Notes under the pieces: generated by a model | The model's database searches: none | What the model saw: the letters and a program-made list of their open reading frames with translations, nothing else | Told to the model about the DNA's origin: nothing | Assembly: GCF_000184705.1 (NCBI RefSeq) | Contig: NC_014831.1 | Location: forward strand, 1,302,001 to 1,366,000 | Source of the DNA: Thermaerobacter marianensis DSM 12885 | GTDB lineage: Bacteria; Bacillota; Sulfobacillia; Thermaerobacterales; Thermaerobacteraceae | Length of the DNA stretch: 64,000 nt | Reading direction: 5' to 3' | In this document: one piece after another, positions 1-64,000 of the stretch | Numbering within the stretch: position 1 is the first letter of the stretch | Layout of the letters: every line of letters begins with the position of its first letter | Position numbers and translations under genes: made by a program

Positions 1-917
1 ACCTGGCCTCGGGCCAGTCCACCTTCATGGTCGAGGTGGCGGAGACGGCCCTGGCCGTCCACAACGCCACGCCCCGCAGCCTGATCCTGCTGGACGAGAT
101 CGGCCGCGGCACCAGCACCTTCGACGGCATCGCCATCGCCCGGGCGGTGATCGAGTACGTCCACGACCGCATCGGCGCCCGTACGCTGGTCTCCACCCAC
201 TACCACGAGCTGACCGGCCTGGCGGCCACCCGGCCCGGCATCCGCAACTACCACGCCCGGGTGGTGGAGGAAGGGGACACGGTGCGGTTCCTCTGGCGCA
301 TCGTGCCCGGGGGCGCCGACCGCAGCTACGGCATCAACGTGGCCCGGCTGGCGGGGCTGCCGGTGGAGATCGTGGAGCGGGCCAAGGCGATCCTGGCCGA
401 GCTGGACCGGCGCAGCGGCCCGCGCCAGCTCTCGCTGGCCGACCTGATGGCTTCGCCCGTGGCGGCGCCGGGGGTTCCACCGTCTACGGGCTCCCCAGGC
501 ATGCCTGCGCCATCCGGGGCTGCGCCGGTCGCCGCTTCGCCGCCGGGGGCTGCGCCGGTCGCACCTTCGTCACCCGCCGGCTCTTCGCCCGCCGCGTCGC
601 CGGCGGCGCCCGCGGCAGGGCCCGTGCCCGCGCCCGCCGCGGCAGAGCCGGGGGACGGCGGGGTGGAACCGCCTGCGGGGGACCGGGCCGGCACCGCCCC
701 GGAGTCCCTGGCGGCCGCACAGGCGGCCGCCGCCGCGGAGCCGCGGTGGGGCCGGGCGGCGCCCGCCGCCGGCCTCGTCCGGGATTGGCTGGAGCAGCTG
801 GCCAGCCTCGACCTGGTGCGCATGACGCCCCTGGATGCCATGAACCTGCTTTATGCCTGGCAACGGCGGGCGCGGCGCTGGCTGGAGGGAGACGCTTCTT
901 CCGAGCCGGGGGCGTAG
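1..917 (+). CDS. mutS: DNA mismatch repair protein MutS, C-terminal part (5' end outside window)
   Basis: The open frame is already running at base 3, so the gene begins upstream of the window. What remains is the end of the ABC-type ATPase domain: a signature-like SGQSTFM segment, the Walker B stretch [14 protein letters not shown], and the switch histidine region STHYHEL. MutS binds mispaired bases and recruits MutL using ATP. After the ATPase comes an Ala/Pro/Gly-rich linker of roughly 90 residues, then a short conserved helical tail ([10 protein letters not shown]) like the MutS dimerisation end. The linker is unusually long for the family. mutL follows on the same strand after 173 bases. 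Identity is secure from the motifs and the neighbour. Confidence 0.95.
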
Positions 918-1090
918 CGCGTCGCCCGGAATGCCATGCAGGCTCCGGTTGCACGCAGGCTGGCAGAGGGTGGGGCCAAGCAAGGCTGCTCCGTGCCCGG
1001 CGAAGGCCCCTCTGCGGGCCGGCCCGTCGTTCCTGCGGCCAACATGGGGTGTGGCAAGCGGGCGGTCAGGGGGCGGGTAGGAGGGAGTCC

Positions 1091-3271
1091 ATGGGCAGGA
1101 TCCGGCGCCTGGATCCGCAGGTGATCAACCAGATCGCCGCCGGGGAGGTGGTGGAGCGGCCCGCGTCCGTCGTCAAGGAGCTGGTGGAGAACAGCCTCGA
1201 TGCCGGCGCCCGCCGCATCCGCGTCGACGTGGAGGAGGGCGGGCTGCGGTCCATCACCGTGGCCGACGACGGGTGCGGCATGGACCCCGACGACGCCATG
1301 CTGGCCGTGGAGCGCCACGCCACCAGCAAGATCACCCGTCTGGATGATCTGGCCCACGCGGGCACCCTGGGCTTCCGCGGCGAAGCCCTGGCGGCCATCG
1401 CCTCCGTGGCGCGCCTGGAGCTGATCACCCGGCCGCCCGGGGCCGACGGCGGCTTCCGGGTGGTGGTGGAGGGGGGTACCGCCCGCGGTGCAGGCCCCTG
1501 GGCCAGCCCGCCCGGCACCCGGGTGACGGTCCGGGACTTGTTCTTCAACACGCCGGCGCGGCGGAAGCACCTCAAAGGACCCGCGGCCGAGTTCGCCCGC
1601 ATCGCCGACGTGGTCACCGCCCATGCCCTGGCGCGCCCGGAGGTGCGCTTCGAGCTGGTCCACAACGGGCGGGAGGTGCTGCGCACCTCGGGCAGCGGCG
1701 ACCGGGCGGTGGTGGTGCTGGAGTGCTTCGGCCCGGACGTGGCAGGGGCCCTGATCCCCGTGGTCGCGGGCGACGGGCTGCGGCGTGTGGAGGGATACGT
1801 GGGGGCGCCCCGCGTGGCCCGGGCCAGCCGGGCCTGGCAGTTCTTCAGCATCAACCGGCGCCCCGTGCAGGTGGCCAGCCTGCGGTTCAGCCTGGAGAAC
1901 GCGTACCGCCACCTGCTGCCGGCCCGCCGCTACCCCGTGGCGGTGGTGGACGTGGCCCTGCCCGGCGAGGAGGTGGACGTCAACGTCCACCCGGCCAAGC
2001 TGGAAGTACGGCTGGTCCGGGAACGGGCGGTGGCGGCCCTGCTCTACGGCGCCGTCCAGGATGCCCTGGCCAAGCGCGACCTGCTCCGGCCGGGGGTGGG
2101 ACGGGGGGACGAACCCGGCCTGCCGGCCGGGGCGGCCGGCAACGGCTTCGCCGCCGCGGCGGCGGCCCGGGACCCGGCCGCGGGGTCCGAGACGGCAGGG
2201 ATCGCTGGTGAGAGGCCCGGCGGCGGTGAAGGGGGTCAGGGGGCGGAGCCGGGCGCGGCCGGGGTCGCTGGCGTGCCCTGGGCGCAACGGCGGGGACCCC
2301 TCCGGCCCGGGGCGCCGCGGCTGGTCCGGGGGGCCACCTGGGCCGGCTCCGCCGCCACGGGCCCGGATGCACCGGCTGCCGCCGAAGGGCCGGGGCCGTA
2401 CGACACCGCCGTCTGGGTGGAGGTCTTCCGCCGCCACCCGGCGGAGGGCGGCGCGGTCCCCGCGGCCGGCCAGGTGGTCCCATCTCACCGGACGGGTGGC
2501 GGCGCAGCGGGCGAAACGGTTCCCGGTGACCGGCCGGGCGGCGAGGCGGCGGGTGCGCCCGCCTGGGCGCCCGCAACGGGGTCCGCGGACGGCCGGGACC
2601 TGTTGCGCCAGCTGCAGCCCCTGGGCCAGGTGGCCGGCACCTACCTGGCCTGCGCCGGGCCCGACGGGCTTTACCTGGTGGATCAGCACGCCGCCCACGA
2701 GCGGGTGTACTTCGAGCGGTTCCTGCGGGAGGGGGCGTCTCCGGCCGGCGTGCCCGCCCAGATGCTGGCGGTACCCGTGGTGATCGACCTGGCGCCGGCG
2801 GAACGGGCCCTGCTTGAGGAGCACCGGGCGGCGGTGGCGCGGCTGGGCTTCCGGATCGAGCCCTTCGGCCCGCGGTCGGTGGCGGTGCGGGCCGTCCCCG
2901 CAGCCCTGGCGGACCGGCCCGCCCCGGACCTTCTGGTCGACCTGCTGTCCCGCCTGCTGGTGGAGGCGGTGACCCGCGGCGACGGTGAACGCGTTGGGGG
3001 CACCGGTGCCCAAGACCCGGACCCGGCGGATCCCGGGGGCGAGGGGACGGCGCTGGCCGCCCTGGATACGGAACGGGCCGCCCGGATCCTGGCCGCCTGC
3101 AAGGCGGCCATCAAGGCCGGCGACCGCCTCCACCCGAGGGAGATGGCCCGGCTCCTGGCCGACCTGGCCGCCTGCCGGCAACCCTATACCTGTCCCCACG
3201 GCCGGCCCACGGTGATCCGGGTGGGCGTGGAGGAACTGGAGCGCCGGTTCGGCCGCCGGGGCAGCGGTTGA
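1091..3271 (+). CDS. mutL: DNA mismatch repair protein MutL (endonuclease type)
   Basis: Start chosen at ATG 1091 because AGGAGGG lies 5 bases upstream and the conserved N terminus (LDPQVINQIAAGEVVERPA) begins there; 726 residues. The N-terminal GHKL ATPase has ELVENSLDAG, DDGCGM and TLGFRGEAL. The C-terminal domain has DQHAAHERVYFE at about 531-542, which fits the metal-binding endonuclease motif DQHA-x2-E-x4-E, plus ACKAAIKAG and CPHGRP. These are known in MutL of organisms without MutH, where MutL nicks the new strand. Between the domains lies a Gly/Ala/Pro-rich linker of nearly 200 residues. miaA follows 15 bases after the stop. Confidence 0.96.
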   Translation: MGRIRRLDPQVINQIAAGEVVERPASVVKELVENSLDAGARRIRVDVEEGGLRSITVADDGCGMDPDDAMLAVERHATSKITRLDDLAHAGTLGFRGEALAAIASVARLELITRPPGADGGFRVVVEGGTARGAGPWASPPGTRVTVRDLFFNTPARRKHLKGPAAEFARIADVVTAHALARPEVRFELVHNGREVLRTSGSGDRAVVVLECFGPDVAGALIPVVAGDGLRRVEGYVGAPRVARASRAWQFFSINRRPVQVASLRFSLENAYRHLLPARRYPVAVVDVALPGEEVDVNVHPAKLEVRLVRERAVAALLYGAVQDALAKRDLLRPGVGRGDEPGLPAGAAGNGFAAAAAARDPAAGSETAGIAGERPGGGEGGQGAEPGAAGVAGVPWAQRRGPLRPGAPRLVRGATWAGSAATGPDAPAAAEGPGPYDTAVWVEVFRRHPAEGGAVPAAGQVVPSHRTGGGAAGETVPGDRPGGEAAGAPAWAPATGSADGRDLLRQLQPLGQVAGTYLACAGPDGLYLVDQHAAHERVYFERFLREGASPAGVPAQMLAVPVVIDLAPAERALLEEHRAAVARLGFRIEPFGPRSVAVRAVPAALADRPAPDLLVDLLSRLLVEAVTRGDGERVGGTGAQDPDPADPGGEGTALAALDTERAARILAACKAAIKAGDRLHPREMARLLADLAACRQPYTCPHGRPTVIRVGVEELERRFGRRGSG
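2108..2120 (+). repeat. C-insertion variant of the dispersed 13-mer family
   Basis: GACGAACCCGGCC within the MutL linker, in the sense strand, where it encodes DEPG. It differs from the ten exact copies only by one extra C in the CC run. Confidence 0.5.
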
Positions 3272-3286
3272 GGGGGTGAGGGCAGG

Positions 3287-4360
3287 GTGTGCCCCGACGC
3301 GGGGGTGGAAGGTGGCCGCGGCGGCAGGGGAGGGCGGGGCGACACGCCGGCGCGGGAAGGCGGCGCGGGGGACCGGAGCCTGCCTCCCCTGATCGTCATC
3401 GTTGGCCCTACGGCCGTGGGCAAGACGGCCTTGTCCCTGCTCCTGGCGGAGCGCCTGCCGGTGGAGGTGGTCTCCGCCGACTCCACCCAGGTCTACCGCG
3501 GCCTGGACATCGGCACCGACAAGGTGGACCCGGAGATCCGCCTCCGCATCCCCCACCACCTGATCGACATCCGGAACCCCGACGAGCCTTACAGCGTGGC
3601 GGAGTTCCGGCGGGACGCCGCCGCCGCCATCGCGGACATCCGGCGGCGGGGCCGCTACCCCGTGCTGGTGGGCGGCACGGGCTACTACGTGACCGCCTTG
3701 CTCCTGGGCTACGACTTCGAGCCGGTTCCGCCGGACCCGGAGCTGCGGCGGCAGCTGGAGGAGGACTACGACCGGCTGGGCCCCGAAGCGCTGCACCGCC
3801 GGCTGGCGGCCGTCGATCCCCAGCGGGCGGCCGCCATCCACCCCCACGACCGCAAGCGGCTGGTCCGGGCCCTGGAGATCTGGCACCGGACGGGGCAGCC
3901 GCCCAGCCGGTTCCACCCGCCCCGGGACGGGCCGCTGGCCTTTGACGCCCGCTGCTACGGCCTGACCGACGACCGCCGGCGGGTCTACCGCGCCATCGAG
4001 GAGCGGGTGGATCGCCAGCTGGCCCGCGGCCTGGTGGAGGAAGTGCGGAGGCTGCTGGATGCGGGCTACTCGCCCTCCCTCCCCGCCCTGCAGGCGCTGG
4101 GTTACAAGGAGATCATCGGCTACCTGCGCGGGGAGTACGACCTGGCCGAGGCCCGGCGGCGGCTGATCCGCAACACCCGCCGTTACGCCAAGCGCCAGTG
4201 GACCTGGTTCCGGCACCAGCTGCCCGGGATACGCTGGTTCGACCGGTCGCGGTGGTCGCTGCCCGAGATCGCGCGGCGGATCGCCGGCGAGGTGCGAGGT
4301 ACGGTGGACGGTTCCAAGGAAGGGCCGGGAGGGCCGGGCACCGCGGCCGGGAAGGGGTAG
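3287..4360 (+). CDS. miaA: tRNA dimethylallyltransferase MiaA
   Basis: Transfers a dimethylallyl group to A37 of tRNAs that read codons starting with U. The P-loop GPTAVGKT is at residues 40-47, followed by DSTQVYRGLDIGTDK, which carries the catalytic Asp and Thr region, and the conserved end RRYAKRQWTWFR. The GTG at 3287 gives 357 residues with about 33 extra Gly/Arg residues before the conserved core; GTG or a later start cannot be excluded. It directly follows mutL, as in many Firmicutes. The gene normally following, hfq, is not seen here. Confidence 0.95.
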   Translation: MCPDAGVEGGRGGRGGRGDTPAREGGAGDRSLPPLIVIVGPTAVGKTALSLLLAERLPVEVVSADSTQVYRGLDIGTDKVDPEIRLRIPHHLIDIRNPDEPYSVAEFRRDAAAAIADIRRRGRYPVLVGGTGYYVTALLLGYDFEPVPPDPELRRQLEEDYDRLGPEALHRRLAAVDPQRAAAIHPHDRKRLVRALEIWHRTGQPPSRFHPPRDGPLAFDARCYGLTDDRRRVYRAIEERVDRQLARGLVEEVRRLLDAGYSPSLPALQALGYKEIIGYLRGEYDLAEARRRLIRNTRRYAKRQWTWFRHQLPGIRWFDRSRWSLPEIARRIAGEVRGTVDGSKEGPGGPGTAAGKG

Positions 4361-4432
4361 GAGGCGGAACTGGACCCGGTGCCGGTGCCCGGGACGGTCC
4401 GGGCGGGGGGCCGGTGGGCCGGCCGGCGTGGC

Positions 4433-4756
4433 TCACGCCCCCTCGTTTCCGCCGCTGGAGGCCCGTGAGGGTTGGTTTCCCCCGGCGGGGGCCGGGACGT
4501 CCGGTCGCTCCCCGCCGCACCCGAAGGCCTCGGCGGCGACGTGATCGCAGACCGGACAGACGCCCCGGGTCAAGGCCTGGGCCCGCAGTTCCAGGGGAGC
4601 CTCCGCCCGCCCCAACCGGTAACCGTCCCGGTAGCCCCGGCGCCGCCCGGCGGCGTAACCGAGGGCGACGGCAAGGAGGACGGTGCCCAGGACGGCCGCC
4701 CAGCCCGCCGGACCCACGACGCCGGCCGTTGCTGCCCCGTCGAGCACGCCTCCCAT
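4433..4756 (-). CDS. Small single-pass membrane protein with a CPVC motif
   Basis: Predicted 107-residue protein from an ATG preceded by GGGTGGGA. A GTG ten codons upstream is a less likely start. One hydrophobic segment of about 21 residues near the N terminus is followed by a basic RRRGYRDGYR stretch, consistent with the C-terminal side being cytoplasmic. A later CPVCDH could bind metal or form a thiol pair. The tail is Pro/Gly-rich. It sits 26 bases downstream of the UbiA-like gene on the same strand. I do not recognise a family. Confidence 0.5.
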   Translation of the reverse strand: MGGVLDGAATAGVVGPAGWAAVLGTVLLAVALGYAAGRRRGYRDGYRLGRAEAPLELRAQALTRGVCPVCDHVAAEAFGCGGERPDVPAPAGGNQPSRASSGGNEGA

Positions 4757-4782
4757 GACGATCCCACCCTTCCGGTGGGGGT

Positions 4783-5559
4783 TCACCGCCGGCCCATGGC
4801 GCTGTGGGCTTTGGTCCCTGCGCTCTTCGGGCCGCGGCTGGCCAGGCCGGCCGCCAGGGCGACGGCCCCTGCGGCTGCCGCCCGCAACGGGTCCCAGGCC
4901 GCGGCCAGCAAGCCGAGGGCCAGCCCCACCAGCAAGGCCTCCACCGCCCCCAGGCGGGTGGCCCAGTTACGGGCCGGAGCGATGCGGCTCACGTTGTCGT
5001 CCGGGTCGCCCGCCTGCAGGTTGCGGCCCGGGAAGGGGGTCGGGGCGGGAGCCGGACGGGGGGCCGGGCCGCGGGCCGGCTGGGGTGGACCGGCCCGGAC
5101 CCGCGCCGTCTCCCGGCGCAGGTCCACCCAGTCGTCCAGCAGCTGCACGGCGCCCACCAGGGCGAGGGCGGCCAGCGTGTCGGGCACGCCCGCGGCCAGG
5201 GCCGCCAAGGCCACGGCCAGCGCCGTTTCCTGCCAGGCCCGCAGGCCCAGGGGAAGCCTCGCCCCGGCACCGTGGGCCATGCCCCAGGCGTAGCTGGCCC
5301 AGAACAAGAGCAGCGCATCCCGCAGGGACAGGGCCGTGGCCACGGCCAGGGCCGCCAGGGCGTAGGCCGTGGCGGCGGGGCCCAGGCGCGCCGCCACGTT
5401 GGGGCGGCCGGCCTGCTCGTCCTCGGCGCGGTCCAGCACGTCGTCCATGAGCTTCACGGCGACCCCGGCGGCGGCCACGGCCGCCAGCCGCGCGCCCGCC
5501 GCCGGTTCGACCGGCGGCAGCCAGCCGGCGGCCAGCCACTGCCACAGCGCGGCGGTCAC
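4783..5559 (-). CDS. Polytopic membrane protein resembling UbiA-type prenyltransferases
   Basis: 258 residues, GTG start, several hydrophobic segments. KLMDDVLDRAEDEQAGRPN near residues 36-54 resembles the first Asp-rich motif of UbiA enzymes (NDxxD followed by a Pro/Asn), and LLDDWVDLRRE near residue 140 resembles the second. Members of that superfamily move prenyl groups onto aromatic acceptors inside the membrane. The central loop has a Pro/Gly-rich insertion. The protein is slightly shorter than typical UbiA, and the first Asn is replaced by Asp, so substrate and even activity are uncertain. It follows the small GTPase by 21 bases, so is probably in the spoVK operon. Confidence 0.5.
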   Translation of the reverse strand: MTAALWQWLAAGWLPPVEPAAGARLAAVAAAGVAVKLMDDVLDRAEDEQAGRPNVAARLGPAATAYALAALAVATALSLRDALLLFWASYAWGMAHGAGARLPLGLRAWQETALAVALAALAAGVPDTLAALALVGAVQLLDDWVDLRRETARVRAGPPQPARGPAPRPAPAPTPFPGRNLQAGDPDDNVSRIAPARNWATRLGAVEALLVGLALGLLAAAWDPLRAAAAGAVALAAGLASRGPKSAGTKAHSAMGRR

Positions 5560-5580
5560 CGCCGCCGCCCCCTGCGGCGA

Positions 5581-6186
5581 TCACACGTACCGGGCGACAA
5601 AGCGCCGCACCTCCCGGAACCCCTTGCGCTCCAGCGCCGAGATAGCGAAGACCGGCCGCCCGTGGAAGACGCGGCGGATGGTGGCCAGGCCTCGGGCCGC
5701 CGCGGGCAGGTCCATCTTGTTGGCCAGGACGGCGTAGGGGGCCCGGAGGGGAAGGTACCGGGCGATCTGGACCTCCACCTCGGCGATGGCCGCCCGCCCC
5801 TGGCGGCCCACCCGGTCGGCGTCGATGACGTGCAGCACCGCGTCGGCCAGGCGCAGGGCCCGCAACGTCTGGGCCACCGCCAGGCGGACCTGGCGGTCCT
5901 CGTCGATGCCGTCGAGCAGGCCGGTGGAGTCCGTCAGGACCACCACCCGCGCCCGCTTGCGGGCCGGCAAGGAGACGGTCAGGGACTGGAGGCAGCGGGT
6001 GGTGTGGGGCTCGTCCCCGACCAGCAGCGGGCGATCCCGCTCCAGGTGGCAGGGCCGGGTGAAGGTCCCGCCTTCGGCGGCCTGGACCGTCATCTCCGCC
6101 CGTTCGACCCCCAGGTAGCGGGCGAAGTTCAGCAGGAACAGGGTTTTTCCCGCGTTGGCCTGTCCGATGATCAGCGCCGTCCTCAC
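5581..6186 (-). CDS. Small P-loop GTPase of unknown role, coupled to spoVK
   Basis: 201 residues that are almost entirely a Ras-like GTPase fold: G1 GQANAGKT, G3 DSTGL (DxxG-like), G4 NKMD, and SALERKG as the G5 region. I chose GTG 6186 because it overlaps the spoVK stop as GTGA and GGGGAGGGG sits 7-8 bases upstream; a GTG two codons earlier abuts that site. Overlap implies translational coupling to spoVK. The family of use is not clear: there is no membrane segment or second domain. A sporulation link is inferred from context only. Confidence 0.7.
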   Translation of the reverse strand: MRTALIIGQANAGKTLFLLNFARYLGVERAEMTVQAAEGGTFTRPCHLERDRPLLVGDEPHTTRCLQSLTVSLPARKRARVVVLTDSTGLLDGIDEDRQVRLAVAQTLRALRLADAVLHVIDADRVGRQGRAAIAEVEVQIARYLPLRAPYAVLANKMDLPAAARGLATIRRVFHGRPVFAISALERKGFREVRRFVARYV

Positions 6187-7211
6187 GGCCACCCCTCCCC
6201 GGGTCCGCTCGCCGGGTCGAGATCGGCCGCGGTCAGGCGCATGAGTTCCTCCCGGCCGGCGGTGGGCCGGTCCAGCAGCCGTACGGCCTGGCGCCGGATG
6301 GCGCGCTCGATCAGATTGCGCACGGTGCGGGCGTTGCCCGAGCGCTGGCCGAATCCCGGCGGCAGGGTCCGGAGGATCTCCCGCAGCCGCTGCTCCGCGC
6401 TGGCGTCCAGCACGTACTGCCGCTGCCCGGCCATCTGGTGGGCGATGGCCACCAGTTCGTCCACCGTGTAGTCGGGGAAGGCCAGGTGCAGGGGGAACCG
6501 GGAGCGCAAGCCCGGGTTCGTCTGGAGGAACCAGGCCATCTCCTGGCGGTAGCCGGCCAGGATCACCACCAGCCGCTGGCGCTGGTCTTCCATTTGCTTG
6601 ACCAGCGTGTCGATGGCCTCCTTGCCGAAGTCCTTCTCGCCGCCCCGGGCCAGGGAGTAGGCCTCGTCGATGAAGAGGACGCCGCCCAGGGCCTGGTGGA
6701 TAACCTGCCGGGTCTTCTGGGCGGTGTGGCCGATGTACTCGCCCACCAGGTCGGCCCGCTCCACCTCCACCAGGTGTCCTTTCTCCAGCACGCCCAGGGC
6801 CCGGAAGAGCCGGGCCACGATGCGGGCCACGGTGGTCTTGCCGGTGCCGGGATTGCCCGTGAAGACCATATGCAGGGTCAGGGGCTCGTTGATCAGGCCG
6901 GCCCGGGCCCGGCGCTCGCGCACGGTGACGTAGGCGCGCATCTCGCGGATCACCCGCTTGACGTGGTGCAGGCCGATCAGGGCGTCCAGGTCGGCCATGG
7001 CCGCCTCGATCTCCCGCTCCCGCTGCCGCTCGTCGTCGGCGGTCTCCGGCGCCGGCTCCCGTTCCAGCCGGTGCAGGTAGACCACCGCCTGGGGTGGCGT
7101 GATGCGCCCCTCCTCGATCCAGCGGATCACCTCGTCAAGGGAGGACGGTTGCGGCGGCTGGGACGGTACCCGCCCGTCCTGGGGCGGTCGGGGCACCAGG
7201 ACGCGCTGCAT
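6183..7211 (-). CDS. spoVK: Stage V sporulation protein K, AAA+ ATPase
   Basis: 342 residues from an ATG with GGAGGTGG 6 bases upstream. It is a CbxX/SpoVK-type AAA+ ATPase: Walker A GNPGTGKTT, Walker B LFIDEAYSLA, and a sensor/arginine region LRSRFPLHL. In Bacillus SpoVK is made in the mother cell and is needed for spore maturation. The N-terminal 80 residues are Pro-rich with a short helical segment. It is divergent from hflX, which matches the spoVK-hflX adjacency seen in Bacillus. The reading frame extends far upstream across hflX, but only this start has a ribosome site. Confidence 0.92.
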   Translation of the reverse strand: MQRVLVPRPPQDGRVPSQPPQPSSLDEVIRWIEEGRITPPQAVVYLHRLEREPAPETADDERQREREIEAAMADLDALIGLHHVKRVIREMRAYVTVRERRARAGLINEPLTLHMVFTGNPGTGKTTVARIVARLFRALGVLEKGHLVEVERADLVGEYIGHTAQKTRQVIHQALGGVLFIDEAYSLARGGEKDFGKEAIDTLVKQMEDQRQRLVVILAGYRQEMAWFLQTNPGLRSRFPLHLAFPDYTVDELVAIAHQMAGQRQYVLDASAEQRLREILRTLPPGFGQRSGNARTVRNLIERAIRRQAVRLLDRPTAGREELMRLTAADLDPASGPGEGWP

Positions 7212-7512
7212 GGAACCACCTCCGGCCCGGCATCGTTCCAGTGTATTCGGCGGGACCCGGGTCGTGTTCGTCCGCGGGATTCCACCCGCGTCCGGGGGTT
7301 GGGCCCCGGGACGGTCCTGCGCGGCCGGGCCGGGACCTGCCCGACCCGCCCGGCAGCGAGCACGGGGTGGTAGAATGCCGGCAGGAGGCCGCCCGGCGGC
7401 CCCTCCGGGACCGGCGGGGCGGCTGCGGGGCGGTACCGGGCGGCCGCGCGGCGGCCACCAGGTGGCCGCGCGAGCTGCGGGTGCGGGAGCGGCAGGGTGA
7501 AGGAGGGCGGGC
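7212..7512. promoter_or_regulatory. Divergent spoVK / hflX intergenic region
   Basis: 301 bases without a gene. On the plus strand TAGAAT at 7371-7376 could be the -10 box for hflX. On the minus strand TACACT (7240-7245) could be a -10 box for spoVK. No convincing -35 boxes were found for either, so both calls are weak. AAGGAGGG just before 7513 is the hflX ribosome site. Confidence 0.35.
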
Positions 7513-9348
7513 ATGGCACCGGTGCGGCGCGTGGCGGGACGAACCGGCCAGGACGGGACCGGGGCGGCCGAGGGCAACGGGCCGGAAGGCCGGCCGGTTC
7601 CGGAGCGGCCGGATCCTATCCCGGAGGGGGGGCAGGTCCGGGCGCGGCTCGACCCCGGGGCGCCGGGCAGGCAGGTCCGGGCACGACCGGACGCTCCGGC
7701 GGAGGGCGGACAGGCCCGGAAGCAGGCGGGCCCTGCGGGGAAGGGCGGGTCCCGCCGGGCACGGCAGGACCCCGCGGCCGAGGACCGCGATCCCCCGGAC
7801 GAACGGGCCCGCAGGCGGGCTGGCGGGCCGGAGCGGGCGCTCCTGGTCGGCGTGGCCTGGGAGCGGGACGGCCGGCTCTCCTTCGACGAGCGGATGGACG
7901 AGCTGAAGGAACTGGCCCGGTCGGCCGGCGCCCAGGTCGTGGGGGAGATCCGCCAGCGCCGCGGCCGCCCCGAGCCGGCCACCCTCATCGGCCCCGGCAA
8001 GGTGGCCGAGGTGGCCGACGCCCGCCGGCGCCTGGACGCGGACGTGGTGATCTTCGACCGTGACCTGACCCCGGCCCAGCTGCGGAACCTGGAGCGGGCC
8101 ATCGGCGGCAAGGTCATCGACCGGACCCAGCTGATCCTCGACATCTTCGCCGCCCGGGCCCGTAGCCGTGAAGGCCAGCTGCAGGTGGAGCTGGCCCAGC
8201 TCCAATACCTGCTGCCGCGCCTGGCGGGGATGGGCGAGGCCCTCTCGCGGCTGGGCGGCGGCATCGGCACCCGGGGTCCCGGCGAGACGCGGCTGGAGGT
8301 GGACCGGCGCCGCATCCGCCGGCGCATCGCCGACCTGCGGCGGATGCTGGCCGAGGTGAGGCGGCACCGGAGCGTCCAGCGCAAGGGGCGGCAACGGGCC
8401 GGCATCCCGGTGGTCGCCCTGGTGGGGTACACCAACGCCGGCAAGACCACCCTGCACGCGGCCCTGGTGCGTCGGTTCGGGGTGGCGGCGGGGCCCGTGG
8501 CGCAGGGCCGCGACCGCCTCTTCGACACCCTGGACCCGACGGTACGGCGGGTGAAGTGGCCCGGCGTGGGGCCGGTGCTGGTGGCGGATACCGTCGGGTT
8601 CATCCACGACCTGCCGCCCCACCTGATCGCCGCCTTCCGGGCCACCCTGGAGGAGGTGCTCGAGGCGGACCTCTTGCTCCACGTGGTCGACGCCTCCCAG
8701 CCCCGCTGGCCCGTGGACGTGGAGACGGTGGACGCCATCCTGGACGACCTGGGCGCGCGGCAGCCGCGACTGCTGGTGATGAACAAGATGGACGCGGTGG
8801 CTGCAGGCGTGGAAGATGCCGGCGCCGGGTGGGGGGAGGGACGGGGAGGGGAGGAGCCCGGGATCGCGCAACCGGCCACCCATGCCGAAGCGGCGCTGGG
8901 CGGGGATTCGACGGCCGATTGGGCGGCTGCGGGAGCGGCATCGCCGGTACCCGACGGGGTGGTGCCTGCGGCCAGCCAAGGGACGGCCCCCGCGACGGGG
9001 GGTGGGGCGGCCCGCGTCGGGCGTGGCGTGATGCCAGCGCCCCGAACGGGGCGAGCAGGCGGGGTCGTCCGTGTGTCCGCGTGGACCGGCCAGGGCCTCG
9101 ACGACCTGGCCGCGGCGGTGGCCGCGTTCCTCCAGCAAGGTCTGCGCCGGGTCACCGTGCTGGTCCCTTACCACCGGCCCGACCTCAGGACCCGCATCCA
9201 CGACGCGGGCACGGTGGAGGCGGAAGAACCGGGATCCGATGGCTGGACCCTGACGGCACGACTGCCGGAGGCCGAAGTCGGGCGGCTGCGCCGGGCGGGC
9301 TGCCGGTTCGAAGACCAGGCGGCTCCAGAGTCGGGAGCGGTGTTCTGA
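7513..9348 (+). CDS. hflX: Ribosome-associated GTPase HflX
   Basis: 611 residues; ATG with AAGGAGGG 5 bases upstream. HflX splits or rescues stalled ribosomes. The HflX N-terminal domain (TLIGPGKVAEV, the glycine-rich GGGIGTRGPGETRLE) precedes the G domain with G1 GYTNAGKTT near 306-314, G3 DTVGF, G4 NKMD near 423 and a G5-like SAWTGQG near 521. Two unusual parts: an N-terminal Gly/Arg/Pro extension of about 100 residues, and about 90 low-complexity residues inserted between G4 and G5, a place where the fold normally has a short strand. The next gene overlaps its stop as TGATG. Confidence 0.95.
   Translation: MAPVRRVAGRTGQDGTGAAEGNGPEGRPVPERPDPIPEGGQVRARLDPGAPGRQVRARPDAPAEGGQARKQAGPAGKGGSRRARQDPAAEDRDPPDERARRRAGGPERALLVGVAWERDGRLSFDERMDELKELARSAGAQVVGEIRQRRGRPEPATLIGPGKVAEVADARRRLDADVVIFDRDLTPAQLRNLERAIGGKVIDRTQLILDIFAARARSREGQLQVELAQLQYLLPRLAGMGEALSRLGGGIGTRGPGETRLEVDRRRIRRRIADLRRMLAEVRRHRSVQRKGRQRAGIPVVALVGYTNAGKTTLHAALVRRFGVAAGPVAQGRDRLFDTLDPTVRRVKWPGVGPVLVADTVGFIHDLPPHLIAAFRATLEEVLEADLLLHVVDASQPRWPVDVETVDAILDDLGARQPRLLVMNKMDAVAAGVEDAGAGWGEGRGGEEPGIAQPATHAEAALGGDSTADWAAAGAASPVPDGVVPAASQGTAPATGGGAARVGRGVMPAPRTGRAGGVVRVSAWTGQGLDDLAAAVAAFLQQGLRRVTVLVPYHRPDLRTRIHDAGTVEAEEPGSDGWTLTARLPEAEVGRLRRAGCRFEDQAAPESGAVF
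7537..7549 (+). repeat. Dispersed 13-mer GGACGAACCGGCC, copy 1
   Basis: Exact copy in the low-complexity N-terminal extension of hflX, codons 9-13, sense strand, encoding GRTG. Confidence 0.7.
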
Positions 9349-9917
9349 TGGACATCCCCATCGACGCCGTACGCATGGTGGCCGGTCCGAACGGCTGGAT
9401 CCCCGTCGCCCTGGCGGCGGGTCCCGATCCTGCCGGCGGCCCCTGGTGGCTGGCCGTCCTGGCGACCCTGGGCATCGCCGCGGGTTTGGCAGGTACGGTC
9501 ATTCCCGTGCTGCCGGGACTGCCGCTGGTGTTCCTGTCCATTGCCGTCTATGCCGTGGCGACGGGATTCCGCGTGATCCCGCCTGGTGCCCTGGCCGTCA
9601 TGCTGCTGGCGACCGCGGCCGGGATGGCCCTGGAATATGGGCTGGGTCCGGCCGCCGCCCGGCGGCGCGGGGCCAGCCGGGCCGCCTTCTGGGGCGCCAT
9701 CGTGGGCGGCATCGCCGGAGCCTGGTCGTTCCCGCCCCTGGGGCTCCTCCTGGGTCCCCTGGCCGGCGCCGTGGTGGGCGAGTTATGGAGCGGCCGCTCC
9801 TGGCAGCAGGCCCTTGCCACGGGCTGGACCACGGTGGCGGGCCTTCTGGCCGGCCTGCTGCTCGAGCTCACCATCGGCGTCGCGATGGCGGTCTATTTCT
9901 GGATCCGCGCGTTCTGA
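9348..9917 (+). CDS. DUF456-family membrane protein
   Basis: 189 residues starting at the ATG that overlaps the hflX stop (TGATG), so it is translationally coupled to hflX. There are about four to five hydrophobic segments, with Gly-rich stretches such as GAIVGGIAGAW and LGLLLGPLAGAVVGE that are typical of DUF456 proteins. The molecular role of the family is unknown. It is probably an inner-membrane protein. It is convergent with lexA, with only 11 bases between the two stops, and no terminator hairpin is visible between them. Confidence 0.75.
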   Translation: MDIPIDAVRMVAGPNGWIPVALAAGPDPAGGPWWLAVLATLGIAAGLAGTVIPVLPGLPLVFLSIAVYAVATGFRVIPPGALAVMLLATAAGMALEYGLGPAAARRRGASRAAFWGAIVGGIAGAWSFPPLGLLLGPLAGAVVGELWSGRSWQQALATGWTTVAGLLAGLLLELTIGVAMAVYFWIRAF

Positions 9918-9928
9918 CCGGGATTGCC

Positions 9929-10534
9929 TCAGCCCATGCGCCGCAGCAACGCGACGACCTTCCCCAGCACCCGGGCGTGCCGGACGCGAATGGGCTCCAT
10001 GGCCGGGTTCTCCGGCTGGAGGCGGATCCCGTCCCGTTCCTGGTAAAAGCGCTTGACGGTCGCCTCGTCTTCCAGCAGGGCGACCACGATGTCACCGTTC
10101 TGGGCGGTGTCCTGCCGGCGGACGATCACGTAGTCGCCGTCCAGGATGCCGGCGCCGATCATGCTGTCCCCCCGGATGCGCAGGGCGAAGACCTCCCCCT
10201 CGGGGACCAGGTCTGCCGGGAGCGGGAGGATGTCCTCGATGTTTTCCACCGCCAGGATGGGCTGCCCCGCCGTCACCTGGCCCACCAGCGGCACGGGTAC
10301 GGTCCGGGTGCGGACGTTGGCTTCGTCCAGGATCTCGATGGCCCGCGGCTTGGTGGGATCCCGCCGGATGTAGCCCTTCCGCTCCAGCTGGGCGAGGTAG
10401 GTGTGCACCGTCGACGTGCTCTTGAGGCCGACCGCCTCGCCGATCTCCCGTACCGAGGGAGGATAGCCGCGCTCGCGGACCCACCCCTTGATGAAGTCGA
10501 GGATCTCCCGCTGCCTGCGGGTCAGTTCCTGCAA
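9929..10534 (-). CDS. lexA: SOS response repressor LexA
   Basis: 201 residues. The start is taken as TTG 10534, 8 bases after AGGAGG; no ATG or GTG fits both the ribosome site and the known N terminus ([10 protein letters not shown]). The winged helix DNA-binding domain is at 1-70. The self-cleavage site is Ala89-Gly90, with catalytic Ser124 in GDSM and Lys161. RecA filaments trigger cleavage and so release SOS genes. An SOS-like box at 10600-10613 lies upstream, consistent with autoregulation, and the divergent neighbour is a division-inhibitor-like gene with its own box. Confidence 0.95.
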
Positions 10535-10599
10535 CGCCCGCACCTCCTGTTTTCGGCACGCCAGCTGCCGCCATTGTAAGGGACCGAATGCAGGTTCTG

Positions 10600-10613
10600 C
10601 AAACAACTGTTCG
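10600..10613. promoter_or_regulatory. Predicted LexA (SOS) box upstream of lexA
   Basis: CAAACAACTGTTCG; its reverse CGAACAGTTGTTTG keeps the CGAAC-N4-GTT core of the Gram-positive SOS box, with mismatches in the centre and last base. It is 66 bases upstream of the lexA start. Confidence 0.6.
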
Positions 10614-10847
10614 CAAACCCAGGCCGATCTCCTTCCGGGCCTCCCCAGCAAGCGCAACGACGGGTCCAACCCGTCATGCCCCCCCTCCCCGGCCGGACGA
10701 TGGTCGTGGAGGGCCGGCCGTCGCCGTTCCGAGACCACGATGTCTACGGCGGTGGCCGGCGGGGCGCGGGGAGACGGGGCGCCGGGGGTTGCAGCGGGAC
10801 GGTGCGGGGAGCCGCGGCGCCCCTGCGGAAGTTCGGGACTTGACCTG

Positions 10848-10861
10848 CGAACACATGTTCC
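10848..10861. promoter_or_regulatory. Predicted LexA (SOS) box upstream of the yneA-like gene
   Basis: CGAACACATGTTCC matches the Gram-positive consensus CGAACRNRYGTTYC at every position. It lies 54 bases upstream of the LysM protein start and is the strongest operator candidate in this 380-base divergent region. Confidence 0.85.
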
Positions 10862-10880
10862 CATACCATGGGGATGACAC

Positions 10881-10894
10881 CAAACACGTGTTTG
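10881..10894. promoter_or_regulatory. Perfect palindrome, possible second LexA operator
   Basis: CAAACACGTGTTTG is a perfect 14-base palindrome 33 bases after the consensus SOS box start and 21 bases before the yneA-like start codon. It resembles a degenerate SOS box (CaAAC...GTTTg) and could bind a second LexA dimer. Confidence 0.45.
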
Positions 10895-10914
10895 CGTCCG
10901 GGAGGGGGTTGGCC

Positions 10915-11340
10915 ATGGCGGGGTCCGCCATGTCTTCGCGACGGCGCAGGTACCGGTGGCGGCCTGCCCGAAGCCTGGCGTTCTTGACGACGGTGCTCAT
11001 CCTCATGCTGGCGACGGGTATGGGTGTCGAGGCGTGGCCTTCGCGGGCATCCGCTCGGGGCGACGGGGGCGATGCCGTTCCCGCCGTTCCTCCAGCCGGA
11101 CCCGGTGTGACTTGGCATGGTCGCGCAGGTGAATCGCGCAGCGCGTTGCGGCCGGACGGCTCCGTCGTCGTCGTGGTGCGCCCGGGCGACACCCTTTGGG
11201 AAGTGGCGCAGCGCTATGGCCGCACCGACCGGGATCCTCGGGACGTAGTCGCCGCGATCATGGAGGCCAGCGGATTGTCAACCGCCCAGCTCCGGCCGGG
11301 CATGGTGCTGGTGGTCCCCGCGGCCTTGGCGCGCCGCTAG
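10915..11340 (+). CDS. YneA-like SOS cell-division suppressor (membrane anchor plus LysM)
   Basis: 141 residues; ATG with GGAGGGGG 7 bases upstream. A basic N terminus, one membrane segment at about 19-38, a Pro/Gly-rich spacer, then a LysM peptidoglycan-binding domain ([15 protein letters not shown] onward). This layout and position, divergent from lexA with a perfect SOS box, match yneA of Bacillus, whose product delays division during SOS. Sequence identity outside LysM cannot be judged here, so the symbol is not assigned. Confidence 0.8.
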
Positions 11341-11746
11341 GCGGCTCCCTGTTCGGTGGCCGGAAGGAGCAGGAGGTGGCTTGCCGGAGCAGGCCGATGG
11401 ATCGCCTGGGTGACGCTGTTTCTCCATAGAATCGGAGCCCGTGGTCGAACCGGGTGCGGCAAGGCGGGGCACGCAGGGTCCGCCAGGCGGAGTGCGTGAC
11501 GGCAGCCGGACCGTGCCGGGGGTCGGTACGATGTACCGCCGCCGCCTGAACTTCGCAGAAGTAGCATTATGTTAACTAACGCGGGAACGCGGGCATGGGC
11601 CGCGATCCGGCCCATGCCCTCCGGGTTCCCCACCACCCGAGACCCACACCCAGCGCGGCCCCGCCCTCCCAGCCTGTGGGGCGGCAGTGGCCAGCATGGG
11701 CTGCAGCGCTGGCGGTGGTCTCCTGCTCTCGCCGCGGGCCCCGCCG
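11341..11746. other. Convergent intergenic region (yneA-like / crotonase)
   Basis: 406 bases between two convergent stops. No supported gene. It includes an AT-rich patch with GTTAAC near 11572, rare in this genome, and the hairpin listed separately. The only open frames are overlapping shadows without ribosome sites. Confidence 0.5.
11591..11619. terminator. Hairpin between convergent genes
   Basis: GGGCATGGGCCG (11591-11602) pairs perfectly with CGGCCCATGCCC (11608-11619) around a 5-base loop. There is no T run on either side, so it is a structural, not a classical, terminator candidate for either convergent transcript. Confidence 0.45.
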
Positions 11747-12556
11747 CTAGAGCGGCGACTCCGGCTGGAACCGCGGCGCCCGCTTGGCCCGCAGCGATGC
11801 CAGGCCCTCGGCGGCGTCCGGCAGGGTAAAGCCCAGGAACTCCAGGGCCGTCGAAGTGTCGAAGATCGGGCCGGCCGCCCTGAGCCAGTTGTTGAGGGCG
11901 TACTTGGTCCAGCGGATGGCCGTCGGGCTGCCTGCGGCCAGGCGCCGGGCGATGGCCAGGGCCGTCTCCCGCGCCTGGCCGTCGTCGACGCAGAGGGACA
12001 CCAGCCCCATCCTCTCCGCCTGCTCTCCCGTCACGGGCTCGTTGAGAAGCAGGTGGTACTTGGCCTTGGCCATGCCGACCAGCAGCGGCCAAACGATGGC
12101 GGCGTGATCGCCTGCCGCCACGCCCAGGCGGACGTGGCCGTCCAGCAGCCGGGCGCCGCGGGCCGCCACGGAGATGTCGGCCAGCAGGGCCACGGCGAGA
12201 CCGGCCCCCACCGCCGGCCCTTCGATGGCGGAGACCACGGGCTTGGAGCAGTGGATCAGGTTGTAGACCAGGTCGCGGGCTTCCTTCCACACCCGCACCC
12301 GGACCTGCGGGTCCTGGATGATCGCTTCCACCAGCCGGAAGTCGCCGCCGGCGGAAAAGGCCTTCCCGGCGCCCCGCACCAGGACCACCCGCACCTGGGC
12401 ATCGGCGTCCAGGTCCCGCCAGATCCGGGCCAGTTCGGTGTGGGTCTCGGCGTCGATGGAGTTCAAAGTTTCCGGCCGTTCCAGGACCACCTCGAGGATG
12501 CCGGGCTCGGCCCACCCGAGCTGCAACCGGCGGTACTGCGGCCACCACGAGGCCAT
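11747..12556 (-). CDS. Enoyl-CoA hydratase/isomerase (crotonase) family protein
   Basis: 269 residues from ATG 12556, which follows GGAGGGGGG. Crotonase-fold features: [12 protein letters not shown] (first oxyanion loop), [10 protein letters not shown] (second oxyanion loop), and [18 protein letters not shown], where many family members have a catalytic Glu or Asp. These enzymes act on acyl-CoA thioesters in beta-oxidation or related pathways. Substrate cannot be predicted. It stands alone between a terminator of the upstream oxidoreductase and a convergent region; no other fatty-acid genes are adjacent. Confidence 0.85.
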
Positions 12557-12595
12557 GGTCTTCCCCCCTCCGGGGCGCCCGACGCGCCGTGGATA

Positions 12596-12625
12596 ACGCG
12601 CCGAACACCAAGACGCGCCGAACAC
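12596..12625. repeat. Short direct repeat upstream of the crotonase gene
   Basis: ACGCGCCGAACAC occurs at 12596-12608 and 12613-12625, a period of 17 bases, between the crotonase start and the upstream terminator. It may be an operator pair for the crotonase promoter. Confidence 0.4.
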
Positions 12626-12630
12626 GAACA

Positions 12631-12667
12631 AAGAGGAGTTCGGCCCGGGCCGAGCCGAACTCCTCTT
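12631..12667 (-). terminator. Rho-independent terminator of the oxidoreductase gene
   Basis: AAGAGGAGTTCGGC (12631-12644) pairs perfectly over 14 bases with 12654-12667, loop of 9. Read on the minus strand the stem ends in CTCTTTGTTCGTGTT, a T-rich tail, which fits termination of the gene ending at 12721. Confidence 0.8.
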
Positions 12668-12720
12668 GCTCCCCGTCCGTTCGCGTGTGGCCGTCGCTGG
12701 GCGGGCCGGGCCGACGGGCC

Positions 12721-13689
12721 CTACGGCCGCACGCGCAAGACGATCTTGCCGCGGACGCCGCCCTCCTCGAGGCGAGCGTGGGCTTCGGCCACCTGGTTGA
12801 GCGGCAGGATGCCGTCCAGGGCCGGGCGCAGCCGGCCGCCTTCGATGAGCGTCCGCAGGGCGTCCAGCTTGTATCGCGCCCGCTCGAGGAACAGGCCGTG
12901 GATGGTCAGGTTCTTCGGGTACGCGATGCTCAGGTTGACCTGGCCGCCGCCGAGGATGGTCACCACCCGCCCGTGGGGCCGGGTGACCTCGAAACTCCGC
13001 GTCAGCACGTCGCCGCCCACGGTGTCCAGCACCAGGTCGACGCCCCGGCCGCCCGTCTCCTGGCGGATGATCTCGACGAAGTCCTGGGTCCGGTAGTCGA
13101 TCACCCGGTCGGCCCCCAGCGACTTGACGAACTCGGCGTTCTCCGCCCGGGCCGTGGCGTAGACGAAGGCGCCCGCCGCCTTGGCGATCTGCACGGCGAA
13201 GTGGCCCACGCCGCCGGCGGCCCCGTGGATCAGCACCGTCTCCCCCACCCGCAGGCCGCCGCGGGTGATCAGGGCATCCCAGGCGGTACCGCCCGCCAGG
13301 GGCACCGCAGCCGCCTCGGTGTGGGACAGGTTCTCCGGCTTGCGGGCGACGATCTCCTGCCGCGCCACGTGGTACGGGGCGTAACTGCCCGGCCGCCCGC
13401 CGAAGATCTCCGGGGTGTAATACACCTCGTCGCCGGGCTTGAAGTCGGTGACGCCCGGCCCGACGGCCGCCACCACGCCGGAGACGTCGTAGCCGATGAT
13501 GGCCGGCGGCCGGACCCCCGCCCAGGTGCCGTTGCGGCGGATCTTGTAGTCGACGGGATTGACCGACGTGGCGTGGACCTCCACCAGGACCTCACCGGGG
13601 CCCGGCTCCGGCACCGGCACCTGGCGCTCCTCGAACACCTCCGGCCCGCCAAAGGAACGGATGAACATCGCCTTCATCGTCTCGGCCAA
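12721..13689 (-). CDS. Zinc-free MDR oxidoreductase (NADPH:quinone reductase-like)
   Basis: 322 residues. TTG 13689 is taken as start because GGAGGG lies 8 bases upstream; ATG 13677 is 20 bases away. Medium-chain dehydrogenase layout: GroES-like N-terminal half with [10 protein letters not shown] and GYDVSGVV, then a Rossmann half with the nucleotide motif [16 protein letters not shown]. The zinc-ligand cysteines of alcohol dehydrogenases are lacking, so it belongs with quinone oxidoreductases. It probably reduces quinones or enones with NADPH. It is transcribed alone, with a terminator downstream. Confidence 0.88.
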
Positions 13690-14080
13690 TGGGGATCCCT
13701 CCTGCCCGCTCCACCGTCCTTGGATTGAACGGGTTCCTCTTCCACCGGCTGGAGAGGGGCACCCATTTCACGGGTTAGCCCATCGCTACCAGCATCGTCA
13801 AGCTGGGGACCCCATCCGACGGGGCAGGCCGGACCCCGACGGCCTGAACCCCCGGTGGGGCCGGAAGGACCGCGGCCGGTCACGGTCAAACCCTATCCCG
13901 GGAAGGGCTGGAGGCCCCGCTGCCCCGAGCCGCGCGCCTGCCTCTGGCCGGGGCCGAGGGGCACCCACGGCTCCCACCGGCCCCGCCGGACCGGGCGGCT
14001 CGCTCCCACCGCGGACCGCAGCCCTGGTTCGGTGGCGAGCCCCACGCCCCGGTGGCCAGCCCGACGCTGTCGAAGGAGCG
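13690..14080. other. Divergent intergenic region, oxidoreductase / MFS
   Basis: 391 bases with no supported gene. It holds a minus-strand promoter candidate (listed) and the AAGGAG site just before the transporter start; the rest shows no motif I can name. Confidence 0.5.
13772..13801 (-). promoter_or_regulatory. Possible sigma-A promoter of the MDR oxidoreductase
   Basis: On the minus strand TTGACG (13796-13801) is followed after 18 bases by TAACCC (13772-13777). The -35 is good, the -10 is poor. It is placed about 75 bases before the TTG start. Confidence 0.35.
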
Positions 14081-15556
14081 ATGCCTACGAAGACCAGTGT
14101 ACCCCCACGGACCGGCGCCGGCGAACGCTCCGCCGCCGCGATCCAGTCCCCTTCACGGCAACGGCACGACCCGCCCGTTCCCGTCCACCCCGAACCCCGG
14201 GTGCCGCGCCATCGCTGGCTGCTGCTTGCCCTGGCCACCCTGCAGCAGGCGGGGCTGACGGCCGTGCGCTTCGGCATTCCCGTCCTGGCGCCCTTCATCC
14301 GGGCCGACCTGGGCCTCTCGCTGTCGGCCACCGGGATGATCCTGGGTGCCTTCGACCTCGGGGCGCTCTTGACGTTCTACGCCACCGGCCGGCTGACCGA
14401 CCGCTTCGGTGACCGGCGGGTGATGGCGGCGGGGGCGATCGTCACCGGGGCGGTCACCGCGGCCGCCGCCCTGGGCCGGGGCGGCTTCGGGCTCCTCCTG
14501 GGGCTGCTCGTTCTGGCCGGGACGGGCTTCCCGTCGAGCCAGGTGGCGGGAAGTCACGCCGTCGTCGGCTGGTTCCCGGTGCACGAGCGGGGCCTGGCCA
14601 TGGGCATTCGCCAGGCGGGCCTGCCCGCGGGCGGCTTCGCCGCCGCCCTGGTCTTGCCGGGGCTGGCCGCTGCGTGGGGCTGGCGGGTCGCCCTCATGGC
14701 GGCCGCCCTGGCCTGTATGGCCAGCGGAGTGCTGGTGGGGCTCGTTCTTCCCCGGGACGAACCCGGCCCGCGCCAACCGGTCCCGGCGGGCGTCGCACGG
14801 GCCGGAACCGCCCCTGCCCCGGGCGGGACCGCCGGCGGGCCGGCGCGACCTGCCACCGGACACGCCCCTGCTGCTGCCCGGCAACCCGGAGCGTGGGAGG
14901 TGGCGGGCTGGTTCTTCCGCCAGGCGCCGCTGGTGCTGGTGACCCTGGTGGCCTGCCTGCTGGCGTCGGTCCAGTTCAGTCTGACCGGTTACCTTCCCCT
15001 GTTCATGGAAGACGTCTTCCGCTGGCCCCCGGAGGCGGCGGGGCGGCTGCTGCTGGTGGTCCACCTGGGCGGGGTGCTGGGCCGGCTGGCCTGGGGGTGG
15101 GCGTCGGACCGCGTCTTCGGGGGCGAGCGGGCCCGTCCCATGGCCGGGGCAGCCTTGACGGGGACGGCCGTAGCGGCCCTGCTGGTGCTGGTGGCCCTGG
15201 CCGGCGGGCCTGGCTGGGGCGGGCTCGGTGGCACCGTGGCCATGGTGCTGCTGGCCGGAGCCGGCGGGTTCGGCTGCCTGGGCTGGAACGGGCTCTATAC
15301 CACGGTGGTGGCCGAGCAGGCCGGACCGCGGTCGGCGCCGGCCCTGGGGCTCAGCATGACCGTCCTGTACGTCTTCACCATGCTGGCGCCACCCCTTTTC
15401 GGCCGGGTGGTCGACGCGGCAGGCCACTACGCGGTGGCCTGGGGCATGGCGGTGGTGCTGCAGGTCCTGGGGTTCGCCACGGTGCGCAGGCTGCACCGCA
15501 CCCTGACGCGCCCCGGTCCGGCCGCCGCGGCGGCACCCCCGGCCGGGCGCGCTTGA
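14081..15556 (+). CDS. Major facilitator superfamily transporter
   Basis: 491 residues; ATG with AAGGAG very close upstream. About twelve hydrophobic segments. The loop after segment 2 reads GRLTDRFGDRRV, the MFS signature between helices 2 and 3. The N-terminal 45 residues are polar and Pro-rich. A hydrophilic Ala/Pro/Gly loop near the middle, including DEPGPRQP, separates the two six-helix halves. MFS proteins move small solutes by proton or solute coupling; substrate is not evident. It is followed 27 bases later by a phosphoesterase gene on the same strand. Confidence 0.9.
   Translation: MPTKTSVPPRTGAGERSAAAIQSPSRQRHDPPVPVHPEPRVPRHRWLLLALATLQQAGLTAVRFGIPVLAPFIRADLGLSLSATGMILGAFDLGALLTFYATGRLTDRFGDRRVMAAGAIVTGAVTAAAALGRGGFGLLLGLLVLAGTGFPSSQVAGSHAVVGWFPVHERGLAMGIRQAGLPAGGFAAALVLPGLAAAWGWRVALMAAALACMASGVLVGLVLPRDEPGPRQPVPAGVARAGTAPAPGGTAGGPARPATGHAPAAARQPGAWEVAGWFFRQAPLVLVTLVACLLASVQFSLTGYLPLFMEDVFRWPPEAAGRLLLVVHLGGVLGRLAWGWASDRVFGGERARPMAGAALTGTAVAALLVLVALAGGPGWGGLGGTVAMVLLAGAGGFGCLGWNGLYTTVVAEQAGPRSAPALGLSMTVLYVFTMLAPPLFGRVVDAAGHYAVAWGMAVVLQVLGFATVRRLHRTLTRPGPAAAAAPPAGRA
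14756..14768 (+). repeat. C-insertion variant of the dispersed 13-mer family
   Basis: GACGAACCCGGCC in the cytoplasmic central loop of the MFS protein, sense strand, encoding DEPG as in the MutL copy. Confidence 0.5.
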
Positions 15557-15583
15557 GGCCGGGACATCAAGGAGGTGAAGCCG

Positions 15584-16384
15584 GTGAAGGTGGCGGTGAT
15601 CAGCGACGTCCATGGCAACGGCCCGGCGCTGGAGGCCGTACTGGCCGACATCGACCGGCGGGGCGTCGACGCGGTGTACTGCCTGGGTGACGTCGTCCTT
15701 CAGGGGCCCCACGGGGCCGCGTGCGTCGACCGGTTGCGGGAGCGGGGCATCCCCACGGTGCGGGGCAATACCGACCGCTACCTGGCCGTGGACGGTGCCG
15801 TGCCGAACCTGGCGCCCGGCGAGGCGGACGCCTTCCTCCGCCCGTGGCGCGAGGCGCTGGGCCCCGAGCGGCTGGCCTGGCTGGGGGCGCTGCCCGAGCG
15901 TTTGGAGGTCCGCTGGGGAGAGGTGACGGCCCTGCTGGTCCACGGCTCCCCCCGCTCCGACGAGGAGCCCCTCCTCCCCTTCTCCACCGGCGGAGGAACC
16001 GGCCCGGGCGGCGGCGCCGCTTCCGCGGCCGGCGAGGGCGCCGGAGGCGGTGAAGGCGCCGGCGGGAGCCAGGGGCCTCTGACCAGTGTGTCGGCCCAGC
16101 TGGTCCTCTTCGGCCACCACCACCTGCAGCTGGCCTGGCGGCAGGAGGGCCGGTGGATGGTCGGGCCCGGCAGCGTGGGTATGCCCTTCGACGAGGACCC
16201 GCGGGCGGCCTACGTGCTGATCGAGGTGCGGGAGGGAGACGGGCCGGGTGCTCTGGACGTGACCCTGGTCCGGGTGCCCTACGACCTCGAGGCCACGCTG
16301 GCGGCCCACCGGGAGGCGGGGCTGGCGGATCACAACCCCCTCTACCCCGAGCAGCTGCGCCAGGCCCGGTTGCGCCCGCGTTGA
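15584..16384 (+). CDS. Calcineurin-like metallophosphoesterase
   Basis: 266 residues from GTG 15584, 8 bases after AAGGAGG; a GTG at 15575 overlaps that site. The five metal-binding blocks are present: SDVHGN, CLGDVV, RGNTD, LVHGSP and FGHHHLQ. This is the YfcE/MJ0936-like phosphodiesterase type, usually a cytoplasmic enzyme acting on phosphodiesters or nucleotides. A Gly-rich insertion of about 35 residues lies between the fourth and fifth blocks. It is likely cotranscribed with the transporter. Confidence 0.9.
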   Translation: MKVAVISDVHGNGPALEAVLADIDRRGVDAVYCLGDVVLQGPHGAACVDRLRERGIPTVRGNTDRYLAVDGAVPNLAPGEADAFLRPWREALGPERLAWLGALPERLEVRWGEVTALLVHGSPRSDEEPLLPFSTGGGTGPGGGAASAAGEGAGGGEGAGGSQGPLTSVSAQLVLFGHHHLQLAWRQEGRWMVGPGSVGMPFDEDPRAAYVLIEVREGDGPGALDVTLVRVPYDLEATLAAHREAGLADHNPLYPEQLRQARLRPR

Positions 16385-16392
16385 GGTTCCGG

Positions 16393-16450
16393 CGGGCCAA
16401 GCCAGGCTGCGGGGAAAAGGGCTTTCCTCCCCGCGGCCCGGCTTGGCCCG
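16393..16450. terminator. Nested hairpin between convergent genes
   Basis: CGGGCCAAGCC (16393-16403) pairs with GGCTTGGCCCG (16440-16450), enclosing a second stem GCGGGG/CCCCGC with A- and T-rich flanks. It starts 9 bases after the phosphoesterase stop and lies 95 bases beyond the aldehyde dehydrogenase stop, so it could end transcription from both sides. Confidence 0.6.
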
Positions 16451-16515
16451 TCCCGGTTCTTCCGGGTCCTTTCCGGCCCGCCGCCGGCAACGGGTCCCGG
16501 GTGCTGGCCCCTGGC

Positions 16516-16528
16516 GCCGGGTTCGTCC
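16516..16528 (-). repeat. C-insertion variant of the dispersed 13-mer family
   Basis: GCCGGGTTCGTCC in the plus strand, 17-29 bases beyond the aldehyde dehydrogenase stop; another copy placed just past a gene end. Confidence 0.4.
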
Positions 16529-16544
16529 GGAACCACCCGGTGCT

Positions 16545-18044
16545 CTAGCCGAGGTTGTCGATCTTGACCTCGTCGATCTGGGCCCGCTGCAGGCGGCCGC
16601 TGAAGTCCACGTAGACGGCCTTCCACTCGGTGTAGACCTCCAGGGCGGCCTGGCCGGCCTCCCGGTGGCCGTTGCCCGTGGCCCGCATGCCGCCGAAGGG
16701 CAGGTGGATCTCGGCGCCGATGGTGCCGTGGTTGACGTAGCAGATGCCCGTGGCCAGATCCCGCATGGCCACGAAGGCGTTGCGCACGTCGCGGGTGAAG
16801 ATGGAGCTGGAGAGGCCGTACTGCACGCTGTTGTTGATCTCGATGGCCTCTTCCAGGCTCCGGATCTTCATCACCGCCAGCACCGGTCCGAAGATCTCCT
16901 CGTTGGCGATGCGCATGGCGGGCGTCACGTCGGCGAAGATGGTCGGCTGGAAGAAGAAGCCCCGCGCCAGCTCGCCCTCGGTGGCCGGTTGGCCGCCCAC
17001 CACCAGGCGGGCCCCCTCCTCCCGGCCCACGTTGACGTAGTAGGCCACCTTCTCCACGGCACGGCCGTTGATGAGGGGGCCCACGTCCGTCTGGGGATCC
17101 AGGCCGTTGCCCAGGCGCAACTTGGCCGCCCGGGCGGCCAGGCGCTCCACCACCTCGTCGTAGACGGCCTCATGCACCAGCAGCCGGCTGGTGGCGGTGC
17201 AGCGCTGGCCGGTGGTGCCGAAGGCGCTCCAGATCACCGCCTGTTCCACCAGGTCCAGGTCGGCGTCGTCCATGACGATGACGGCGTTCTTGCCGCCCAG
17301 TTCCAGGTGGACCCGCTTGAGCTGGGCGCCGGCCACCTGGTTGACGTGCTTGCCCGACTCCACCGACCCCGTGAAGGAGATCAGGTGGACGTCGGGGTGG
17401 TGCAGCAGCGCTTCGCCCACGGTGCCGCCGGGGCCGTAGACCAGGTTGAGCACGCCGGGCGGCAGGCCGGCTTCTTCAAAGATCTTGACCAGCTCGTAGG
17501 CCAGCCAGGGCGTGTCGGTGGCGGGCTTGAAGACCACCGTGTTGCCGGCGACCAGGGCGGGCATGATCTTCCAGGTCGGGATGGCCAACGGGAAGTTCCA
17601 CGGGGTGATGGCCGCCACCACGCCGATGGGTTCCCGCACCGCCATGGCGAACTTGTCCGGCATTTCCGCCGGGGTGGTGTGGCCCAGCAGGCGCCGCCCC
17701 TCGCCCGCCATGTAGTAGGCCATGTCGATGCCTTCCTGGACGTCGCCGCGGGCTTCGGGTAGGACCTTGCCCATCTCCTGGGTCATCTTGCGGGCCAGGT
17801 CTTCCTTGCGCTCCCGCAAGAGCTCGCCCACCCGGTAGAGGATCTCCGCCCGACGCGGCGCCGGTACCTTGCGCCACTTGGCGAAGGCCGCCTTGGCTGC
17901 GGCCACGGCCTCGGCCACGTCCTCCTCGGTACCCACGGCCGCCTGCCCCAGGACCTCGCCCGTGGCGGGGTTGATGTTGTCCGTGTATTTCCCCGACCGG
18001 GGTTCGGTCCAGCGGCCGTTGATGTAATTCAGGTAAACGGTCAC
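16545..18044 (-). CDS. NAD(P)-dependent aldehyde dehydrogenase
   Basis: 499 residues from GTG 18044 with GGGGGGAG upstream. Motifs: cofactor segment [18 protein letters not shown] (glycine motif), catalytic Glu248 in HLELGGKNA and catalytic Cys282 in GTTGQRCTA, and the end [16 protein letters not shown]. This is the broad ALDH class that oxidises aldehydes to acids, close in style to semialdehyde dehydrogenases. The substrate cannot be fixed. The frame stays open far upstream, but only this start carries a ribosome site and the conserved N terminus ([11 protein letters not shown]). Confidence 0.93.
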
Positions 18045-18190
18045 GCCGCTCCCCCCTTCCCCCAATGGTTCGCGAGGGGACGGGGGCACTCCTGCGGAAG
18101 GGCCATGGCGGCGCCACGGCGGGTGCGAAGGGAGCCTTCGGGGAAGCCTTGCGGGGCAGTCAGGGGCCCAGGCGGGGCGCCCGGCCCGCT

Positions 18191-20008
18191 TCAGGCGCCG
18201 GAAGAACCGGCTCCGCCGGTACCGCCCGGGTCCGGGCTGCCGGTGGCTCCGGAAGCGGCCGGGTCGCCCTCCGGCGCTCCGGCAATGGCCCCGGATGCCG
18301 TCCCGGCAGCCTGCAGGATCTCCAGCAGCCGGTCCACCGTCACGGGCTGCAGCCCCCGGGCCGCCAGGCGGTCCAGCAGTTGCGGGAGGGCTTCCACCGT
18401 GGCGGGCTGGGTGGCGTGGAGCATCAGCACCCCGCCGTTGTAGGCGCTGGCCGCCACCCGCGCCGCCAGCTGGTCCGGCGGCGGGGGCGGCACGTCCGGG
18501 GCGCCGATGTTCGTCCATAGCAGCACCCGGTGGCCCTCCTCCCGCGCCCAGCGGAAGACGGCCGGATCCCGCAGGGCACCGGCGGGGCGGTAGTAGAGGG
18601 GCGGACGGCCCGCCAGCCGTCCCAGCAGGGCGGCCGTGCGACGGATTTCCGCCCGGGTGGCCGCCTCCCCCAGTTCCTCGGGGCTGCGGTGGCTCCAGCC
18701 GTGGTTCTCCACCTGGTGGCCGCGGCGGACCAGCTCCTGCACCAGCTGCGGGAACTGCTGGGCCCGGGCGCCCTCCAGGAAGAAGGTCGCCTTGACGCCC
18801 GCCGCGTCCAGGGCCTGCAGCAGGGCGGGCCAGGTGGCCGGATCCGGCCCGTCGTTGAAGGTCAGGGCCACCACGCCGCCCGAGCCGGACGACCCGGCCC
18901 CATCCCCACCCCCGCCTGCGCCGGAGCCCCCGGCCGGCCGCCCGGCGCTCGCAGGAGCGGACGGGCCCCCGTCCTGGTCCGGCTGGGATCCGGACGAGGC
19001 CGGGGAGCCCGGCACGGACCCGGTGCCCGTGCCGGCAGCCGGCCGCCCTCCGACTCCGGAGGCCGGGGTTCTGGCAACGCTACGGCCCACCCCCTCGCCG
19101 GCGGTGCCGGCGCCGCGGCCCGCCGGCGGGATGCGCAGCCGCTGGCCCGCTTGGATGTGGGCGGGATCGTCCAGCCCGTTGAACCGGGCCAGCTCGTCCA
19201 CGCTCACCCCGTAGCGCCGGGCGATGCGGTACAGCGTCTCGCCCTTCTGGACAACGTGGACGGCGGGTTCGGCAGCCAGGACGGTTTGTGACAGCAAACC
19301 CAAGGGACCGGACGCGGGGGCCGCGGCCGGAGAGGCCCCATCCCGCCCTGAGGGTTCGGTGCCGTGAACCGGCGCGGTTCCGCCTGCGGGTGGGATGCCG
19401 CGGCCGATCGGCGCTGCGGGCCATCCCGCCAGATCCTTCCACGCTTGACCGGTCGCCCACCCGGCGAGGGCGGCCACGATGCACGCCACCAGCACGGGCA
19501 CCCACGGCCAGACCGGCGCTGCCGCGCGGCCGAGCCCTCCCGGAGGCTTTGCAGCCGCGGCGGGCGACGCTGCCTCTGGCGCCCCGCCCCCGTCTTCGGC
19601 CCCGCGCGCAGCCACGGGGGCTGGACCCGCCGCCCGGTCCGGCCCGGCGGAGAGCGTTGCCTTGGCCGGGAAGGGACCCGCGGGAACGAGGAACACCGGC
19701 CGATCCTGCGGTGGATTCTGCGGCCGGCCCTGGGGCACCGGCTTGTCCCGCCGGCGCGAGGCCGGCGGACGCCCGCCGGCCTCGCGCCGGGGCAGGTGCC
19801 GGGCCGGCTGTACCGGCAGCCCCACCGCAGGCCGCGGCGGGTTCGGCCGGGCCATCACTGCGCCCACAGGGGGGCCGGCCCTACCTGCCCCTGCGGCGGC
19901 GGCCGGCGGGCTGCCGCCGGCCGCTGGGGGAGCCGCGGCCGGAGCGCCGGCCGCGCCGCGCTCCGGGGCGCCTTCGTCGGCTGTGCGCTTCGCGTTCTCG
20001 GTCACCAC
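18191..20008 (-). CDS. Membrane-anchored LysM / NodB polysaccharide deacetylase-like protein
   Basis: 605 residues from GTG 20008, nine bases after GGAGG. Order: Ala/Pro/Arg-rich cytoplasmic region (1-165), one membrane segment at about 167-188, LysM domain at about 252-297 ([16 protein letters not shown]), Gly/Ser linker, then a NodB domain. NodB enzymes remove acetyl groups from peptidoglycan or chitin-like polymers. The first motif reads TFNDGP with Asn385 where the family has the catalytic-base Asp; the metal ligands (Asp386, HGWSH) and LMLH are kept. The tail is low complexity. It may be inactive or altered; a wall-binding role is likely from LysM. Confidence 0.85.
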
Positions 20009-20075
20009 GGCGTCGTGCCTCCAGGGACGGCGGCGGAACGAGCGTCGTCGTCGGCCACGGGGGACGCCGGCGAGA

Positions 20076-20480
20076 CTAGAGCAGCATGCCGACGGCACCG
20101 CCGATGGCGCCCAGGATGAATCCCAGGAGCATGCGCGGCCCCAGCTGGGCCAGGGGCGACGGATCCCCCGGGAAGAGCCAGTGGCCCAGCGCGCTTCCCA
20201 CCAGGACGTACAACAGGCCGGCGGCCCCGCCGTGGAGCCAGCCCTTCTGGTCGGCCGAACGGGCGGCCACAAAGCCACCGGCGGCGGTGGCCAGCATGCC
20301 GAGGTAGTACAGGGCGGTGTTCAGCTGGTACTCGTGCAGGGCGGTGAAGTACACCGCCAGGGCGAGGATGCCCGATGCCAGCAGGACCAGGACCAGGGAC
20401 ACCGCCGTCCCCGTGACCACGGCCCGGGCGTCGAAGGGCGGCGGCGTGCGATAGCGCTCCCGCACGTCGGCTCCCTGCAC
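20076..20480 (-). CDS. TIGR04086 / YrzE-type four-helix membrane protein
   Basis: 134 residues from GTG 20480 with GGAGGGG upstream. Four hydrophobic segments: around 18-42, 48-68, 76-98 and 105-130, with glycine-rich [15 protein letters not shown] at the end. Such small proteins with this spacing are annotated as TIGR04086 family in spore formers; their role is unknown. It precedes the LysM/NodB gene by 67 bases on the same strand, so the two may form an operon. The reading frame continues upstream without a usable start. Confidence 0.7.
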
Positions 20481-20585
20481 GGTCCGATCCCCCCTCCCCG
20501 GCTCCGGCCGCGTGACGACGGGGCCGGGCCCGTACGGGAGATGGATATGTGGCGGCCGGGGCGGGTAGAACGGGCGGGACGCCGG

Positions 20586-20633
20586 TGGCAGCCGGTACGT
20601 CACCGCTGCCCGTTGGCAGACGGTACGTCGCCG
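20586..20633. repeat. Two direct copies of a 20-base unit, 28 bases apart
   Basis: TGGCAGCCGGTACGTCACCG at 20586-20605 and TGGCAGACGGTACGTCGCCG at 20614-20633 differ at two bases. The near three-turn spacing would place both on one DNA face. They lie 106-153 bases upstream of the YrzE-type start; a regulator operator is possible. Confidence 0.5.
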
Positions 20634-20659
20634 TTCTTCGACGTCCGCACGCCAACGCG

Positions 20660-20691
20660 CCGGGCCGGCGCGCCGCTGCGCGCCGGCCCGG
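20660..20691 (-). terminator. Strong hairpin, possible surE terminator
   Basis: CCGGGCCGGCGCG (20660-20672) pairs perfectly over 13 bases with 20679-20691, loop of 6. No T run on the minus strand, so factor-independent termination is uncertain. Confidence 0.45.
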
Positions 20692-20914
20692 TGAGGCCGT
20701 GGCCCGGGGGATCGGAGGCATGGGGCGATCGGCGTACGACCGCGACGACGGGGTCCGTGGCCGCGGGGGCGGACCGGCCGGGGTGCTGGGACCGGCCGGT
20801 GCCGCCCGTCACCGCGACCCGTTCCTATGGTGGCCGCGGGGCGCCCGCGGTACCCTAGCAAATCCGGGCGGAAGCCCGGCGCCCCGGCCCCTGGGCCGGG
20901 CGCAACCACAGGTG

Positions 20915-20960
20915 GTCGGCGCCGCGAGAGGCGCGATGTCGGCGCCGAGGCAGGCGCGAT
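20915..20960. repeat. Head-to-tail 23-base tandem repeat
   Basis: Two adjacent 23-base units, 20915-20937 and 20938-20960, share GTCGGCGCCG at the start and AGGCGCGAT at the end; 20 of 23 positions agree. It lies just past the surE stop. Confidence 0.5.
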
Positions 20961-20982
20961 CCAGGCGCCGGGAAGCGGATGG

Positions 20983-21795
20983 TCAGGCCCGGCGGGCCGG
21001 CGTGCCCGCCCGCCCGCCGAGGCCTGCCTCCAGCTCGGCCTTCCAGGCTTGCAGCTGGCCCAGGGTCTCGTGGTCCGACAGCTGCAGGTGCAGGGGCGTG
21101 ATGGAGATGTACCCGGCGCGCACGGCGCCCACGTCGGTCTCCGCCGAAGGCGGTTCCTCCACCGGCTCGCCCGCCAGCCAGTAATACGGCCGGCCCCGCG
21201 GGTCGAACCGCTTCTCGAACCGGTCCCGGTAGCTGCGGCGGCTGAGCACGGTCAGGGCCACGCCCTTGATCCGCTCGGCGGGCAGGGGCGGCACGTTGAC
21301 GTTGAGCAGCACCCCGCGGGGCAGTCCCTTGCGTGCCACCACTTCCGCCAGGCGGGCCGTGAACGCGGCCGCCGGGCCGTAGTCCGGCTCCTCCCACGCT
21401 GCCAAGCTGACGGCGATGGCCGGCACCCCCATGATCACGCCCTCGATGGCCGCCGACACCGTCCCCGAGTAGAGCACGTCGAAACCCAGGTTGCCGCCGC
21501 GGTTGATCCCGGAGATCACCAGGTCGCAAGGGCCGGGCAGGACCGCCAGGAGGCCGATCTTCGTGCAGTCGGCAGGGGTTCCGCTGACGGCGTACACCGG
21601 CGATCGGGCTCCCGGGATGTCGACGCGATCGAGGTACAGGGGCTTGTGGAGGGTGATGGCGTGTCCCGACGCGCTGCGCTGGCGGTCCGGAGCCACCACG
21701 TAGACCTCCCAGTCCTCCGCCTCTTCCAGGGTGGCGCGCAGCGCCTGGATGCCGTGGCTATAGACGCCGTCGTCGTTGACCAATAGAACCCGCAA
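20983..21795 (-). CDS. surE: 5'/3'-nucleotidase SurE
   Basis: 270 residues. TTG 21795 is chosen: AGGAGG is 8 bases upstream and translation then begins at the family N terminus RVLLVNDDG, whose two Asp bind the metal. SGINRGGNLG holds the conserved Ser and Asn of the active site. SurE removes phosphate from nucleoside monophosphates in the cytoplasm and is linked to stationary-phase survival. The C-terminal 25 residues are extended and basic. It is followed by the repeat-rich region and preceded by the DinG-type gene, probably one transcript. Confidence 0.93.
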   Translation of the reverse strand: MRVLLVNDDGVYSHGIQALRATLEEAEDWEVYVVAPDRQRSASGHAITLHKPLYLDRVDIPGARSPVYAVSGTPADCTKIGLLAVLPGPCDLVISGINRGGNLGFDVLYSGTVSAAIEGVIMGVPAIAVSLAAWEEPDYGPAAAFTARLAEVVARKGLPRGVLLNVNVPPLPAERIKGVALTVLSRRSYRDRFEKRFDPRGRPYYWLAGEPVEEPPSAETDVGAVRAGYISITPLHLQLSDHETLGQLQAWKAELEAGLGGRAGTPARRA

Positions 21796-21904
21796 AGCTG
21801 ATGCCTCCTGGCCCAAAGAGAATCCTCACCGGCAGCGGCACGGTGCCTGCCGGTAACTGCAATGGTACCACGGACCAGCGGCGCGGGCCAGCACGCGCCT
21901 GCCC

Positions 21905-24322
21905 TCACCCGTTCCTCCGGGACGAACCGGCCGTACCGGGCGGTCGCCCCGGTGCGGCCGCCGGCGGCGTGCCGGTCGCCGGTTCGTCCCCGTCAAACCA
22001 TCCAGCGACGGCGCCCACGGCCGCGGCGGCCGGTCCGACCCAGCGCCGCGCCGGCGGCAGCCCCTCCAGCAGGCGCCAGGCATACCGGGATGAACCCGGC
22101 GCCAGGCGCGGATCCAGGACCACCACCACACCGCGGTCCTCGGCGCTGCGGATCAGCCGGCCGAACCCTTGCTTTAATTTGACGGCCGCGCGCGGCAGCT
22201 GATACTGGAAGAACGCCGACCCGCCTCGGGCTTCGATGACCTCGCAGCGCGCGGCCGTCAGCGGCTCGGCGGGCGAGTCGAAGGGGATGCGGGTGAGGAT
22301 CACGCCTTCCAGCCGCCGGCCGGGAACATCGATGCCCTCCCAGAGGCTGTCGACCCCCATGAGCACGTCCACCTGCCCCGCGGCCAGGGCGGCCACCAGG
22401 TGGCTGCGGGGCCCGTCCCGGTCCTGCAGGGCGGGACGCCGGCCGCGGGCGCGGAGGACCGGCCGCAGCATCTCGCCCACGCTGTCCAGCGCCCAGCGGG
22501 CGGTGAAGAGAACCAGGACGCCGCCGGGTACCGCCTCGATGATGGGCAGAAGGAGCTGGGCGAGCTGGGCGGCGTACGCCGGATCGGGGCGGCTTGGCGG
22601 CCGCGGGGCGTCCGTGACCACGGCCAGGAGCGCCTGGCGCTGGAGGTCAAAGGGCGAAGGGATCGCCAGGCGGCGGGCGGCACCGATGCCAAGGCGCTGG
22701 AGCCAGTGGTCGTCGCGGGGGAGGGTGGCCGAAGCCAGGACCACGGGCACCGCGGCAAACAGGGGCTCCAGGGTCCCGCCGGGTTCGACGGGTGCGGCGA
22801 TCAGTTGCGCACCGCCGGCCTGGGGTTCCACCCACGCGCAGAGGCCGTCGCCCACTCCGTCTCCGCGGTCGCCGCCGTCGTGGCCGCCGGCGGGCGCGCC
22901 GTCACCACTGGAGTCCATCCCGCCAGCCGATCCGCGGCCTGCTCCTGAACCGGCACCGGCCCGCTCCCCGGGGCCGGCGGCGTCTCCCAGGAGCCGCTGC
23001 ACCGTCGCCACCGCCTCCTGGAGGCGCTGGCGGTGCCGGCGGAAGGCCAGGTAGGCCCGTTCTTCCACGGGGGCGGGCTGGTGCTCCAGGTGCGCCAGCA
23101 GGGTGGCCAGGGCATCGCCGGCCGCGGCCAGGGCCCGGGCCAGGTCGCCTTCGGGACCGCGGGGATCGCGCCAGCCGGGGGGCAGGCGCCGGACGCCATC
23201 CGGCGCCTGCCCGGACAGCCGGTCCAGGACGGCGGCCAGCCGCCGCAGGACCTGATAGGCGGTGCGGGCGGGGTCGCCTGGGCCGGGATCCCCTGGATCC
23301 GCCACCTCTGCGCTCCCATCCATCCCGCCGGGGTGGCCGTCGGCCGCGTCACCGGGCACAGCTGGCTCGCTGCGGTCTCCGCGGTCCCCGGGGCCGCGGA
23401 CGGCTCCCGCGCCACCTGGGCCGCCGGTGCCGGTGGCACCTCCGCCGCCCGCTGCCAGGGCGGCCACCGCGCGCAGGAGCTCGCCCGGATGCAGCCGGCA
23501 GCCCAATTGCTGCGCCGCCACGTCCTCCAGGTGGTGGGCTTCGTCGACGATGAGGGCATCGTACGCGGGGAGCAGCCGGCCGCCCGATGCCCAGTCGGCC
23601 AGGACCAGGGCGTGGTTGGTGACGATCAGGTCCGCTCGCTGGGCCTGCTCGCGGGCCAGCAAGGGGAAGCAGCGCCGTGCGGCGGGGCAGCCGGAACCCA
23701 GGCACGCGCCGGCGTCGACCCCGAGGCGCGCCGCCAGCCGGCCGAGGGCCGGGCCGGCCAGCTCGGCCAGCTCCCCCGTGGCCGTCGACTCCAGCCACGC
23801 CGCCAGGGCCACGGCCGGGTCGCGCCGGTGCCCCTCCGGTTCGTCCCCGCCGGACGGCATCCCCGTCCACAGGCCACCCTGGGCGGCGGTTTCCTGCAGC
23901 AGGGCGTCGGCTTGCAGCCGGCACGCGTACTGCCCGAATCCCTTGAGCACGGCGGCGGTGACGGGGACGATCTGCTCGATCACCGGCAGGTCGCGGGCAC
24001 GGATCTGGTCCTGCAGGGCCAGGGTGTGGGTGGCGACCACCACCCGCGCCCCGTGGCGGTGGGCCCACAGGGCGGCGGGCACCAGGTAGGCCAGGCTCTT
24101 GCCGATGCCCGTGGCGGCTTCCACGGCCAGGTGCTCGCCTGCCTCCAGGGCGGCCGCCACGGCGCGGGCCATCTCCACCTGGCCCGGCCGGTGACGGTAT
24201 CCCGGCACCAGCCGTTCCAGGGGACCGCCCGGTGCGAACACGGCCTCCACCGCCTCCACCAGGGGCGGAAGCGCACCGGCGGTCCCGGGGCCACCGGTAT
24301 GCCCCGGCGCCTGGCCGCCCAT
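21905..24322 (-). CDS. DinG-type iron-sulfur ATP-dependent helicase
   Basis: 805 residues from ATG 24322 with GGGAGGTGA upstream. Superfamily 2, XPD/DinG class: Walker A ATGIGKS (70-76), DEAH box VDEAHHLED, and late motifs SLWEGIDVPG and GFGRLIRSAED. Four cysteines at about 134, 207, 212 and 218 are placed as in the 4Fe-4S cluster domain. These 5'-3' helicases resolve D-loops, R-loops or G-rich structures in repair. Two Gly/Asp/Ala-rich insertions break the middle and the C terminus is low complexity. Its ATG lies 4 bases from the phosphatase stop, so coupling is expected. Confidence 0.9.
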   Translation of the reverse strand: MGGQAPGHTGGPGTAGALPPLVEAVEAVFAPGGPLERLVPGYRHRPGQVEMARAVAAALEAGEHLAVEAATGIGKSLAYLVPAALWAHRHGARVVVATHTLALQDQIRARDLPVIEQIVPVTAAVLKGFGQYACRLQADALLQETAAQGGLWTGMPSGGDEPEGHRRDPAVALAAWLESTATGELAELAGPALGRLAARLGVDAGACLGSGCPAARRCFPLLAREQAQRADLIVTNHALVLADWASGGRLLPAYDALIVDEAHHLEDVAAQQLGCRLHPGELLRAVAALAAGGGGATGTGGPGGAGAVRGPGDRGDRSEPAVPGDAADGHPGGMDGSAEVADPGDPGPGDPARTAYQVLRRLAAVLDRLSGQAPDGVRRLPPGWRDPRGPEGDLARALAAAGDALATLLAHLEHQPAPVEERAYLAFRRHRQRLQEAVATVQRLLGDAAGPGERAGAGSGAGRGSAGGMDSSGDGAPAGGHDGGDRGDGVGDGLCAWVEPQAGGAQLIAAPVEPGGTLEPLFAAVPVVLASATLPRDDHWLQRLGIGAARRLAIPSPFDLQRQALLAVVTDAPRPPSRPDPAYAAQLAQLLLPIIEAVPGGVLVLFTARWALDSVGEMLRPVLRARGRRPALQDRDGPRSHLVAALAAGQVDVLMGVDSLWEGIDVPGRRLEGVILTRIPFDSPAEPLTAARCEVIEARGGSAFFQYQLPRAAVKLKQGFGRLIRSAEDRGVVVVLDPRLAPGSSRYAWRLLEGLPPARRWVGPAAAAVGAVAGWFDGDEPATGTPPAAAPGRPPGTAGSSRRNG
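21920..21932 (+). repeat. Dispersed 13-mer GGACGAACCGGCC, copy 2
   Basis: In the last codons of the DinG-type gene, antisense to it (protein reads AGSSR). A one-base-shorter inverted partner GCCGGTTCGTCC lies at 21978-21989, so the two could pair. Confidence 0.7.
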
Positions 24323-24326
24323 GGCC

Positions 24327-25022
24327 TCACCTCCCGCCGTCGGCCGGATTCCGGGAACCACCACCGGGGGCTTGGGGCCGGGTGACGGCCCGCCACGAAC
24401 CGGCCCGCCGCAGGTGGCACGTGTCGTTGAGATACCGCAGGACCGGCGGCCTTCCCTCCCGCAGTTCGACGGCGGTGACGCTGGCGTTGTCGATGCGTAG
24501 GCGCGTGCGCATCGCCAGCGGCAGGTCCAGGAGCCGGCACAGCAGCGCCTTCACCGTGCCCCCGTGGGCCACCACGGCCAGGCGACGCAGGCCCGGCCGC
24601 TGCAGGCGCTCTTCCACCGCCGCCCAGGCCCGCTCGCCCAGCTCCCGGAAGGTCTCCCCGCCGGTGGGCCGGCCCTCGGCGGGGTCCGCCTGGTAGGCGG
24701 CGTAGTCGTCGGCGAAGCGGGCGCGGATCTCCGCCACGGCCAGGCCTTCCCACTGGCCGAAGAACATCTCCCGCAGCCGCGGGTCGGTCTCCAGGGGAAC
24801 GGGTGGCCGGCGGCTTTGCGCGACGGCGACTGCCGTCTCGAGGGCGCGCTTGAGGTCGCTGGCCAGCACCAGGTCCAGCGGGCGCCCGGCGAACCGCCGC
24901 CCCAGCATCCGTACCTGCTGGCGCCCTCGCGGCGAGAGATCCGTGTCCTGCTGGCCCTGGTAGACGCCGGCGCGGTTCCAGTCGGTCTCGCCGTGGCGGA
25001 CGAGGTAGAGGGTGAGGTCCAT
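24327..25022 (-). CDS. Histidine phosphatase (phosphoglycerate mutase-like) family
   Basis: 231 residues from ATG 25022 with AAGGAGG 6 bases upstream. The catalytic LVRHGETDWN opens the protein and the second histidine lies in VVAHGGTVKALL; the acid Glu is in REMFFGQWEG. This is the cofactor-independent branch that includes CobC-, GpmB- and broad phosphatases; the substrate is not clear. The C terminus carries an extra Pro/Gly/Arg tail. The stop (TGA) is 4 bases from the helicase start. Confidence 0.88.
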   Translation of the reverse strand: MDLTLYLVRHGETDWNRAGVYQGQQDTDLSPRGRQQVRMLGRRFAGRPLDLVLASDLKRALETAVAVAQSRRPPVPLETDPRLREMFFGQWEGLAVAEIRARFADDYAAYQADPAEGRPTGGETFRELGERAWAAVEERLQRPGLRRLAVVAHGGTVKALLCRLLDLPLAMRTRLRIDNASVTAVELREGRPPVLRYLNDTCHLRRAGSWRAVTRPQAPGGGSRNPADGGR

Positions 25023-25336
25023 GCCGTTCCTCCTTGGAAGGCTCCACCCCGAAGGCGGGGTGCCCACCGAGGCTTTGCCCTGCCCAAGATTCCTTCGGAC
25101 GGAGGTGCCGGGCGGGCCGCGCTCCGTCCGCACACGGCCTGCATGCCCCTGGCACGGGGTGCGGGCCCCTGCGAGGCAGAGACCCCACGGCGCGCCCAGG
25201 GTGCACCAGGAGGCGCGCCGGCGCTGCGGAAAAAGGAAGATTGTATCGCCCCGGAACCGGCGGTCCGGGCCCGGCGGCCGCGAATCCGTGGCCGAGGGCC
25301 CATGGCCGTCAACCCGCCCAGGAGGTCGAAGCCCCG
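25023..25336. other. Divergent region, phosphatase / hydroxyacid dehydrogenase
   Basis: 314 bases with no supported gene. An A-rich stretch (GGAAAAAGGAAGATTGTATCG, about 25230) stands out from the G+C-rich surroundings and may be part of a promoter, but no clear -35/-10 pair is seen. CAGGAGG at 25319-25325 is the ribosome site of the next gene. Confidence 0.4.
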
Positions 25337-26302
25337 ATGACCCTGGAGATCCTCTGCACCGTGCCCCTGACGCCGGAGCAGGCCGGCCGCATCGAGGCGG
25401 AAGTGCCGGAGGGCCGCCTGCGGCTGCTGCCCGGCCGCGTTCCTCAGGAAGAGCTGGATGAAGCCTTTGCCGTGGCCGACGTGGCGTTCCTGTTCGGCCG
25501 CGAACTGACGCCCGGGCGGCTGGCGGCGGCCCGCCGGCTGCGCTGGATCCAGTGCGCCTACGCCGGCGTCGACGCCATGCTGGCGGCAGTGCCGGAACTG
25601 CGCCAGCACCCGGTGGTCCTCACCAACGCCCGCGGCATGCACGCCGCCACCATCGCCGACCACGTCTTCATGTTGATGCTGGCCTGGGCCCGCAACCTGC
25701 CGGGTTACCTCGACCAGCAGCGGCGCCGCCAGTGGAAGCGCCTGCCCACCCGCGAGCTGGCCGGCGAGACCCTGGCCGTCGTGGGGCTCGGGGCCATCGG
25801 CCGCGAGGTGGCCCGCCGCGCCGGCGCCTTCGGCATGCGGGTCCTGGCCTGCCGCCGCCACCCCGTGCCCGAAGAGGGCATCGACCAGGTGGTGGGCCCC
25901 GGCGACCTGCCCCGCATCCTGGCGCCGGCCCAGTGGGTGGTGGTCAGCGCGGCCCTGACCCCCGAGACCCGCCACCTCATCGGGCGGGAGCAACTGGCGG
26001 TCATGCGGCCCGACGCCTTCCTGATCAACATCGCCCGCGGCGCCGTGGTGGACGAACAGGCGCTGATCGAGGCGCTGCGCCGGCGACAGATCGCGGGGGC
26101 GGGCCTGGACGTCTTCGCCGAGGAGCCGCTGCCGCCGGACCACCCCCTGTGGGAACTGGACAACGTGCTCATCACCCCCCACAACGCGGGGGCCATGCGG
26201 GACTACACCGGGGCCGCCCTGGAACTGTTCCTGGAGAACCTGCGCCGGTTCCTCCGCGGCGAGCCCCTGCGCAACGTGGTGGACAAGGAGCGGGGCTATT
26301 AG
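25337..26302 (+). CDS. D-isomer-specific 2-hydroxyacid dehydrogenase
   Basis: 321 residues from ATG 25337; AGGAGG is 11 bases upstream, a little far. NAD-binding motif GLGAIGREVARRAGAFG, the catalytic Arg in NIARGAVVD, Glu in DVFAEEPLP and His in ITPHNAG are all in order. Such enzymes interconvert 2-oxo and D-2-hydroxy acids; members with this short N-terminal domain often act on glyoxylate or hydroxypyruvate. Substrate is not fixed. It stands alone and is convergent with the deaminase gene. Confidence 0.9.
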   Translation: MTLEILCTVPLTPEQAGRIEAEVPEGRLRLLPGRVPQEELDEAFAVADVAFLFGRELTPGRLAAARRLRWIQCAYAGVDAMLAAVPELRQHPVVLTNARGMHAATIADHVFMLMLAWARNLPGYLDQQRRRQWKRLPTRELAGETLAVVGLGAIGREVARRAGAFGMRVLACRRHPVPEEGIDQVVGPGDLPRILAPAQWVVVSAALTPETRHLIGREQLAVMRPDAFLINIARGAVVDEQALIEALRRRQIAGAGLDVFAEEPLPPDHPLWELDNVLITPHNAGAMRDYTGAALELFLENLRRFLRGEPLRNVVDKERGY

Positions 26303-26409
26303 GGACCGCCTGGGGCGACCAGCGACCGCCTCCGGCCCTCGTGGCCGCCTGCGGCCGTGGCCGCCGACCGCGGCCCCCGCCGCCTCCGGCCTTCGCAGCC
26401 CCTGGGGCG

Positions 26410-27732
26410 CTAACGCCCGCCGCGGCCCAGGCGCGCCAGGCGCTGGGCCCGTTCCTGGGCCTCGCGTTCCACCCGCTCGATGTCGATGGTCAGCAGCTCG
26501 CCGCCGTCCACCAGCACCCTGCCGTGGACCAGGACGGTGTCCACGTCGGCCGCCTTGGCGGAATAGACCACCAGGCTGGTCAGGTCGTGGCGCGGCCAGA
26601 GATGGGGCGCCCGCAGGTCGAGGATCACGATGTCGGCCAGGTACCCCGGCGCCAGGCAGCCCAGGCGGTCGAAGCCCAGGGCCCGGGCCCCGCCCACCGT
26701 GGCCAGGCGCAGCACCTGCCAAGCCGGCAGGGCCGTGGCGTCGTACCGGCTGACCTTCTGCAGGTTGGCGGCCAGCCGCATCTCTTCGAAGAGGTCCAGG
26801 TGGTTGGTGCTGGCGGCGCCGTCGGAGGCCAGGCCCACCGTCACGCCGGCCGCCAGCAGCTCGGACACCGGCGCGATGCCGCTGGCCAGCTTGCAGTTGG
26901 AGATGGGGTTATGGGCGACCGCCACCCGGTTCTCCGCCAGGATGGCGATGTCGTCGGCGTCCAGGTGCACGCAGTGGGCCGCCAGGGTCTCATGCCGGAA
27001 CACGCCCAGGTCGGCGAAGTGGCGGATGGGGCTCTTGCCGTACTGGGCGCGGATCTGCTCGATCTCCGCCCGGGTCTCCGCCAGGTGGGTGTGGATGGGA
27101 CAGCCCAGGGCCTCCGCCGCCTCCAGCACCCGCGCCACGTAGGGCGGCGGGCAGGTGTAGGGGGCATGGGGCGCCAGGGCGCAGCGGATGCGGCCCTCCC
27201 CTGCTCCGTGGAAGTTCGCCACCAGTTCCTTGCCCTCGGCCAGGGCCCGGTCGGCGCCCGGCGCCACGCCGATCAGCCCGCGGGACAGGTGGGCGCGGAC
27301 GCCTGTCTCCAGCACCGCCTGGGCCACCCGGTCCATGAAGAAGTACATGTCGGCAAAGGTGGTGACGCCGGCCAGGAGGGACTCGGCGATGGCCAGCAGG
27401 GTTCCCCAATAGACGTCGTCACCGGTCAGGTGGGCTTCGGCGGGCCAGATGTGCTGCTCGAGCCACGGCATCAAGGGTACGTCGTCGGCATAGCCCCGCA
27501 AAAGGGACATGGCGTGGTGGGTGTGGGCGTTGACCAGGCCCGGCAGCACCGCCTTGTCGCGGGCGTCGATCCGCCGCGTCGGCTGCCAGGCGGGATCCAG
27601 CCCCTCCCTCGGGCCCGCGTAGACGATGCGCTCGCCTTCCACGGCCACCACGCCGTCTTCCACCACGTCGAAGGGGCCGTCGCCCTCACCGGCGAACACC
27701 CAGCCGCCTTCGATCAGAACCCGTGACGGCAT
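26410..27732 (-). CDS. mtaD: 5-methylthioadenosine / S-adenosylhomocysteine deaminase
   Basis: 440 residues; ATG 27732 with AAGGAGGA. Amidohydrolase fold with metal ligands in NAHTHHAM, HTHLAET, HCVHL and the Asp of SDGAASTNHLDLFEEM, the signature of MTA/SAH deaminases, which convert the adenine part to hypoxanthine. It is the last gene of a cluster with ahcY and an MTA phosphorylase, so it probably acts in clearing by-products of S-adenosylmethionine. Related guanine or cytosine deaminases are alternatives but context argues against them. Confidence 0.92.
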   Translation of the reverse strand: MPSRVLIEGGWVFAGEGDGPFDVVEDGVVAVEGERIVYAGPREGLDPAWQPTRRIDARDKAVLPGLVNAHTHHAMSLLRGYADDVPLMPWLEQHIWPAEAHLTGDDVYWGTLLAIAESLLAGVTTFADMYFFMDRVAQAVLETGVRAHLSRGLIGVAPGADRALAEGKELVANFHGAGEGRIRCALAPHAPYTCPPPYVARVLEAAEALGCPIHTHLAETRAEIEQIRAQYGKSPIRHFADLGVFRHETLAAHCVHLDADDIAILAENRVAVAHNPISNCKLASGIAPVSELLAAGVTVGLASDGAASTNHLDLFEEMRLAANLQKVSRYDATALPAWQVLRLATVGGARALGFDRLGCLAPGYLADIVILDLRAPHLWPRHDLTSLVVYSAKAADVDTVLVHGRVLVDGGELLTIDIERVEREAQERAQRLARLGRGGR

Positions 27733-27769
27733 CGCCCGCTCCTCCTTCCTGCGCGTTGCCGGCGGGACG

Positions 27770-29047
27770 TTAGGCGGTCCCTTCCTGCCAGCCGGCCAGG
27801 TAGGCCTCCTGTTCCGGCCGCAGCCGGTCGATGCGCACCCCGACGGCCTCCAGGCGCAGGGCCGCCACCTCCCGGTCCAGCTCCTCCGGCAGGGGGTGGA
27901 CGCCCGGCCCCAGCCGGTCCGCCTCCCGGTCCACCCATTCCAGGGCCAGCAGCTGCAGCCCGAAGGACAGGTCCATGATCTCGGCGGGGTGCCCGTCGCC
28001 TCCCGCCAGGTTGACCAGCCGCCCCTCGGCCAGCAGGTGCAGGCGCCGCCCGCCGGGCAGCACGTAGGTCCGCACCCCCGGCCGGCTCTCCTCCACCCGC
28101 TGGGCCATCGCCTCCAGGTCGGGCTTGGAGATCTCCACGTCGAAGTGGCCCGCGTTGGCCAGCAGGGCGCCGTCCTTCATCCGGCGGAAGTGTTCTCCCA
28201 CCAGCACGTCGCGGCAACCCGTGACGGTGACGAACACATCGCCGAGGGCCGCAGCCTCCTCGGACGGCATCACCTGGTGGCCGTCCATCAGCGCCTCGTT
28301 GGCGCGGATGGGGTCCACCTCGCAGACGATGACCCGCGCCCCCAGGCCGCGGGCCCGCTCGGCCACGCCCTTGCCGCACCAGCCGTAGCCGCAGACCACC
28401 ACGGTCTTGCCCGCCACCACCAGGTTGGTCAGCCGCATGATGCCGTCCCACACCGACTGGCCGGTGCCGTAGCGGTTGTCGAACCGGTTCTTCATCCGGG
28501 CGTGGTTGGTGGCCACCATGGGGAAGGCGAGCACGCCGTCCCGGGCCATGGCCCGCAGGCGCAGGACGCCGGTGGTGGTCTCCTCGGCGCCGCCGCGGAC
28601 GGCGCCCAGGCGCTCGCGCCGCCGGGTGTGCAGGTGGGTGACCAGATCGCCGCCGTCGTCCAGCACCAGGTGGGGGCCGAAGGTGACGGTGTCGTCGATG
28701 AAGGCGGTGTACTCCTCGGGGGTGGCGCCGTGCCAGGCGTAGACCGTGACGCCGGCCTCCGCCAGGGCGGCCGCCACGTCGTCCTGGGTCGACAGGGGGT
28801 TGGAGCCGCAGATGGCCACCTGGGCCCCGGCCCGGTGCAGGGCCAGGGCCATGCGGGCCGTCTTGGCCTCCAGGTGCAGGCAGATGGCGATGCGCCGTCC
28901 GGCCAGGCTTCCGCGCTCCACCAGCCGGCGCTCCAGGGCGGCCACCACCGGCATGCGCGCCTCGACCCAGCGGATCTTCTGCCAGCCCGCCGGCGCCCGG
29001 CCGGGATCGCGGATCCGGCTGGGGCTCGGGGAAGCGGGCGCCGTCAC
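27770..29047 (-). CDS. ahcY: Adenosylhomocysteinase
   Basis: 425 residues from GTG 29047, which overlaps the previous stop as GTGA and follows GGGGGAG. The NAD-binding segment is GYGWCGKGVAERARGLGA; substrate-binding features include LEAKTA, DDGGDL, EETTTGVLRL and NRYGTGQS. It splits S-adenosylhomocysteine into adenosine and homocysteine, keeping methyltransferases running. It is typical in length for the short bacterial type. It lies between the MTA phosphorylase and the MTA/SAH deaminase, so two routes of nucleoside-thioether disposal are encoded together. Confidence 0.95.
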   Translation of the reverse strand: MTAPASPSPSRIRDPGRAPAGWQKIRWVEARMPVVAALERRLVERGSLAGRRIAICLHLEAKTARMALALHRAGAQVAICGSNPLSTQDDVAAALAEAGVTVYAWHGATPEEYTAFIDDTVTFGPHLVLDDGGDLVTHLHTRRRERLGAVRGGAEETTTGVLRLRAMARDGVLAFPMVATNHARMKNRFDNRYGTGQSVWDGIMRLTNLVVAGKTVVVCGYGWCGKGVAERARGLGARVIVCEVDPIRANEALMDGHQVMPSEEAAALGDVFVTVTGCRDVLVGEHFRRMKDGALLANAGHFDVEISKPDLEAMAQRVEESRPGVRTYVLPGGRRLHLLAEGRLVNLAGGDGHPAEIMDLSFGLQLLALEWVDREADRLGPGVHPLPEELDREVAALRLEAVGVRIDRLRPEQEAYLAGWQEGTA

Positions 29048-30582
29048 GGCCGGGGCTCCCCCGTTCCCGGCGTGCCCTGGGACGCGGGGATCCGCAGGGG
29101 CGCCGGCGTGGCCGCACACGGGCATGCGGGCTCGGCGGCCAGCCTGGGCAGGGCCTCGAGGATCAGCCGCCGCAGGTTGGCGCCGTTGGCCGCCATGATC
29201 TCCAGCACTTCCTCGTGGGTCAGGGGTTGCCCCGCCATGCCGGCGGCGTAGTTGGTCACCATGGCGACGGTGGCGTAGCAGAGCCCCGCCTCCCGCGCCA
29301 GCACCACCTCGGGCACGCTGGTCATGCCGACCAGGTCGCCGCCCAGCCGCTCGAACATGCGGATCTCGGCCGGCGTCTCGAAGCGCGGTCCTTCGGTGCA
29401 CACGTACACGCCGCCGTTGGTGACGGGAAGGCCCAGCGCCTTCCCCGCTTCGGCCAGGCGGGCCCGGATCTCCGGGCAGTAAGGCTCGGTGACGTCGATG
29501 TGGACGACGCCCTCCTCACCGCCTTCGAAGAATGTCGAGATGCGGTTCTTCGTGAAGTCGAGGAACTGGTCGACCAGGACGAAATGCCCGGGCGCCAGGG
29601 CCTGGCGCAGGGAGCCGACGGCCGCCGTGGCGATGACCCGCTTCACCCCCAGGGCGGCCAGGGCGTAGACGTTGGCCCGGTAGTTGATCTTGTGGGGCGG
29701 AACCGTGTGCCCTGCGCCGTGCCGGGCCAGGAACACCACCTCGAGGCCGCGGAAGGTGCCGATGCGGACGGTGGCGCGGCCGTACGGCGTCACCACCGTC
29801 TCCTCCCGCACGTCCTCCAGGATCTCGGGGTCGTAGACGCCCGTTCCGCCGATGATGGCCAGTCGCAATGAACCGTTCCTCCCTTCGCCGCCCGGGGTGG
29901 CGGCGGCCGGACCGGAGGTGCCGGCGGGGGCCGCGGGGCCCGGGGCGGCTGCCGCAGCCGCGGCGCCCCCCTCTTGGTCCGGCGTGGATCCGGCGCCGGC
30001 CCGTTCTTCCGGTGGGGACGAACCGGCCCCCTGCGCCCCCGCCGCCGGCGCACCGGCCGGCGCCGCCGGCCCGCCGGCCGCCTCCGCCGCGGCCCCCGGC
30101 GGGTCCGCGGGCGGGAGCGGCCCGCCGCCCTCGCGGCGGATGGCGTCCACCAGCCGCTCCAGAGACCGCAGGAGGACGCGCCGGTCCACCGGGTCCAGGT
30201 GGGCCAGGACCCGCCCCAGGTAGGCACGCCGAGCCTCCAGCACCGCGTCCAGCAGTTCCCGTGCCCGCGGCAGCAGGCGCAGGCGGACGACCCGGCGGTC
30301 ACCGGGGTCCCGGACCCGCTGGACCAGCTGCTGGCGCTCCAGCCGGTCGACCAGGTCGGTGACGGTGCTGGACGCCAGGTACAGGTGCTGGCAGAGCTCC
30401 CCCATGGTCAAGTCGGGGTGGCGCGTCAGGACCAGCAGCGCGTCGAACTGGGGCGGCGTGATGTCGAACTGCCCCAGGATGGCGCGCCCGTGGTGCCGGA
30501 CCAGGGCGGCCACCGCCCGCAGGTGCTGCTCGGTGGCCGCCACCACGCGCCCGTCCCCTTGGACCTCGCTGCTCCGGATCAT
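29044..30582 (-). CDS. MarR-type regulator joined in frame to S-methyl-5'-thioadenosine phosphorylase
   Basis: One uninterrupted 512-codon frame from ATG 30582 (GGAGG, 6 bases). Residues 1-150 are a MarR winged-helix regulator (ASSTVTDLVDRLERQ recognition region, DPGDRRVV wing). Residues about 150-235 are an Ala/Gly/Pro linker. From about 238 it is MTA phosphorylase/PNP family: IIGGTGVYD, RHGAGHTVPPHKINYRAN, ATAAVGSLR, TEGPRFETPAEI, GMTSVPE. MTAP cleaves MTA to adenine and methylthioribose-1-phosphate. An internal AAGGGAGG and TTG (29868) would yield free MTAP of 274 residues, so the product may be a fusion, a separate enzyme, or both. Confidence 0.8.
   Translation of the reverse strand: MIRSSEVQGDGRVVAATEQHLRAVAALVRHHGRAILGQFDITPPQFDALLVLTRHPDLTMGELCQHLYLASSTVTDLVDRLERQQLVQRVRDPGDRRVVRLRLLPRARELLDAVLEARRAYLGRVLAHLDPVDRRVLLRSLERLVDAIRREGGGPLPPADPPGAAAEAAGGPAAPAGAPAAGAQGAGSSPPEERAGAGSTPDQEGGAAAAAAAPGPAAPAGTSGPAAATPGGEGRNGSLRLAIIGGTGVYDPEILEDVREETVVTPYGRATVRIGTFRGLEVVFLARHGAGHTVPPHKINYRANVYALAALGVKRVIATAAVGSLRQALAPGHFVLVDQFLDFTKNRISTFFEGGEEGVVHIDVTEPYCPEIRARLAEAGKALGLPVTNGGVYVCTEGPRFETPAEIRMFERLGGDLVGMTSVPEVVLAREAGLCYATVAMVTNYAAGMAGQPLTHEEVLEIMAANGANLRRLILEALPRLAAEPACPCAATPAPLRIPASQGTPGTGEPRP
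29868..29885 (-). promoter_or_regulatory. Internal ribosome site and TTG for the MTA phosphorylase part
   Basis: On the minus strand AAGGGAGG is followed by nine bases and TTG (29868-29866), exactly at the start of the enzyme domain (RLAIIGGTG). It is as good as other TTG starts in the window. Confidence 0.6.
30016..30028 (+). repeat. Dispersed 13-mer GGACGAACCGGCC, copy 3
   Basis: Within the linker between the MarR and phosphorylase domains, antisense to the gene (protein reads GAGSSP). Confidence 0.7.
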
Positions 30583-30621
30583 GGACGGCCTCCACCGCGT
30601 CCGGCCGCCACCAGGCCGGTT

Positions 30622-31077
30622 CTACCCGCGATCGTAGAGCCAGGCTTCCCTATGATTTTCCCAGTCGAGGAGCTCATCCTGCCGGAACCAGAGGGCGATC
30701 TCCTGCCGGGCGCTCTCGGGGGAGTCGCTGCCGTGGACCAGGTTGAAACCGATGTCGTTGGCCAGGTCGCCGCGGATGGTGCCCGGTGCGGCCTTGGCGC
30801 CGTCGGTCGGCCCCAGGAGGTTGCGGACCACGGCCACGGCCTCGCGGCCCTCCCAGACCATGGCGACCACCGGCGCGGAGGTGATGAAGCGGATCAGCCC
30901 CGGGAAGAAGGGCTTGCCTTCGTGGACGGCGTAGTGGCGGCGGGCCAGCTCCTCGCTGACCTGCAGCATCTTGAGCCCCACCAGCTTGAGGCCCTTGCGC
31001 TCCAGGCGCGCGATGATCTCGCCCACCAGCCCGCGCTGCACGCCGTCGGGCTTGACCATGACGAAGGTGCGCTCCAC
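30622..31077 (-). CDS. ndk: Nucleoside diphosphate kinase
   Basis: 151 residues from GTG 31077, eight or so bases after [27 protein letters not shown] opens the protein, and the phosphorylated histidine is in NLVHGSDS. It balances nucleoside triphosphate pools using ATP. The end is slightly extended relative to the 148-150 residues typical. It lies between speD and the MarR-MTAP gene on the same strand but is separated from speD by a terminator. Confidence 0.96.
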
Positions 31078-31165
31078 AGGGACTCCTCCTTGCATGTTGT
31101 TTGCATTGCCTGGGTCCGGTTGCACGGCGTGGGTTCAGTCCCAGGTCCAGGCAGCGGGCCCGGGC

Positions 31166-31193
31166 AAAAAAAGAAGTGCGGGAAGCCCGCACT
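31166..31193 (-). terminator. Rho-independent terminator of speD
   Basis: AGTGCGGG (31175-31182) pairs with CCCGCACT (31186-31193) over a 3-base loop; on the minus strand the stem is followed by TC and seven T residues (31166-31172). It lies 35 bases after the speD stop: a textbook terminator. Confidence 0.92.
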
Positions 31194-31227
31194 CCTGCCG
31201 CCCCGTCCGGGGTCCGCCGGTCACCAG

Positions 31228-31632
31228 TCAACCGGCCGCGTCCCGGCGCAGGGCCACCGGCTGCAGCTTGGGACTGTCGTGCTCGTCCAGAATGCCGCGC
31301 TGCGTCTCCGTGGCCGCCACCCGGCCGGCCCGCAGGTGCTCGAAGATGTAGTGGCAGGCGTCCCACGGGTCCACATGGTCGCCGCAGGTGAAGACGTCAA
31401 CGGCGGCGTAGCCCAACTCCGGCCACGTGTGGATCGTCAGGTGGGACTCCGAGATGACCACGACCCCACTGACGCCCTGGGGGGCGAACTTGTGGAAGGC
31501 GACCTGACGAATCTCGGCCCCGGCGGCCAGCGCCGCCTCTACCATGATCGATTCCACCAGATTCACATCATCCAGCACCGCCGGGTCGCAATCGTAGGCC
31601 TCGGCCAAGATGTGCCGCCCAAGTGCCCGCAT
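31228..31632 (-). CDS. speD: S-adenosylmethionine decarboxylase proenzyme
   Basis: 134 residues from ATG 31632. The [12 protein letters not shown] segment contains the Glu-Ser processing site whose Ser becomes the pyruvoyl cofactor, and FTCGD holds the conserved active-site Cys. This is the short prokaryotic class, which makes decarboxylated SAM as aminopropyl donor for spermidine; MTA is the by-product, removed by the phosphorylase/deaminase cluster nearby. The ribosome site (AAGGGGGCG) is weak. A GTG 33 bases upstream is possible but would add residues before the usual N terminus. Confidence 0.95.
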
Positions 31633-31708
31633 GCGCCACGCCCCCTTTTCGTGACCGAGTTTCACAACCTTTCCGCCGCCTGACGGCGTCAGATTCGGGA
31701 ATCCCGGG

Positions 31709-34700
31709 TCACAAAAGCGGATTCCCCGGCCTGGTCCCGTGAGAACCAGGATTCATTGTAGCAACCTGCCCCGCCGTGTCAACAACATGGCCGCGGCGAT
31801 CTTCGCCGGTGCCGCCCGTTCCGGGGATCGCCCCAGGTGGCGGCGATTGTCGCGGCGCGTCGTTGTCGGCCGGCGGCGGTTGTTCCTGGGCATGGGGCGC
31901 GGATCCTCCCACCCCGCCGGCGACGGAAGGGCCGGTCCTGCCGGTGGAGGGCGCGCCGCCGGCGGGACCGGCCACCGCCTCGGGGAAGGCCGCGCTCCGC
32001 GCCGCCAGGGCGAGCAGCAGGGTGGCGCCGTACACCAGGGTGGTGGCCGCGGCCACGATGCCGCTATCGTTGAGGACCAGCGCGGCCAGGCTGCCCGCAG
32101 CCACCGCGGCCAGGCCGCGCACCGCCTCGGGCACCTGCCGCTCCAGCTGCCGGACCACCGCCGCGCGCCGGTAGATCACGAAGGCGTAGGCGAAGACCAG
32201 CATGACAAATAAGTAGCTCCAGTTGGTGTACCGCATCAGGCGGAGGTTCATGGTGACCTTGCGGGCGACCACGTCCAGCACCGCCCCGGGCCCCACGCCG
32301 CGCACCTGTTCCCAGGTGGTCATGACGTGGCTCGCGCCCGAACCCAGTTGCCGGTCCCACAGCCCCATGATCACGCCCGCCGCGGCCGGTGCGCCCAGAA
32401 GGAGGAACGCGGCCCCGACCCGCCAGCGGGCCCGCCGGCGGGCTGCCAGGGCCGCGGCCAGGGCCGGGCCGCAGGCGGCCACCGCCGCCGAGAGTGCCCC
32501 GCCGAAGTTGCCGCCGAGGCGCGGGTCGGCCAGGACCAGGGCGGCGGCGGCCAGCGCCAGGGGGACGCTCAGGGCCGGCTGCACCCGCCGGGGTCCAAGC
32601 AGCCCCGGGAGGCGGGGAGACGGACGGCGCGGCGCGCCGGTGGCGCCACCCGCTGCGCCGGACGGCGCCGGGCCCCCTGCCGGCTCGGGGGAAGCCGGGG
32701 ACGCGGAGGGAGGGGCCGCTTCCGATGGCCGGCACCGGCGGGCCTGGGCGTGCGCCCCCTCGACCGGCGACCGACCGCGGCGGGCTCCCGGTCCCGCCGC
32801 CGGCGCCGGTCGCCTGCGCCGCCGGGCTTCCGCCCAGGCGGCCGCCGCCACCGCGGTCGAGCCGATCAACACGCCCATGTACTCGTTGCCGATGCCGTAG
32901 TAGCGCGCCCCCCCGATGGGCGAATAACCGAAGGGCGTCAGCTGGGCCAGCCACCCGCCCGCCAGGGCGTCGGCCACCGTGACGGCCGCCGTCCACAGCC
33001 CCACGGCGCCGAAGGCGCCCACGATGCCGCCTGCCAGGCGCCGGGCGGCCGCCGCCAGGGCGATGGCCAGGCCGGCCGCCAGGACCACCGACGGCGTCCC
33101 CGACCACCAGACCCAGGCCGGCCCGGCCGGCCAGGCGGGAAGCAGCAGGTTGCCCAGCGGGAAGGCGGCCAGGGAGAGCAGAGCCCGCGGCCAGCGGCCC
33201 AGCCGCGGCCGGCGCCGCCAGAGATCGATCAGCGGCCCCGCGGTCAGCACCAGCCCCGCGCCGACGAACAGGCGGATGAAGGCCGCCCGGCGCTGGTAGT
33301 TGGCCACCAGCGCCGCGTTCAGCCGGTCCAGGGCATCCAGGGCGTCCAGGCCCGTCCCGCCGCCCTGCCGGGCGGGCACCACGCTCCACGGCCGCCCGAT
33401 CCACGCCGGGTGGGGCGGCGCCCCCAGGTGGGCGGCCACCATCGGCGCCACGTCGGTGTTGGCCACCACCCCCGCCCGCCGCGTGGACGGGCTGGTGAGC
33501 AGGCCCGCCCCCACCCCCCAGCTGACGGCGGGCAACAGGGTCTTGCCCTGGGGCCGGTCCGGGTCGGCGGGTGCGGGGTTGAGAAGCAGCAACCCGTCGC
33601 CGGGCCTCATGGCGGCGCGCATGGCGGCCAGAGCCCGGCCGAGTCGCCGGCCCGCGTCGAGCCGCGCGGCCTCCAGGACGTCGGCCGGCAGGGTGGGGGC
33701 CAGATCGTCCAACCGGCCCAGGTCACCGGCTTCGACGACGATCAGCGACGCCCACTGCCGGGCGGTCTGCCAGCCGTCCATCAAGACGCCCCAGTCCGTG
33801 CGCCAGCCGCCGGGGAAGGAGGGGTCCGGCTCCAGCCCGCGGTCGTCCACCAGGCCGAGGTCGATCCAGCCGCGCCCGTCGGCGGCCATCAAGGCGGCTC
33901 CCGGACGGCCCACGGCCCACGGGCCGGAGGGCAAGTCGGCATTGCCCAGCGCCGCTACCTTCAGGCCGGCCCGGTGGAGGGCGTCGGCCAGGGAACCCAG
34001 CGGTACGGGATGGTCCAGCTCCTCGTTGGCACGGCGCAGGGCCTGCCAGCCCCAGTGGACGGCCGGCGGCAAGGGGTGTCCCCGGGATCCAGGCGGGCCG
34101 AGCTCCCTGCCCTGCGTTGCGTCTGCATCGTGCGGCACCGGCCCGGCGCCAGATGGGCCCGTCCTCGGGGGAGCCGCGCCACCGGTGGCGCCCGCCATCG
34201 CCGGGGTGGCCACGGGCAGGGCGCCGGACGGCGGCCACCAGCGGTCGAACAAGCTGGCGGCCGTCCCCGGCTCCAGCACCTGGTCGCCCGCCAGCACCCA
34301 CCCGGCGGTGGGGCCGCTGACCGCCCGCGCTCCGGCACCCAGGGTGAGGTAGCCCGCTTCCCGCCCGTAGTAGCCGCCGGTATGGGTCGTCATGAGCGCC
34401 ACGGCGGCAGGCTCCAGGAGGGCACGCCAGGTGGGGTCGACGGCGGCCAGCCGGCGGAGCAGCTCCAGGTCCAGACCCGGGGCCGTCACCACCGTGACCG
34501 TGCGGCGAGCTGCGGGCGCGCCGGGCGGGGTGGCCGGGTCCACCCAGGGCCGCCCTTGCTCCAGCACGAGGCGGCCCGCTCCGCCCAGGGCCGTTTCCAA
34601 CCCGCGGGCGGTTGCCGCCGTGGCGAGAACCAGCAACAGGGCCACGGCGCCGACGGCCCGGGCCCGCCAGGCGGCGAATCCTGCCCGGCCAGGGGGGCGC

Positions 34701-34753
34701 GGCGCGACGCCCGCGGCCCGCCGTCCGTTGCGAGCACCGCCCGTGTCGGCCAT
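31709..34753 (-). CDS. Very large membrane protein with an alkaline-phosphatase-like extracellular region
   Basis: 1014 residues from ATG 34753 (GGAGG, 8 bases). One N-terminal membrane segment (about 30-50) is followed by some 430 soluble residues. Parts such as [19 protein letters not shown] and [13 protein letters not shown] resemble the alkaline-phosphatase/sulfatase fold as seen in envelope proteins. From about 500 onward come roughly nine to ten membrane segments, broken by a Pro/Ala/Ser-rich loop near 660-720. The conserved-looking stretch [20 protein letters not shown] faces a membrane segment. A transferase or phosphatase of envelope glycopolymers is possible; no function is proven. 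The neighbour is a glycosyltransferase. Confidence 0.6.
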
Positions 34754-34812
34754 CCCGTCGACCTCCGCAACCATCGCCGGCCTGCGCGCCGCGGGTACCT
34801 GGGCCGGTGGTG

Positions 34813-34852
34813 GGGGGCGCCGGTGCCGCCGGCGGGCGGCACCGGCGCCCCC
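34813..34852. repeat. 18-base perfect inverted repeat past the glycosyltransferase stop
   Basis: The arms 34813-34830 and 34835-34852 are perfect complements (core GCGCCGGTGCCGCC) with a 4-base loop, 20 bases after the glycosyltransferase stop. No T run follows on the minus strand. Confidence 0.7.
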
Positions 34853-34872
34853 GGCAGGCCGCAGCGGCGCCC

Positions 34873-36081
34873 CTACCGCTCCGCCCGGCGGTCGCGCCGC
34901 CCGCGCCGCGGCGCGACCGCCGGGCTCGCCACCTGGGCGTACAGCTGCAGGTGCTGGCGGGCGATGCGGGCCCCGTCAGGCCACCGGCTGGCGCGGGCCG
35001 CGGCGGCCCGCGCCAGCCGGTGGCGTGCCTTCTCGTCGCGCAGGAGCGCCACCAGCGCCCGGGCCAGGGCGTGGGCGTCGCCCGGCGGTACCAGCCGGCC
35101 GTCGACCCCGTCCCGGATGAGCTCCTCCAGGCCGCCCGTCCGGCTGGCCACCACCGGCCGCCCCGCGGCCATGGCCTCGGCCGCCGCCAGCCCGTAGGCC
35201 TCCCGCCTCGACGGCTGCACGTAGACGTCCACGGCACGCAACAGCCGCGCCGCGCCCTCCTGCGGGCCGGCCCAGCATACCCAGGCATCGATACCGAGGC
35301 GTGCGGCCAGCCGCCGCAGGGCCGGTTCGTCCGGACCGGTTCCCACCACCAGGCACGTCACGGGGAAGCCGGCCCGGTGGACCAGGGCGATGGCGCGTAA
35401 CAGCACGTCCACGCCCTTTTCCGGGCTCAAGCGGGCCACGGTGCCGACCACCGGTCCCAGTTCCGGCAGCCCCAGCAACCGGCGGGCCTGCCGGCGTGGC
35501 AAAGGCGGCCGGCCATGCCGGGCCAGCGGCGGGACCAGCACGTGGACCTGGGCGGGGCGGCCGGGGCCCGGCGGCGGCGCGATGCCGCCCAGGGCGGCCC
35601 ACGTCGCCAGGGCGCGGGAGACGGCGACCACGGCCCGGCTGTGCCCCGCCGCCCAGCGGGCCACCTGGCGCTGCCACCAGCCGCGGGGATAGGTATGCAG
35701 GGTCATCACCAGCGGAACCCGGGGCAAGGCCAGCGCCGCCACGGCAGCGGCCTTCAGGCCGTGGGCATGGATCAGCCGCGGCGGCCGGGCGCGCGCCAAG
35801 GACCGCAAGGCGCGCACCGTCCCGATGAATGCGGCCACGCCGATCCCGGACCTCCCGGCCGGCGGGTCCCCGCCGCCCGCCGGCGGGCCGCTCGGCTTCG
35901 TAGGGTTCGGCCGCCAGGCGGGGGCCGGCAAGGGGAGCACCACGCAGGGAAGCCCCGCCGCCCGCAAGTGGCGGGTGACGTCGTCGACGTACGCGCGCAA
36001 GCCGCCCGCCGCCGGGCCCGAGAGCCACCAGACGGCCCCTGCGGGCATGGCAGGTTCATCCGGAACTTGATCGGAGTGCAT
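34873..36081 (-). CDS. Glycosyltransferase family 4 (group 1)
   Basis: 402 residues; ATG 36081 with GGGAGGG upstream. GT-B fold: N-terminal acceptor half with HAHGLKAAAVA and MTLHTYPRG, C-terminal half with VGTVARLSPEKGVDVLLRA, a nucleotide-sugar site SRREAYGLAAAEAMAAGRPVV and TGGLEELI. The conserved E-x7-E pair is in EAYGLAAAE. It transfers a sugar from an NDP-sugar, probably for envelope polysaccharide or lipid glycosylation, at the inner membrane face. A Pro/Gly-rich loop follows residue 55. The large envelope-type protein downstream may share its pathway. Confidence 0.9.
   Translation of the reverse strand: MHSDQVPDEPAMPAGAVWWLSGPAAGGLRAYVDDVTRHLRAAGLPCVVLPLPAPAWRPNPTKPSGPPAGGGDPPAGRSGIGVAAFIGTVRALRSLARARPPRLIHAHGLKAAAVAALALPRVPLVMTLHTYPRGWWQRQVARWAAGHSRAVVAVSRALATWAALGGIAPPPGPGRPAQVHVLVPPLARHGRPPLPRRQARRLLGLPELGPVVGTVARLSPEKGVDVLLRAIALVHRAGFPVTCLVVGTGPDEPALRRLAARLGIDAWVCWAGPQEGAARLLRAVDVYVQPSRREAYGLAAAEAMAAGRPVVASRTGGLEELIRDGVDGRLVPPGDAHALARALVALLRDEKARHRLARAAAARASRWPDGARIARQHLQLYAQVASPAVAPRRGRRDRRAER
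34980..35024. repeat. 20-base perfect inverted repeat inside the glycosyltransferase gene
   Basis: Arms 34980-34999 and 35005-35024 are perfectly complementary (core CCACCGGCTGGCGCGGGCC) with a 5-base loop, 107 bases from the gene end. It is the longest perfect stem I found and it encodes an Arg/Ala-rich helix. Confidence 0.75.
35320..35332 (-). repeat. Dispersed 13-mer GGACGAACCGGCC, copy 4
   Basis: In the sense strand of the glycosyltransferase, encoding PDEPA between two strands of its C-terminal half. Confidence 0.65.
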
Positions 36082-36313
36082 GGCCCTGGCCCTCCCTGCC
36101 AGAAGAATGCCCCGTCCGGCGACGGCTATACCCGCAGGCGGCGGCCCTCCTCCGGACGGGACGCACGGCCACCCCGTCCCGTCCGGCCACCCCCTCCCAT
36201 CCGGCCGGACAGGCCACCGCCCGCGCCACGGCGCGCGGCCCCTTTCCTCTCGCCGCGACCGCGCGCCGGCGGTGGGCCGAGACCCGGGTGCGCGGTGCCG
36301 CCGCGGGGGCGTG

Positions 36314-36342
36314 TTGCGGGATCGGACCCGCCATGCTAGAAT
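36314..36342 (+). promoter_or_regulatory. Sigma-A promoter of tRNA-Pro
   Basis: TTGCGG (36314-36319), a 17-base spacer and TAGAAT (36337-36342), with the tRNA starting 17 bases after the -10 box. Confidence 0.8.
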
Positions 36343-36358
36343 GGCGTCGAGTTCGCGG

Positions 36359-36433
36359 CGGGCTGTGGCGCAGCTTGGTTAGCGCGCTACCTTGGGGTGG
36401 TAGAGGTCCCCGGTTCAAATCCGGGCAGCCCGA
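36359..36433 (+). tRNA. tRNA-Pro, anticodon GGG
   Basis: 75 bases fold as a clean cloverleaf: acceptor CGGGCTG/CAGCCCG with discriminator A, D stem GCGC/GCGC, anticodon stem CTACC/GGTAG with loop TTGGGGT (anticodon GGG), and T stem CCCGG/CCGGG with TTCAAAT. The 3' CCA is not encoded (ACCG follows the acceptor), so it is added after transcription. It reads CCC and CCU, useful in a genome rich in CCC. It has its own promoter and terminator, and is transcribed alone. Confidence 0.97.
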
Positions 36434-36441
36434 CCGAGGCC

Positions 36442-36472
36442 AACCCCGCGGGTTGCCACCCGCGGGGTTTTT
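36442..36472 (+). terminator. Rho-independent terminator of tRNA-Pro
   Basis: AACCCCGCGGGT (36442-36453) pairs over 12 bases with 36458-36469, loop TGCC, then a T run ending at 36472. It starts 9 bases after the tRNA. Confidence 0.92.
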
Positions 36473-36482
36473 CCTTATCCTT

Positions 36483-36511
36483 TCCTCAAACCCACAAATT
36501 CCATGTATACT
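36483..36511 (+). promoter_or_regulatory. Promoter candidate of the sulfur-carrier/E1 operon
   Basis: TATACT at 36506-36511 is a good -10 box; the -35 (TCCTCA, 17 bases before) is weak. The transcript would begin near 36518, about 85 bases before the GTG start of the fusion gene and after the tRNA terminator. Confidence 0.55.
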
Positions 36512-36602
36512 GGTCAGGGAGATCGCATTTGGCCCAGCGCCATTCCCGGCGCCGCCCGGCACCTGGTGCGGGTGCGGCGCCCGACAGGGTGAGGTGTTGC
36601 GC

Positions 36603-38210
36603 GTGGTCGAGGTGTACATCCCGACGCCGTACCGGTCCATCACGGGCGAGGCGCGCCTGCAGGTCGAGGCGGCCACGGTGAAGGAGCTGCTGGAGACCCT
36701 GGCGCAGCGGTATCCCGACCTGCGCCCGCGGCTCTTCGAAGGAGACGCCATCGCCCACCACCTGAACGTCTACGTCAACAAGCGGGAGATTCGGACCCTG
36801 CAGGGGGCCGAGACGCCGCTTCAGGACGGCGACGAGGTCGCCCTGATCCCGGCCATGGCGGGCGGTTCCGGCGACGCGCCCGCCGGGCCGCTTTTGACCG
36901 ACCAGCAGATGGAGCGCTACTCCCGCCACGTGCGCCTGCCCGAGGTGGGCGTGGAGGGCCAGCGGAAGCTTTTGGACAGCAAGGTGGCCATCGTCGGCGC
37001 CGGCGCCCTGGGGTCGCCGGCGGCCATCTACCTGGCCGCGGCCGGCGTGGGCACCATCGGCATCATCGACGGCGACCGGGTGGACGTCTCGAACCTGCAC
37101 CGGCAGATCCTCTACTTCGATCACGACCAGGGCCGGCCCAAGACCCAGGCGGCGCGGCGCCACCTGGAGGACATCAACCCCGACGTGCGGGTCATCGAGC
37201 ACCGCACCTTCCTGAACTCGCAGAACGCCCTGGAGATCCTCAAGGACTACGACGTGGTGATCAACGGCAGCGACAACTTCGCCACCCGCTACCTGGTCAA
37301 CGACGCCTGCGTGCTGCTGGGCAAGCCGCTGGTCGACGCCAGCATCCTGCGCTTCGAGGCCCAGGCCACCGTCTTCATGCCGGGGCGCGGCTGCTACCGC
37401 TGCCTGTTCCCCGCCCCCCCGCCGCCGGGCATGGTCCCGAGCTGCGCCGAGGCGGGCGTGCTGGGGGCGCTGGCCGGCCACATGGGCACGCTGCAGGCGC
37501 TGGAGGCCATCAAGATCCTGCTGGGCATCGGTGAGACCCTGGCCGAGAAGCTGCTGATCTACGACGCCTTGAACGCCAGCTATCAGATCCTGCACTGGCA
37601 GCGCAACCCCAACTGCCCGGTGTGCGGCGACCACCCGACCATCAAGGAGCTCATCGACTACGAGGCCTTCTGCGGCGTGCCGCTGCCGGGCAACACCGGG
37701 GCGCGGGCCAACGGCCGGGCCACCGTGGCCGCCGGCGGCATCGCCCCGGCGACGGCCGGCGGTCCGGCGGCGCGGGACCGGGCCGAGTCCCGGCAGGACG
37801 AACCCGGCCCCCAGGCCGTTCCGGCCGCGGAAGCCGCGCGGGACAGGGCGGCGGCCGGGAGCGGCGAGCTGCCCGACACCAGCCAGGGACCGGCGGACCT
37901 CTCGCCCGTGGAGGCGCGACGGCTGGTGGAAGGCGGGCAGGTGCAGATCATCGACGTCCGCGATCCGTGGGAGTTCGAGCGGGATCACATCCCCGGCGCC
38001 CGGCTCATGCCGCTGGCCCAGCTGGGCGCGCGCCTGGAGGAGATCGACCCCGAGCGGCCGCTGCTCATGGTCTGCGAGGTGGGCGAGCGCAGCCGGTTGG
38101 CGGCGGAATTCCTCCACGAAGCGGGGTTCCCCGCCGTTTACAACCTCAAGGGCGGCATGATCGCGTGGCGCAACTACCGGCTGCCCGTGGAGGCGGGATC
38201 CGGGCGGTGA
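36603..38210 (+). CDS. Fused MoaD/ThiS-like carrier, MoeB/ThiF E1-like enzyme and rhodanese
   Basis: 535 residues from GTG 36603 (AGGGTGAGG upstream; GTG 36594 is an alternative). Residues 1-88 are a beta-grasp carrier ending in ALIPAMAGG, with Gly87-Gly88 followed directly by more protein. Residues about 97-360 are an E1-like adenylating enzyme: YSRHVRLPEVG, nucleotide motif GAGALGSP (132-139), zinc pairs Cys264/267 and Cys338/341, and Cys281 in PSCAEAG. A Pro/Ala linker precedes a C-terminal rhodanese with Cys491 in CEVGERS. The parts are those needed to adenylate a Gly-Gly tail and load sulfur. Its target pathway is unknown. A JAMM peptidase overlaps its stop. Confidence 0.93.
   Translation: MVEVYIPTPYRSITGEARLQVEAATVKELLETLAQRYPDLRPRLFEGDAIAHHLNVYVNKREIRTLQGAETPLQDGDEVALIPAMAGGSGDAPAGPLLTDQQMERYSRHVRLPEVGVEGQRKLLDSKVAIVGAGALGSPAAIYLAAAGVGTIGIIDGDRVDVSNLHRQILYFDHDQGRPKTQAARRHLEDINPDVRVIEHRTFLNSQNALEILKDYDVVINGSDNFATRYLVNDACVLLGKPLVDASILRFEAQATVFMPGRGCYRCLFPAPPPPGMVPSCAEAGVLGALAGHMGTLQALEAIKILLGIGETLAEKLLIYDALNASYQILHWQRNPNCPVCGDHPTIKELIDYEAFCGVPLPGNTGARANGRATVAAGGIAPATAGGPAARDRAESRQDEPGPQAVPAAEAARDRAAAGSGELPDTSQGPADLSPVEARRLVEGGQVQIIDVRDPWEFERDHIPGARLMPLAQLGARLEEIDPERPLLMVCEVGERSRLAAEFLHEAGFPAVYNLKGGMIAWRNYRLPVEAGSGR
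37797..37809 (+). repeat. C-insertion variant of the dispersed 13-mer family
   Basis: GACGAACCCGGCC in the Pro/Ala linker between the E1 and rhodanese domains, sense strand, encoding DEPG. All three sense DEPG variants (MutL, MFS, here) are in linkers. Confidence 0.5.
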
Positions 38211-38671
38211 GCGGCGTGGCGGCCGGCGGCGGGAGCACCCTGCCGGGGCGGGGCGAGGGCGCCCCGCCCCCGCTGGTTCTTCCCCGGTCCATGATGGAGG
38301 CCATGCTGGCCCACGCCCGGGCCGAGGCGCCCCTGGAGGCGTGCGGCATCGTGGGCGGGCGCGACGGCCGGCCGGTGACCTTCTACCCCGCGCGCAATGC
38401 CGACCGGTCGCCGGTGCGCTACACGGTGGACCCGGAGGACCAGCTGCGGATCTTCACCACGATGGACGAACGCGGCGAGGAGCTGTGGGCGATCTTTCAC
38501 AGCCACCCCCACTCCCCTGCCTACCCCTCGGCCACCGACGTGCGGTTCGCCTACTATCCGGAGGCGTACTATCTCATCGCATCCCTGGCGGCCGAGCCGC
38601 CGGTGCTGCGGGCCTTCCGGATCGTCGACGGGCGCATCACGGAGCACCGGGTGATGGTGGGGGACGGTTGA
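38207..38671 (+). CDS. JAMM/Mov34 (M67) family metallopeptidase
   Basis: 154 residues from a GTG that overlaps the fusion gene's stop as GTGA. The JAMM zinc motif is complete: Glu44 in LEACGIVGG, and His98, His100, Ser108 and Asp111 in HSHPHSPAYPSATD. Family members cut isopeptide or peptide bonds after the Gly-Gly of ubiquitin-like proteins; bacterial ones (Mec+ type) release carriers from their products. The translational coupling to a carrier-E1 fusion strongly suggests that it acts on that carrier. The first 25 residues are low complexity. Confidence 0.92.
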   Translation: MSGVAAGGGSTLPGRGEGAPPPLVLPRSMMEAMLAHARAEAPLEACGIVGGRDGRPVTFYPARNADRSPVRYTVDPEDQLRIFTTMDERGEELWAIFHSHPHSPAYPSATDVRFAYYPEAYYLIASLAAEPPVLRAFRIVDGRITEHRVMVGDG

Positions 38672-38698
38672 GCGGGACGCGGCGGCATGGCCGCGCGT

Positions 38699-38725
38699 AC
38701 GGCGCGCGCACGACGGCGCGCGCAC
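38699..38725. repeat. Tandem pair of a 13-base G+C unit
   Basis: ACGGCGCGCGCAC is present at 38699-38711 and 38713-38725 just after the peptidase gene; period 14. Probably slippage-prone simple sequence. Confidence 0.35.
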
Positions 38726-38821
38726 CGAAGAGTGCAGGCGGGGGCCTTCCGCGCCGATCCGGTGCGAATGGCGATCCGACCCCGGAGAGGCAACCGGCCT
38801 GTTGGGGGCAAGCCGCCGGCC

Positions 38822-39085
38822 CTAGGCTCCGGGCCGGCGGTAATACTTCACGCCGCTGTAAAGCCCCATGCTGCCCAGCCCCAGGGCCAGCCCTTGGGTC
38901 AGGGCCTCGAACCACAGGGACTGGCCCGCCACGGCATAATCGAAGGAAAGGGCCATGCCCAAAAGCAGCGCCACCGGCGGTGCCCACCGGGTGGGCATGC
39001 CCTGGCGCTTGAGCAGTTCCACCAGGCCGGTGATCAGGGGCACGGCCACGACGATGCCGGTGGCATCGGGATCCACCGGCCCCAC
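38822..39085 (-). CDS. Small membrane protein, holin-like layout
   Basis: 87 residues from GTG 39085 (GGAGGAGGGG upstream; GTG 39076 is also possible). Two to three hydrophobic segments: one at about 10-25, one at 34-50 and one at 62-80, ending in a basic KYYRRPGA. The size and layout resemble phage-type holins or small bacterial envelope proteins, but I see no specific motif and no lysin gene beside it. It is on its own, downstream of spoIVA. Confidence 0.5.
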   Translation of the reverse strand: MGPVDPDATGIVVAVPLITGLVELLKRQGMPTRWAPPVALLLGMALSFDYAVAGQSLWFEALTQGLALGLGSMGLYSGVKYYRRPGA

Positions 39086-39148
39086 CCCCTCCTCCGCCCA
39101 AGCCCCAGCCCGGCTCCTCGTGGTGACCGGGGCGTGCCGGGTGCCGGC

Positions 39149-39198
39149 CTCCCGGAAGGGCGGCTACCGCCTGCTCCCGGAAGGACGGCCACCGCCTG
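39149..39198. repeat. Head-to-tail 25-base tandem repeat
   Basis: Two adjacent 25-base units (39149-39173, 39174-39198) both starting CTCCCGGAAGG and ending ACCGCCTG; 23 of 25 positions agree. It is in the non-coding space between the small membrane gene and spoIVA. Confidence 0.6.
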
Positions 39199-39265
39199 CA
39201 GGCCCTCCGGGTCTGCGGGCGCCGTTCCGACGGCCGCGGCGGCGGCCGGGACGGCTACGGCCGGA

Positions 39266-39278
39266 GGCCGGTTCGTCC
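39266..39278 (-). repeat. Dispersed 13-mer GGACGAACCGGCC, copy 5
   Basis: Non-coding, 5 bases past the spoIVA stop, same strand as spoIVA. Because it is outside any gene, codon bias cannot explain it. Confidence 0.75.
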
Positions 39279-39282
39279 CGGC

Positions 39283-40761
39283 TCAAATGATGATGCAGAT
39301 CAGGTTGCCGCTGCCCTCGTTGGCGATGCGCTCCAGCGCCTCGCGGATCTTGGCCTGGGCGTTCTCGGGCATGGAGCGGATCTTGTCCTCGATGCCCTCC
39401 TTGAGCAGTTCGTCCAGGGACTTGCCGAAGATGTCGGACTCCCAGATCTTGCGCGGGTCGTCCTCGAACTTCTCCATCAGGTAGTTGACCAGCTGCTGCG
39501 ACTGCTTCTCCGACCCGATCATGGGCGCCACCTCGGTGCTGACCACCGTCCGGAACAGGTGCAGGGTGGGGGCGCTGGCCCGGAGCCGGACGCCGAACTG
39601 GCCGCCCCTGCGCACCATCTCCGGCTCTTCGAAGACCAGGTCGTCCAGGGCGGGCATCACCACGGCGTAGCCGTGCTCGTCGGCCGCCTCCAGGCTGCGC
39701 CCGATGCGGTCGTAGACCGCCTTGGCCCTGCTGAGGTCGCGGACCAGGCGCACCAGGTTCTCCTTGCCGCGGATCTCCATGCCGCTGATCTCGCCCAGCA
39801 CCAGCCAGAACAGGTCTTCGGGCACCGAGACGTCGACGGTGGCCACCCCGGTGCCCAGGTCGAGCTGCTCAAGGTCCACCTTCTCCACGTGCTGGTACTC
39901 GCCGAGCTGGGCGATGGCCCGCTCCACGTCCCGCAGCCGCTCCACGTTCTGCACCGTGGCCCCGATGGCGTCGGCGTAGTGGCGGCGGAGCCAGAAGTCT
40001 TCGTCCAGTTCCTCCACCCAGGCCGGCAGCCGCACCACCAGCTCCCGGACGGGGAACTCCAGCAGCAGCTGCTCCAGGACCACCAGCAGGTCCCGCTCGC
40101 CGACCCGGTTCAGGGCGATGGGGATGACCTGCACGTCGTAGTCGAAGGCCAGGGTCTCCGCCAGCTGGGCCGTCTCGGGCGACAGCGGGTCGGCGGTGTT
40201 GAGCAGGACCACGAAGGGCTTGCCCAGCTCCTTGAGCTCGCGGATCACCTGCTGTTCCGCCTCGACGAAGTTCTCCCGCGGGATCTCGCCGAAGCTGCCG
40301 TCGGTGGTCACCACGACGCCCAGGGTGGAGTGCTCGGTGATGATCTTGCGGGTGCCGACCACGGCGGCCTCTTCGAAGGGGATGTCCTCCTCGAACCAGG
40401 GGGTGGTGACCATGCGGGGCCCGTCGGCCTCGGTATAGCCGATGGCGCCGGGCACGGGGAAGCCCACCGAATCCACCAGCCGGACTCGCACCGTCAGGCC
40501 CTCTTTGACGTGGATCTCCACGGCCTCGTCGGGGATGAACTTGGGCTCCGCCGTCGTGATGGTGCGGCCGGCCCCGCTCTGGGGAATGGCATCCTGGGTG
40601 CGCTGCCGGTCGTGCTCGTTGGCGATGTTGGGCAGGACCAGCAGCTCCACGAACTTCTTGACGAAGGTCGACTTCCCCGCCCGCACCGGACCGACCACGC
40701 CAAGGTAGAGGTCGCCGCCGGTGCGCTCGGCAATGTCTTGGAAGATGTCGTAACGCTCCAC
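39283..40761 (-). CDS. spoIVA: Stage IV sporulation protein A (spore coat morphogenetic ATPase)
   Basis: 492 residues, the usual length, from GTG 40761 with GGGAGGGAAGG upstream. N-terminal Walker A VVGPVRAGKST and the conserved opening MERYDIFQDIAERTGGDLY are diagnostic; the end is NLICIII. SpoIVA polymerises with ATP hydrolysis on the forespore surface in the mother cell and forms the platform for the coat. It sits in the der-plsY-x-spoIVA order. A sigma-E-like promoter may lie upstream. Confidence 0.98.
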   Translation of the reverse strand: MERYDIFQDIAERTGGDLYLGVVGPVRAGKSTFVKKFVELLVLPNIANEHDRQRTQDAIPQSGAGRTITTAEPKFIPDEAVEIHVKEGLTVRVRLVDSVGFPVPGAIGYTEADGPRMVTTPWFEEDIPFEEAAVVGTRKIITEHSTLGVVVTTDGSFGEIPRENFVEAEQQVIRELKELGKPFVVLLNTADPLSPETAQLAETLAFDYDVQVIPIALNRVGERDLLVVLEQLLLEFPVRELVVRLPAWVEELDEDFWLRRHYADAIGATVQNVERLRDVERAIAQLGEYQHVEKVDLEQLDLGTGVATVDVSVPEDLFWLVLGEISGMEIRGKENLVRLVRDLSRAKAVYDRIGRSLEAADEHGYAVVMPALDDLVFEEPEMVRRGGQFGVRLRASAPTLHLFRTVVSTEVAPMIGSEKQSQQLVNYLMEKFEDDPRKIWESDIFGKSLDELLKEGIEDKIRSMPENAQAKIREALERIANEGSGNLICIII

Positions 40762-40847
40762 GCGCCTTCCCTCCCGATGCTGCCGCCGTGCCCGCGGCTC
40801 CGGCTGGTCGGTCAGACAGCGGCCAGCCCCTGTCCGAGGCCAGTACC

Positions 40848-40876
40848 ATGTATATGAGGGGTGGGAGGGGATATGT
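40848..40876 (-). promoter_or_regulatory. Possible sigma-E promoter of spoIVA
   Basis: On the minus strand ACATATC (40870-40876) and TATACATG (40848-40855) resemble the mother-cell sigma-E boxes (GHATATT, CATACANT), with 14-15 bases between. Two mismatches in each box. It would give a leader of about 80 bases. Confidence 0.4.
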
Positions 40877-40983
40877 CGCGGGGTGGGACGAACCGTCCCG
40901 CCGGCGGCGGGCCGATTTGGGCGGTGGCGGCGGGTGGATCCCGGACCAACCGGCCGGGCTGTCGCCCGGCGAAATACCTGCGC

Positions 40984-42156
40984 TCATGGCCAGGCTCCCA
41001 GCCGGCGCAGGCCGGCCAGCAGGTGATCCGGCCGGCCGCGGAACCAGGCGCGCCGCGCCGGATCGGCCGCCGCCTCGTCGACCAACCGGGCGAGGGCCGC
41101 GCACACGGGAGCCTCCAGCCCCAGGGCGCCCGCCGCCCGGGCTACGGCCCCGTGGAGGGCCTGGATCTCCGTGGGATGCCGCCCTGCGGCCACGTCCAGG
41201 GCCACCGACGGCAGCTTGCCGCCGCGTGCCCCCGCGGCCCGCGGTCCCACGGTGCGGCGGAAGAGGGGTGTGGGCAGCCCGCGGGTGAGCCTTGCGAACA
41301 GCCGCACGGGATAGCCGGGCAGGTCCATGAGGGCGGGCGCGGCCCGGCCGGCCACGGCTGCGGCTTCCCGCAGGCTCCGGTGCTCGACGGCCGCGGCCAC
41401 CGGATCCTGGAAGATCCGGCCCACGTCCCACTGCAGCAAGGCCCCCACGGCGTTCCCCACCAGGTTCAGCAGGAGCTTGGACCACTTCAGGATGGCGGCG
41501 TCGGGTGCGGTCGCCACGGGCACCGGCAGGGTGGCCTGCCAGACCGAGGCCACCTGGCGGAAGGCCTGGACGGCGGCGGGATCCGGGGTCACGCCGGGTG
41601 TATGGGAGGGGCCCGGGTCGGGGGTCCGTCCGGCGGCGCCGCCGGCCGTCCGGTGCGTTCCGGTTCCCGTCACCGGCGCCAGGCCGATGCCGCCCCGGCC
41701 CGCGTTGAATACCCGCACCCGGTGGCCGTCCAGGGCTGCGCTGAGGGTGACGGTGCCGGCGACGACCCGGCCGGCGCCCAGCACGGCCACGGCCCGTTCT
41801 TCCGCACCCAGGCCGTTTTGAAAGGTGAGGACCACCGGGGGCCGGGCGGGACCGGTGACGGGCCAGGCCGCGGCCACCTGGCCCAGGGCCGGGTCGAGGG
41901 CAGGCATCTTCACGGTGACCAGCACGGCGTCCGGCACCGGTCCGGCGGCGACCTCTGGAACCGAGGCGGCCACGGTCACGGGCCAGGGACCCGCCGCCAC
42001 CCCCTGTCCGGGCGGAGGGTCGAGCACCAGCCCCTTCCGGGCCACGGCGTCAAGGCGCCCGGGCCGCCCGACCAGCACCACCTGGTGTCCCGCGGCCGCC
42101 AGCAGGCCGCCCAGCAGGCACCCGATGGCCCCGGCGCCGACCACCACCACCCGCAC
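40984..42156 (-). CDS. Ketopantoate reductase (PanE/ApbA) family protein
   Basis: 390 residues from GTG 42156, 2 bases after the plsY stop. Rossmann motif VGAGAIGCLLGGLL at the N terminus, TFQNGLGAEE, and the family's catalytic Lys region KWSKLLLNLVGNAVGAL. PanE reduces 2-dehydropantoate with NADPH for pantothenate and CoA. An insertion of about 30 Gly/Thr/Pro residues makes it longer than the usual 300. It occupies the site where Firmicutes usually carry gpsA between plsY/der and spoIVA. Other members of the family reduce other 2-oxo acids, so function is moderately sure. Confidence 0.82.
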   Translation of the reverse strand: MRVVVVGAGAIGCLLGGLLAAAGHQVVLVGRPGRLDAVARKGLVLDPPPGQGVAAGPWPVTVAASVPEVAAGPVPDAVLVTVKMPALDPALGQVAAAWPVTGPARPPVVLTFQNGLGAEERAVAVLGAGRVVAGTVTLSAALDGHRVRVFNAGRGGIGLAPVTGTGTHRTAGGAAGRTPDPGPSHTPGVTPDPAAVQAFRQVASVWQATLPVPVATAPDAAILKWSKLLLNLVGNAVGALLQWDVGRIFQDPVAAAVEHRSLREAAAVAGRAAPALMDLPGYPVRLFARLTRGLPTPLFRRTVGPRAAGARGGKLPSVALDVAAGRHPTEIQALHGAVARAAGALGLEAPVCAALARLVDEAAADPARRAWFRGRPDHLLAGLRRLGAWP

Positions 42157-42158
42157 GG

Positions 42159-42782
42159 CTACTGCCCCCGCGGGTCGATGCGCAGGGTGATGGGAAGTTC
42201 CTCGCCGCGCAGCAGCCGCCCGATGTTGGCGCGGTGGCGTACCACCACCACCACCGCTGCCGCCACGGCGAAGGCCAGGTGGGCGGCGGGCGCCTGCCAT
42301 AACGCCATCCAGAGGGGCACGCTGACGGCGGCGGCCATCGACCCCAGGGAGGAGTACCGGCTGGCGGCCACCACCACGATCCACACGACGAAGGCAGCCA
42401 GGGCCGCGCGGTAGTCAAGCCCTAGCAGGACCCCGAGACCCGTGGCGACGCCCTTGCCGCCCTTGCCACCGAGCCAGACGGACCAGCTGTGCCCCGCCAT
42501 GGCCGCCACGCCGGCCAGAACGGCCGCCGGTTCCCCCAATGCCGCAACCCGGGCGAGCACGACGGGCAACCAACCCTTGGCCGCGTCGGCCAGCAGCACC
42601 AGGGCCGCCACCCGCGGGCCCGCCACCCGCAACACGTTGGTCGTCCCGATGTTGCCGCTGCCGTAGCGGCGGATGTCCACGCCCCGGGTGGCCTTGACCA
42701 GCCAGAGGCCGAAGGGCAGCGAGCCCAAAAGGTAGGCCAGCAGCAACGTTCCGGCCGTGCCCAGCCACCAATTCAACGGCAT
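42159..42782 (-). CDS. plsY: Glycerol-3-phosphate acyltransferase PlsY
   Basis: 207 residues; ATG 42782 with GGAG 7 bases before. Five or so membrane segments and the three PlsY loops: LLGSLPFGL, GSGNIGTTNVLR, and GHSWSVWLGGKGGKGVATGLG. It moves an acyl group from acyl-phosphate to glycerol-3-phosphate, the first step of phospholipid synthesis at the membrane. It is upstream of the PanE-like gene with 2 bases between, so one transcript. Confidence 0.96.
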   Translation of the reverse strand: MPLNWWLGTAGTLLLAYLLGSLPFGLWLVKATRGVDIRRYGSGNIGTTNVLRVAGPRVAALVLLADAAKGWLPVVLARVAALGEPAAVLAGVAAMAGHSWSVWLGGKGGKGVATGLGVLLGLDYRAALAAFVVWIVVVAASRYSSLGSMAAAVSVPLWMALWQAPAAHLAFAVAAAVVVVVRHRANIGRLLRGEELPITLRIDPRGQ

Positions 42783-42981
42783 GCCCGCTCCTCTCTCCTC
42801 CGGGCGGTACCGTCCCGCCCGGCCCCCGCTGGCGCGCCCGGGCGGCGCCGGGGGGCCGGGGGTTTCAACCGCACCGAGTTCCTGTCCATCGCGTTGATTC
42901 CATCGGACGGAGGGCCTGGCCTCCCGTGTCTTTCGCGGGCGGCACCGCGGTGGTCCGCTCCCTCCGCCCGCCGGGGCGGGC

Positions 42982-44349
42982 CTACCCCTGGCCGTCCCCC
43001 TTGCCCTTGGCCGGTGCCCGGAACACCAGGCGCAGCGGCGTGCCGGTGAAGTCGAAGGCTTGGCGGAGCACGTTCTCCAGGAACCGCTGGAAGGAGAAGT
43101 GCACCAGCTCCGGGTCGTTCACCAGGAACAGGATGGTGGGGGGCCGGTCCGCCACCTGCCGGACCCGGAGGATGCGCAGCCGGCGCCCCTTGCGGGAGGG
43201 CGGCTCGTGGACCAGCAGGGCGTCGTCCAGGACCTTGCGCAGCACCGGCTCGGGCACCTGACGGCGGTGGTTGTCGGCGACCCGGCCGATCCACTCCACC
43301 AGGCGGTCGATCCGCTGGCCGGTCAATGCCGACAGGAAGACGATGGGGGCGAACTGCAAGAAGTCGTACTCCCGGTAGAGGGCCTCGCGGTACTGGTCGG
43401 CGGTGTCGGGTCCCCTGGCGACCAGATCCCACTTGTTGACCGCCAGCACGCAGGCCTTGCCCTCCTCCAGGGCCATGCCTGCGATGCGCTTGTCCTGGTC
43501 GGTGGCCGGGTCGCGGGCGTCCAGCACCAGGCACGCCACGTCGGCCCGGGCCAGGGCGCGCTGGGTCCGCAGGGTGCTGTAGAACTCCACGTCGTCCTTG
43601 ACCCGGCTCTTGCGGCGCAGGCCCGCCGTGTCGATGAACCGGAAGACGCGCTCCCCCCGGCGCCAGAGCACGTCCACGGCGTCCCGGGTGGTGCCCGGGA
43701 TGTCGCTGACCACCACCCGCTCCTCGCCCAGCAGCCGGTTGACCAGGGACGACTTGCCCACGTTGGGTCGGCCGACGATGGCGACGGCGATCTCCCCCGG
43801 CTCGCCCCAGGCGCCGCGGCCCGCCTCTTCGCCGCCGGGTTCGTCCGCCGGGGAAGGTCCCGGCAGCGCCCGGACCACCGCGTCCAGCAAGTCGCCCACG
43901 TTGCGGCCGGGCCCCGCCGCCACGGGGATGGGCTCCCCCAGCCCCAGGCGGAAGAAGTCGTACTGCACGCCGTCCCAGTGGGGGTCGTCGACCTTGTTGA
44001 CGGCCAGGATCGTCGGCTTCTGGGCCTGGCGCAGCAGGCGCGCCACTTCCTCGTCGGCGGGCGTGACGCCGGCCTGGCCGTCCACCACCATGACCAGGAC
44101 GTCGGCCTCCCGCACCGCCGCCTCCACCTGCCGCCGCACCTGGACGGTCAGCGGGTCGTCACCCTCGGCGAGACCCCCCGTGTCGACCAGGGTGAACGCG
44201 CGTCCCGCCCAGTCGGTGTCTGCATAGAGCCGGTCACGGGTGACGCCGGGCACGTCGTCCTCGATGGCCAGGCGGCGCTCGATGATCCGGTTGAACAAGG
44301 TCGACTTGCCGACGTTGGGCCGGCCGACGATGGCGACGATGGGCTTCAC
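42982..44349 (-). CDS. der: Ribosome biogenesis GTPase Der
   Basis: 455 residues from GTG 44349, after GGAGGGGAGGG. Two tandem GTPase domains, each with GRPNVGKS(T/S); the first has DTGGL and NKVD, the second DTAGLRRKS and NKWD. A KH-like C-terminal domain follows. Der aids maturation of the 50S subunit. A short Pro/Gly/Glu insertion separates the two G domains. The plsY gene comes next after a 199-base gap with no recognised feature. Confidence 0.97.
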   Translation of the reverse strand: MKPIVAIVGRPNVGKSTLFNRIIERRLAIEDDVPGVTRDRLYADTDWAGRAFTLVDTGGLAEGDDPLTVQVRRQVEAAVREADVLVMVVDGQAGVTPADEEVARLLRQAQKPTILAVNKVDDPHWDGVQYDFFRLGLGEPIPVAAGPGRNVGDLLDAVVRALPGPSPADEPGGEEAGRGAWGEPGEIAVAIVGRPNVGKSSLVNRLLGEERVVVSDIPGTTRDAVDVLWRRGERVFRFIDTAGLRRKSRVKDDVEFYSTLRTQRALARADVACLVLDARDPATDQDKRIAGMALEEGKACVLAVNKWDLVARGPDTADQYREALYREYDFLQFAPIVFLSALTGQRIDRLVEWIGRVADNHRRQVPEPVLRKVLDDALLVHEPPSRKGRRLRILRVRQVADRPPTILFLVNDPELVHFSFQRFLENVLRQAFDFTGTPLRLVFRAPAKGKGDGQG

Positions 44350-44523
44350 GGCGGTGCCCTCCCCTCCCGCCCGTTTCATCATGCCAGCGGCCCGCAGGCA
44401 GCGTCAACGCGAACCGTGACGGCGGGCGCCGGGGCCTCCCCGCCGGGTGCCAACCCTCGGGCCGCCGGGGCGGGTCCGGCGGGGATGCGGCGGGACCTCG
44501 CGGGATGCGGCGGGGCCGCGCGG

Positions 44524-46620
44524 CTACGGCGCCTTCCGCACGGCTTCGACCTGGCCTGCCAGCCGGCTCCACCTGCGGGTCCAGGCCCGGGCCGCCCAGC
44601 GCCATTGCCACGGCACCCGCCCTGGCGGGGCAACCTGCCGGTGCGCCCGGTGGCTTGCCCCGTGGCTTGCCCGGTGGCCGCCGGACGGCCCCCCGCCCGG
44701 GTGCCCGAAGCCCGCGGCAAACGGCCGGGAGCCCCCCGGCGCGCCGGGGACGAACGCGGCCGCCTCCAGCGACCAGGCCCATGACCTGAGCCACCATGGC
44801 TCGCTCTCGCCCACCGGGACGCACCGCAACGCAGGAGCCCCGCCGCCAGAGGAGTCGCCCGGCAGCCGGTCGAGGTAGCCCAGGGTGCGCAGGGCATGGG
44901 CTGCCCGGATGGCGAGAACGTCGGGGCCGCCCGCGCCGACGGCCAGCACGGCGCGGCCGGTGGCGTCGGTCCCCACCCGGAGGAGCCGGCCCGTATCCAG
45001 GGGGGTGAGGCCGTGCAGCAGCGGCAAGGCCGCCAGCTCCCGGGCGTGGGGCCGCCGCCGGGGATCCAGCCGGCCCAGGTGCAGGTAGGCCGCCACCAGG
45101 GCCCGGTGCGGGCTTCCGCCGGCGACGTAGACCACGGCCCCCCGGTGGGGAAGGGCGGCAGGCACGGAGCCGCCCGGGAAGCCACGGGTCCAGGCGGCCC
45201 GGGGTGAAAGGCCTGGAGGGGCGGTGCCTCCCGGTGGGATGGCGCCGGCTCGTCCGCGCCGGGTCGATTCCGCTACCATCCGCCGCGCGGCCTCGACCCG
45301 CCGAACCAGGTGGGGGAAGGCGGCCTGGACGCCGTGGACCAAGAGGGGCCGCGCCAGCCGGCGCCAGCCCAGCCGGCGGGAGGTGAACCCGGCGATCTTC
45401 ATGGCCAGGTTGACCTCGGTGAGGACGTTGACGTAGAGCCACTGCGCCGGGTCCCCCGCCAGGGCCAGCAGGCCCAGGCACCAGCGGGCCAGGGCGTCGC
45501 CGGCCCCCTCCGCCCCCAGGACGAACAGGCCGCCGGTGTGGGGGGCGCGGCCCATGGGGAGCAGGCGGCCGTGTTCCTCCGTCTCGTTGCGGTCGAAGAA
45601 GTCCAGATTGGCCAGCTCGCGGGCCCGTGGCGGCCGTCCGGGATCGAGGAGCCCCTGGTGCAGCGCGGCGGAGACCACCGAGGCGTGGGTGCCGCCGTAG
45701 CAGTAGTAGACCACCAGCGGGGGGCCGGTGGTCCCGAGCCGTCGCGGGCCACCGGCCCCCCGCTGGCCGTCCGGGGCGGTGGGGCCGTCCGGTACGGTGG
45801 GGGCGTCCGGGGCGGTGGAGCCGCGGGGCCCGGGCGGGGTGGCGAAGGCACGGTGGCCGGTGGGCGGCGGTGATGCCCCCGTTCCCCGGCCGGGCTGGTC
45901 CGCGGTGCCCCGCGCGCCACCGGCTCCGGGCGGGACGGCTGCCACGGGAGCCGGCGCCTTCCCTGCGGGAGACGGCCCGTCCCCGCCCGGTCCCCGCCCG
46001 CCGCCGGCCGGACCGCCGGGTTCATCCCCGCCCAGCAGCGTCATGGCCGCCGCGGTCAGGGCACCGGCCGCCAGGGCCTCGTAACCCTGGCCGCCCGCCA
46101 CCGTGACATGGAGGGGTACGGGCGCCCCCGACAGGCCGCCCGCCGCGGCCAGGGTCCAGGCCCACGCGCCCTGGCCGATCACCATCCCGGTGGTGGCCAG
46201 CAGCAGGGCGGCCGGTGCCGGCAGCGGGACCAGCGAGGCCACCACGCCGGTGATGACGCCGGCGGACCAGGCAGGCGAAAGCCACGATGGCAAGCTGCCC
46301 GGAAGAGCCCGCAACAGCGCGTAGGCCAGCAGGGCCGTCAAGCCCAGCCCGGCCACCGCCCGCCGCCGCTCCGCCCGGTGCAGGCGGTACAACCAGAGCC
46401 CGGTGGCCAGCAGGGGGACGCCGGCGCCCCCGGGGCTTACCGCCAGCAGGCCGGTCTCGGCGCCGAGGGACCATACGGGGACGCTGGCCGCCAGCCACGC
46501 CAGGCCCCAGGCCGCCAGGCGAACCGGCGGCAGCCCCAGCCGGTGGGCGCCGGGCAGGGCGTTGACGGCCAGCAAGGCGACGGCCAGCGCCAGGAGCCAG
46601 GTTCCGGTCAGGGCGACCAC
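44524..46620 (-). CDS. Multi-pass membrane domain fused to two DUF3189-like domains
   Basis: 698 residues. About six membrane segments (1-205), resembling the YphA/YIEGIA-type membrane proteins found at the der locus of spore formers. A Gly/Pro-rich linker (210-300) leads to a DUF3189 domain at about 303-450 (YYCYGGTHASVVSAALHQG, NETEEHGRL). A second, more degenerate copy starts near 494 (VYVAGGSPHRALVAAYLHLG, DTGRLLRVG). DUF3189 has no known function and is tied to spore formers. The GTG start lacks a clear ribosome site, so the N terminus is less sure. Confidence 0.7.
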   Translation of the reverse strand: MVALTGTWLLALAVALLAVNALPGAHRLGLPPVRLAAWGLAWLAASVPVWSLGAETGLLAVSPGGAGVPLLATGLWLYRLHRAERRRAVAGLGLTALLAYALLRALPGSLPSWLSPAWSAGVITGVVASLVPLPAPAALLLATTGMVIGQGAWAWTLAAAGGLSGAPVPLHVTVAGGQGYEALAAGALTAAAMTLLGGDEPGGPAGGGRGPGGDGPSPAGKAPAPVAAVPPGAGGARGTADQPGRGTGASPPPTGHRAFATPPGPRGSTAPDAPTVPDGPTAPDGQRGAGGPRRLGTTGPPLVVYYCYGGTHASVVSAALHQGLLDPGRPPRARELANLDFFDRNETEEHGRLLPMGRAPHTGGLFVLGAEGAGDALARWCLGLLALAGDPAQWLYVNVLTEVNLAMKIAGFTSRRLGWRRLARPLLVHGVQAAFPHLVRRVEAARRMVAESTRRGRAGAIPPGGTAPPGLSPRAAWTRGFPGGSVPAALPHRGAVVYVAGGSPHRALVAAYLHLGRLDPRRRPHARELAALPLLHGLTPLDTGRLLRVGTDATGRAVLAVGAGGPDVLAIRAAHALRTLGYLDRLPGDSSGGGAPALRCVPVGESEPWWLRSWAWSLEAAAFVPGAPGGSRPFAAGFGHPGGGPSGGHRASHGASHRAHRQVAPPGRVPWQWRWAARAWTRRWSRLAGQVEAVRKAP

Positions 46621-46674
46621 CCCCGTGTAAGCATGCCCCGGCCGAACCCGGCGACCCGGCCCGCACGAAGCAAG

Positions 46675-46707
46675 GAGGGGCGCGCCCCTATAGGGACGCG
46701 CCCCCTC
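46675..46707 (-). terminator. Hairpin after the S1-domain gene
   Basis: GAGGGGCGCG...CCCTA pairs with TAGGG...CGCGCCCCCTC around the centre TATA, one bulge. It lies 47-79 bases past the S1 gene stop; on the minus strand a moderately T-rich CTTGCTTCG follows. Confidence 0.6.
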
Positions 46708-46753
46708 GCTGGCTCACCCGTGGGCGGGACCGCCGGCGTCACCTGTCGTGTTC

Positions 46754-48550
46754 TCAGGCCTGATCGCCGGTTCCCTCGCCCGTCAGGCGGTCGCGGGTCT
46801 CCTCCAGCAGGTCGCCGAACATCTCGCCGATGGTGATGCCACCACCGTCGGCCGCGGGCGTGGCGTCTTCTGCCCGGGGCTGGGGCCGCTCCGGCGCCCG
46901 CCGGGGCCGGTCGCCCCGGGGCCGCCGCGGCTCCGCCGGCGGCCGCATGCTGAGGCTGATGCGGCGGTCTTCCGGCTGCACCCGCAGGACGCGGACCTCC
47001 ACCTGCTGGCCCTCCTGGACCACCTCGTCGGGGGATTCGACGCGGTGATCGGCCAGCTGGGAGATGTGCACCAGGCCTTCGACACCGGGCTCCAGCCGCA
47101 CGAAGGCGCCGAAGGGAACCAGGCGGACCACCGTCCCCTTGACCGTCGCCCCGACGGGGTACCGCTGCTCGGCATCGGCCCAAGGGTCGGGCATGAGCTC
47201 CTTCAGGCTGAGGGAGATGCGGCCGCGCTCGCGGTCGACCCTCAGCACCTTGACCTGGATGGTGTCCCCTTCCTTGAGCAGGTCGCGGGGATGGTCGATC
47301 CGGCCCCAGTGCATCTCCGACACGTGGAGCAAGCCGTCCACGCCGCCCAGGTCGATGAAGGCGCCGAAGTCCGTCAGGCCCTTGACCACGCCGGTGCGGA
47401 CCTGGCCCTCCTCCAGGCTGGCCAGGGTCTCCTCCGCCCGGCGGCGCGCCTCTTCCTCCAGCAGTTCCTTGCGGGAGAGGATGACCCGCCGCTTGTTGCG
47501 GTCGAACTCGATGATCTTGGCCCGTACGGTGGTGCCCACGTAGTGGCTCAGGTCGGCCACGTAGCCCCGCTCCACATGGGAGGCGGGCATGAAGGCCCGC
47601 ACACCGGCGTCGCAGACCAGGCCGCCCTTGACCTGTTCGACGACGGGCACCTCGATGGGCTCGCCCGCCTCGTAGGCCCGGCGCAGGGCATCCCAGGCCT
47701 CGCGCTCCACCGCCCGGCGGTGGGAGAGCAGCAGCCCGCCCTCGCCCTTGTCGGTGAAGCCCAGCACCACCACGGGGATCTCCTGGCCGACGTGGTAGAC
47801 CTCGTCCGGTTGCTTGCCACCCAACAGCCGCAACTCGTTGCGGGGGATCGTGCCGTCGGACTTGTGGCCCACGTCCACCAGGACGTGATCGTCGGCCACC
47901 TGGACTACGGTACCCGTCACCACCTGGCCACGGCTGAGGCGGGTCGGCGCCAGTTGCTCGTCCATGGCAGCCCGGGCCTCGACGGCGGTACCGCCGGCCG
48001 CCGCACCGGCGGTGGCGGCGGGCTGGGTGCCGGCACCGGCCGCAACGGCCGCCTCAGGGGCTCCGGCGGCACCGGCGCCTTCAGCCTCCGCGGATTCGCC
48101 CGCTTCCGGCTTGCCCGCGGCTTCGCCGGCTTCCGTACCGGCGGCCTGGGCGGTCGCGGTCACGCCCTGGGCGTCACCAGGCGCCGCGTCGCCACCGGCA
48201 CCGGTACTGCCGGCCTCCACCGGCTCGCCGCCCGTGGCGGACTCCGCCGCCGCGCCGGTGGCGGTACCGGCTGCCGGTTCCGTGCCGCCCGGTTCACCCT
48301 CGGGCTGGCCCGCGGGGCGGTCGGCTCCTTCGGTCTCGGCGACGCCGGCTTCCCGTTCCTTGGCGGCTTCGGCGGATTCCTCCCCTTCCTGCTGGAGCTG
48401 CGCCAGGGCTTCCGTGGCCCCCGCGGCGGCCTCGGCCGCGGCGGGGCTCAGGGTGTGGTCCGGTGCGGCCGGCTTCACCTCCTGTTCGGGCGCGGCGCCA
48501 GGAGCCTGCTCCTCCCGGTCTGCCGCCTGCGGATCGCGGATCTCGTCCAT
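46754..48550 (-). CDS. S1 RNA-binding domain protein (ribosomal protein S1-like, fused position as in YpfD)
   Basis: 598 residues, ATG 48550. The first 200 residues are an acidic Ala/Glu/Gly-rich region with no fold signal. Four S1 domains follow; the third and fourth are the clearest (GLTDFGAFIDLGGVDGLLHVSEM and LVPFGAFVRLEPGVEGLVHISQL blocks). Firmicutes S1-like proteins of the cmk-rpsA-der locus bind RNA and may assist translation. The C terminus is Arg/Pro-rich with a short conserved-looking helix. The acidic extension is not seen in YpfD-like proteins known to me. Confidence 0.88.
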   Translation of the reverse strand: MDEIRDPQAADREEQAPGAAPEQEVKPAAPDHTLSPAAAEAAAGATEALAQLQQEGEESAEAAKEREAGVAETEGADRPAGQPEGEPGGTEPAAGTATGAAAESATGGEPVEAGSTGAGGDAAPGDAQGVTATAQAAGTEAGEAAGKPEAGESAEAEGAGAAGAPEAAVAAGAGTQPAATAGAAAGGTAVEARAAMDEQLAPTRLSRGQVVTGTVVQVADDHVLVDVGHKSDGTIPRNELRLLGGKQPDEVYHVGQEIPVVVLGFTDKGEGGLLLSHRRAVEREAWDALRRAYEAGEPIEVPVVEQVKGGLVCDAGVRAFMPASHVERGYVADLSHYVGTTVRAKIIEFDRNKRRVILSRKELLEEEARRRAEETLASLEEGQVRTGVVKGLTDFGAFIDLGGVDGLLHVSEMHWGRIDHPRDLLKEGDTIQVKVLRVDRERGRISLSLKELMPDPWADAEQRYPVGATVKGTVVRLVPFGAFVRLEPGVEGLVHISQLADHRVESPDEVVQEGQQVEVRVLRVQPEDRRISLSMRPPAEPRRPRGDRPRRAPERPQPRAEDATPAADGGGITIGEMFGDLLEETRDRLTGEGTGDQA

Positions 48551-48577
48551 GCCTCGACACGACCCCCTTCGAGCGGC

Positions 48578-49189
48578 TTAACCTGCAGGGATACGGCGCC
48601 GCCCCTGCCTCCCCGGAGCCGGTTCTTCGGCCAGCAGCGCCGCGATGGCCTTGCGCATCCTGTCCGCCACCGCTTCGATGGACCCCTCCCCTCCGCCCCT
48701 CTCCACCCGGAAAGGGGTGCCGATGCGCACCCGGACCGGCCGGCCCAGCTTGTATGGGCCGATGATGGCCACGGGCAGCACCGGCGCGCCGGACTTCACC
48801 GCCAAAAGAGCGGCCCCCGGCTCAAAGGGCCGCAGGGGACCCCGGCTCCGGGTACCCTCCGGAAACAGGCCCACCACCCGGCCTTGTTCCAGGAGTTCCA
48901 GGGCCTGGCGCAGGGCCCACCGGTCGGGCTGCCCGCGGCGGACGGGAAAGGCTCCCAGCCGCCGCAGGACCCAGGCCGCCAGCGGGTTTCGGAACAGTTC
49001 CTGCTTGGCCATAAAATGTACGTTCCTCGGCAAGACGGTGCCCACCAGGGGCGGATCCAACCAGCTGAAGTGGTTGGCGATCACCAGCAACGGGCCGCCC
49101 GCAGGCACGTTCTCCACACCGCGGACATCCCAGCGGTACCCCAGGGCGAAGAGCAGCTGGAACAGGACCTTGCCGACGCGATAGAGCAC
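48578..49189 (-). CDS. plsC: 1-acyl-sn-glycerol-3-phosphate acyltransferase
   Basis: 203 residues from GTG 49189, which touches the cmk stop (TAGGTG). Catalytic NHFSWLD (NHx4D) and FPEGTRS motifs, with the membrane-associated N terminus. PlsC makes phosphatidic acid from lysophosphatidic acid, the step after PlsY. The order cmk-plsC-S1 is common in clostridia. The tail is short and basic. Confidence 0.96.
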   Translation of the reverse strand: MLYRVGKVLFQLLFALGYRWDVRGVENVPAGGPLLVIANHFSWLDPPLVGTVLPRNVHFMAKQELFRNPLAAWVLRRLGAFPVRRGQPDRWALRQALELLEQGRVVGLFPEGTRSRGPLRPFEPGAALLAVKSGAPVLPVAIIGPYKLGRPVRVRIGTPFRVERGGGEGSIEAVADRMRKAIAALLAEEPAPGRQGRRRIPAG

Positions 49190-49858
49190 CTACTCGCCCT
49201 CCCGGCAGTACCGCAGGATCTCCTCCACCACGGCGTCGACGGTTCGGCCCGTGGTGTCGATCTCGATGGCGTCGGCGGCCCGCTGCAGAGGCGCGGCCGT
49301 TCGCGTCATGTCCTGGCGGTCCCGCTGTCGCAGCGCTTCCATCACCTGGTCCAACGTGACCGCATGACCCGCCGCCACCAGCTCGCGATAGCGCCGGCGG
49401 GCCCGTTCCTCGGGAGACGCGGTCAGGAACACCTTGAGGTCCGCGTCCGGGGCCACGTGGGTACCGGTGTCCCGGCCCTCCAGCACGACCCGGCCGCGGC
49501 GGGCCAGGGCCCGCTGGACCTCCAGCAGCCGTTCCCGCACCTCGGGGATGGCGGCCACCTGGGAGACCGCCAGGTCGACCCCGGGTTCCCGCAGGTGGGC
49601 CGTGACGTCCACCCCGTCGAGAACGACCTGCGGGGCCCCCTCGGGCCCCGTTGCCAGCGCGATGTCCGTTTCCTGAGCGAGCTGCGCCACGCGCTGACGG
49701 TCCGCCGGATCGATGCCGCACCGCAGGACCTTCAGCGTCATGGCGCGGTACATGGCGCCGGTATCGACGTACAGGTAACCCAGGGCCGTGGCCACGCGCC
49801 GGGCGACGGTGCTCTTCCCTGCACCGGCCGGCCCGTCAATGGCAATCACGCGTTTCAA
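49190..49858 (-). CDS. cmk: Cytidylate kinase
   Basis: 222 residues from TTG 49858, 11 bases after GGGAGG; a longer GTG or ATG form would add 23 residues before the family start (KRVIAIDGPAGAGKST). P-loop DGPAGAGKST, DTGAMYRA, and GRDTGTHV bind CMP. It phosphorylates CMP and dCMP to the diphosphates. It begins the cmk-plsC-S1 run. Confidence 0.95.
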   Translation of the reverse strand: MKRVIAIDGPAGAGKSTVARRVATALGYLYVDTGAMYRAMTLKVLRCGIDPADRQRVAQLAQETDIALATGPEGAPQVVLDGVDVTAHLREPGVDLAVSQVAAIPEVRERLLEVQRALARRGRVVLEGRDTGTHVAPDADLKVFLTASPEERARRRYRELVAAGHAVTLDQVMEALRQRDRQDMTRTAAPLQRAADAIEIDTTGRTVDAVVEEILRYCREGE

Positions 49859-50076
49859 CGAGACCGGTTCCTCCCGATTCTTCGACACAGCGGGCTGGAT
49901 TCCTTGTTTCTGGATCGCCGCCCGCAATTATACCACGGAACGGCCGGCCGGGCCGCTGCGTTGGGTGCGGCCGGGTCCCGGGGCCCGGCGCTCCGGTGCA
50001 GGGGGCCGGCCCAAGGCCCGCCGGACGGCCGCCCGTACCGCGGCGGGTTCATCCCCGTGCGCCGCCCCGTCGCCGC

Positions 50077-50703
50077 TCAGGGACGCCGCCAATCCACCTC
50101 GATGCCGGTCTCCCGGCGGCCCGCGTGCCACCGGGTCCCCGGCTGCGGGCCGTCGATGGGGCCCGTGGCGTGGGTGAGGACGACCTCGGCGGCGCCGGCC
50201 GTCCCCGCCGCCCGCACGGCCAGGCGATCGGCCGGACGCACCGCCACCGCCCGGGCCCGGCCCGGGGCGAGGCGCGCCAGCTCGGCGCCGTTGTAGATCA
50301 GCACCGCCTCCGCGGGTCCCCGGTTTTCCAGGGTCAGGACGGCTTCCCATGCCGGGAGGAACGGACCGGGGCTCGTCGATCCGGTCGGATCCAGGGTGCC
50401 CGCAGCCGGCAGGTACCCCCAGTCCTCCAGGACCCGGCCGTAGGTATCGTAGGCCAGCTGGCCGCGACCCGTTACGAAGGACTGGACCACCACCAGGGCC
50501 ACCAGGCCCGCCACGACGGCCCGGACCAGCAGGTCTTGATTGGTCGCCAGCCGCCGCGGCCAGCCCGGCGGCACGGTGGTGCCCCCGGATGGGCGACGGC
50601 CGGCCGCGGTCCCGGCGGCCGGTTCATCCCCAGCGCCACCGGCAGCAGCGGAGGGCTCGCCCGCCCGGAGCCCGAATCCCCTCTGCCCGCCCGCTTCGTC
50701 CAC
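50077..50703 (-). CDS. Single-pass membrane protein, unknown function
   Basis: 208 residues from GTG 50703, with GGAGGTGG 5-7 bases before. The first 50 residues are Gly/Ala/Pro-rich with DEPAAG; one membrane segment at about 60-78 (VRAVVAGLVALVVVQSF); then a beta-rich outside domain of 125 residues (AVLTLENRGPAEAVLIYNG, VVLTHATGPIDG). It is unlike families I know. The strong ribosome site and codon pattern support a real gene. A 15-base hairpin lies directly upstream of its ribosome site. Confidence 0.65.
   Translation of the reverse strand: MDEAGGQRGFGLRAGEPSAAAGGAGDEPAAGTAAGRRPSGGTTVPPGWPRRLATNQDLLVRAVVAGLVALVVVQSFVTGRGQLAYDTYGRVLEDWGYLPAAGTLDPTGSTSPGPFLPAWEAVLTLENRGPAEAVLIYNGAELARLAPGRARAVAVRPADRLAVRAAGTAGAAEVVLTHATGPIDGPQPGTRWHAGRRETGIEVDWRRP
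50617..50629 (-). repeat. One-base variant of the dispersed 13-mer family
   Basis: GGATGAACCGGCC (A for C), sense strand of the membrane protein at 50077-50703, encoding DEPA in its cytoplasmic stretch. Confidence 0.5.
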
Positions 50704-50714
50704 GGTGCCACCTC

Positions 50715-50751
50715 CCCCCGGAGGGCCGGGCGGTGACCGGCCCTCCGGGGG
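50715..50751 (-). promoter_or_regulatory. 15-base hairpin touching a ribosome site
   Basis: CCCCCGGAGGGCCGG (50715-50729) pairs perfectly with 50737-50751, loop of 7. On the minus strand the stem ends right before the GGAGGTGG of the gene starting at 50703, so it might act in translation or be a terminator of the upstream gene. Confidence 0.5.
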
Positions 50752-50993
50752 AGTCTATGCGGACGGGTGCCCGGCCTTGTAGGCGAACGGCGACCCACCC
50801 CGGCCGGCGGCTGCGCCGAACCGTGGCGGAACAACAAAAGGGGCGCCCCGCCGGCTCCCCGGACGAACCCTTCTCCCTCGCCGCCGCCCGCCGGCCGGCC
50901 GTGATGCCCGGTGGCGGCGAGGCGTGTTCCGCCCGCGTGCTGCCGGCAGCGCCCCCGTCCCCCGGGCCGGCGGCACCGGCCGTCCCGGCAGGA

Positions 50994-51356
50994 TCAGCCG
51001 ATCTCGTACGCCTCAATGGGCACCAGGCGGTCGAACACCGCCGGGTTGCCCACGTAGACGCACGCCTCGACCGGTCCCTCGGCGGTCTCGACCCGGACGG
51101 TGCGGCGGAAATAGTACGGCGGATCCTCGTCGGCGCCCTCGTAGTGGTCCAGGTAGCTCAGGTCCGCCTCCTCGATGGTCCACAACACGCCCTGGACCCG
51201 GTGGCCGGGCGCCGGCAGGATGACCGGGTAGCCCCGGCCCGTGTCGTAGAGGCGATACCCCTCCAGGGTCGCGGCCACCGGTTCGTCCAGCCGGCGCCCG
51301 ACCAGCGCCTCGATGCGCCCGCGGCGACGCAGGGTTCCGTAGGCGAAGAGCTTCAC
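50994..51356 (-). CDS. Gamma-glutamylcyclotransferase (AIG2-like) family protein
   Basis: 120 residues from GTG 51356, which overlaps the previous stop as GTGA and follows AGGGAGGAG. Family marks: YGTLRRRG near the N terminus, GYRLYDTGRGYP, the catalytic-type Glu in YEGADED and VYVGN. Known members cleave gamma-glutamyl bonds to pyroglutamate; the small bacterial ones are poorly studied. Coupling to a nucleotidyltransferase-like gene suggests a shared, undefined task. Confidence 0.88.
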   Translation of the reverse strand: MKLFAYGTLRRRGRIEALVGRRLDEPVAATLEGYRLYDTGRGYPVILPAPGHRVQGVLWTIEEADLSYLDHYEGADEDPPYYFRRTVRVETAEGPVEACVYVGNPAVFDRLVPIEAYEIG

Positions 51357-52231
51357 GGGGTCTCCTCCCTGGCCTCGTCCCGTTCGTCCAGCAGCCCCCG
51401 CTGGCGCAAAGCGGCGGCCAGCTGGCCGTGGAGCCGGGCAATGGTCCCGTACAGCCGGTTCTCCTTCGGGTCGTAGCTTCCTCCCAGGGTGGCGATCTCG
51501 CCCAGCCCCGAGAAGAGCGCGTACAGATCGGCCCGGCACTGGCGCCCCAGGGAGGTGCGCATGGCCGCCTGCAGCAGCCACTTGCGGTCGACGGGCGGCT
51601 CGCCGTCGGCGTAGCGGCACAGCAGCAGGAAGTGCTCGAGCCATTGGACGAACCCGGCCAGGAAGGCCAAGGCCTGCCCGCGCCGGAGGTTCCAGGCCAT
51701 GGAGGCCGTCCGGCGCCGCAGGGCGCGGTACCGGCGGGCCACCTGCTGCCGGTACCACGACGGCGGCAGCTCGCGCAACGGGGCCAGGGCGGCCGCCAGC
51801 CGGCCGCCGGGATCCAGCAGGGGCTCGGCAGCGCCCAGCAGCACCACCGCCGCCTCGGTGGGATGGGCCGCAGCGGCCGCCAGTTCGTCCCAGGTCAGCA
51901 GGGCCAGGTGACCGCCTCCCGCCCAGCCGGGCAGGCGGTGGAAGGATCCCGGCTCTCCCGGCTCGCCATGGGGCGCAAGGCGTCCGCGCAGCCGTTCCAC
52001 CGCCGGCGTCGGCCCGACGGCCACCAGGTCGAGACGGGAGACGCGGTCCCGGTAGCCGGTGGCCCCCGATCCGGCCAGGGCGGTGGCCCAGCCCGGGGAT
52101 GCCGGCTCCGCGGCCGCACCCGCCGGGTCCTCCCCCGCGGGGCCGGTCGCCTGGGGTTCCAGCCACTCCGCTACCACCCGCCGGGCCACGTCCCGTGCCC
52201 GGCGGGCCAGTTCCGCCCTTGCGATGGCCAT
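51353..52231 (-). CDS. Degenerate nucleotidyltransferase-fold protein
   Basis: 292 residues, ATG 52231 with GGGAGG upstream. Near residue 55 GSGATGYRDRVSRLDLVAVG follows the pattern of the polymerase-beta type nucleotidyltransferase motif (GS...G...D.SDxDLxV), but the first Asp of the DxD is Arg (SRLD). The C-terminal half is helical, with HFLLLCRYADGEPPVDRKWL as in DUF4037-like proteins. Loss of a metal ligand argues for a non-catalytic or altered role. It is the upstream partner of the cyclotransferase-like gene. Moderately sure. Confidence 0.6.
   Translation of the reverse strand: MAIARAELARRARDVARRVVAEWLEPQATGPAGEDPAGAAAEPASPGWATALAGSGATGYRDRVSRLDLVAVGPTPAVERLRGRLAPHGEPGEPGSFHRLPGWAGGGHLALLTWDELAAAAAHPTEAAVVLLGAAEPLLDPGGRLAAALAPLRELPPSWYRQQVARRYRALRRRTASMAWNLRRGQALAFLAGFVQWLEHFLLLCRYADGEPPVDRKWLLQAAMRTSLGRQCRADLYALFSGLGEIATLGGSYDPKENRLYGTIARLHGQLAAALRQRGLLDERDEAREETP
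51657..51669 (+). repeat. C-insertion variant of the dispersed 13-mer family
   Basis: GACGAACCCGGCC antisense within the nucleotidyltransferase-like gene, in a helical part rather than a linker. Confidence 0.4.
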
Positions 52232-52270
52232 GCTCGACCTCCCGTCCGGCCCGGAACCTCCCGCACCCGT

Positions 52271-52645
52271 TCAGCCCTGGCGGTACTGGACGCCGTAGCC
52301 GCCGCGCGGGTTGAGCCACTTGATGTTGCGGAACGGGCAGCCGATGCGGCAGGTGCCGCACTCGACGCACCCCTCGTAACCCACCAGGATCTTTTGCGCC
52401 TCGGCGTCCCACTCATACACGTGGGCCGGGCAGAACTTGGTGCAGTATTGCTCCGGACACTGGTAGAGGCAGACGTCCGGGTCGATGATGAACAGGTGCG
52501 ACTGCTTGTCGGCGTTGAACCGGTCCAAGTAAAGCTTATCCTGGATGGTCATGGGCCGGGCACCGGCCGGCGCCTGCCCACCCTCCGTCTCCGGGGCCTC
52601 GACGTCCTTAGGGGCCGCCGCGGCGGCCGCAGCCCGCGCGCTCAT
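52271..52645 (-). CDS. fixX: Ferredoxin-like protein FixX
   Basis: 124 residues from ATG 52645, overlapping the fixC stop as ATGA, with GGAGGG upstream. Cysteines CLYQCPEQYCTKFCP and CVECGTCRIGCP are arranged as in FixX/ETF-dehydrogenase ferredoxin subunits that carry 4Fe-4S clusters. The first 35 residues are Ala-rich. It passes electrons between the flavin of FixC and quinone. Last gene of the four-gene electron-transfer operon. Confidence 0.94.
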   Translation of the reverse strand: MSARAAAAAAAPKDVEAPETEGGQAPAGARPMTIQDKLYLDRFNADKQSHLFIIDPDVCLYQCPEQYCTKFCPAHVYEWDAEAQKILVGYEGCVECGTCRIGCPFRNIKWLNPRGGYGVQYRQG

Positions 52646-53940
52646 CCGATCGCCCTCCACATGGAGTACAGGTCGTAGGCGATGCGCCACAGCGGCCGCT
52701 GCTGGCGCACCATGCGGATGATCTTCGCCTGCTTATCCCACTTGGGCGTGCTGTCCACGGTGAAGAATTCCCGCATCACCCGGCTCAGCAGCTCGGGGTA
52801 GTCCCGCAGGAACTGGGGGTTCTCGTCGAAGAATTCGTTGGCGTGGTTGTACTTCTTCAGGTCCTTGAGGACATAGGTCTCCTCGAGCCGCTGCTGGTAG
52901 CGGCACAGGACCCGGCTGGAACTGTCGCCCTCCGCCAGGGCCTCCAGGGCCACCTCGCCGGCGATGCGCCCCGACGTCATGGCCAGGTTGGAGCCCTCGC
53001 GGTGGATGGCGTTGGTCAGGCCCGCCGCGTCCCCCACCACCATGAGGCCGTCCTTGAACAGCCGTGGAATGGCCTTGTAACCGCCCTCGGGGATCAGCTT
53101 GGCGGAGTACTCGATCACCTTGCCGCCCTCGATCAGCTTGCGGACCTTGGGGTGCTGCTTGAGCCGCTCCAGCAGCTGGTTGGGGTTCATCCCGCTGTAG
53201 ACCAGGTGCTTCACCAGCACGCCGACGCCGAAGGACACCGACTCCTTGTTGGTATACAGGAAGCCCATGCCCAGCATGCCGGCGGTGGCGTCGCCCAGCA
53301 TCTCCACCGTGGCACCCTGGCCGGGCTCCAGGCCGAAGCGGTCCTCGATCTTTTCCCGCGGCAGCTCGATGACTTCCTTGACCGCCAGGGCGGCCTCGTT
53401 CATCTTCCAGTCGTCGTGGAGGCCGGCCTTCTGGGTCAGCAGGTTGTTGACCCCTTCGGCCAGGATCACCACGTCGGCGTAGACCTCGCCCTCGGGGCGG
53501 CCCGCCACCACCCCCACCACGCGGCCGCGGTCGTCGTGGATCAGGTCGACCACCGTGGTCCGGGTGATCAGGGTGGCACCGGCTTCCTCCACCTTCTTGG
53601 CGAACCAGGGGTCGAACTTGGCCCGCAGCACGGTGAAGTTATTCGGCGGGTCGTCGGCCCAGCGCGGCGTGCGGTACCCGAAGGTCACCGCCGAATCGGG
53701 CGTCATCAGCCAGTAGTTCTGCTCCACGATGGTCCGCTCGATGGGCGCCTCGCGCCAGAAGCCGGGGAGGAGCTCATCCAGCTGGTGCCGGTAGAGCACC
53801 CCGCCCATCACGTTCTTCGACCCGGGGTACTCGCCCCGCTCCAGGATCAGCACGTTGGCGCCGCCCCGGGCCAGGACCAGGCCGGCCGACAGCCCCGCAG
53901 GGCCGGCGCCCACGATCACCACATCGAAACGTTCCGCCAC
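52642..53940 (-). CDS. fixC: FixC / ETF:quinone oxidoreductase-type flavoprotein
   Basis: 432 residues. GTG 53940 is chosen because GGAGG lies 6-7 bases ahead of it; ATG 53946 is only one base after that site. FAD motif VVIVGAGPAGLSAGLVLARGG, then GGVLYRHQL and the second FAD block GLMVVGDAAGLTNAIHREG. With EtfAB it passes electrons to menaquinone at the membrane. In EtfABCX complexes this subunit is the low-energy branch of flavin-based bifurcation. It starts 13 bases after the etfA stop. Confidence 0.93.
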   Translation of the reverse strand: MAERFDVVIVGAGPAGLSAGLVLARGGANVLILERGEYPGSKNVMGGVLYRHQLDELLPGFWREAPIERTIVEQNYWLMTPDSAVTFGYRTPRWADDPPNNFTVLRAKFDPWFAKKVEEAGATLITRTTVVDLIHDDRGRVVGVVAGRPEGEVYADVVILAEGVNNLLTQKAGLHDDWKMNEAALAVKEVIELPREKIEDRFGLEPGQGATVEMLGDATAGMLGMGFLYTNKESVSFGVGVLVKHLVYSGMNPNQLLERLKQHPKVRKLIEGGKVIEYSAKLIPEGGYKAIPRLFKDGLMVVGDAAGLTNAIHREGSNLAMTSGRIAGEVALEALAEGDSSSRVLCRYQQRLEETYVLKDLKKYNHANEFFDENPQFLRDYPELLSRVMREFFTVDSTPKWDKQAKIIRMVRQQRPLWRIAYDLYSMWRAIG

Positions 53941-53953
53941 AGCCATCCCTCCG

Positions 53954-55165
53954 TCAGGCGCCCGCCCGGGCGGCCGGCGCCGCGGCGTCCTCCGTCTCGC
54001 CGGACGAACCGGCCCCGCCGGCCTCCGCAGCGTCCTCCGCCAGCAGCTCGTCCAGGCGCCGGGCCAGCTCGGACTGCAGGGCGGGGAGGATCTGGAACAG
54101 ATCGCCCACCACGCCCAGGTCGGCCACCTTGAAGATGGGCGCCTGGGGATCCTTGTTGACCGCGACGATCAGTTCCGAGTTCTCCATGCCCACGGTGTGC
54201 TGGATGGCGCCGGAGATGCCGAAGGCGAAGTAGACCTTGGGCCGCACGGTCAGGCCCGTCTGGCCCACCTGGTGCTCGCGGCCGATCCAGCCGGCATCGA
54301 CGATGGCGCGGGACGCACCCACGACCCCGCCCACCGTCTCGGCGAACTCGAAGAGCAGCTTGAGGTTCTTGGGATCCTGGAAGCCGCGGCCGCCGGCCAC
54401 CACCACGTCGGCCCGCTCCAGTTGGGCCTGCGGGTCGGGCTCGTCGATCACGCCGAGCACCTGGGTGCGTAGGCTGCCCTCGTCCAGGTCCACGGGGAAG
54501 CGCACGATCTCGCCCGTCCGGCCGGGCTGGCGCACCGCGGGTTCCATCATCTTCGGCCGCACCGTGGCCATCTGGGGCCGGTGCTTCTTGCAGAGGATCA
54601 CCGCCAGCTGCTTCTCCAGGAAGGCGGGCCGGATGGCGTCGAGCAGCCGGGTCTCCGGGTCCACGTCCAGCTGGGTGCAGTCGGCCGTCAGGCCCGTCTG
54701 CAGGGTGGTGGCGATGGTCCCCGCCAGATCGCGGCCGGTGGTGGTGGCGCCTAGCAGGAAGATCTCCGGCTTGACCTCCCGGATGGCCGGCGTCAGGACC
54801 CGGGAGTAGGCCTCGTTGCGGTACACCGCCAGCGCCGGGTGGTCCAGCAGGATGACCCGGTCGCAGCCGCGTTCCACCGCCTCCCGCGCGACGGCCTCCA
54901 CCTGGTGGCCGGCCACGAAGCCGATGAGCTCGACCCCCAGCTTGTCGGCCAGCACCCGGCCGATGCCCGCCAGTTCCCATGCCACGGGCGCCGCTTGCCC
55001 GCCGTGCTGCTCGATGAAGATACCCACCCCGCGGTACGATTCCAGGTCCGGGGTCTCGCCGGCGCCCCGGGCCACCGCGGCCTTCTTGCCTGCCGCGGCC
55101 GCCCCGTCCCGGCCGGCGCCGGCTCCGGCGGCCGGTGCCGCCTTGGCCATGGCTTCTTCGCTCAC
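53954..55165 (-). CDS. etfA: Electron transfer flavoprotein alpha subunit
   Basis: 403 residues from GTG 55165 with GGGAGGGGAGG. An Ala/Gly-rich extension of about 40 residues precedes the Rossmann part. The C-terminal FAD domain is clear: GGRGFQDPKNL, GASRAIVDAGW, GQTGLTVRPKVYFAFGISGAIQH, AVNKDPQAPIF. It binds the FAD that shuttles electrons to FixC. The end is a second low-complexity tail that includes one of the 13-mers. Confidence 0.96.
   Translation of the reverse strand: MSEEAMAKAAPAAGAGAGRDGAAAAGKKAAVARGAGETPDLESYRGVGIFIEQHGGQAAPVAWELAGIGRVLADKLGVELIGFVAGHQVEAVAREAVERGCDRVILLDHPALAVYRNEAYSRVLTPAIREVKPEIFLLGATTTGRDLAGTIATTLQTGLTADCTQLDVDPETRLLDAIRPAFLEKQLAVILCKKHRPQMATVRPKMMEPAVRQPGRTGEIVRFPVDLDEGSLRTQVLGVIDEPDPQAQLERADVVVAGGRGFQDPKNLKLLFEFAETVGGVVGASRAIVDAGWIGREHQVGQTGLTVRPKVYFAFGISGAIQHTVGMENSELIVAVNKDPQAPIFKVADLGVVGDLFQILPALQSELARRLDELLAEDAAEAGGAGSSGETEDAAAPAARAGA
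54002..54014 (+). repeat. Dispersed 13-mer GGACGAACCGGCC, copy 6
   Basis: In the low-complexity C-terminal tail of etfA, antisense (protein reads GAGSSGE), 48 bases before the stop. Confidence 0.7.
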
Positions 55166-55193
55166 CGTCGTCCTCCCCTCCCTGCAGCCGGGG

Positions 55194-56093
55194 TCAACGG
55201 CCCCGGGACGAACCGGCCTCGCCGCTTCCGCCCGCCATGGCGGCCGCCATGGCGGCGCTGCGCCGTGCCGCCACCACCGCCTTGCGGAAGGTGGGGTGGG
55301 CCAGCAGCCGGTCCGCCAGCTCCAGGGCCGCCCGCTGCGGGTCGCTGCCGTCGATCATCACCGTCTCCCGCTTCTTCTCGGGCGGGGTGAAGGACTTGGC
55401 CACGATGGTGGGCGAGCCCAGCAGGCCCACCTCCGTCCGCTCCAGCCCCAGGGTCTCCCGGTTCCACACGATGGGCTTGTGCCGGGCGGCCCGCAGCATC
55501 CCCGGCAGGGACGCGTACCGCAGCTCGTTGAGCTCCTTCTCGACCGTCAGCAGCGCGGGCAGGGTCGAGCGCACCACCTGCCGGCCGCCCTCCACCTTGC
55601 GCTCCACCACGATGGTACGGCCCTTGGGGTCCACCTCGCGGATCCGGATGACGTAGGTCAGGACGGGGACGTCCAGGCGAGCGGCGATGCCCGGGCCGAC
55701 CTGCCCCGTGTCGCCGTCGATGGTCTGCCGGCCGCAGCAGATCAGGTCGACGGGCCCGAACTCCTGCTCGATGCGCCGGATGGCTTCGGCCAGCACCCGG
55801 CTGGTGGCGAAGGTATCGGCGCCTGCCATGGCGCGGTCGCTGACCAGCACGGTGCGGTCGGCCCCGACGGCCACGGCCTCCTTGAGCGACTGCTCGAAGA
55901 AGGGCGGGCCCATGCTGACCACCGTGACCTCGCCGCCCAACTGGTCCTTGATCTGCAGCGCCGCCTCGAGGGCGTGGACGTCGTAGGGGTTGATGATGGA
56001 CGTCACGCCTTGGCGCACCAGGGTGCCCGTCTTGGGGTTGATCCGCATCTCCGAGCTGTCGGGCACCTGCTTGAGGCAGACCACCACGTGCAT
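55194..56093 (-). CDS. etfB: Electron transfer flavoprotein beta subunit
   Basis: 299 residues from ATG 56093. CLKQVPDSSEMRINP opens it, with the nucleotide-binding segments LISDRAMAG-like (VSDRAMAGADT), CCGRQTIDGDTGQVGP and the recognition loop (LRYASLPGMLRAAR). In bifurcating ETFs this subunit holds the FAD that splits electrons from NADH. Together with etfA, fixC and fixX it makes a complete EtfABCX set. The C terminus is a short Ala/Gly/Ser tail with a 13-mer copy. First gene of the operon, with a long leader. Confidence 0.96.
   Translation of the reverse strand: MHVVVCLKQVPDSSEMRINPKTGTLVRQGVTSIINPYDVHALEAALQIKDQLGGEVTVVSMGPPFFEQSLKEAVAVGADRTVLVSDRAMAGADTFATSRVLAEAIRRIEQEFGPVDLICCGRQTIDGDTGQVGPGIAARLDVPVLTYVIRIREVDPKGRTIVVERKVEGGRQVVRSTLPALLTVEKELNELRYASLPGMLRAARHKPIVWNRETLGLERTEVGLLGSPTIVAKSFTPPEKKRETVMIDGSDPQRAALELADRLLAHPTFRKAVVAARRSAAMAAAMAGGSGEAGSSRGR
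55206..55218 (+). repeat. Dispersed 13-mer GGACGAACCGGCC, copy 7
   Basis: In the last codons of etfB, antisense (protein ends AGSSRGR), 12 bases before the stop. Confidence 0.7.
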
Positions 56094-56296
56094 GCTTCCA
56101 CCGCCTTTCCCCGCCGGGGGGTCGGGGGCGCTCACCGGCGCCCTCGCCCTCCGGCCCATGACCGGCCGCCCGCTGCCCGTTGCCGCTCCGCCGCCTGCCG
56201 GCCGCCGCCGTCTTGCGGGGGCGCGGCCCTCCGGTGGTGCGCCGCCGGTCGACCACCGGCGGCCGCTGGCCCGGTGGGCGAGGCACCGGGCGACTT

Positions 56297-56312
56297 TGTG
56301 ATGCCGTTCACA
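56297..56312. promoter_or_regulatory. CRP/FNR-family type operator
   Basis: TGTGATGCCGTTCACA is TGTGA-N6-TCACA, the full CRP consensus half-sites. It lies 204 bases upstream of etfB and about 255 bases inside the predicted transcript. It could serve a second promoter or block elongation. Confidence 0.6.
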
Positions 56313-56566
56313 TGTCGGCCCGGACCATGGCCCCCCGATGACCGCATCTCCGCAAACCCCAGGCCGGCGCCGCCTGGGCACGCCCCGCCCGGCGGCCGGT
56401 ACCGGCCCGGGAGCTCCGCCGGCGGCGCCGGGCGCCGGCCGCGTTCTTCCGAGGAATTCATTCCCCATGGTCCAGCAAAAGCCTGCCGGACCCACGTCAG
56501 CGCCGCCGGCAGTTGGTGCTGCCGCCCCAACGCCTTGCGGAGCGCACCGGTGCCCTTTCAATCCCC

Positions 56567-56595
56567 ACTGTATGCCTCTTCGAACGGGGTTTCAA
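56567..56595 (-). promoter_or_regulatory. Sigma-A promoter of the etfB-etfA-fixC-fixX operon
   Basis: Minus strand TTGAAA (56590-56595), a 17-base spacer and TACAGT (56567-56572). It begins 6 bases after the upstream gene's stop and is one of the best promoter matches of the window. Confidence 0.75.
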
Positions 56596-56600
56596 CGGAA

Positions 56601-57668
56601 TCAGAGGCGCCGCCGCAGGCGCGGGTCGGGGGCGGCACCGGGGATGCGGCCGCGCTTCGCCACGGGGCGGCCGGCCACTTCCTTGAGGTCCATGGTCATG
56701 TCCACCGGCGGTGCCGCGGCCACGTAGCTGCCCACACCGAAGGCGTCGGCGCCCGCCTCCTTGAGGGGCGGGATGCGCTCGGGGGTGATGCCGCCCGAGA
56801 CGAACACCTTGACGTGGCCGAAGCCCGCCTGGGCCAGCCGCGCCTTGACCTCGCGCACCAGGCCGGGGGTCACCCCGCCCCGCTCCGAGGGCGTGTCGAG
56901 CCGGACCGCGGCCAGCCGCTGCCCCAGGGCCGCCGCGATCCGGACCGCTTCCACGGCCTCGTCCTGGAAGGTGTCGACCAGCACCACCCGCTGCTCCTGC
57001 GGGGGGAAGACCCGGTCGGCGGCATGGGCCACCGTGAGGGTGTCGCCGGCGATCAACATGACCGCGTGGGGCAGCGTGCCGCTGGGATCGCGGCCGGCCA
57101 GGCGGGCGCCCAGGATGCAGCTGGCCCCGTCCATGCCGCCGACGATGGCGGCCCGCTCCATCACCGGCGCCACCGCCGGGTGGACGTGACGGGCCCCGAA
57201 GCAGATGACGGGCGTATCCCCCGCCACCTCCTTGATGCGCCGGGCGGCCGTGGCCCAGCCCGTGGCGGAGGCCAGCATGCCCAGCAGGGCCGTCTCGTAG
57301 AGGCCGAAGGCGCCGTAGGGGCCCTGGATGCGCATCACCACCTGCCCGGCCTCCACGGGCTGCCCTTCGTCCACGGCCCACACGGCCACGGGCAGGCCGC
57401 GCAGCAGGTTCAGCGCCTCTTCCACGCCGCAGAGGATGCCGGCGCGGTTGGCAAAGACGTCCGCCGTCACGGGGGTGTTGAGGGCCCCCAGGTGGCGCAG
57501 CACCTCGTAGGTCTTGACGAAGTAGACGTCGGTGGTGGCGCCGCGGCGGATCTCCTCATGGGTCGCCGCGTGCAGCCGTCCCGGTTCCGGGCGAACGGCC
57601 TCCAGGGCCGGGAAGGAGTCGACCCGGCCTTGAAGGGGCGGCAGCGATTCCGGTCCTGGTGGCATCAT
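56601..57668 (-). CDS. Nicotinate phosphoribosyltransferase
   Basis: 355 residues from ATG 57668, overlapping the rluB stop (ATGATG) and following GGGGAGG. The type II phosphoribosyltransferase fold is supported by TTDVYFVKTYEVL, RHVHPAVAP, GGMDGASCILGARLAG, HAVMLIAGDT, VRLDTPSERGGV and GGITPERIPPLKEAGADAFGVGSY. It makes nicotinate mononucleotide from nicotinate and PRPP for NAD salvage. The shorter length matches the archaeal/clostridial type of NAPRTase; QAPRTase (nadC) is a less likely alternative. The promoter of the etf operon starts right after it. Confidence 0.88.
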   Translation of the reverse strand: MMPPGPESLPPLQGRVDSFPALEAVRPEPGRLHAATHEEIRRGATTDVYFVKTYEVLRHLGALNTPVTADVFANRAGILCGVEEALNLLRGLPVAVWAVDEGQPVEAGQVVMRIQGPYGAFGLYETALLGMLASATGWATAARRIKEVAGDTPVICFGARHVHPAVAPVMERAAIVGGMDGASCILGARLAGRDPSGTLPHAVMLIAGDTLTVAHAADRVFPPQEQRVVLVDTFQDEAVEAVRIAAALGQRLAAVRLDTPSERGGVTPGLVREVKARLAQAGFGHVKVFVSGGITPERIPPLKEAGADAFGVGSYVAAAPPVDMTMDLKEVAGRPVAKRGRIPGAAPDPRLRRRL

Positions 57669-58627
57669 CCACGATTCCTCCCCTGCTGGCGGCCGGCGGC
57701 CCGGCCTCCGGAGGCCTTGCCCCCGGCATCGCCCGGGGTGGCGGGGACGCCGCCACCGGTCCGGGCGGATCCCGTCTCCGCCCGGCCGGCCGCGATCCCA
57801 CCGCCCGCCCGCGGCGACGCCGCTCGCCAGCGCGAGGTGATGGCCGGGGCGGCGCCGCCCTCCCGGGGGGCCGGTTCGTCCCCGTGGATGGGCAGTCCGG
57901 CCGCGGCCCGCAACGCCTCCACCTCCTGCCGGGAGAGGGGGCGCCACTGGCCCGCTGTCAGCCGACCCAGGCGCAGCGGCCCTACGGCCACCCGCACCAG
58001 CCGCACCACGTCCCAGCCCACCGCCCGGCACATGCGCCGCACCTGCCGCTTGCGGCCCTCCCGCAGCACGACCTCGACCCAGCCGCCGCCGGGCCGGGGC
58101 CGCAGGATGCGGGCCGAGCGGGCGCGGGCGGGGCCGTCGTCCAGCAGGACCCCGTCCCGCAGCCGGCGCAGGCGCTGGGGTTCCAGGGGGCCGCGCACCA
58201 GCACGTGGTAGACCTTGTCCACCTCATGGCGGGGGTGGGTCAGCGCAAAGGTCAGCTCGCCGTCGTCGGTCAGCAGCAAGAGGCCCTCGCTGTCGAAGTC
58301 CAGCCGGCCCACGGGGTGCAGGCCCCGCAGTCCCGCCCGCCGGCAGAAGTCGCCCACGCTGGGGCGTCCCTGGGGATCGCGCAGGGTGGTCACCATGCCG
58401 CGGGGCTTGTGGAGCATCACGTACCGCTTGCGGGCCAGGCGCTGGCGAAGGTCGGCCAGCGGCCGGCCGTCGACGGCGATGACGTCCCGCTCCGGATCCG
58501 CCCGCGTCCCCAGGACCGCAGGCCGGCCGTTGACGGTGATACGACCGGCGGCGATCCAGTTCTCCACCTGGCGGCGGGAGGCGATACCGGCGCGGGAGAG
58601 GAGCTTCTGAAGACGCTGGGCGGGCAC
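57665..58627 (-). CDS. rluB: Ribosomal large-subunit pseudouridine synthase, RluB/RsuA type
   Basis: 320 residues from GTG 58627, 3 bases after the ridA stop. An S4 RNA-binding domain (RLQKLLSRAGIASRRQVENWI) is followed by the catalytic Asp in GRLDFDSEGLLLLT and KVYHVLVRG, GRKRQVRRM. It converts uridines of 23S rRNA (or 16S) to pseudouridine. The last 80 residues are Gly/Ala-rich and not part of the enzyme. RluB rather than RsuA is likely from the clostridial context near spmAB. Confidence 0.92.
   Translation of the reverse strand: MPAQRLQKLLSRAGIASRRQVENWIAAGRITVNGRPAVLGTRADPERDVIAVDGRPLADLRQRLARKRYVMLHKPRGMVTTLRDPQGRPSVGDFCRRAGLRGLHPVGRLDFDSEGLLLLTDDGELTFALTHPRHEVDKVYHVLVRGPLEPQRLRRLRDGVLLDDGPARARSARILRPRPGGGWVEVVLREGRKRQVRRMCRAVGWDVVRLVRVAVGPLRLGRLTAGQWRPLSRQEVEALRAAAGLPIHGDEPAPREGGAAPAITSRWRAASPRAGGGIAAGRAETGSARTGGGVPATPGDAGGKASGGRAAGRQQGRNRG
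57869..57881 (-). repeat. Dispersed 13-mer GGACGAACCGGCC, copy 8
   Basis: Sense strand of rluB, encoding GDEPAP at the point where the enzyme ends and the low-complexity tail begins. Confidence 0.7.
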
Positions 58628-58630
58628 CGG

Positions 58631-59092
58631 TCAGACCTCCACGCGGAAGATGGCCTCCACCTCGACGGCGGCGTCCAGGGGCAGCTCGGCCACGCCCACC
58701 GCCGACCGGGCGTGGCGGCCCTGCTCGCCGAAGACCTGCCCGAAGAGCTCCGATGCCCCGTTGACCACCTGGGGCTGGCCCGTGAAGCCCGGGGCGCTGT
58801 TGACGAACCCGACCACCTTGACCACGCGGCGTACCCGGTCCAGGGACCCGGCGACGGCGCGCACCACCGCCAGGACGTTGAGGGCGCAGACCCGGGCGGC
58901 GGCGTAGGCGTCCTCGGGGGTGACGTCGCGGCCCACCTTGCCGCGGTAGAGCACCTGCCCGTCCCGCAGGGGCAGCTGCCCTGACACGTACAGCCACCCG
59001 TCCTGCAACACCCCGGGGACGTAGGCCGCCACCGGCGGCGCCACGGGCGGCAGCTCGAGGCCGAGTTCCTCCAGCCGGCGTTCGAAGGACAA
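58631..59092 (-). CDS. ridA: RidA (YjgF/YER057c) family enamine/imine deaminase
   Basis: 153 residues from TTG 59092, nine bases after [19 protein letters not shown] and [32 protein letters not shown]-type blocks and the end [17 protein letters not shown] fit the family; the usual catalytic Arg is replaced by a Val/Lys-rich context, so it may be a sub-family member rather than a classical RidA. It starts an operon with rluB and the nicotinate enzyme. Confidence 0.85.
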
Positions 59093-59118
59093 GGGTCCAG
59101 CCTCCTTCCCGTTTCACC

Positions 59119-59124
59119 TCTATA
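59119..59124 (-). promoter_or_regulatory. Possible -10 box of the ridA operon
   Basis: TATAGA on the minus strand, 27 bases upstream of the TTG start. No good -35 at 16-18 bases, so the call is weak. Confidence 0.35.
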
Positions 59125-59272
59125 TTGGCCTGCGCTGCCAGGCACGTCCACCGGGAAGGGGCGCGTGCCGCGCCACCTGGCCGGGCACGCGGGGGACGCA
59201 GGGGCGGCGGCGACGGGCAGGCCGCGCGGTGGGCCCAGGGGCGGGGTGAAGCGCGTGGGATGGGCCGGGTCC

Positions 59273-59818
59273 TCAGCCGAACAGGGCGCGGACCAGCACC
59301 ACCGACGTCAGGATGCCTGCGGTGTCCGCGATCAGGCCCACGGGCAGGGCGTGGCGGGACGCCCGGATGCCCACGGAACCGAAGTAGACGGTGAGGATGT
59401 AGAAGGTGGTGTCGGTGCTGCCCTGCATCACGGTGGCGAGCCGGCCCACGTAGGAGTCGGGCCCGTGCTGGCGCACCAGGTCGGCCATGAGGCCGAAGGC
59501 GCCGCCGCCCGAGAGCGGCCGGATCAGGGCCAGGGGCAGCACCTCCCCGGGCATGCCCAGGGGGCGCAGCACGGGCCCGGCCAGCCCCACCACCAGGTCC
59601 ATGGCCCCCGACTCGCGGAAGGCGGTGATGGCGGCCAGGATCGCCACCAGGTAGGGGATGATCTGCACCCCGATCCAGAAGCCGTCCTTCGCCCCTTCGA
59701 TGAAGGCCTCGTAGACCCGGACGCCCCGCAGGTAGCCGTAGGCCGGGATGCCCACCAGCATGACGGGGATGGACCAGGTGGAGATGATCTGCAAAAGATC
59801 CCAGAACACCGTCGTCAC
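59273..59818 (-). CDS. spmB: Spore maturation protein SpmB
   Basis: 181 residues from GTG 59818, overlapping the spmA stop as GTGA. Five membrane segments and nucleoside-transporter-like (Gate) motifs: IEGAKDGFWIGVQIIPYLVAI, RPLSGGGAFGLMADLV, and MQGSTDTTFYILTVYFGSVGI. SpmA and SpmB are needed for dehydration of the spore core and heat resistance. The two form an operon and may pair in the membrane. Confidence 0.95.
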   Translation of the reverse strand: MTTVFWDLLQIISTWSIPVMLVGIPAYGYLRGVRVYEAFIEGAKDGFWIGVQIIPYLVAILAAITAFRESGAMDLVVGLAGPVLRPLGMPGEVLPLALIRPLSGGGAFGLMADLVRQHGPDSYVGRLATVMQGSTDTTFYILTVYFGSVGIRASRHALPVGLIADTAGILTSVVLVRALFG

Positions 59819-60753
59819 CCCGCCCCCGCCATGGCCGTCGCCCGGTGCCGGTCGCGGCCGGCCCGCCGTCTCCTGGCCGGATTCCCCCCGCGCCGCGCCG
59901 GAGGAACCGGCGGTCGGGAGCCCTGCCGGGCCTGCCGGCCGGACGCCGGCGGCTCCGCGGGCCGGCGCGGGCCTTCCACGGCCGCGGCCACGAGGGCCGT
60001 TGCGCCGCCGCCTGGAGGGGGCCCTCCTTCCCGGACGGCCCCGCCACCGGCCGCCCTGTTGCCGGCCGTCGCCGCCGGACCGGAGGCCGCGGGCGCCGCT
60101 GCACCGCCGGGGCCGCCGGGCGGGCCGTTGCCGGCGGGCAGGGCTGCGGTCGTGTCAGGACCCGGCGGCGGTGGCACCGGCGCCAGGGGCCGCAGCAGCC
60201 GGTCGGCCACCAGGGCGGTGACGGTGGCCACGGTGCTCGCCACCAGGGTGGGCCCGACGATCTCCGCCGGGTGGGCCGAGCCCGCCGCCGCCCGCACGGC
60301 GATGACCGTGGCCGGGACCAGGGTGATGCCCGACGTGGTCATCGCCAGGAAGGTCACCATGGCGTCCGAGGCTGCGTGCTTGTGGGGGTTGATGCGCTGG
60401 AGCTCCTGCATCGCCTTCAGCCCGAGGGGCGTGGCCGCCGGCCCGACCCCCAGGATGTTGGCGCTGACGCTCATGACCACGGCGCCCAGGGCCGGATCGC
60501 CCGGTGGGATGCCGGGGAAGAGGCGGCGCATGACGGGCTGGATCCAGCGGGCCAGGGTCGCCACCAGCCCCGCCTCCTCGGCGATCTTCATGATGCCGAG
60601 CCAGAGGGAGGTGACGCCGAGGAACCCGATGACCGTCTCCACCGCCACCTGGGACGAGGCCATCACGGCCTCGGTGACCCGGTCGACGCGCCCCGTGGCG
60701 GCGGCCACGGCCATCCCCACGATGAGGAGGCCCAGCCAGATGAGATCCAGCAC
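59815..60753 (-). CDS. spmA: Spore maturation protein SpmA
   Basis: 312 residues from GTG 60753 with GGGGGAGGG six bases before. About five membrane segments in the first 200 residues, with the family features SLWLGIMKIAEEAG, NILGVGPAATPLGLKAM, and TTSGITLVPATVIAVRA. The last 110 residues are a Pro/Ala/Gly/Arg-rich tail not found in Bacillus SpmA (about 196 residues). The stop is coupled to spmB. Confidence 0.93.
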   Translation of the reverse strand: MLDLIWLGLLIVGMAVAAATGRVDRVTEAVMASSQVAVETVIGFLGVTSLWLGIMKIAEEAGLVATLARWIQPVMRRLFPGIPPGDPALGAVVMSVSANILGVGPAATPLGLKAMQELQRINPHKHAASDAMVTFLAMTTSGITLVPATVIAVRAAAGSAHPAEIVGPTLVASTVATVTALVADRLLRPLAPVPPPPGPDTTAALPAGNGPPGGPGGAAAPAASGPAATAGNRAAGGGAVREGGPPPGGGATALVAAAVEGPRRPAEPPASGRQARQGSRPPVPPARRGGNPARRRRAGRDRHRATAMAGAG

Positions 60754-60990
60754 CCCCGTTCCCTCCCCCACCCGCCGCGGCCGGCCCGGACCGGGCCCGT
60801 GTCCCGCGGATCCCGTAATTCCTATGCGGGGGGAGGGCACGCCATCCCCGCCACCGGCTCCGGAGGAACCGGCAGGCCGCTTCCCCGGTGGGGTGCGCCG
60901 GGTCGCCACCCAGCGGGGCGCTGCCGCCCGTGGCGGGGCGTCCGCCGTGGGGGCGCCGCGGCGGGACGCCCGGCACGGCGGCGACGGCCG

Positions 60991-61003
60991 GGCCGGTTCA
61001 TCC
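60991..61003 (-). repeat. One-base variant of the dispersed 13-mer family
   Basis: GGATGAACCGGCC, non-coding, 3 bases past the SNF2-type gene stop. Same A-for-C change as the copy at 50617. Confidence 0.55.
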
Positions 61004-61005
61004 GG

Positions 61006-62580
61006 CTAGCCGGAGCCCAACCAGGCCAGCGTGCGCCGGCGTACCCGCTCCATGAAGGCGGCCAGCTCGTTGCCGAAGCGCTCGAAACGCTCGGCCATCT
61101 CGGCGTCGTCGCGGGAGGTCAGGGTGATCTCGGCGATGCGCGCCTCGATGGACTTCTCCCGGTCCAGGCTGCGCAGGATCAGGTCGATCTCGCCGATCAC
61201 CTGGCGGAAGAGGTTGATCTTCTCGTCCAGCAGGCGGAGGATGTACTCCTCGATGGTGCGGCGGGCATAGAGGTTGAACACCCGGACGCTTGCGGCTTCC
61301 TGGCCCAGGCGGTGGATCCGGCCGATCCGCTGCTCCACCCGCATGGGGTTCCAGGGCAGGTCGTAGTTCACCACGTTGCGGCAGAACTGCAGGTTGAGCC
61401 CCTGCCCGCCGCACTCGGTGCTGATCAGAACCCGTGCCCCCTGGCGGAAGCGGGCCTTGGCCGCGTCCCGCTCGCCGGTCCCCATGGCCCCGTGATAGAC
61501 CACCGTCTCGACTCCCGCCCGCCGCAGGCGCCGGGCCAGGTAGTCCTGGGTGGCGCGGAACTCGGTGAAGACCACCACCGGCTCCCCCAGCCGCTGGACG
61601 AGCCGTTCCAGCATCAGGGCCTTGTGGTTCTCTTCCACCTGGCGGGCCAGCTCCCGCACGCGCATCCAGGCCAGAGACTGCCAGCCCTCGCTGCCGGCCA
61701 GCCGGTCCAGGGTGGCCCGCAGGGCGTGGGAGCTCGAGCACACCTCCCGCTGGAGCATCAGCAGCGGCAGCACGGTGCTGTTGTAGGGCCGGCGCTCGGC
61801 GTACTCCTCCCGCACCGCCCGCAGCACGGCCTGGTACAGCTCCCGTTCCTCCGGGAACGGGTCGAGGCCGACCAGCTCCACCTCCCGGGCGGGGAAGGGC
61901 AGATCCAGCTCGGCGCGGCGGTTGCGGATCATGACCTGGGCCAGCACTTGCTTGAGTTGCTGCGGGTCCTTGGGGGTCCGCTTGTCCAGCAGGAAGTTGC
62001 GCCAGAACTCGCTGTAGGAACCGAACAGGTCCGGCCGCACCAGGCTGACCAGGCTGTAGAGCTCCGTCAGGTCGTTCTGAAGCGGCGTGGCCGAGAGCAG
62101 GAGCAGGTACCGCGCCTGGAGCCCCCGGACGAAGGCGTGCACCTGGGTGTTCCGGTTCTTGAGCTTGTGGGCTTCGTCGACGATCACCAGGTCCCAGGGC
62201 CGGGCCTGCAGCACCCGGCGCGGCTCGTCCCGCTTGGCCAGGTCGATGGAGATCACGATGCGCTCCGCCCGCCGGAGCGCGGCGCCCCGCGGGTTGACCG
62301 CCAGGGTCAGGGCGAACTTGTCCCGGAACTCGGCGGCCCACTGGCTCACCAGGGGCGTGGGAACCAGGACCAGCACGCGGCGGATGCCGTGGCGGGCCAT
62401 GAGCTCGCGGGTCACCAGCCCCGCCTCGACGGTTTTCCCGAGGCCCACCTCGTCGGCCAGGATCGCCCGGCCGTGGAGGTCTTCCACCACCCGCCGCGCG
62501 GCCTCGACCTGGTACCCCAGATACTGCACGCCCTGGTGCTGCCACAGCCGGCGCAGGTCAGGCCAGCACTGGAGGGCCAT
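61006..62580 (-). CDS. SNF2-family DEAD/DEAH helicase-like ATPase
   Basis: 524 residues; ATG 62580 is 10 bases after GGAAAGGA, and GTG 62589 is closer than usual to that site. SNF2 motifs: I LADEVGLGKTVEA, II VDEAHKLKN, III LLSATPLQND, V ECGGQGLNLQF, VI QRIGRIHRLGQ. These are double-stranded DNA translocases that remodel protein-DNA complexes; bacterial RapA-like members recycle RNA polymerase. It lacks large extra domains. It lies in a repair cluster with the LigD-type polymerase, so a role in break repair is possible but not shown. Confidence 0.9.
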   Translation of the reverse strand: MALQCWPDLRRLWQHQGVQYLGYQVEAARRVVEDLHGRAILADEVGLGKTVEAGLVTRELMARHGIRRVLVLVPTPLVSQWAAEFRDKFALTLAVNPRGAALRRAERIVISIDLAKRDEPRRVLQARPWDLVIVDEAHKLKNRNTQVHAFVRGLQARYLLLLSATPLQNDLTELYSLVSLVRPDLFGSYSEFWRNFLLDKRTPKDPQQLKQVLAQVMIRNRRAELDLPFPAREVELVGLDPFPEERELYQAVLRAVREEYAERRPYNSTVLPLLMLQREVCSSSHALRATLDRLAGSEGWQSLAWMRVRELARQVEENHKALMLERLVQRLGEPVVVFTEFRATQDYLARRLRRAGVETVVYHGAMGTGERDAAKARFRQGARVLISTECGGQGLNLQFCRNVVNYDLPWNPMRVEQRIGRIHRLGQEAASVRVFNLYARRTIEEYILRLLDEKINLFRQVIGEIDLILRSLDREKSIEARIAEITLTSRDDAEMAERFERFGNELAAFMERVRRRTLAWLGSG

Positions 62581-62620
62581 GGCCGTCACATCCTTTCCGG
62601 ATCCAGGGGCCCTGGCACCG

Positions 62621-62633
62621 GGACGAACCGGCC
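62621..62633 (+). repeat. Dispersed 13-mer GGACGAACCGGCC, copy 9
   Basis: Non-coding, 31 bases past the LigD-type gene stop and 41 bases upstream of the SNF2 start. Confidence 0.75.
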
Positions 62634-62663
62634 GCCCCCGGCCGCGTTCCGGCCGGGCGGGGC

Positions 62664-63614
62664 CTAGACCGGGCTTGGCAGGGGGCGACCCGCCGCCACG
62701 TCCAGCCCCAGCCGCCGGCAGGCCGGCGTCAGGGAGCGGCGGCCCGCCTCGGCCAATGCCCAGAGATCGCCCACCTGCTGCAGCCGTGCCGGGGCGGTGC
62801 GCAAGGTAAAGGTGCCCGGGTCCACCCCCCGTTCCAGCTCGTCCCACGTCACCGGCATGGACACCGGCGCCCCGGGCCGCGGCCGCGGCCCGTAGACCGT
62901 CACCAGCGTCTTGCCCAGCCCGTTCTGCAGGAAGTCCAGGTACACCGACGAGGGCGGCCGCTGCGCCACCGCCCGCACGGTGGTGACCAGGGCCGGCCGC
63001 AGCCGCTCCACCACCCCCGCCAGCCGGCGGGCGAACTCGGTGACCACGGGATAAGGATGCTCCGGAAGGATGGGGACGAACACGTGCAGCCCGGTGGCCC
63101 CGGAGGTCTTGGGGTACCCCTCCAGCTCCAGGGCCGCCAGCACCTGCCGGACCAGGAGGGCGACCTCCACGGCCATGGCGAAGGTGGCCCGCGGGCCGGG
63201 GTCGAGGTCGAACACCACCCAGTCCGGGCGGTGGGGATGGTGGATGGTGGACAGCCACGGGTGGATCTCGATGGCCGCCTGCTGGCCGAGCCAGGCCAGG
63301 GTGGCCGGTTCGTCCGCCAGGATGAACCGGATGCGGCGGCCCTCACGGGTGCGGTGGGGCCAGGTGCGCACCCAGGGCGGCGTGCCCGCGGGCGCGTCCT
63401 TCTGGTAGAAACCCGGGGCGCCGGCGCCGTCGGGATAACGCGTGCAGACCAGCGGCCGGTCCCGCAGGTGGGGCAGCAGGTAGGGCGCCACCTGGAGCAG
63501 GTAGCCGATGAAGTCGGCTTTGGTCAGGCCATCGCCGGGCCAGAGCACCCGGTCCAGGTGGGAGACCTCCAGCTCCCGGCCCGCCACCTGCACCCGCAGC
63601 CGCTCCTCGGCCAT
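62664..63614 (-). CDS. LigD-type NHEJ polymerase domain protein
   Basis: 316 residues from ATG 63614 with GGAGGGAGG. Primase-polymerase (AEP) fold as in the LigD polymerase domain: DRVLWPGDGLTKADFIGYL, catalytic Asp pair in VFDLDPGP, SGATGLHVFVPI and the third Asp in VYLDFLQN. These enzymes fill gaps and add nucleotides in non-homologous end joining. In LigD of pseudomonads and mycobacteria it is fused to a ligase; here it is a separate protein, as in some Firmicutes. A ligase end lies directly upstream. Confidence 0.93.
   Translation of the reverse strand: MAEERLRVQVAGRELEVSHLDRVLWPGDGLTKADFIGYLLQVAPYLLPHLRDRPLVCTRYPDGAGAPGFYQKDAPAGTPPWVRTWPHRTREGRRIRFILADEPATLAWLGQQAAIEIHPWLSTIHHPHRPDWVVFDLDPGPRATFAMAVEVALLVRQVLAALELEGYPKTSGATGLHVFVPILPEHPYPVVTEFARRLAGVVERLRPALVTTVRAVAQRPPSSVYLDFLQNGLGKTLVTVYGPRPRPGAPVSMPVTWDELERGVDPGTFTLRTAPARLQQVGDLWALAEAGRRSLTPACRRLGLDVAAGRPLPSPV
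63303..63315 (-). repeat. Dispersed 13-mer GGACGAACCGGCC, copy 10
   Basis: Sense strand of the LigD-type polymerase gene, encoding ADEPA within the folded domain rather than in a linker. Confidence 0.65.
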
Positions 63615-63893
63615 GCGCCTCCCTCCTGGCGGCGGCCGTCCGCCGCGGCGGCCATACGCCTTCCTCCCGCCCGGGCCTCCCTGCCATGCTCGGCGGAGGA
63701 CCCCCTCGTCCCGGGCCGGGGCCGGCACCCTGCTGTCGGCTGCTCCCGGCGCCGGCCGCCCGCCGGCACGGGCCGGGGCTTCCCTCGGCGCCCGGCGGCG
63801 GGGTCGGCCACCGGCTGCGGCGGCGGGCCATCCTGCAATGCCCCGGTGCCCGGGGCCGAAGCCGCGGACGCCCGGCGCGCGGATTCCCTGGCG
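63615..63893. other. Gap between the ligase end and the LigD-type gene
   Basis: 279 bases; minus-strand open frames here have no ribosome site and low-complexity translations. The GGAGGGAGG before 63614 is the ribosome site of the polymerase gene. I see nothing else. Confidence 0.4.
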
Positions 63894-64000
63894 TCACGCG
63901 CCGGGTGCGCCGGCCCGTGCCTCCGCAGGCAACCGGCAGGCGCGGGCGTCTTTGTCGTCACGCCAGCGCCGGAAGACGGGATGCCGCAGGTGGCCCTGGG
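63894..64000 (-). CDS. C-terminal end of an ATP-dependent DNA ligase (partial)
   Basis: A minus-strand frame enters at the window edge and ends at TGA 63894-63896. Its 34 residues read GHLRHPVFRRWRDDK then DARACRLP. LRHPVF...RWRDDK is typical of the end of ATP-dependent DNA ligases (LigB/LigD type). No start is inside the window, so no full frame is visible. It lies directly upstream of the LigD-type polymerase gene, as expected of an NHEJ pair. The call rests on a short match plus context. Confidence 0.65.
   Translation of the reverse strand, partial: QGHLRHPVFRRWRDDKDARACRLPAEARAGAPGA

Follow-up and report, generated by a model that had tools for sequence, protein, structure and literature searches.

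The palindrome in the leader ahead of etfB is, as judged from sequence and conservation, a real, conserved operator. It lies in a window of 64 kb, the whole stretch of DNA analysed here (1302001-1366000 of a single 2,844,696-bp contig). We consider it likely that the palindrome is the operator for the genome's Rex, which would repress etfBACX from within the leader. The Rex family consists of NADH-sensing repressors that respond to NADH. The palindrome thus construed probably ties the etf genes to the redox balance of the cell in a known kind of way.

The leader and promoter ahead of etfB

The etfB, etfA, fixC-like and fixX-like genes lie in a row on the minus strand (56093 down to 52271). The 507 bases between the end of the nicotinate phosphoribosyltransferase gene (56601) and the start of etfB (56093) hold both a promoter and the palindrome. 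The features of the region are as follows.

56601-57563 (scanned portion), minus strand: nicotinate phosphoribosyltransferase, 5' neighbour of the leader (QRPTase domains; NF006415 at 465 bits, cut-off 243)
56567-56595, minus strand: promoter TTGAAA-17-TACAGT (promoter-pattern search of a 1-kb region; 1 match, 0.0 expected in shuffles)
56296-56313, no strand assigned: 18-bp palindrome TTGTGATGCCGTTCACAT, presumed Rex operator (motif search, conservation, shuffles)
56094-56559, minus strand: untranslated leader, start site estimated (promoter, gene ends, flat codon-position GC, no Rfam family)
55194-56093, minus strand: etfB, electron transfer flavoprotein beta (PF01012, 1e-44; NCBIfam EtfB-type matches under cut-off)
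53954-55165, minus strand: etfA, alpha subunit, presumed start codon (PF01012 and PF00766)
52642-53946, minus strand: etfC/fixC-like FAD oxidoreductase (profile match; FixC subfamily 2.7e-102, under cut-off)
52271-52678, minus strand: etfX/fixX-like ferredoxin (PF05187, 2.3e-13)

The promoter that had been predicted about 470 bases ahead of etfB is present (56595 to 56567, minus strand), and from its position the start site of etfBACX is estimated at about -466 from etfB. It is kept in all four Thermaerobacter genomes (G000-G003, of which G000 is the genome of the window), hexamers and spacer letters AAGAGGCA included. In G001, G002 and G003 it was recovered at 9/12, with AAGAGGCATACAGTG kept around the second hexamer, and the extended promoter string has a single occurrence in its own genome at up to three mismatches. 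The original prediction of a leader of about 470 bases without a gene also holds: from the estimated start the leader measures about 466 bases, and a codon-position GC bias is absent in every frame, so that it looks non-coding. On the same flat profile a hidden gene inside it was rejected.

Conservation of the palindrome and its fit to Rex

The perfect TGTGA-N6-TCACA that had been noticed in the leader, TGTGATGCCGTTCACA, is located at 56297-56312. With up to one mismatch allowed, the 64 kb contain this match alone, where 0.44 would be expected, and the expectation for an exact match in a leader of such size is about 6e-5 by base composition. We surveyed etfB loci of relatives, which include G004 from the same family, G005 from the same order, and G007 and G040 from the same class; G000-G004 are referred to as the five family genomes. 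Upstream of etfB the palindrome is found at one mismatch in G000-G004, G005 and G040, and at two mismatches in G007. Within Thermaerobacter the sites read TTGTGATACGGTTCACAT (G003), TTGTGACACCGTTCACAT (G002) and TTGTGACATCGTTCACAT (G001), and in the farther relatives TTGTGATCGTCTTCACAT (G004), TTGTGAAATTTATCACGA (G005), ATGTGAGCTGTGTCACAA (G040) and, with its two mismatches, TTGTTACATATTTCACTA (G007). The half-sites are constant across relatives, the inner bases variable, and directly after the palindrome the letters AAAGT are kept in 5/5 family genomes. The original prediction had named absence of the palindrome from relatives, together with a transcription start close to etfB, as evidence against it. 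The absence did not occur, as the site is kept at eight of the 30 etfB loci, where none of 100 shuffles matched it. The remaining 22 loci are without a site, among them that of G032, whose weak match was equalled by 2 of 100 shuffles. A GTDB scan yielded ten loci, of which nine were scanned; L159 was omitted, its match beginning at the locus edge. A clear site was seen among the nine only in L157, which is the same contig as G004 and is not counted, and the other eight have no strong site (best fraction of shuffles 0.025).

The 18-mer TTGTGATGCCGTTCACAT agrees with TTGTGA-N6-TCACAA at 11 of the 12 outer letters. With the Rex operator consensus TTGTGAANNNNTTCACAA, taken from portions of PMC6391272 and PMC5355995, the sites of G000 and the four other family genomes share 12/14 letters, which 0 of 100 shuffles equalled. 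At up to one mismatch TTGTGA-N6-TCACAA occurs six times in the own genome, twice perfectly; at up to two mismatches there are 14 sites, versus 5 for the reversed control. In the seven relatives pooled, 33 sites have one mismatch or none, versus 0 control matches. Among the 44 unique half-sites from the five family genomes, position 7, which is outside the search pattern, is A in 25 and G in none, a count in which identical sites are entered once and which includes atp sites overlapping a presumed start codon. Leaving out the five presumed atp sites, four of them with their neighbourhood read and the one of G001 assigned by likeness alone, A is found in 16/34 (probability 0.004 at a 25% background).

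The own genome encodes one Rex (PF06971 over cut-off), which resembles solved Rex structures (best 7e-48), and a Rex is present in 39 of the 41 genomes searched, own included. The own Rex has a recognition helix of the TTGTGAA type, in a region that reads QIRKDLAYFGAFGTRGVGY. The helix is readable in 29 of 30 loci and contains R(K/R)D in all 29; the K presumably reads the G of the operator.

One of the closest known systems is described in PMC5355995, on parts of which the following comparison draws. Footprinted Rex operators of Streptomyces avermitilis include those of atpI, nuoA1, cydA1, rex-hem and wblE, and their forms include TTGTGACCTGCTTCACAT (nuoA1), ATGTGAACGCGTTCACAA (cydA1), TTGTGATACGGTTCACGA (atpI) and also TCGTGAAAGCGTTCACAT. 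In the five family genomes the etf sites agree with one or other of these forms at 15 or 16 of 18 letters. Both systems, as far as that text covers them, have an identical type of 18-bp palindrome, which tolerates the same changes at its ends and at position 7, and both have ATP synthase among the targets and an operator inside a leader (there +108 to +135), target and operator being presumed for the present genomes. Here, in contrast, the presumed targets are etfBACX and the riboflavin operons, the operator is some 250 bases beyond the presumed start, and in the own genome, G000, sites were seen neither at nuo or cyd nor within the 10 kb read around its rex gene (L116). For clostridial Rex, the targets named in PMC5367854 include an etf-containing operon, crt-bcd-etfBA-hbd. 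However, the operator given there is TTGTTAA-N4-TTAACAA, and the operon is that of butyrate formation rather than etfBACX.

Position of the site, proposed mechanism and alternatives

Relative to the predicted transcription start, the etf site is centred at about +255 in G000, +205 in G003, +366 in G002 and +382 in G001. It coincides with the start in G007 and lies at about +37 in G040. Thus, in six of eight genomes the site is downstream of, or at, a start, all of these starts being predicted and the distance variable; the promoter search returned no good promoter in G004 and none near the site in G005. Between palindrome and etfB no promoter-like sequence was found in Thermaerobacter, and the site is therefore not in an activator-type position. 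Such a variable distance downstream of the predicted start would fit a repressor or a roadblock, not an activator. Precedents come from S. avermitilis, where, according to the relevant part of PMC5355995, Rex protects +108 to +135 of wblE, in the leader, and the cydA1 operator is found just downstream of the transcription start. Together with the variable downstream position, these precedents lead us to propose that Rex represses etfBACX at low NADH.

Transcription of etfBACX would start about 466 bases upstream of etfB. At a low NADH/NAD+ ratio Rex would occupy its operator, some 250 bases into the leader, and block RNA polymerase or, alternatively, shut a weaker, unrecognised promoter near the operator. 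When NADH rises, Rex would be released and the etf genes expressed, along with the genes for riboflavin and perhaps those for ATP synthase. What the sequences show is the elements themselves, their conservation, the motif in common with other loci and a rex gene; that Rex binds, represses and acts as a roadblock, and that it responds to NADH here as its family does, we infer. Several observations count against Rex. The distance between etf site and promoter in Thermaerobacter, about 200-380 bases, is larger than in the S. avermitilis precedent, no good promoter came up in G004 or near the site of G005, 22 of 30 etfB loci are without a site, as are nuo and cyd in G000 and rex within the 10 kb read, and a CRP homologue with the helix ARESVSR is present. 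Moreover, the site at an aminotransferase gene is at an activator-like place, and conservation at atp is perhaps partly coding.

The palindrome might instead serve a weak second promoter nearby, with the far promoter giving a separate or minor transcript and Rex or CRP acting at a conventional distance. The AAAGT kept right after the palindrome in 5/5 family genomes would suit this arrangement, as would the sites of G007, which covers the predicted start, and G040, about 37 bases past it. We nevertheless regard it as unlikely, since no match of at least 8/12 occurs near the palindrome in G000-G004 and since the far promoter is kept with its spacer letters in 4/4 Thermaerobacter genomes.

Less probable still is a role for the genome's CRP-family protein, which would bind the palindrome as activator or repressor. 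The original prediction had put forward a CRP/FNR relative that could link electron bifurcation to redox or energy state. The conserved operator and a plausible redox link stand, whereas CRP/FNR does not prove to be the best-fitting binder: Rex fits better, the site is downstream of the only recognisable promoter, and another palindrome is found near the CRP gene. The half-sites do equal the CRP consensus, and a CRP homologue (the L002 protein) with the recognition helix ARESVSR, which we take to keep the residues that read TGTGA, is kept in G000-G004. The five family genomes have 25 exact copies of TGTGA-N6-TCACA, versus 2 control occurrences, both in G004. An identical outer form, ATGTGAA-N5-TCACAA, about 61 bases before the presumed aminotransferase start would befit a class I activator. 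CRP, however, prefers the half-site TGTGAT, and compared with CRP/FNR-type sites the etf site has identical inner half-sites and differs in flanks, in position 7 and in its place relative to the promoter. It has T/A flanks and belongs to a set rich in A at position 7, and in Thermaerobacter it lies 200-380 bases downstream of a conserved promoter with nothing promoter-like after it.

Among the exact copies of TGTGA-N6-TCACA a second type stands apart, GGCTGTGA-N6-TCACAGCC, which is kept about 1.3 to 5.5 kb from the CRP gene in 4/4 Thermaerobacter genomes, with one outer base different in G003. Its position 7 is C or T in 8/8 half-sites and A in 0/8, and it looks like a CRP-type motif distinct from the etf site. 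The gene downstream of it is one for hemerythrin-DUF2249 in G000 and, in G001 and G002, one whose product has a similar N-terminus. Its locations are:

L151:2154-2175, L148, L149 and L150: GGCTGTGA-N6-TCACAGCC

That the leader is mainly a structured RNA, an attenuator or riboswitch in which the palindrome is incidental, is very improbable, and was rejected as the main reading: folding is only somewhat better than in shuffles (z -2.09), an Rfam scan of the leader at two thresholds gave no family (one chance-level match, on the opposite strand and far under cut-off), no terminator-like hairpin or intrinsic terminator was found in it, and the palindrome recurs at unrelated loci. The folding and comparison of the leader that had been suggested gave a modest folding signal and no genus-wide leader sequence beyond promoter and palindrome; most of the leader diverges within Thermaerobacter, although G001 and G002, which are mutually close, share more.

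Other sites of the same palindrome in the lineage

Matches to the palindrome recur across species at genes of redox and energy metabolism. In the four Thermaerobacter genomes, six of them are followed after 19-63 bases by an FMN aptamer. The aptamers score 58.9 to 66.0, just under the Rfam cut-off of 66.2, with E at most 1.3e-11. Those of G000 belong to the ribD operon and to the ribE/ribBA operon, and G001 and G003 have one palindrome with FMN aptamer each at one mismatch. The sites are:

G000:C1:1696711 (L010/L111): palindrome before an FMN riboswitch, rib genes
G000:C1:2396413 (L011/L112): palindrome before an FMN riboswitch, rib genes
L152, L153, L154 and L117: the corresponding palindromes in the other genomes

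A TPP riboswitch is found on the minus strand at L011:2362-2478, upstream of the ribD region.

If the Rex reading is true, Rex regulates an etfABCX operon as well as riboflavin genes that have FMN riboswitches besides. Tentatively, we suggest that Rex links the supply of flavin to electron transfer by flavoproteins in Thermaerobacter and its relatives. It would act on etfBACX through a roadblock far downstream in the leader and on the riboflavin operons through an operator directly before the FMN riboswitch, so that riboflavin synthesis would be read out by redox and FMN level in series. Sites of this class are known; what may be undescribed is the regulon of this lineage, with a Rex-type site and an FMN riboswitch in tandem. 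The literature searched contained nothing on Rex with an FMN riboswitch or with fixABCX, the main comparative Rex study (Ravcheev 2012) being outside its scope, so that absence from print is not established. For Rex and riboflavin biosynthesis the only match concerned Cap0037, as far as the retrieved portion of that source goes.

The palindrome is also present at the ATP synthase operon in all four family genomes read there (G000, G002, G003 and G004); in G001 a site of the same form is known from the motif search. In G000 (L113:2821-2838) the palindrome overlaps the presumed start codon, GTG, of the operon's first gene, as it does in G002, G003 and G004, so its conservation may be partly coding. 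Another palindrome (L015:1501-1518; G000:C1:2591120) is flanked by genes for a histidine kinase and a branched-chain aminotransferase, and its inner letters (ATGTGAAGTTCGTCACAA) are identical in 4/4 Thermaerobacter genomes. In the three genomes read it lies at about -61 from where the aminotransferase gene presumably starts, a position that would suit an activator.

Finally, G004 has a perfect site ahead of genes with complex-I-type antiporter domains, and in G007 and G040 several sites adjoin genes for cytochromes or iron-sulphur proteins, others adjoining unrelated genes. One further conserved palindrome, at L014:1501-1518 (G000:C1:2484767), has no clear target and follows directly after a strong terminator-like hairpin with a T-run.
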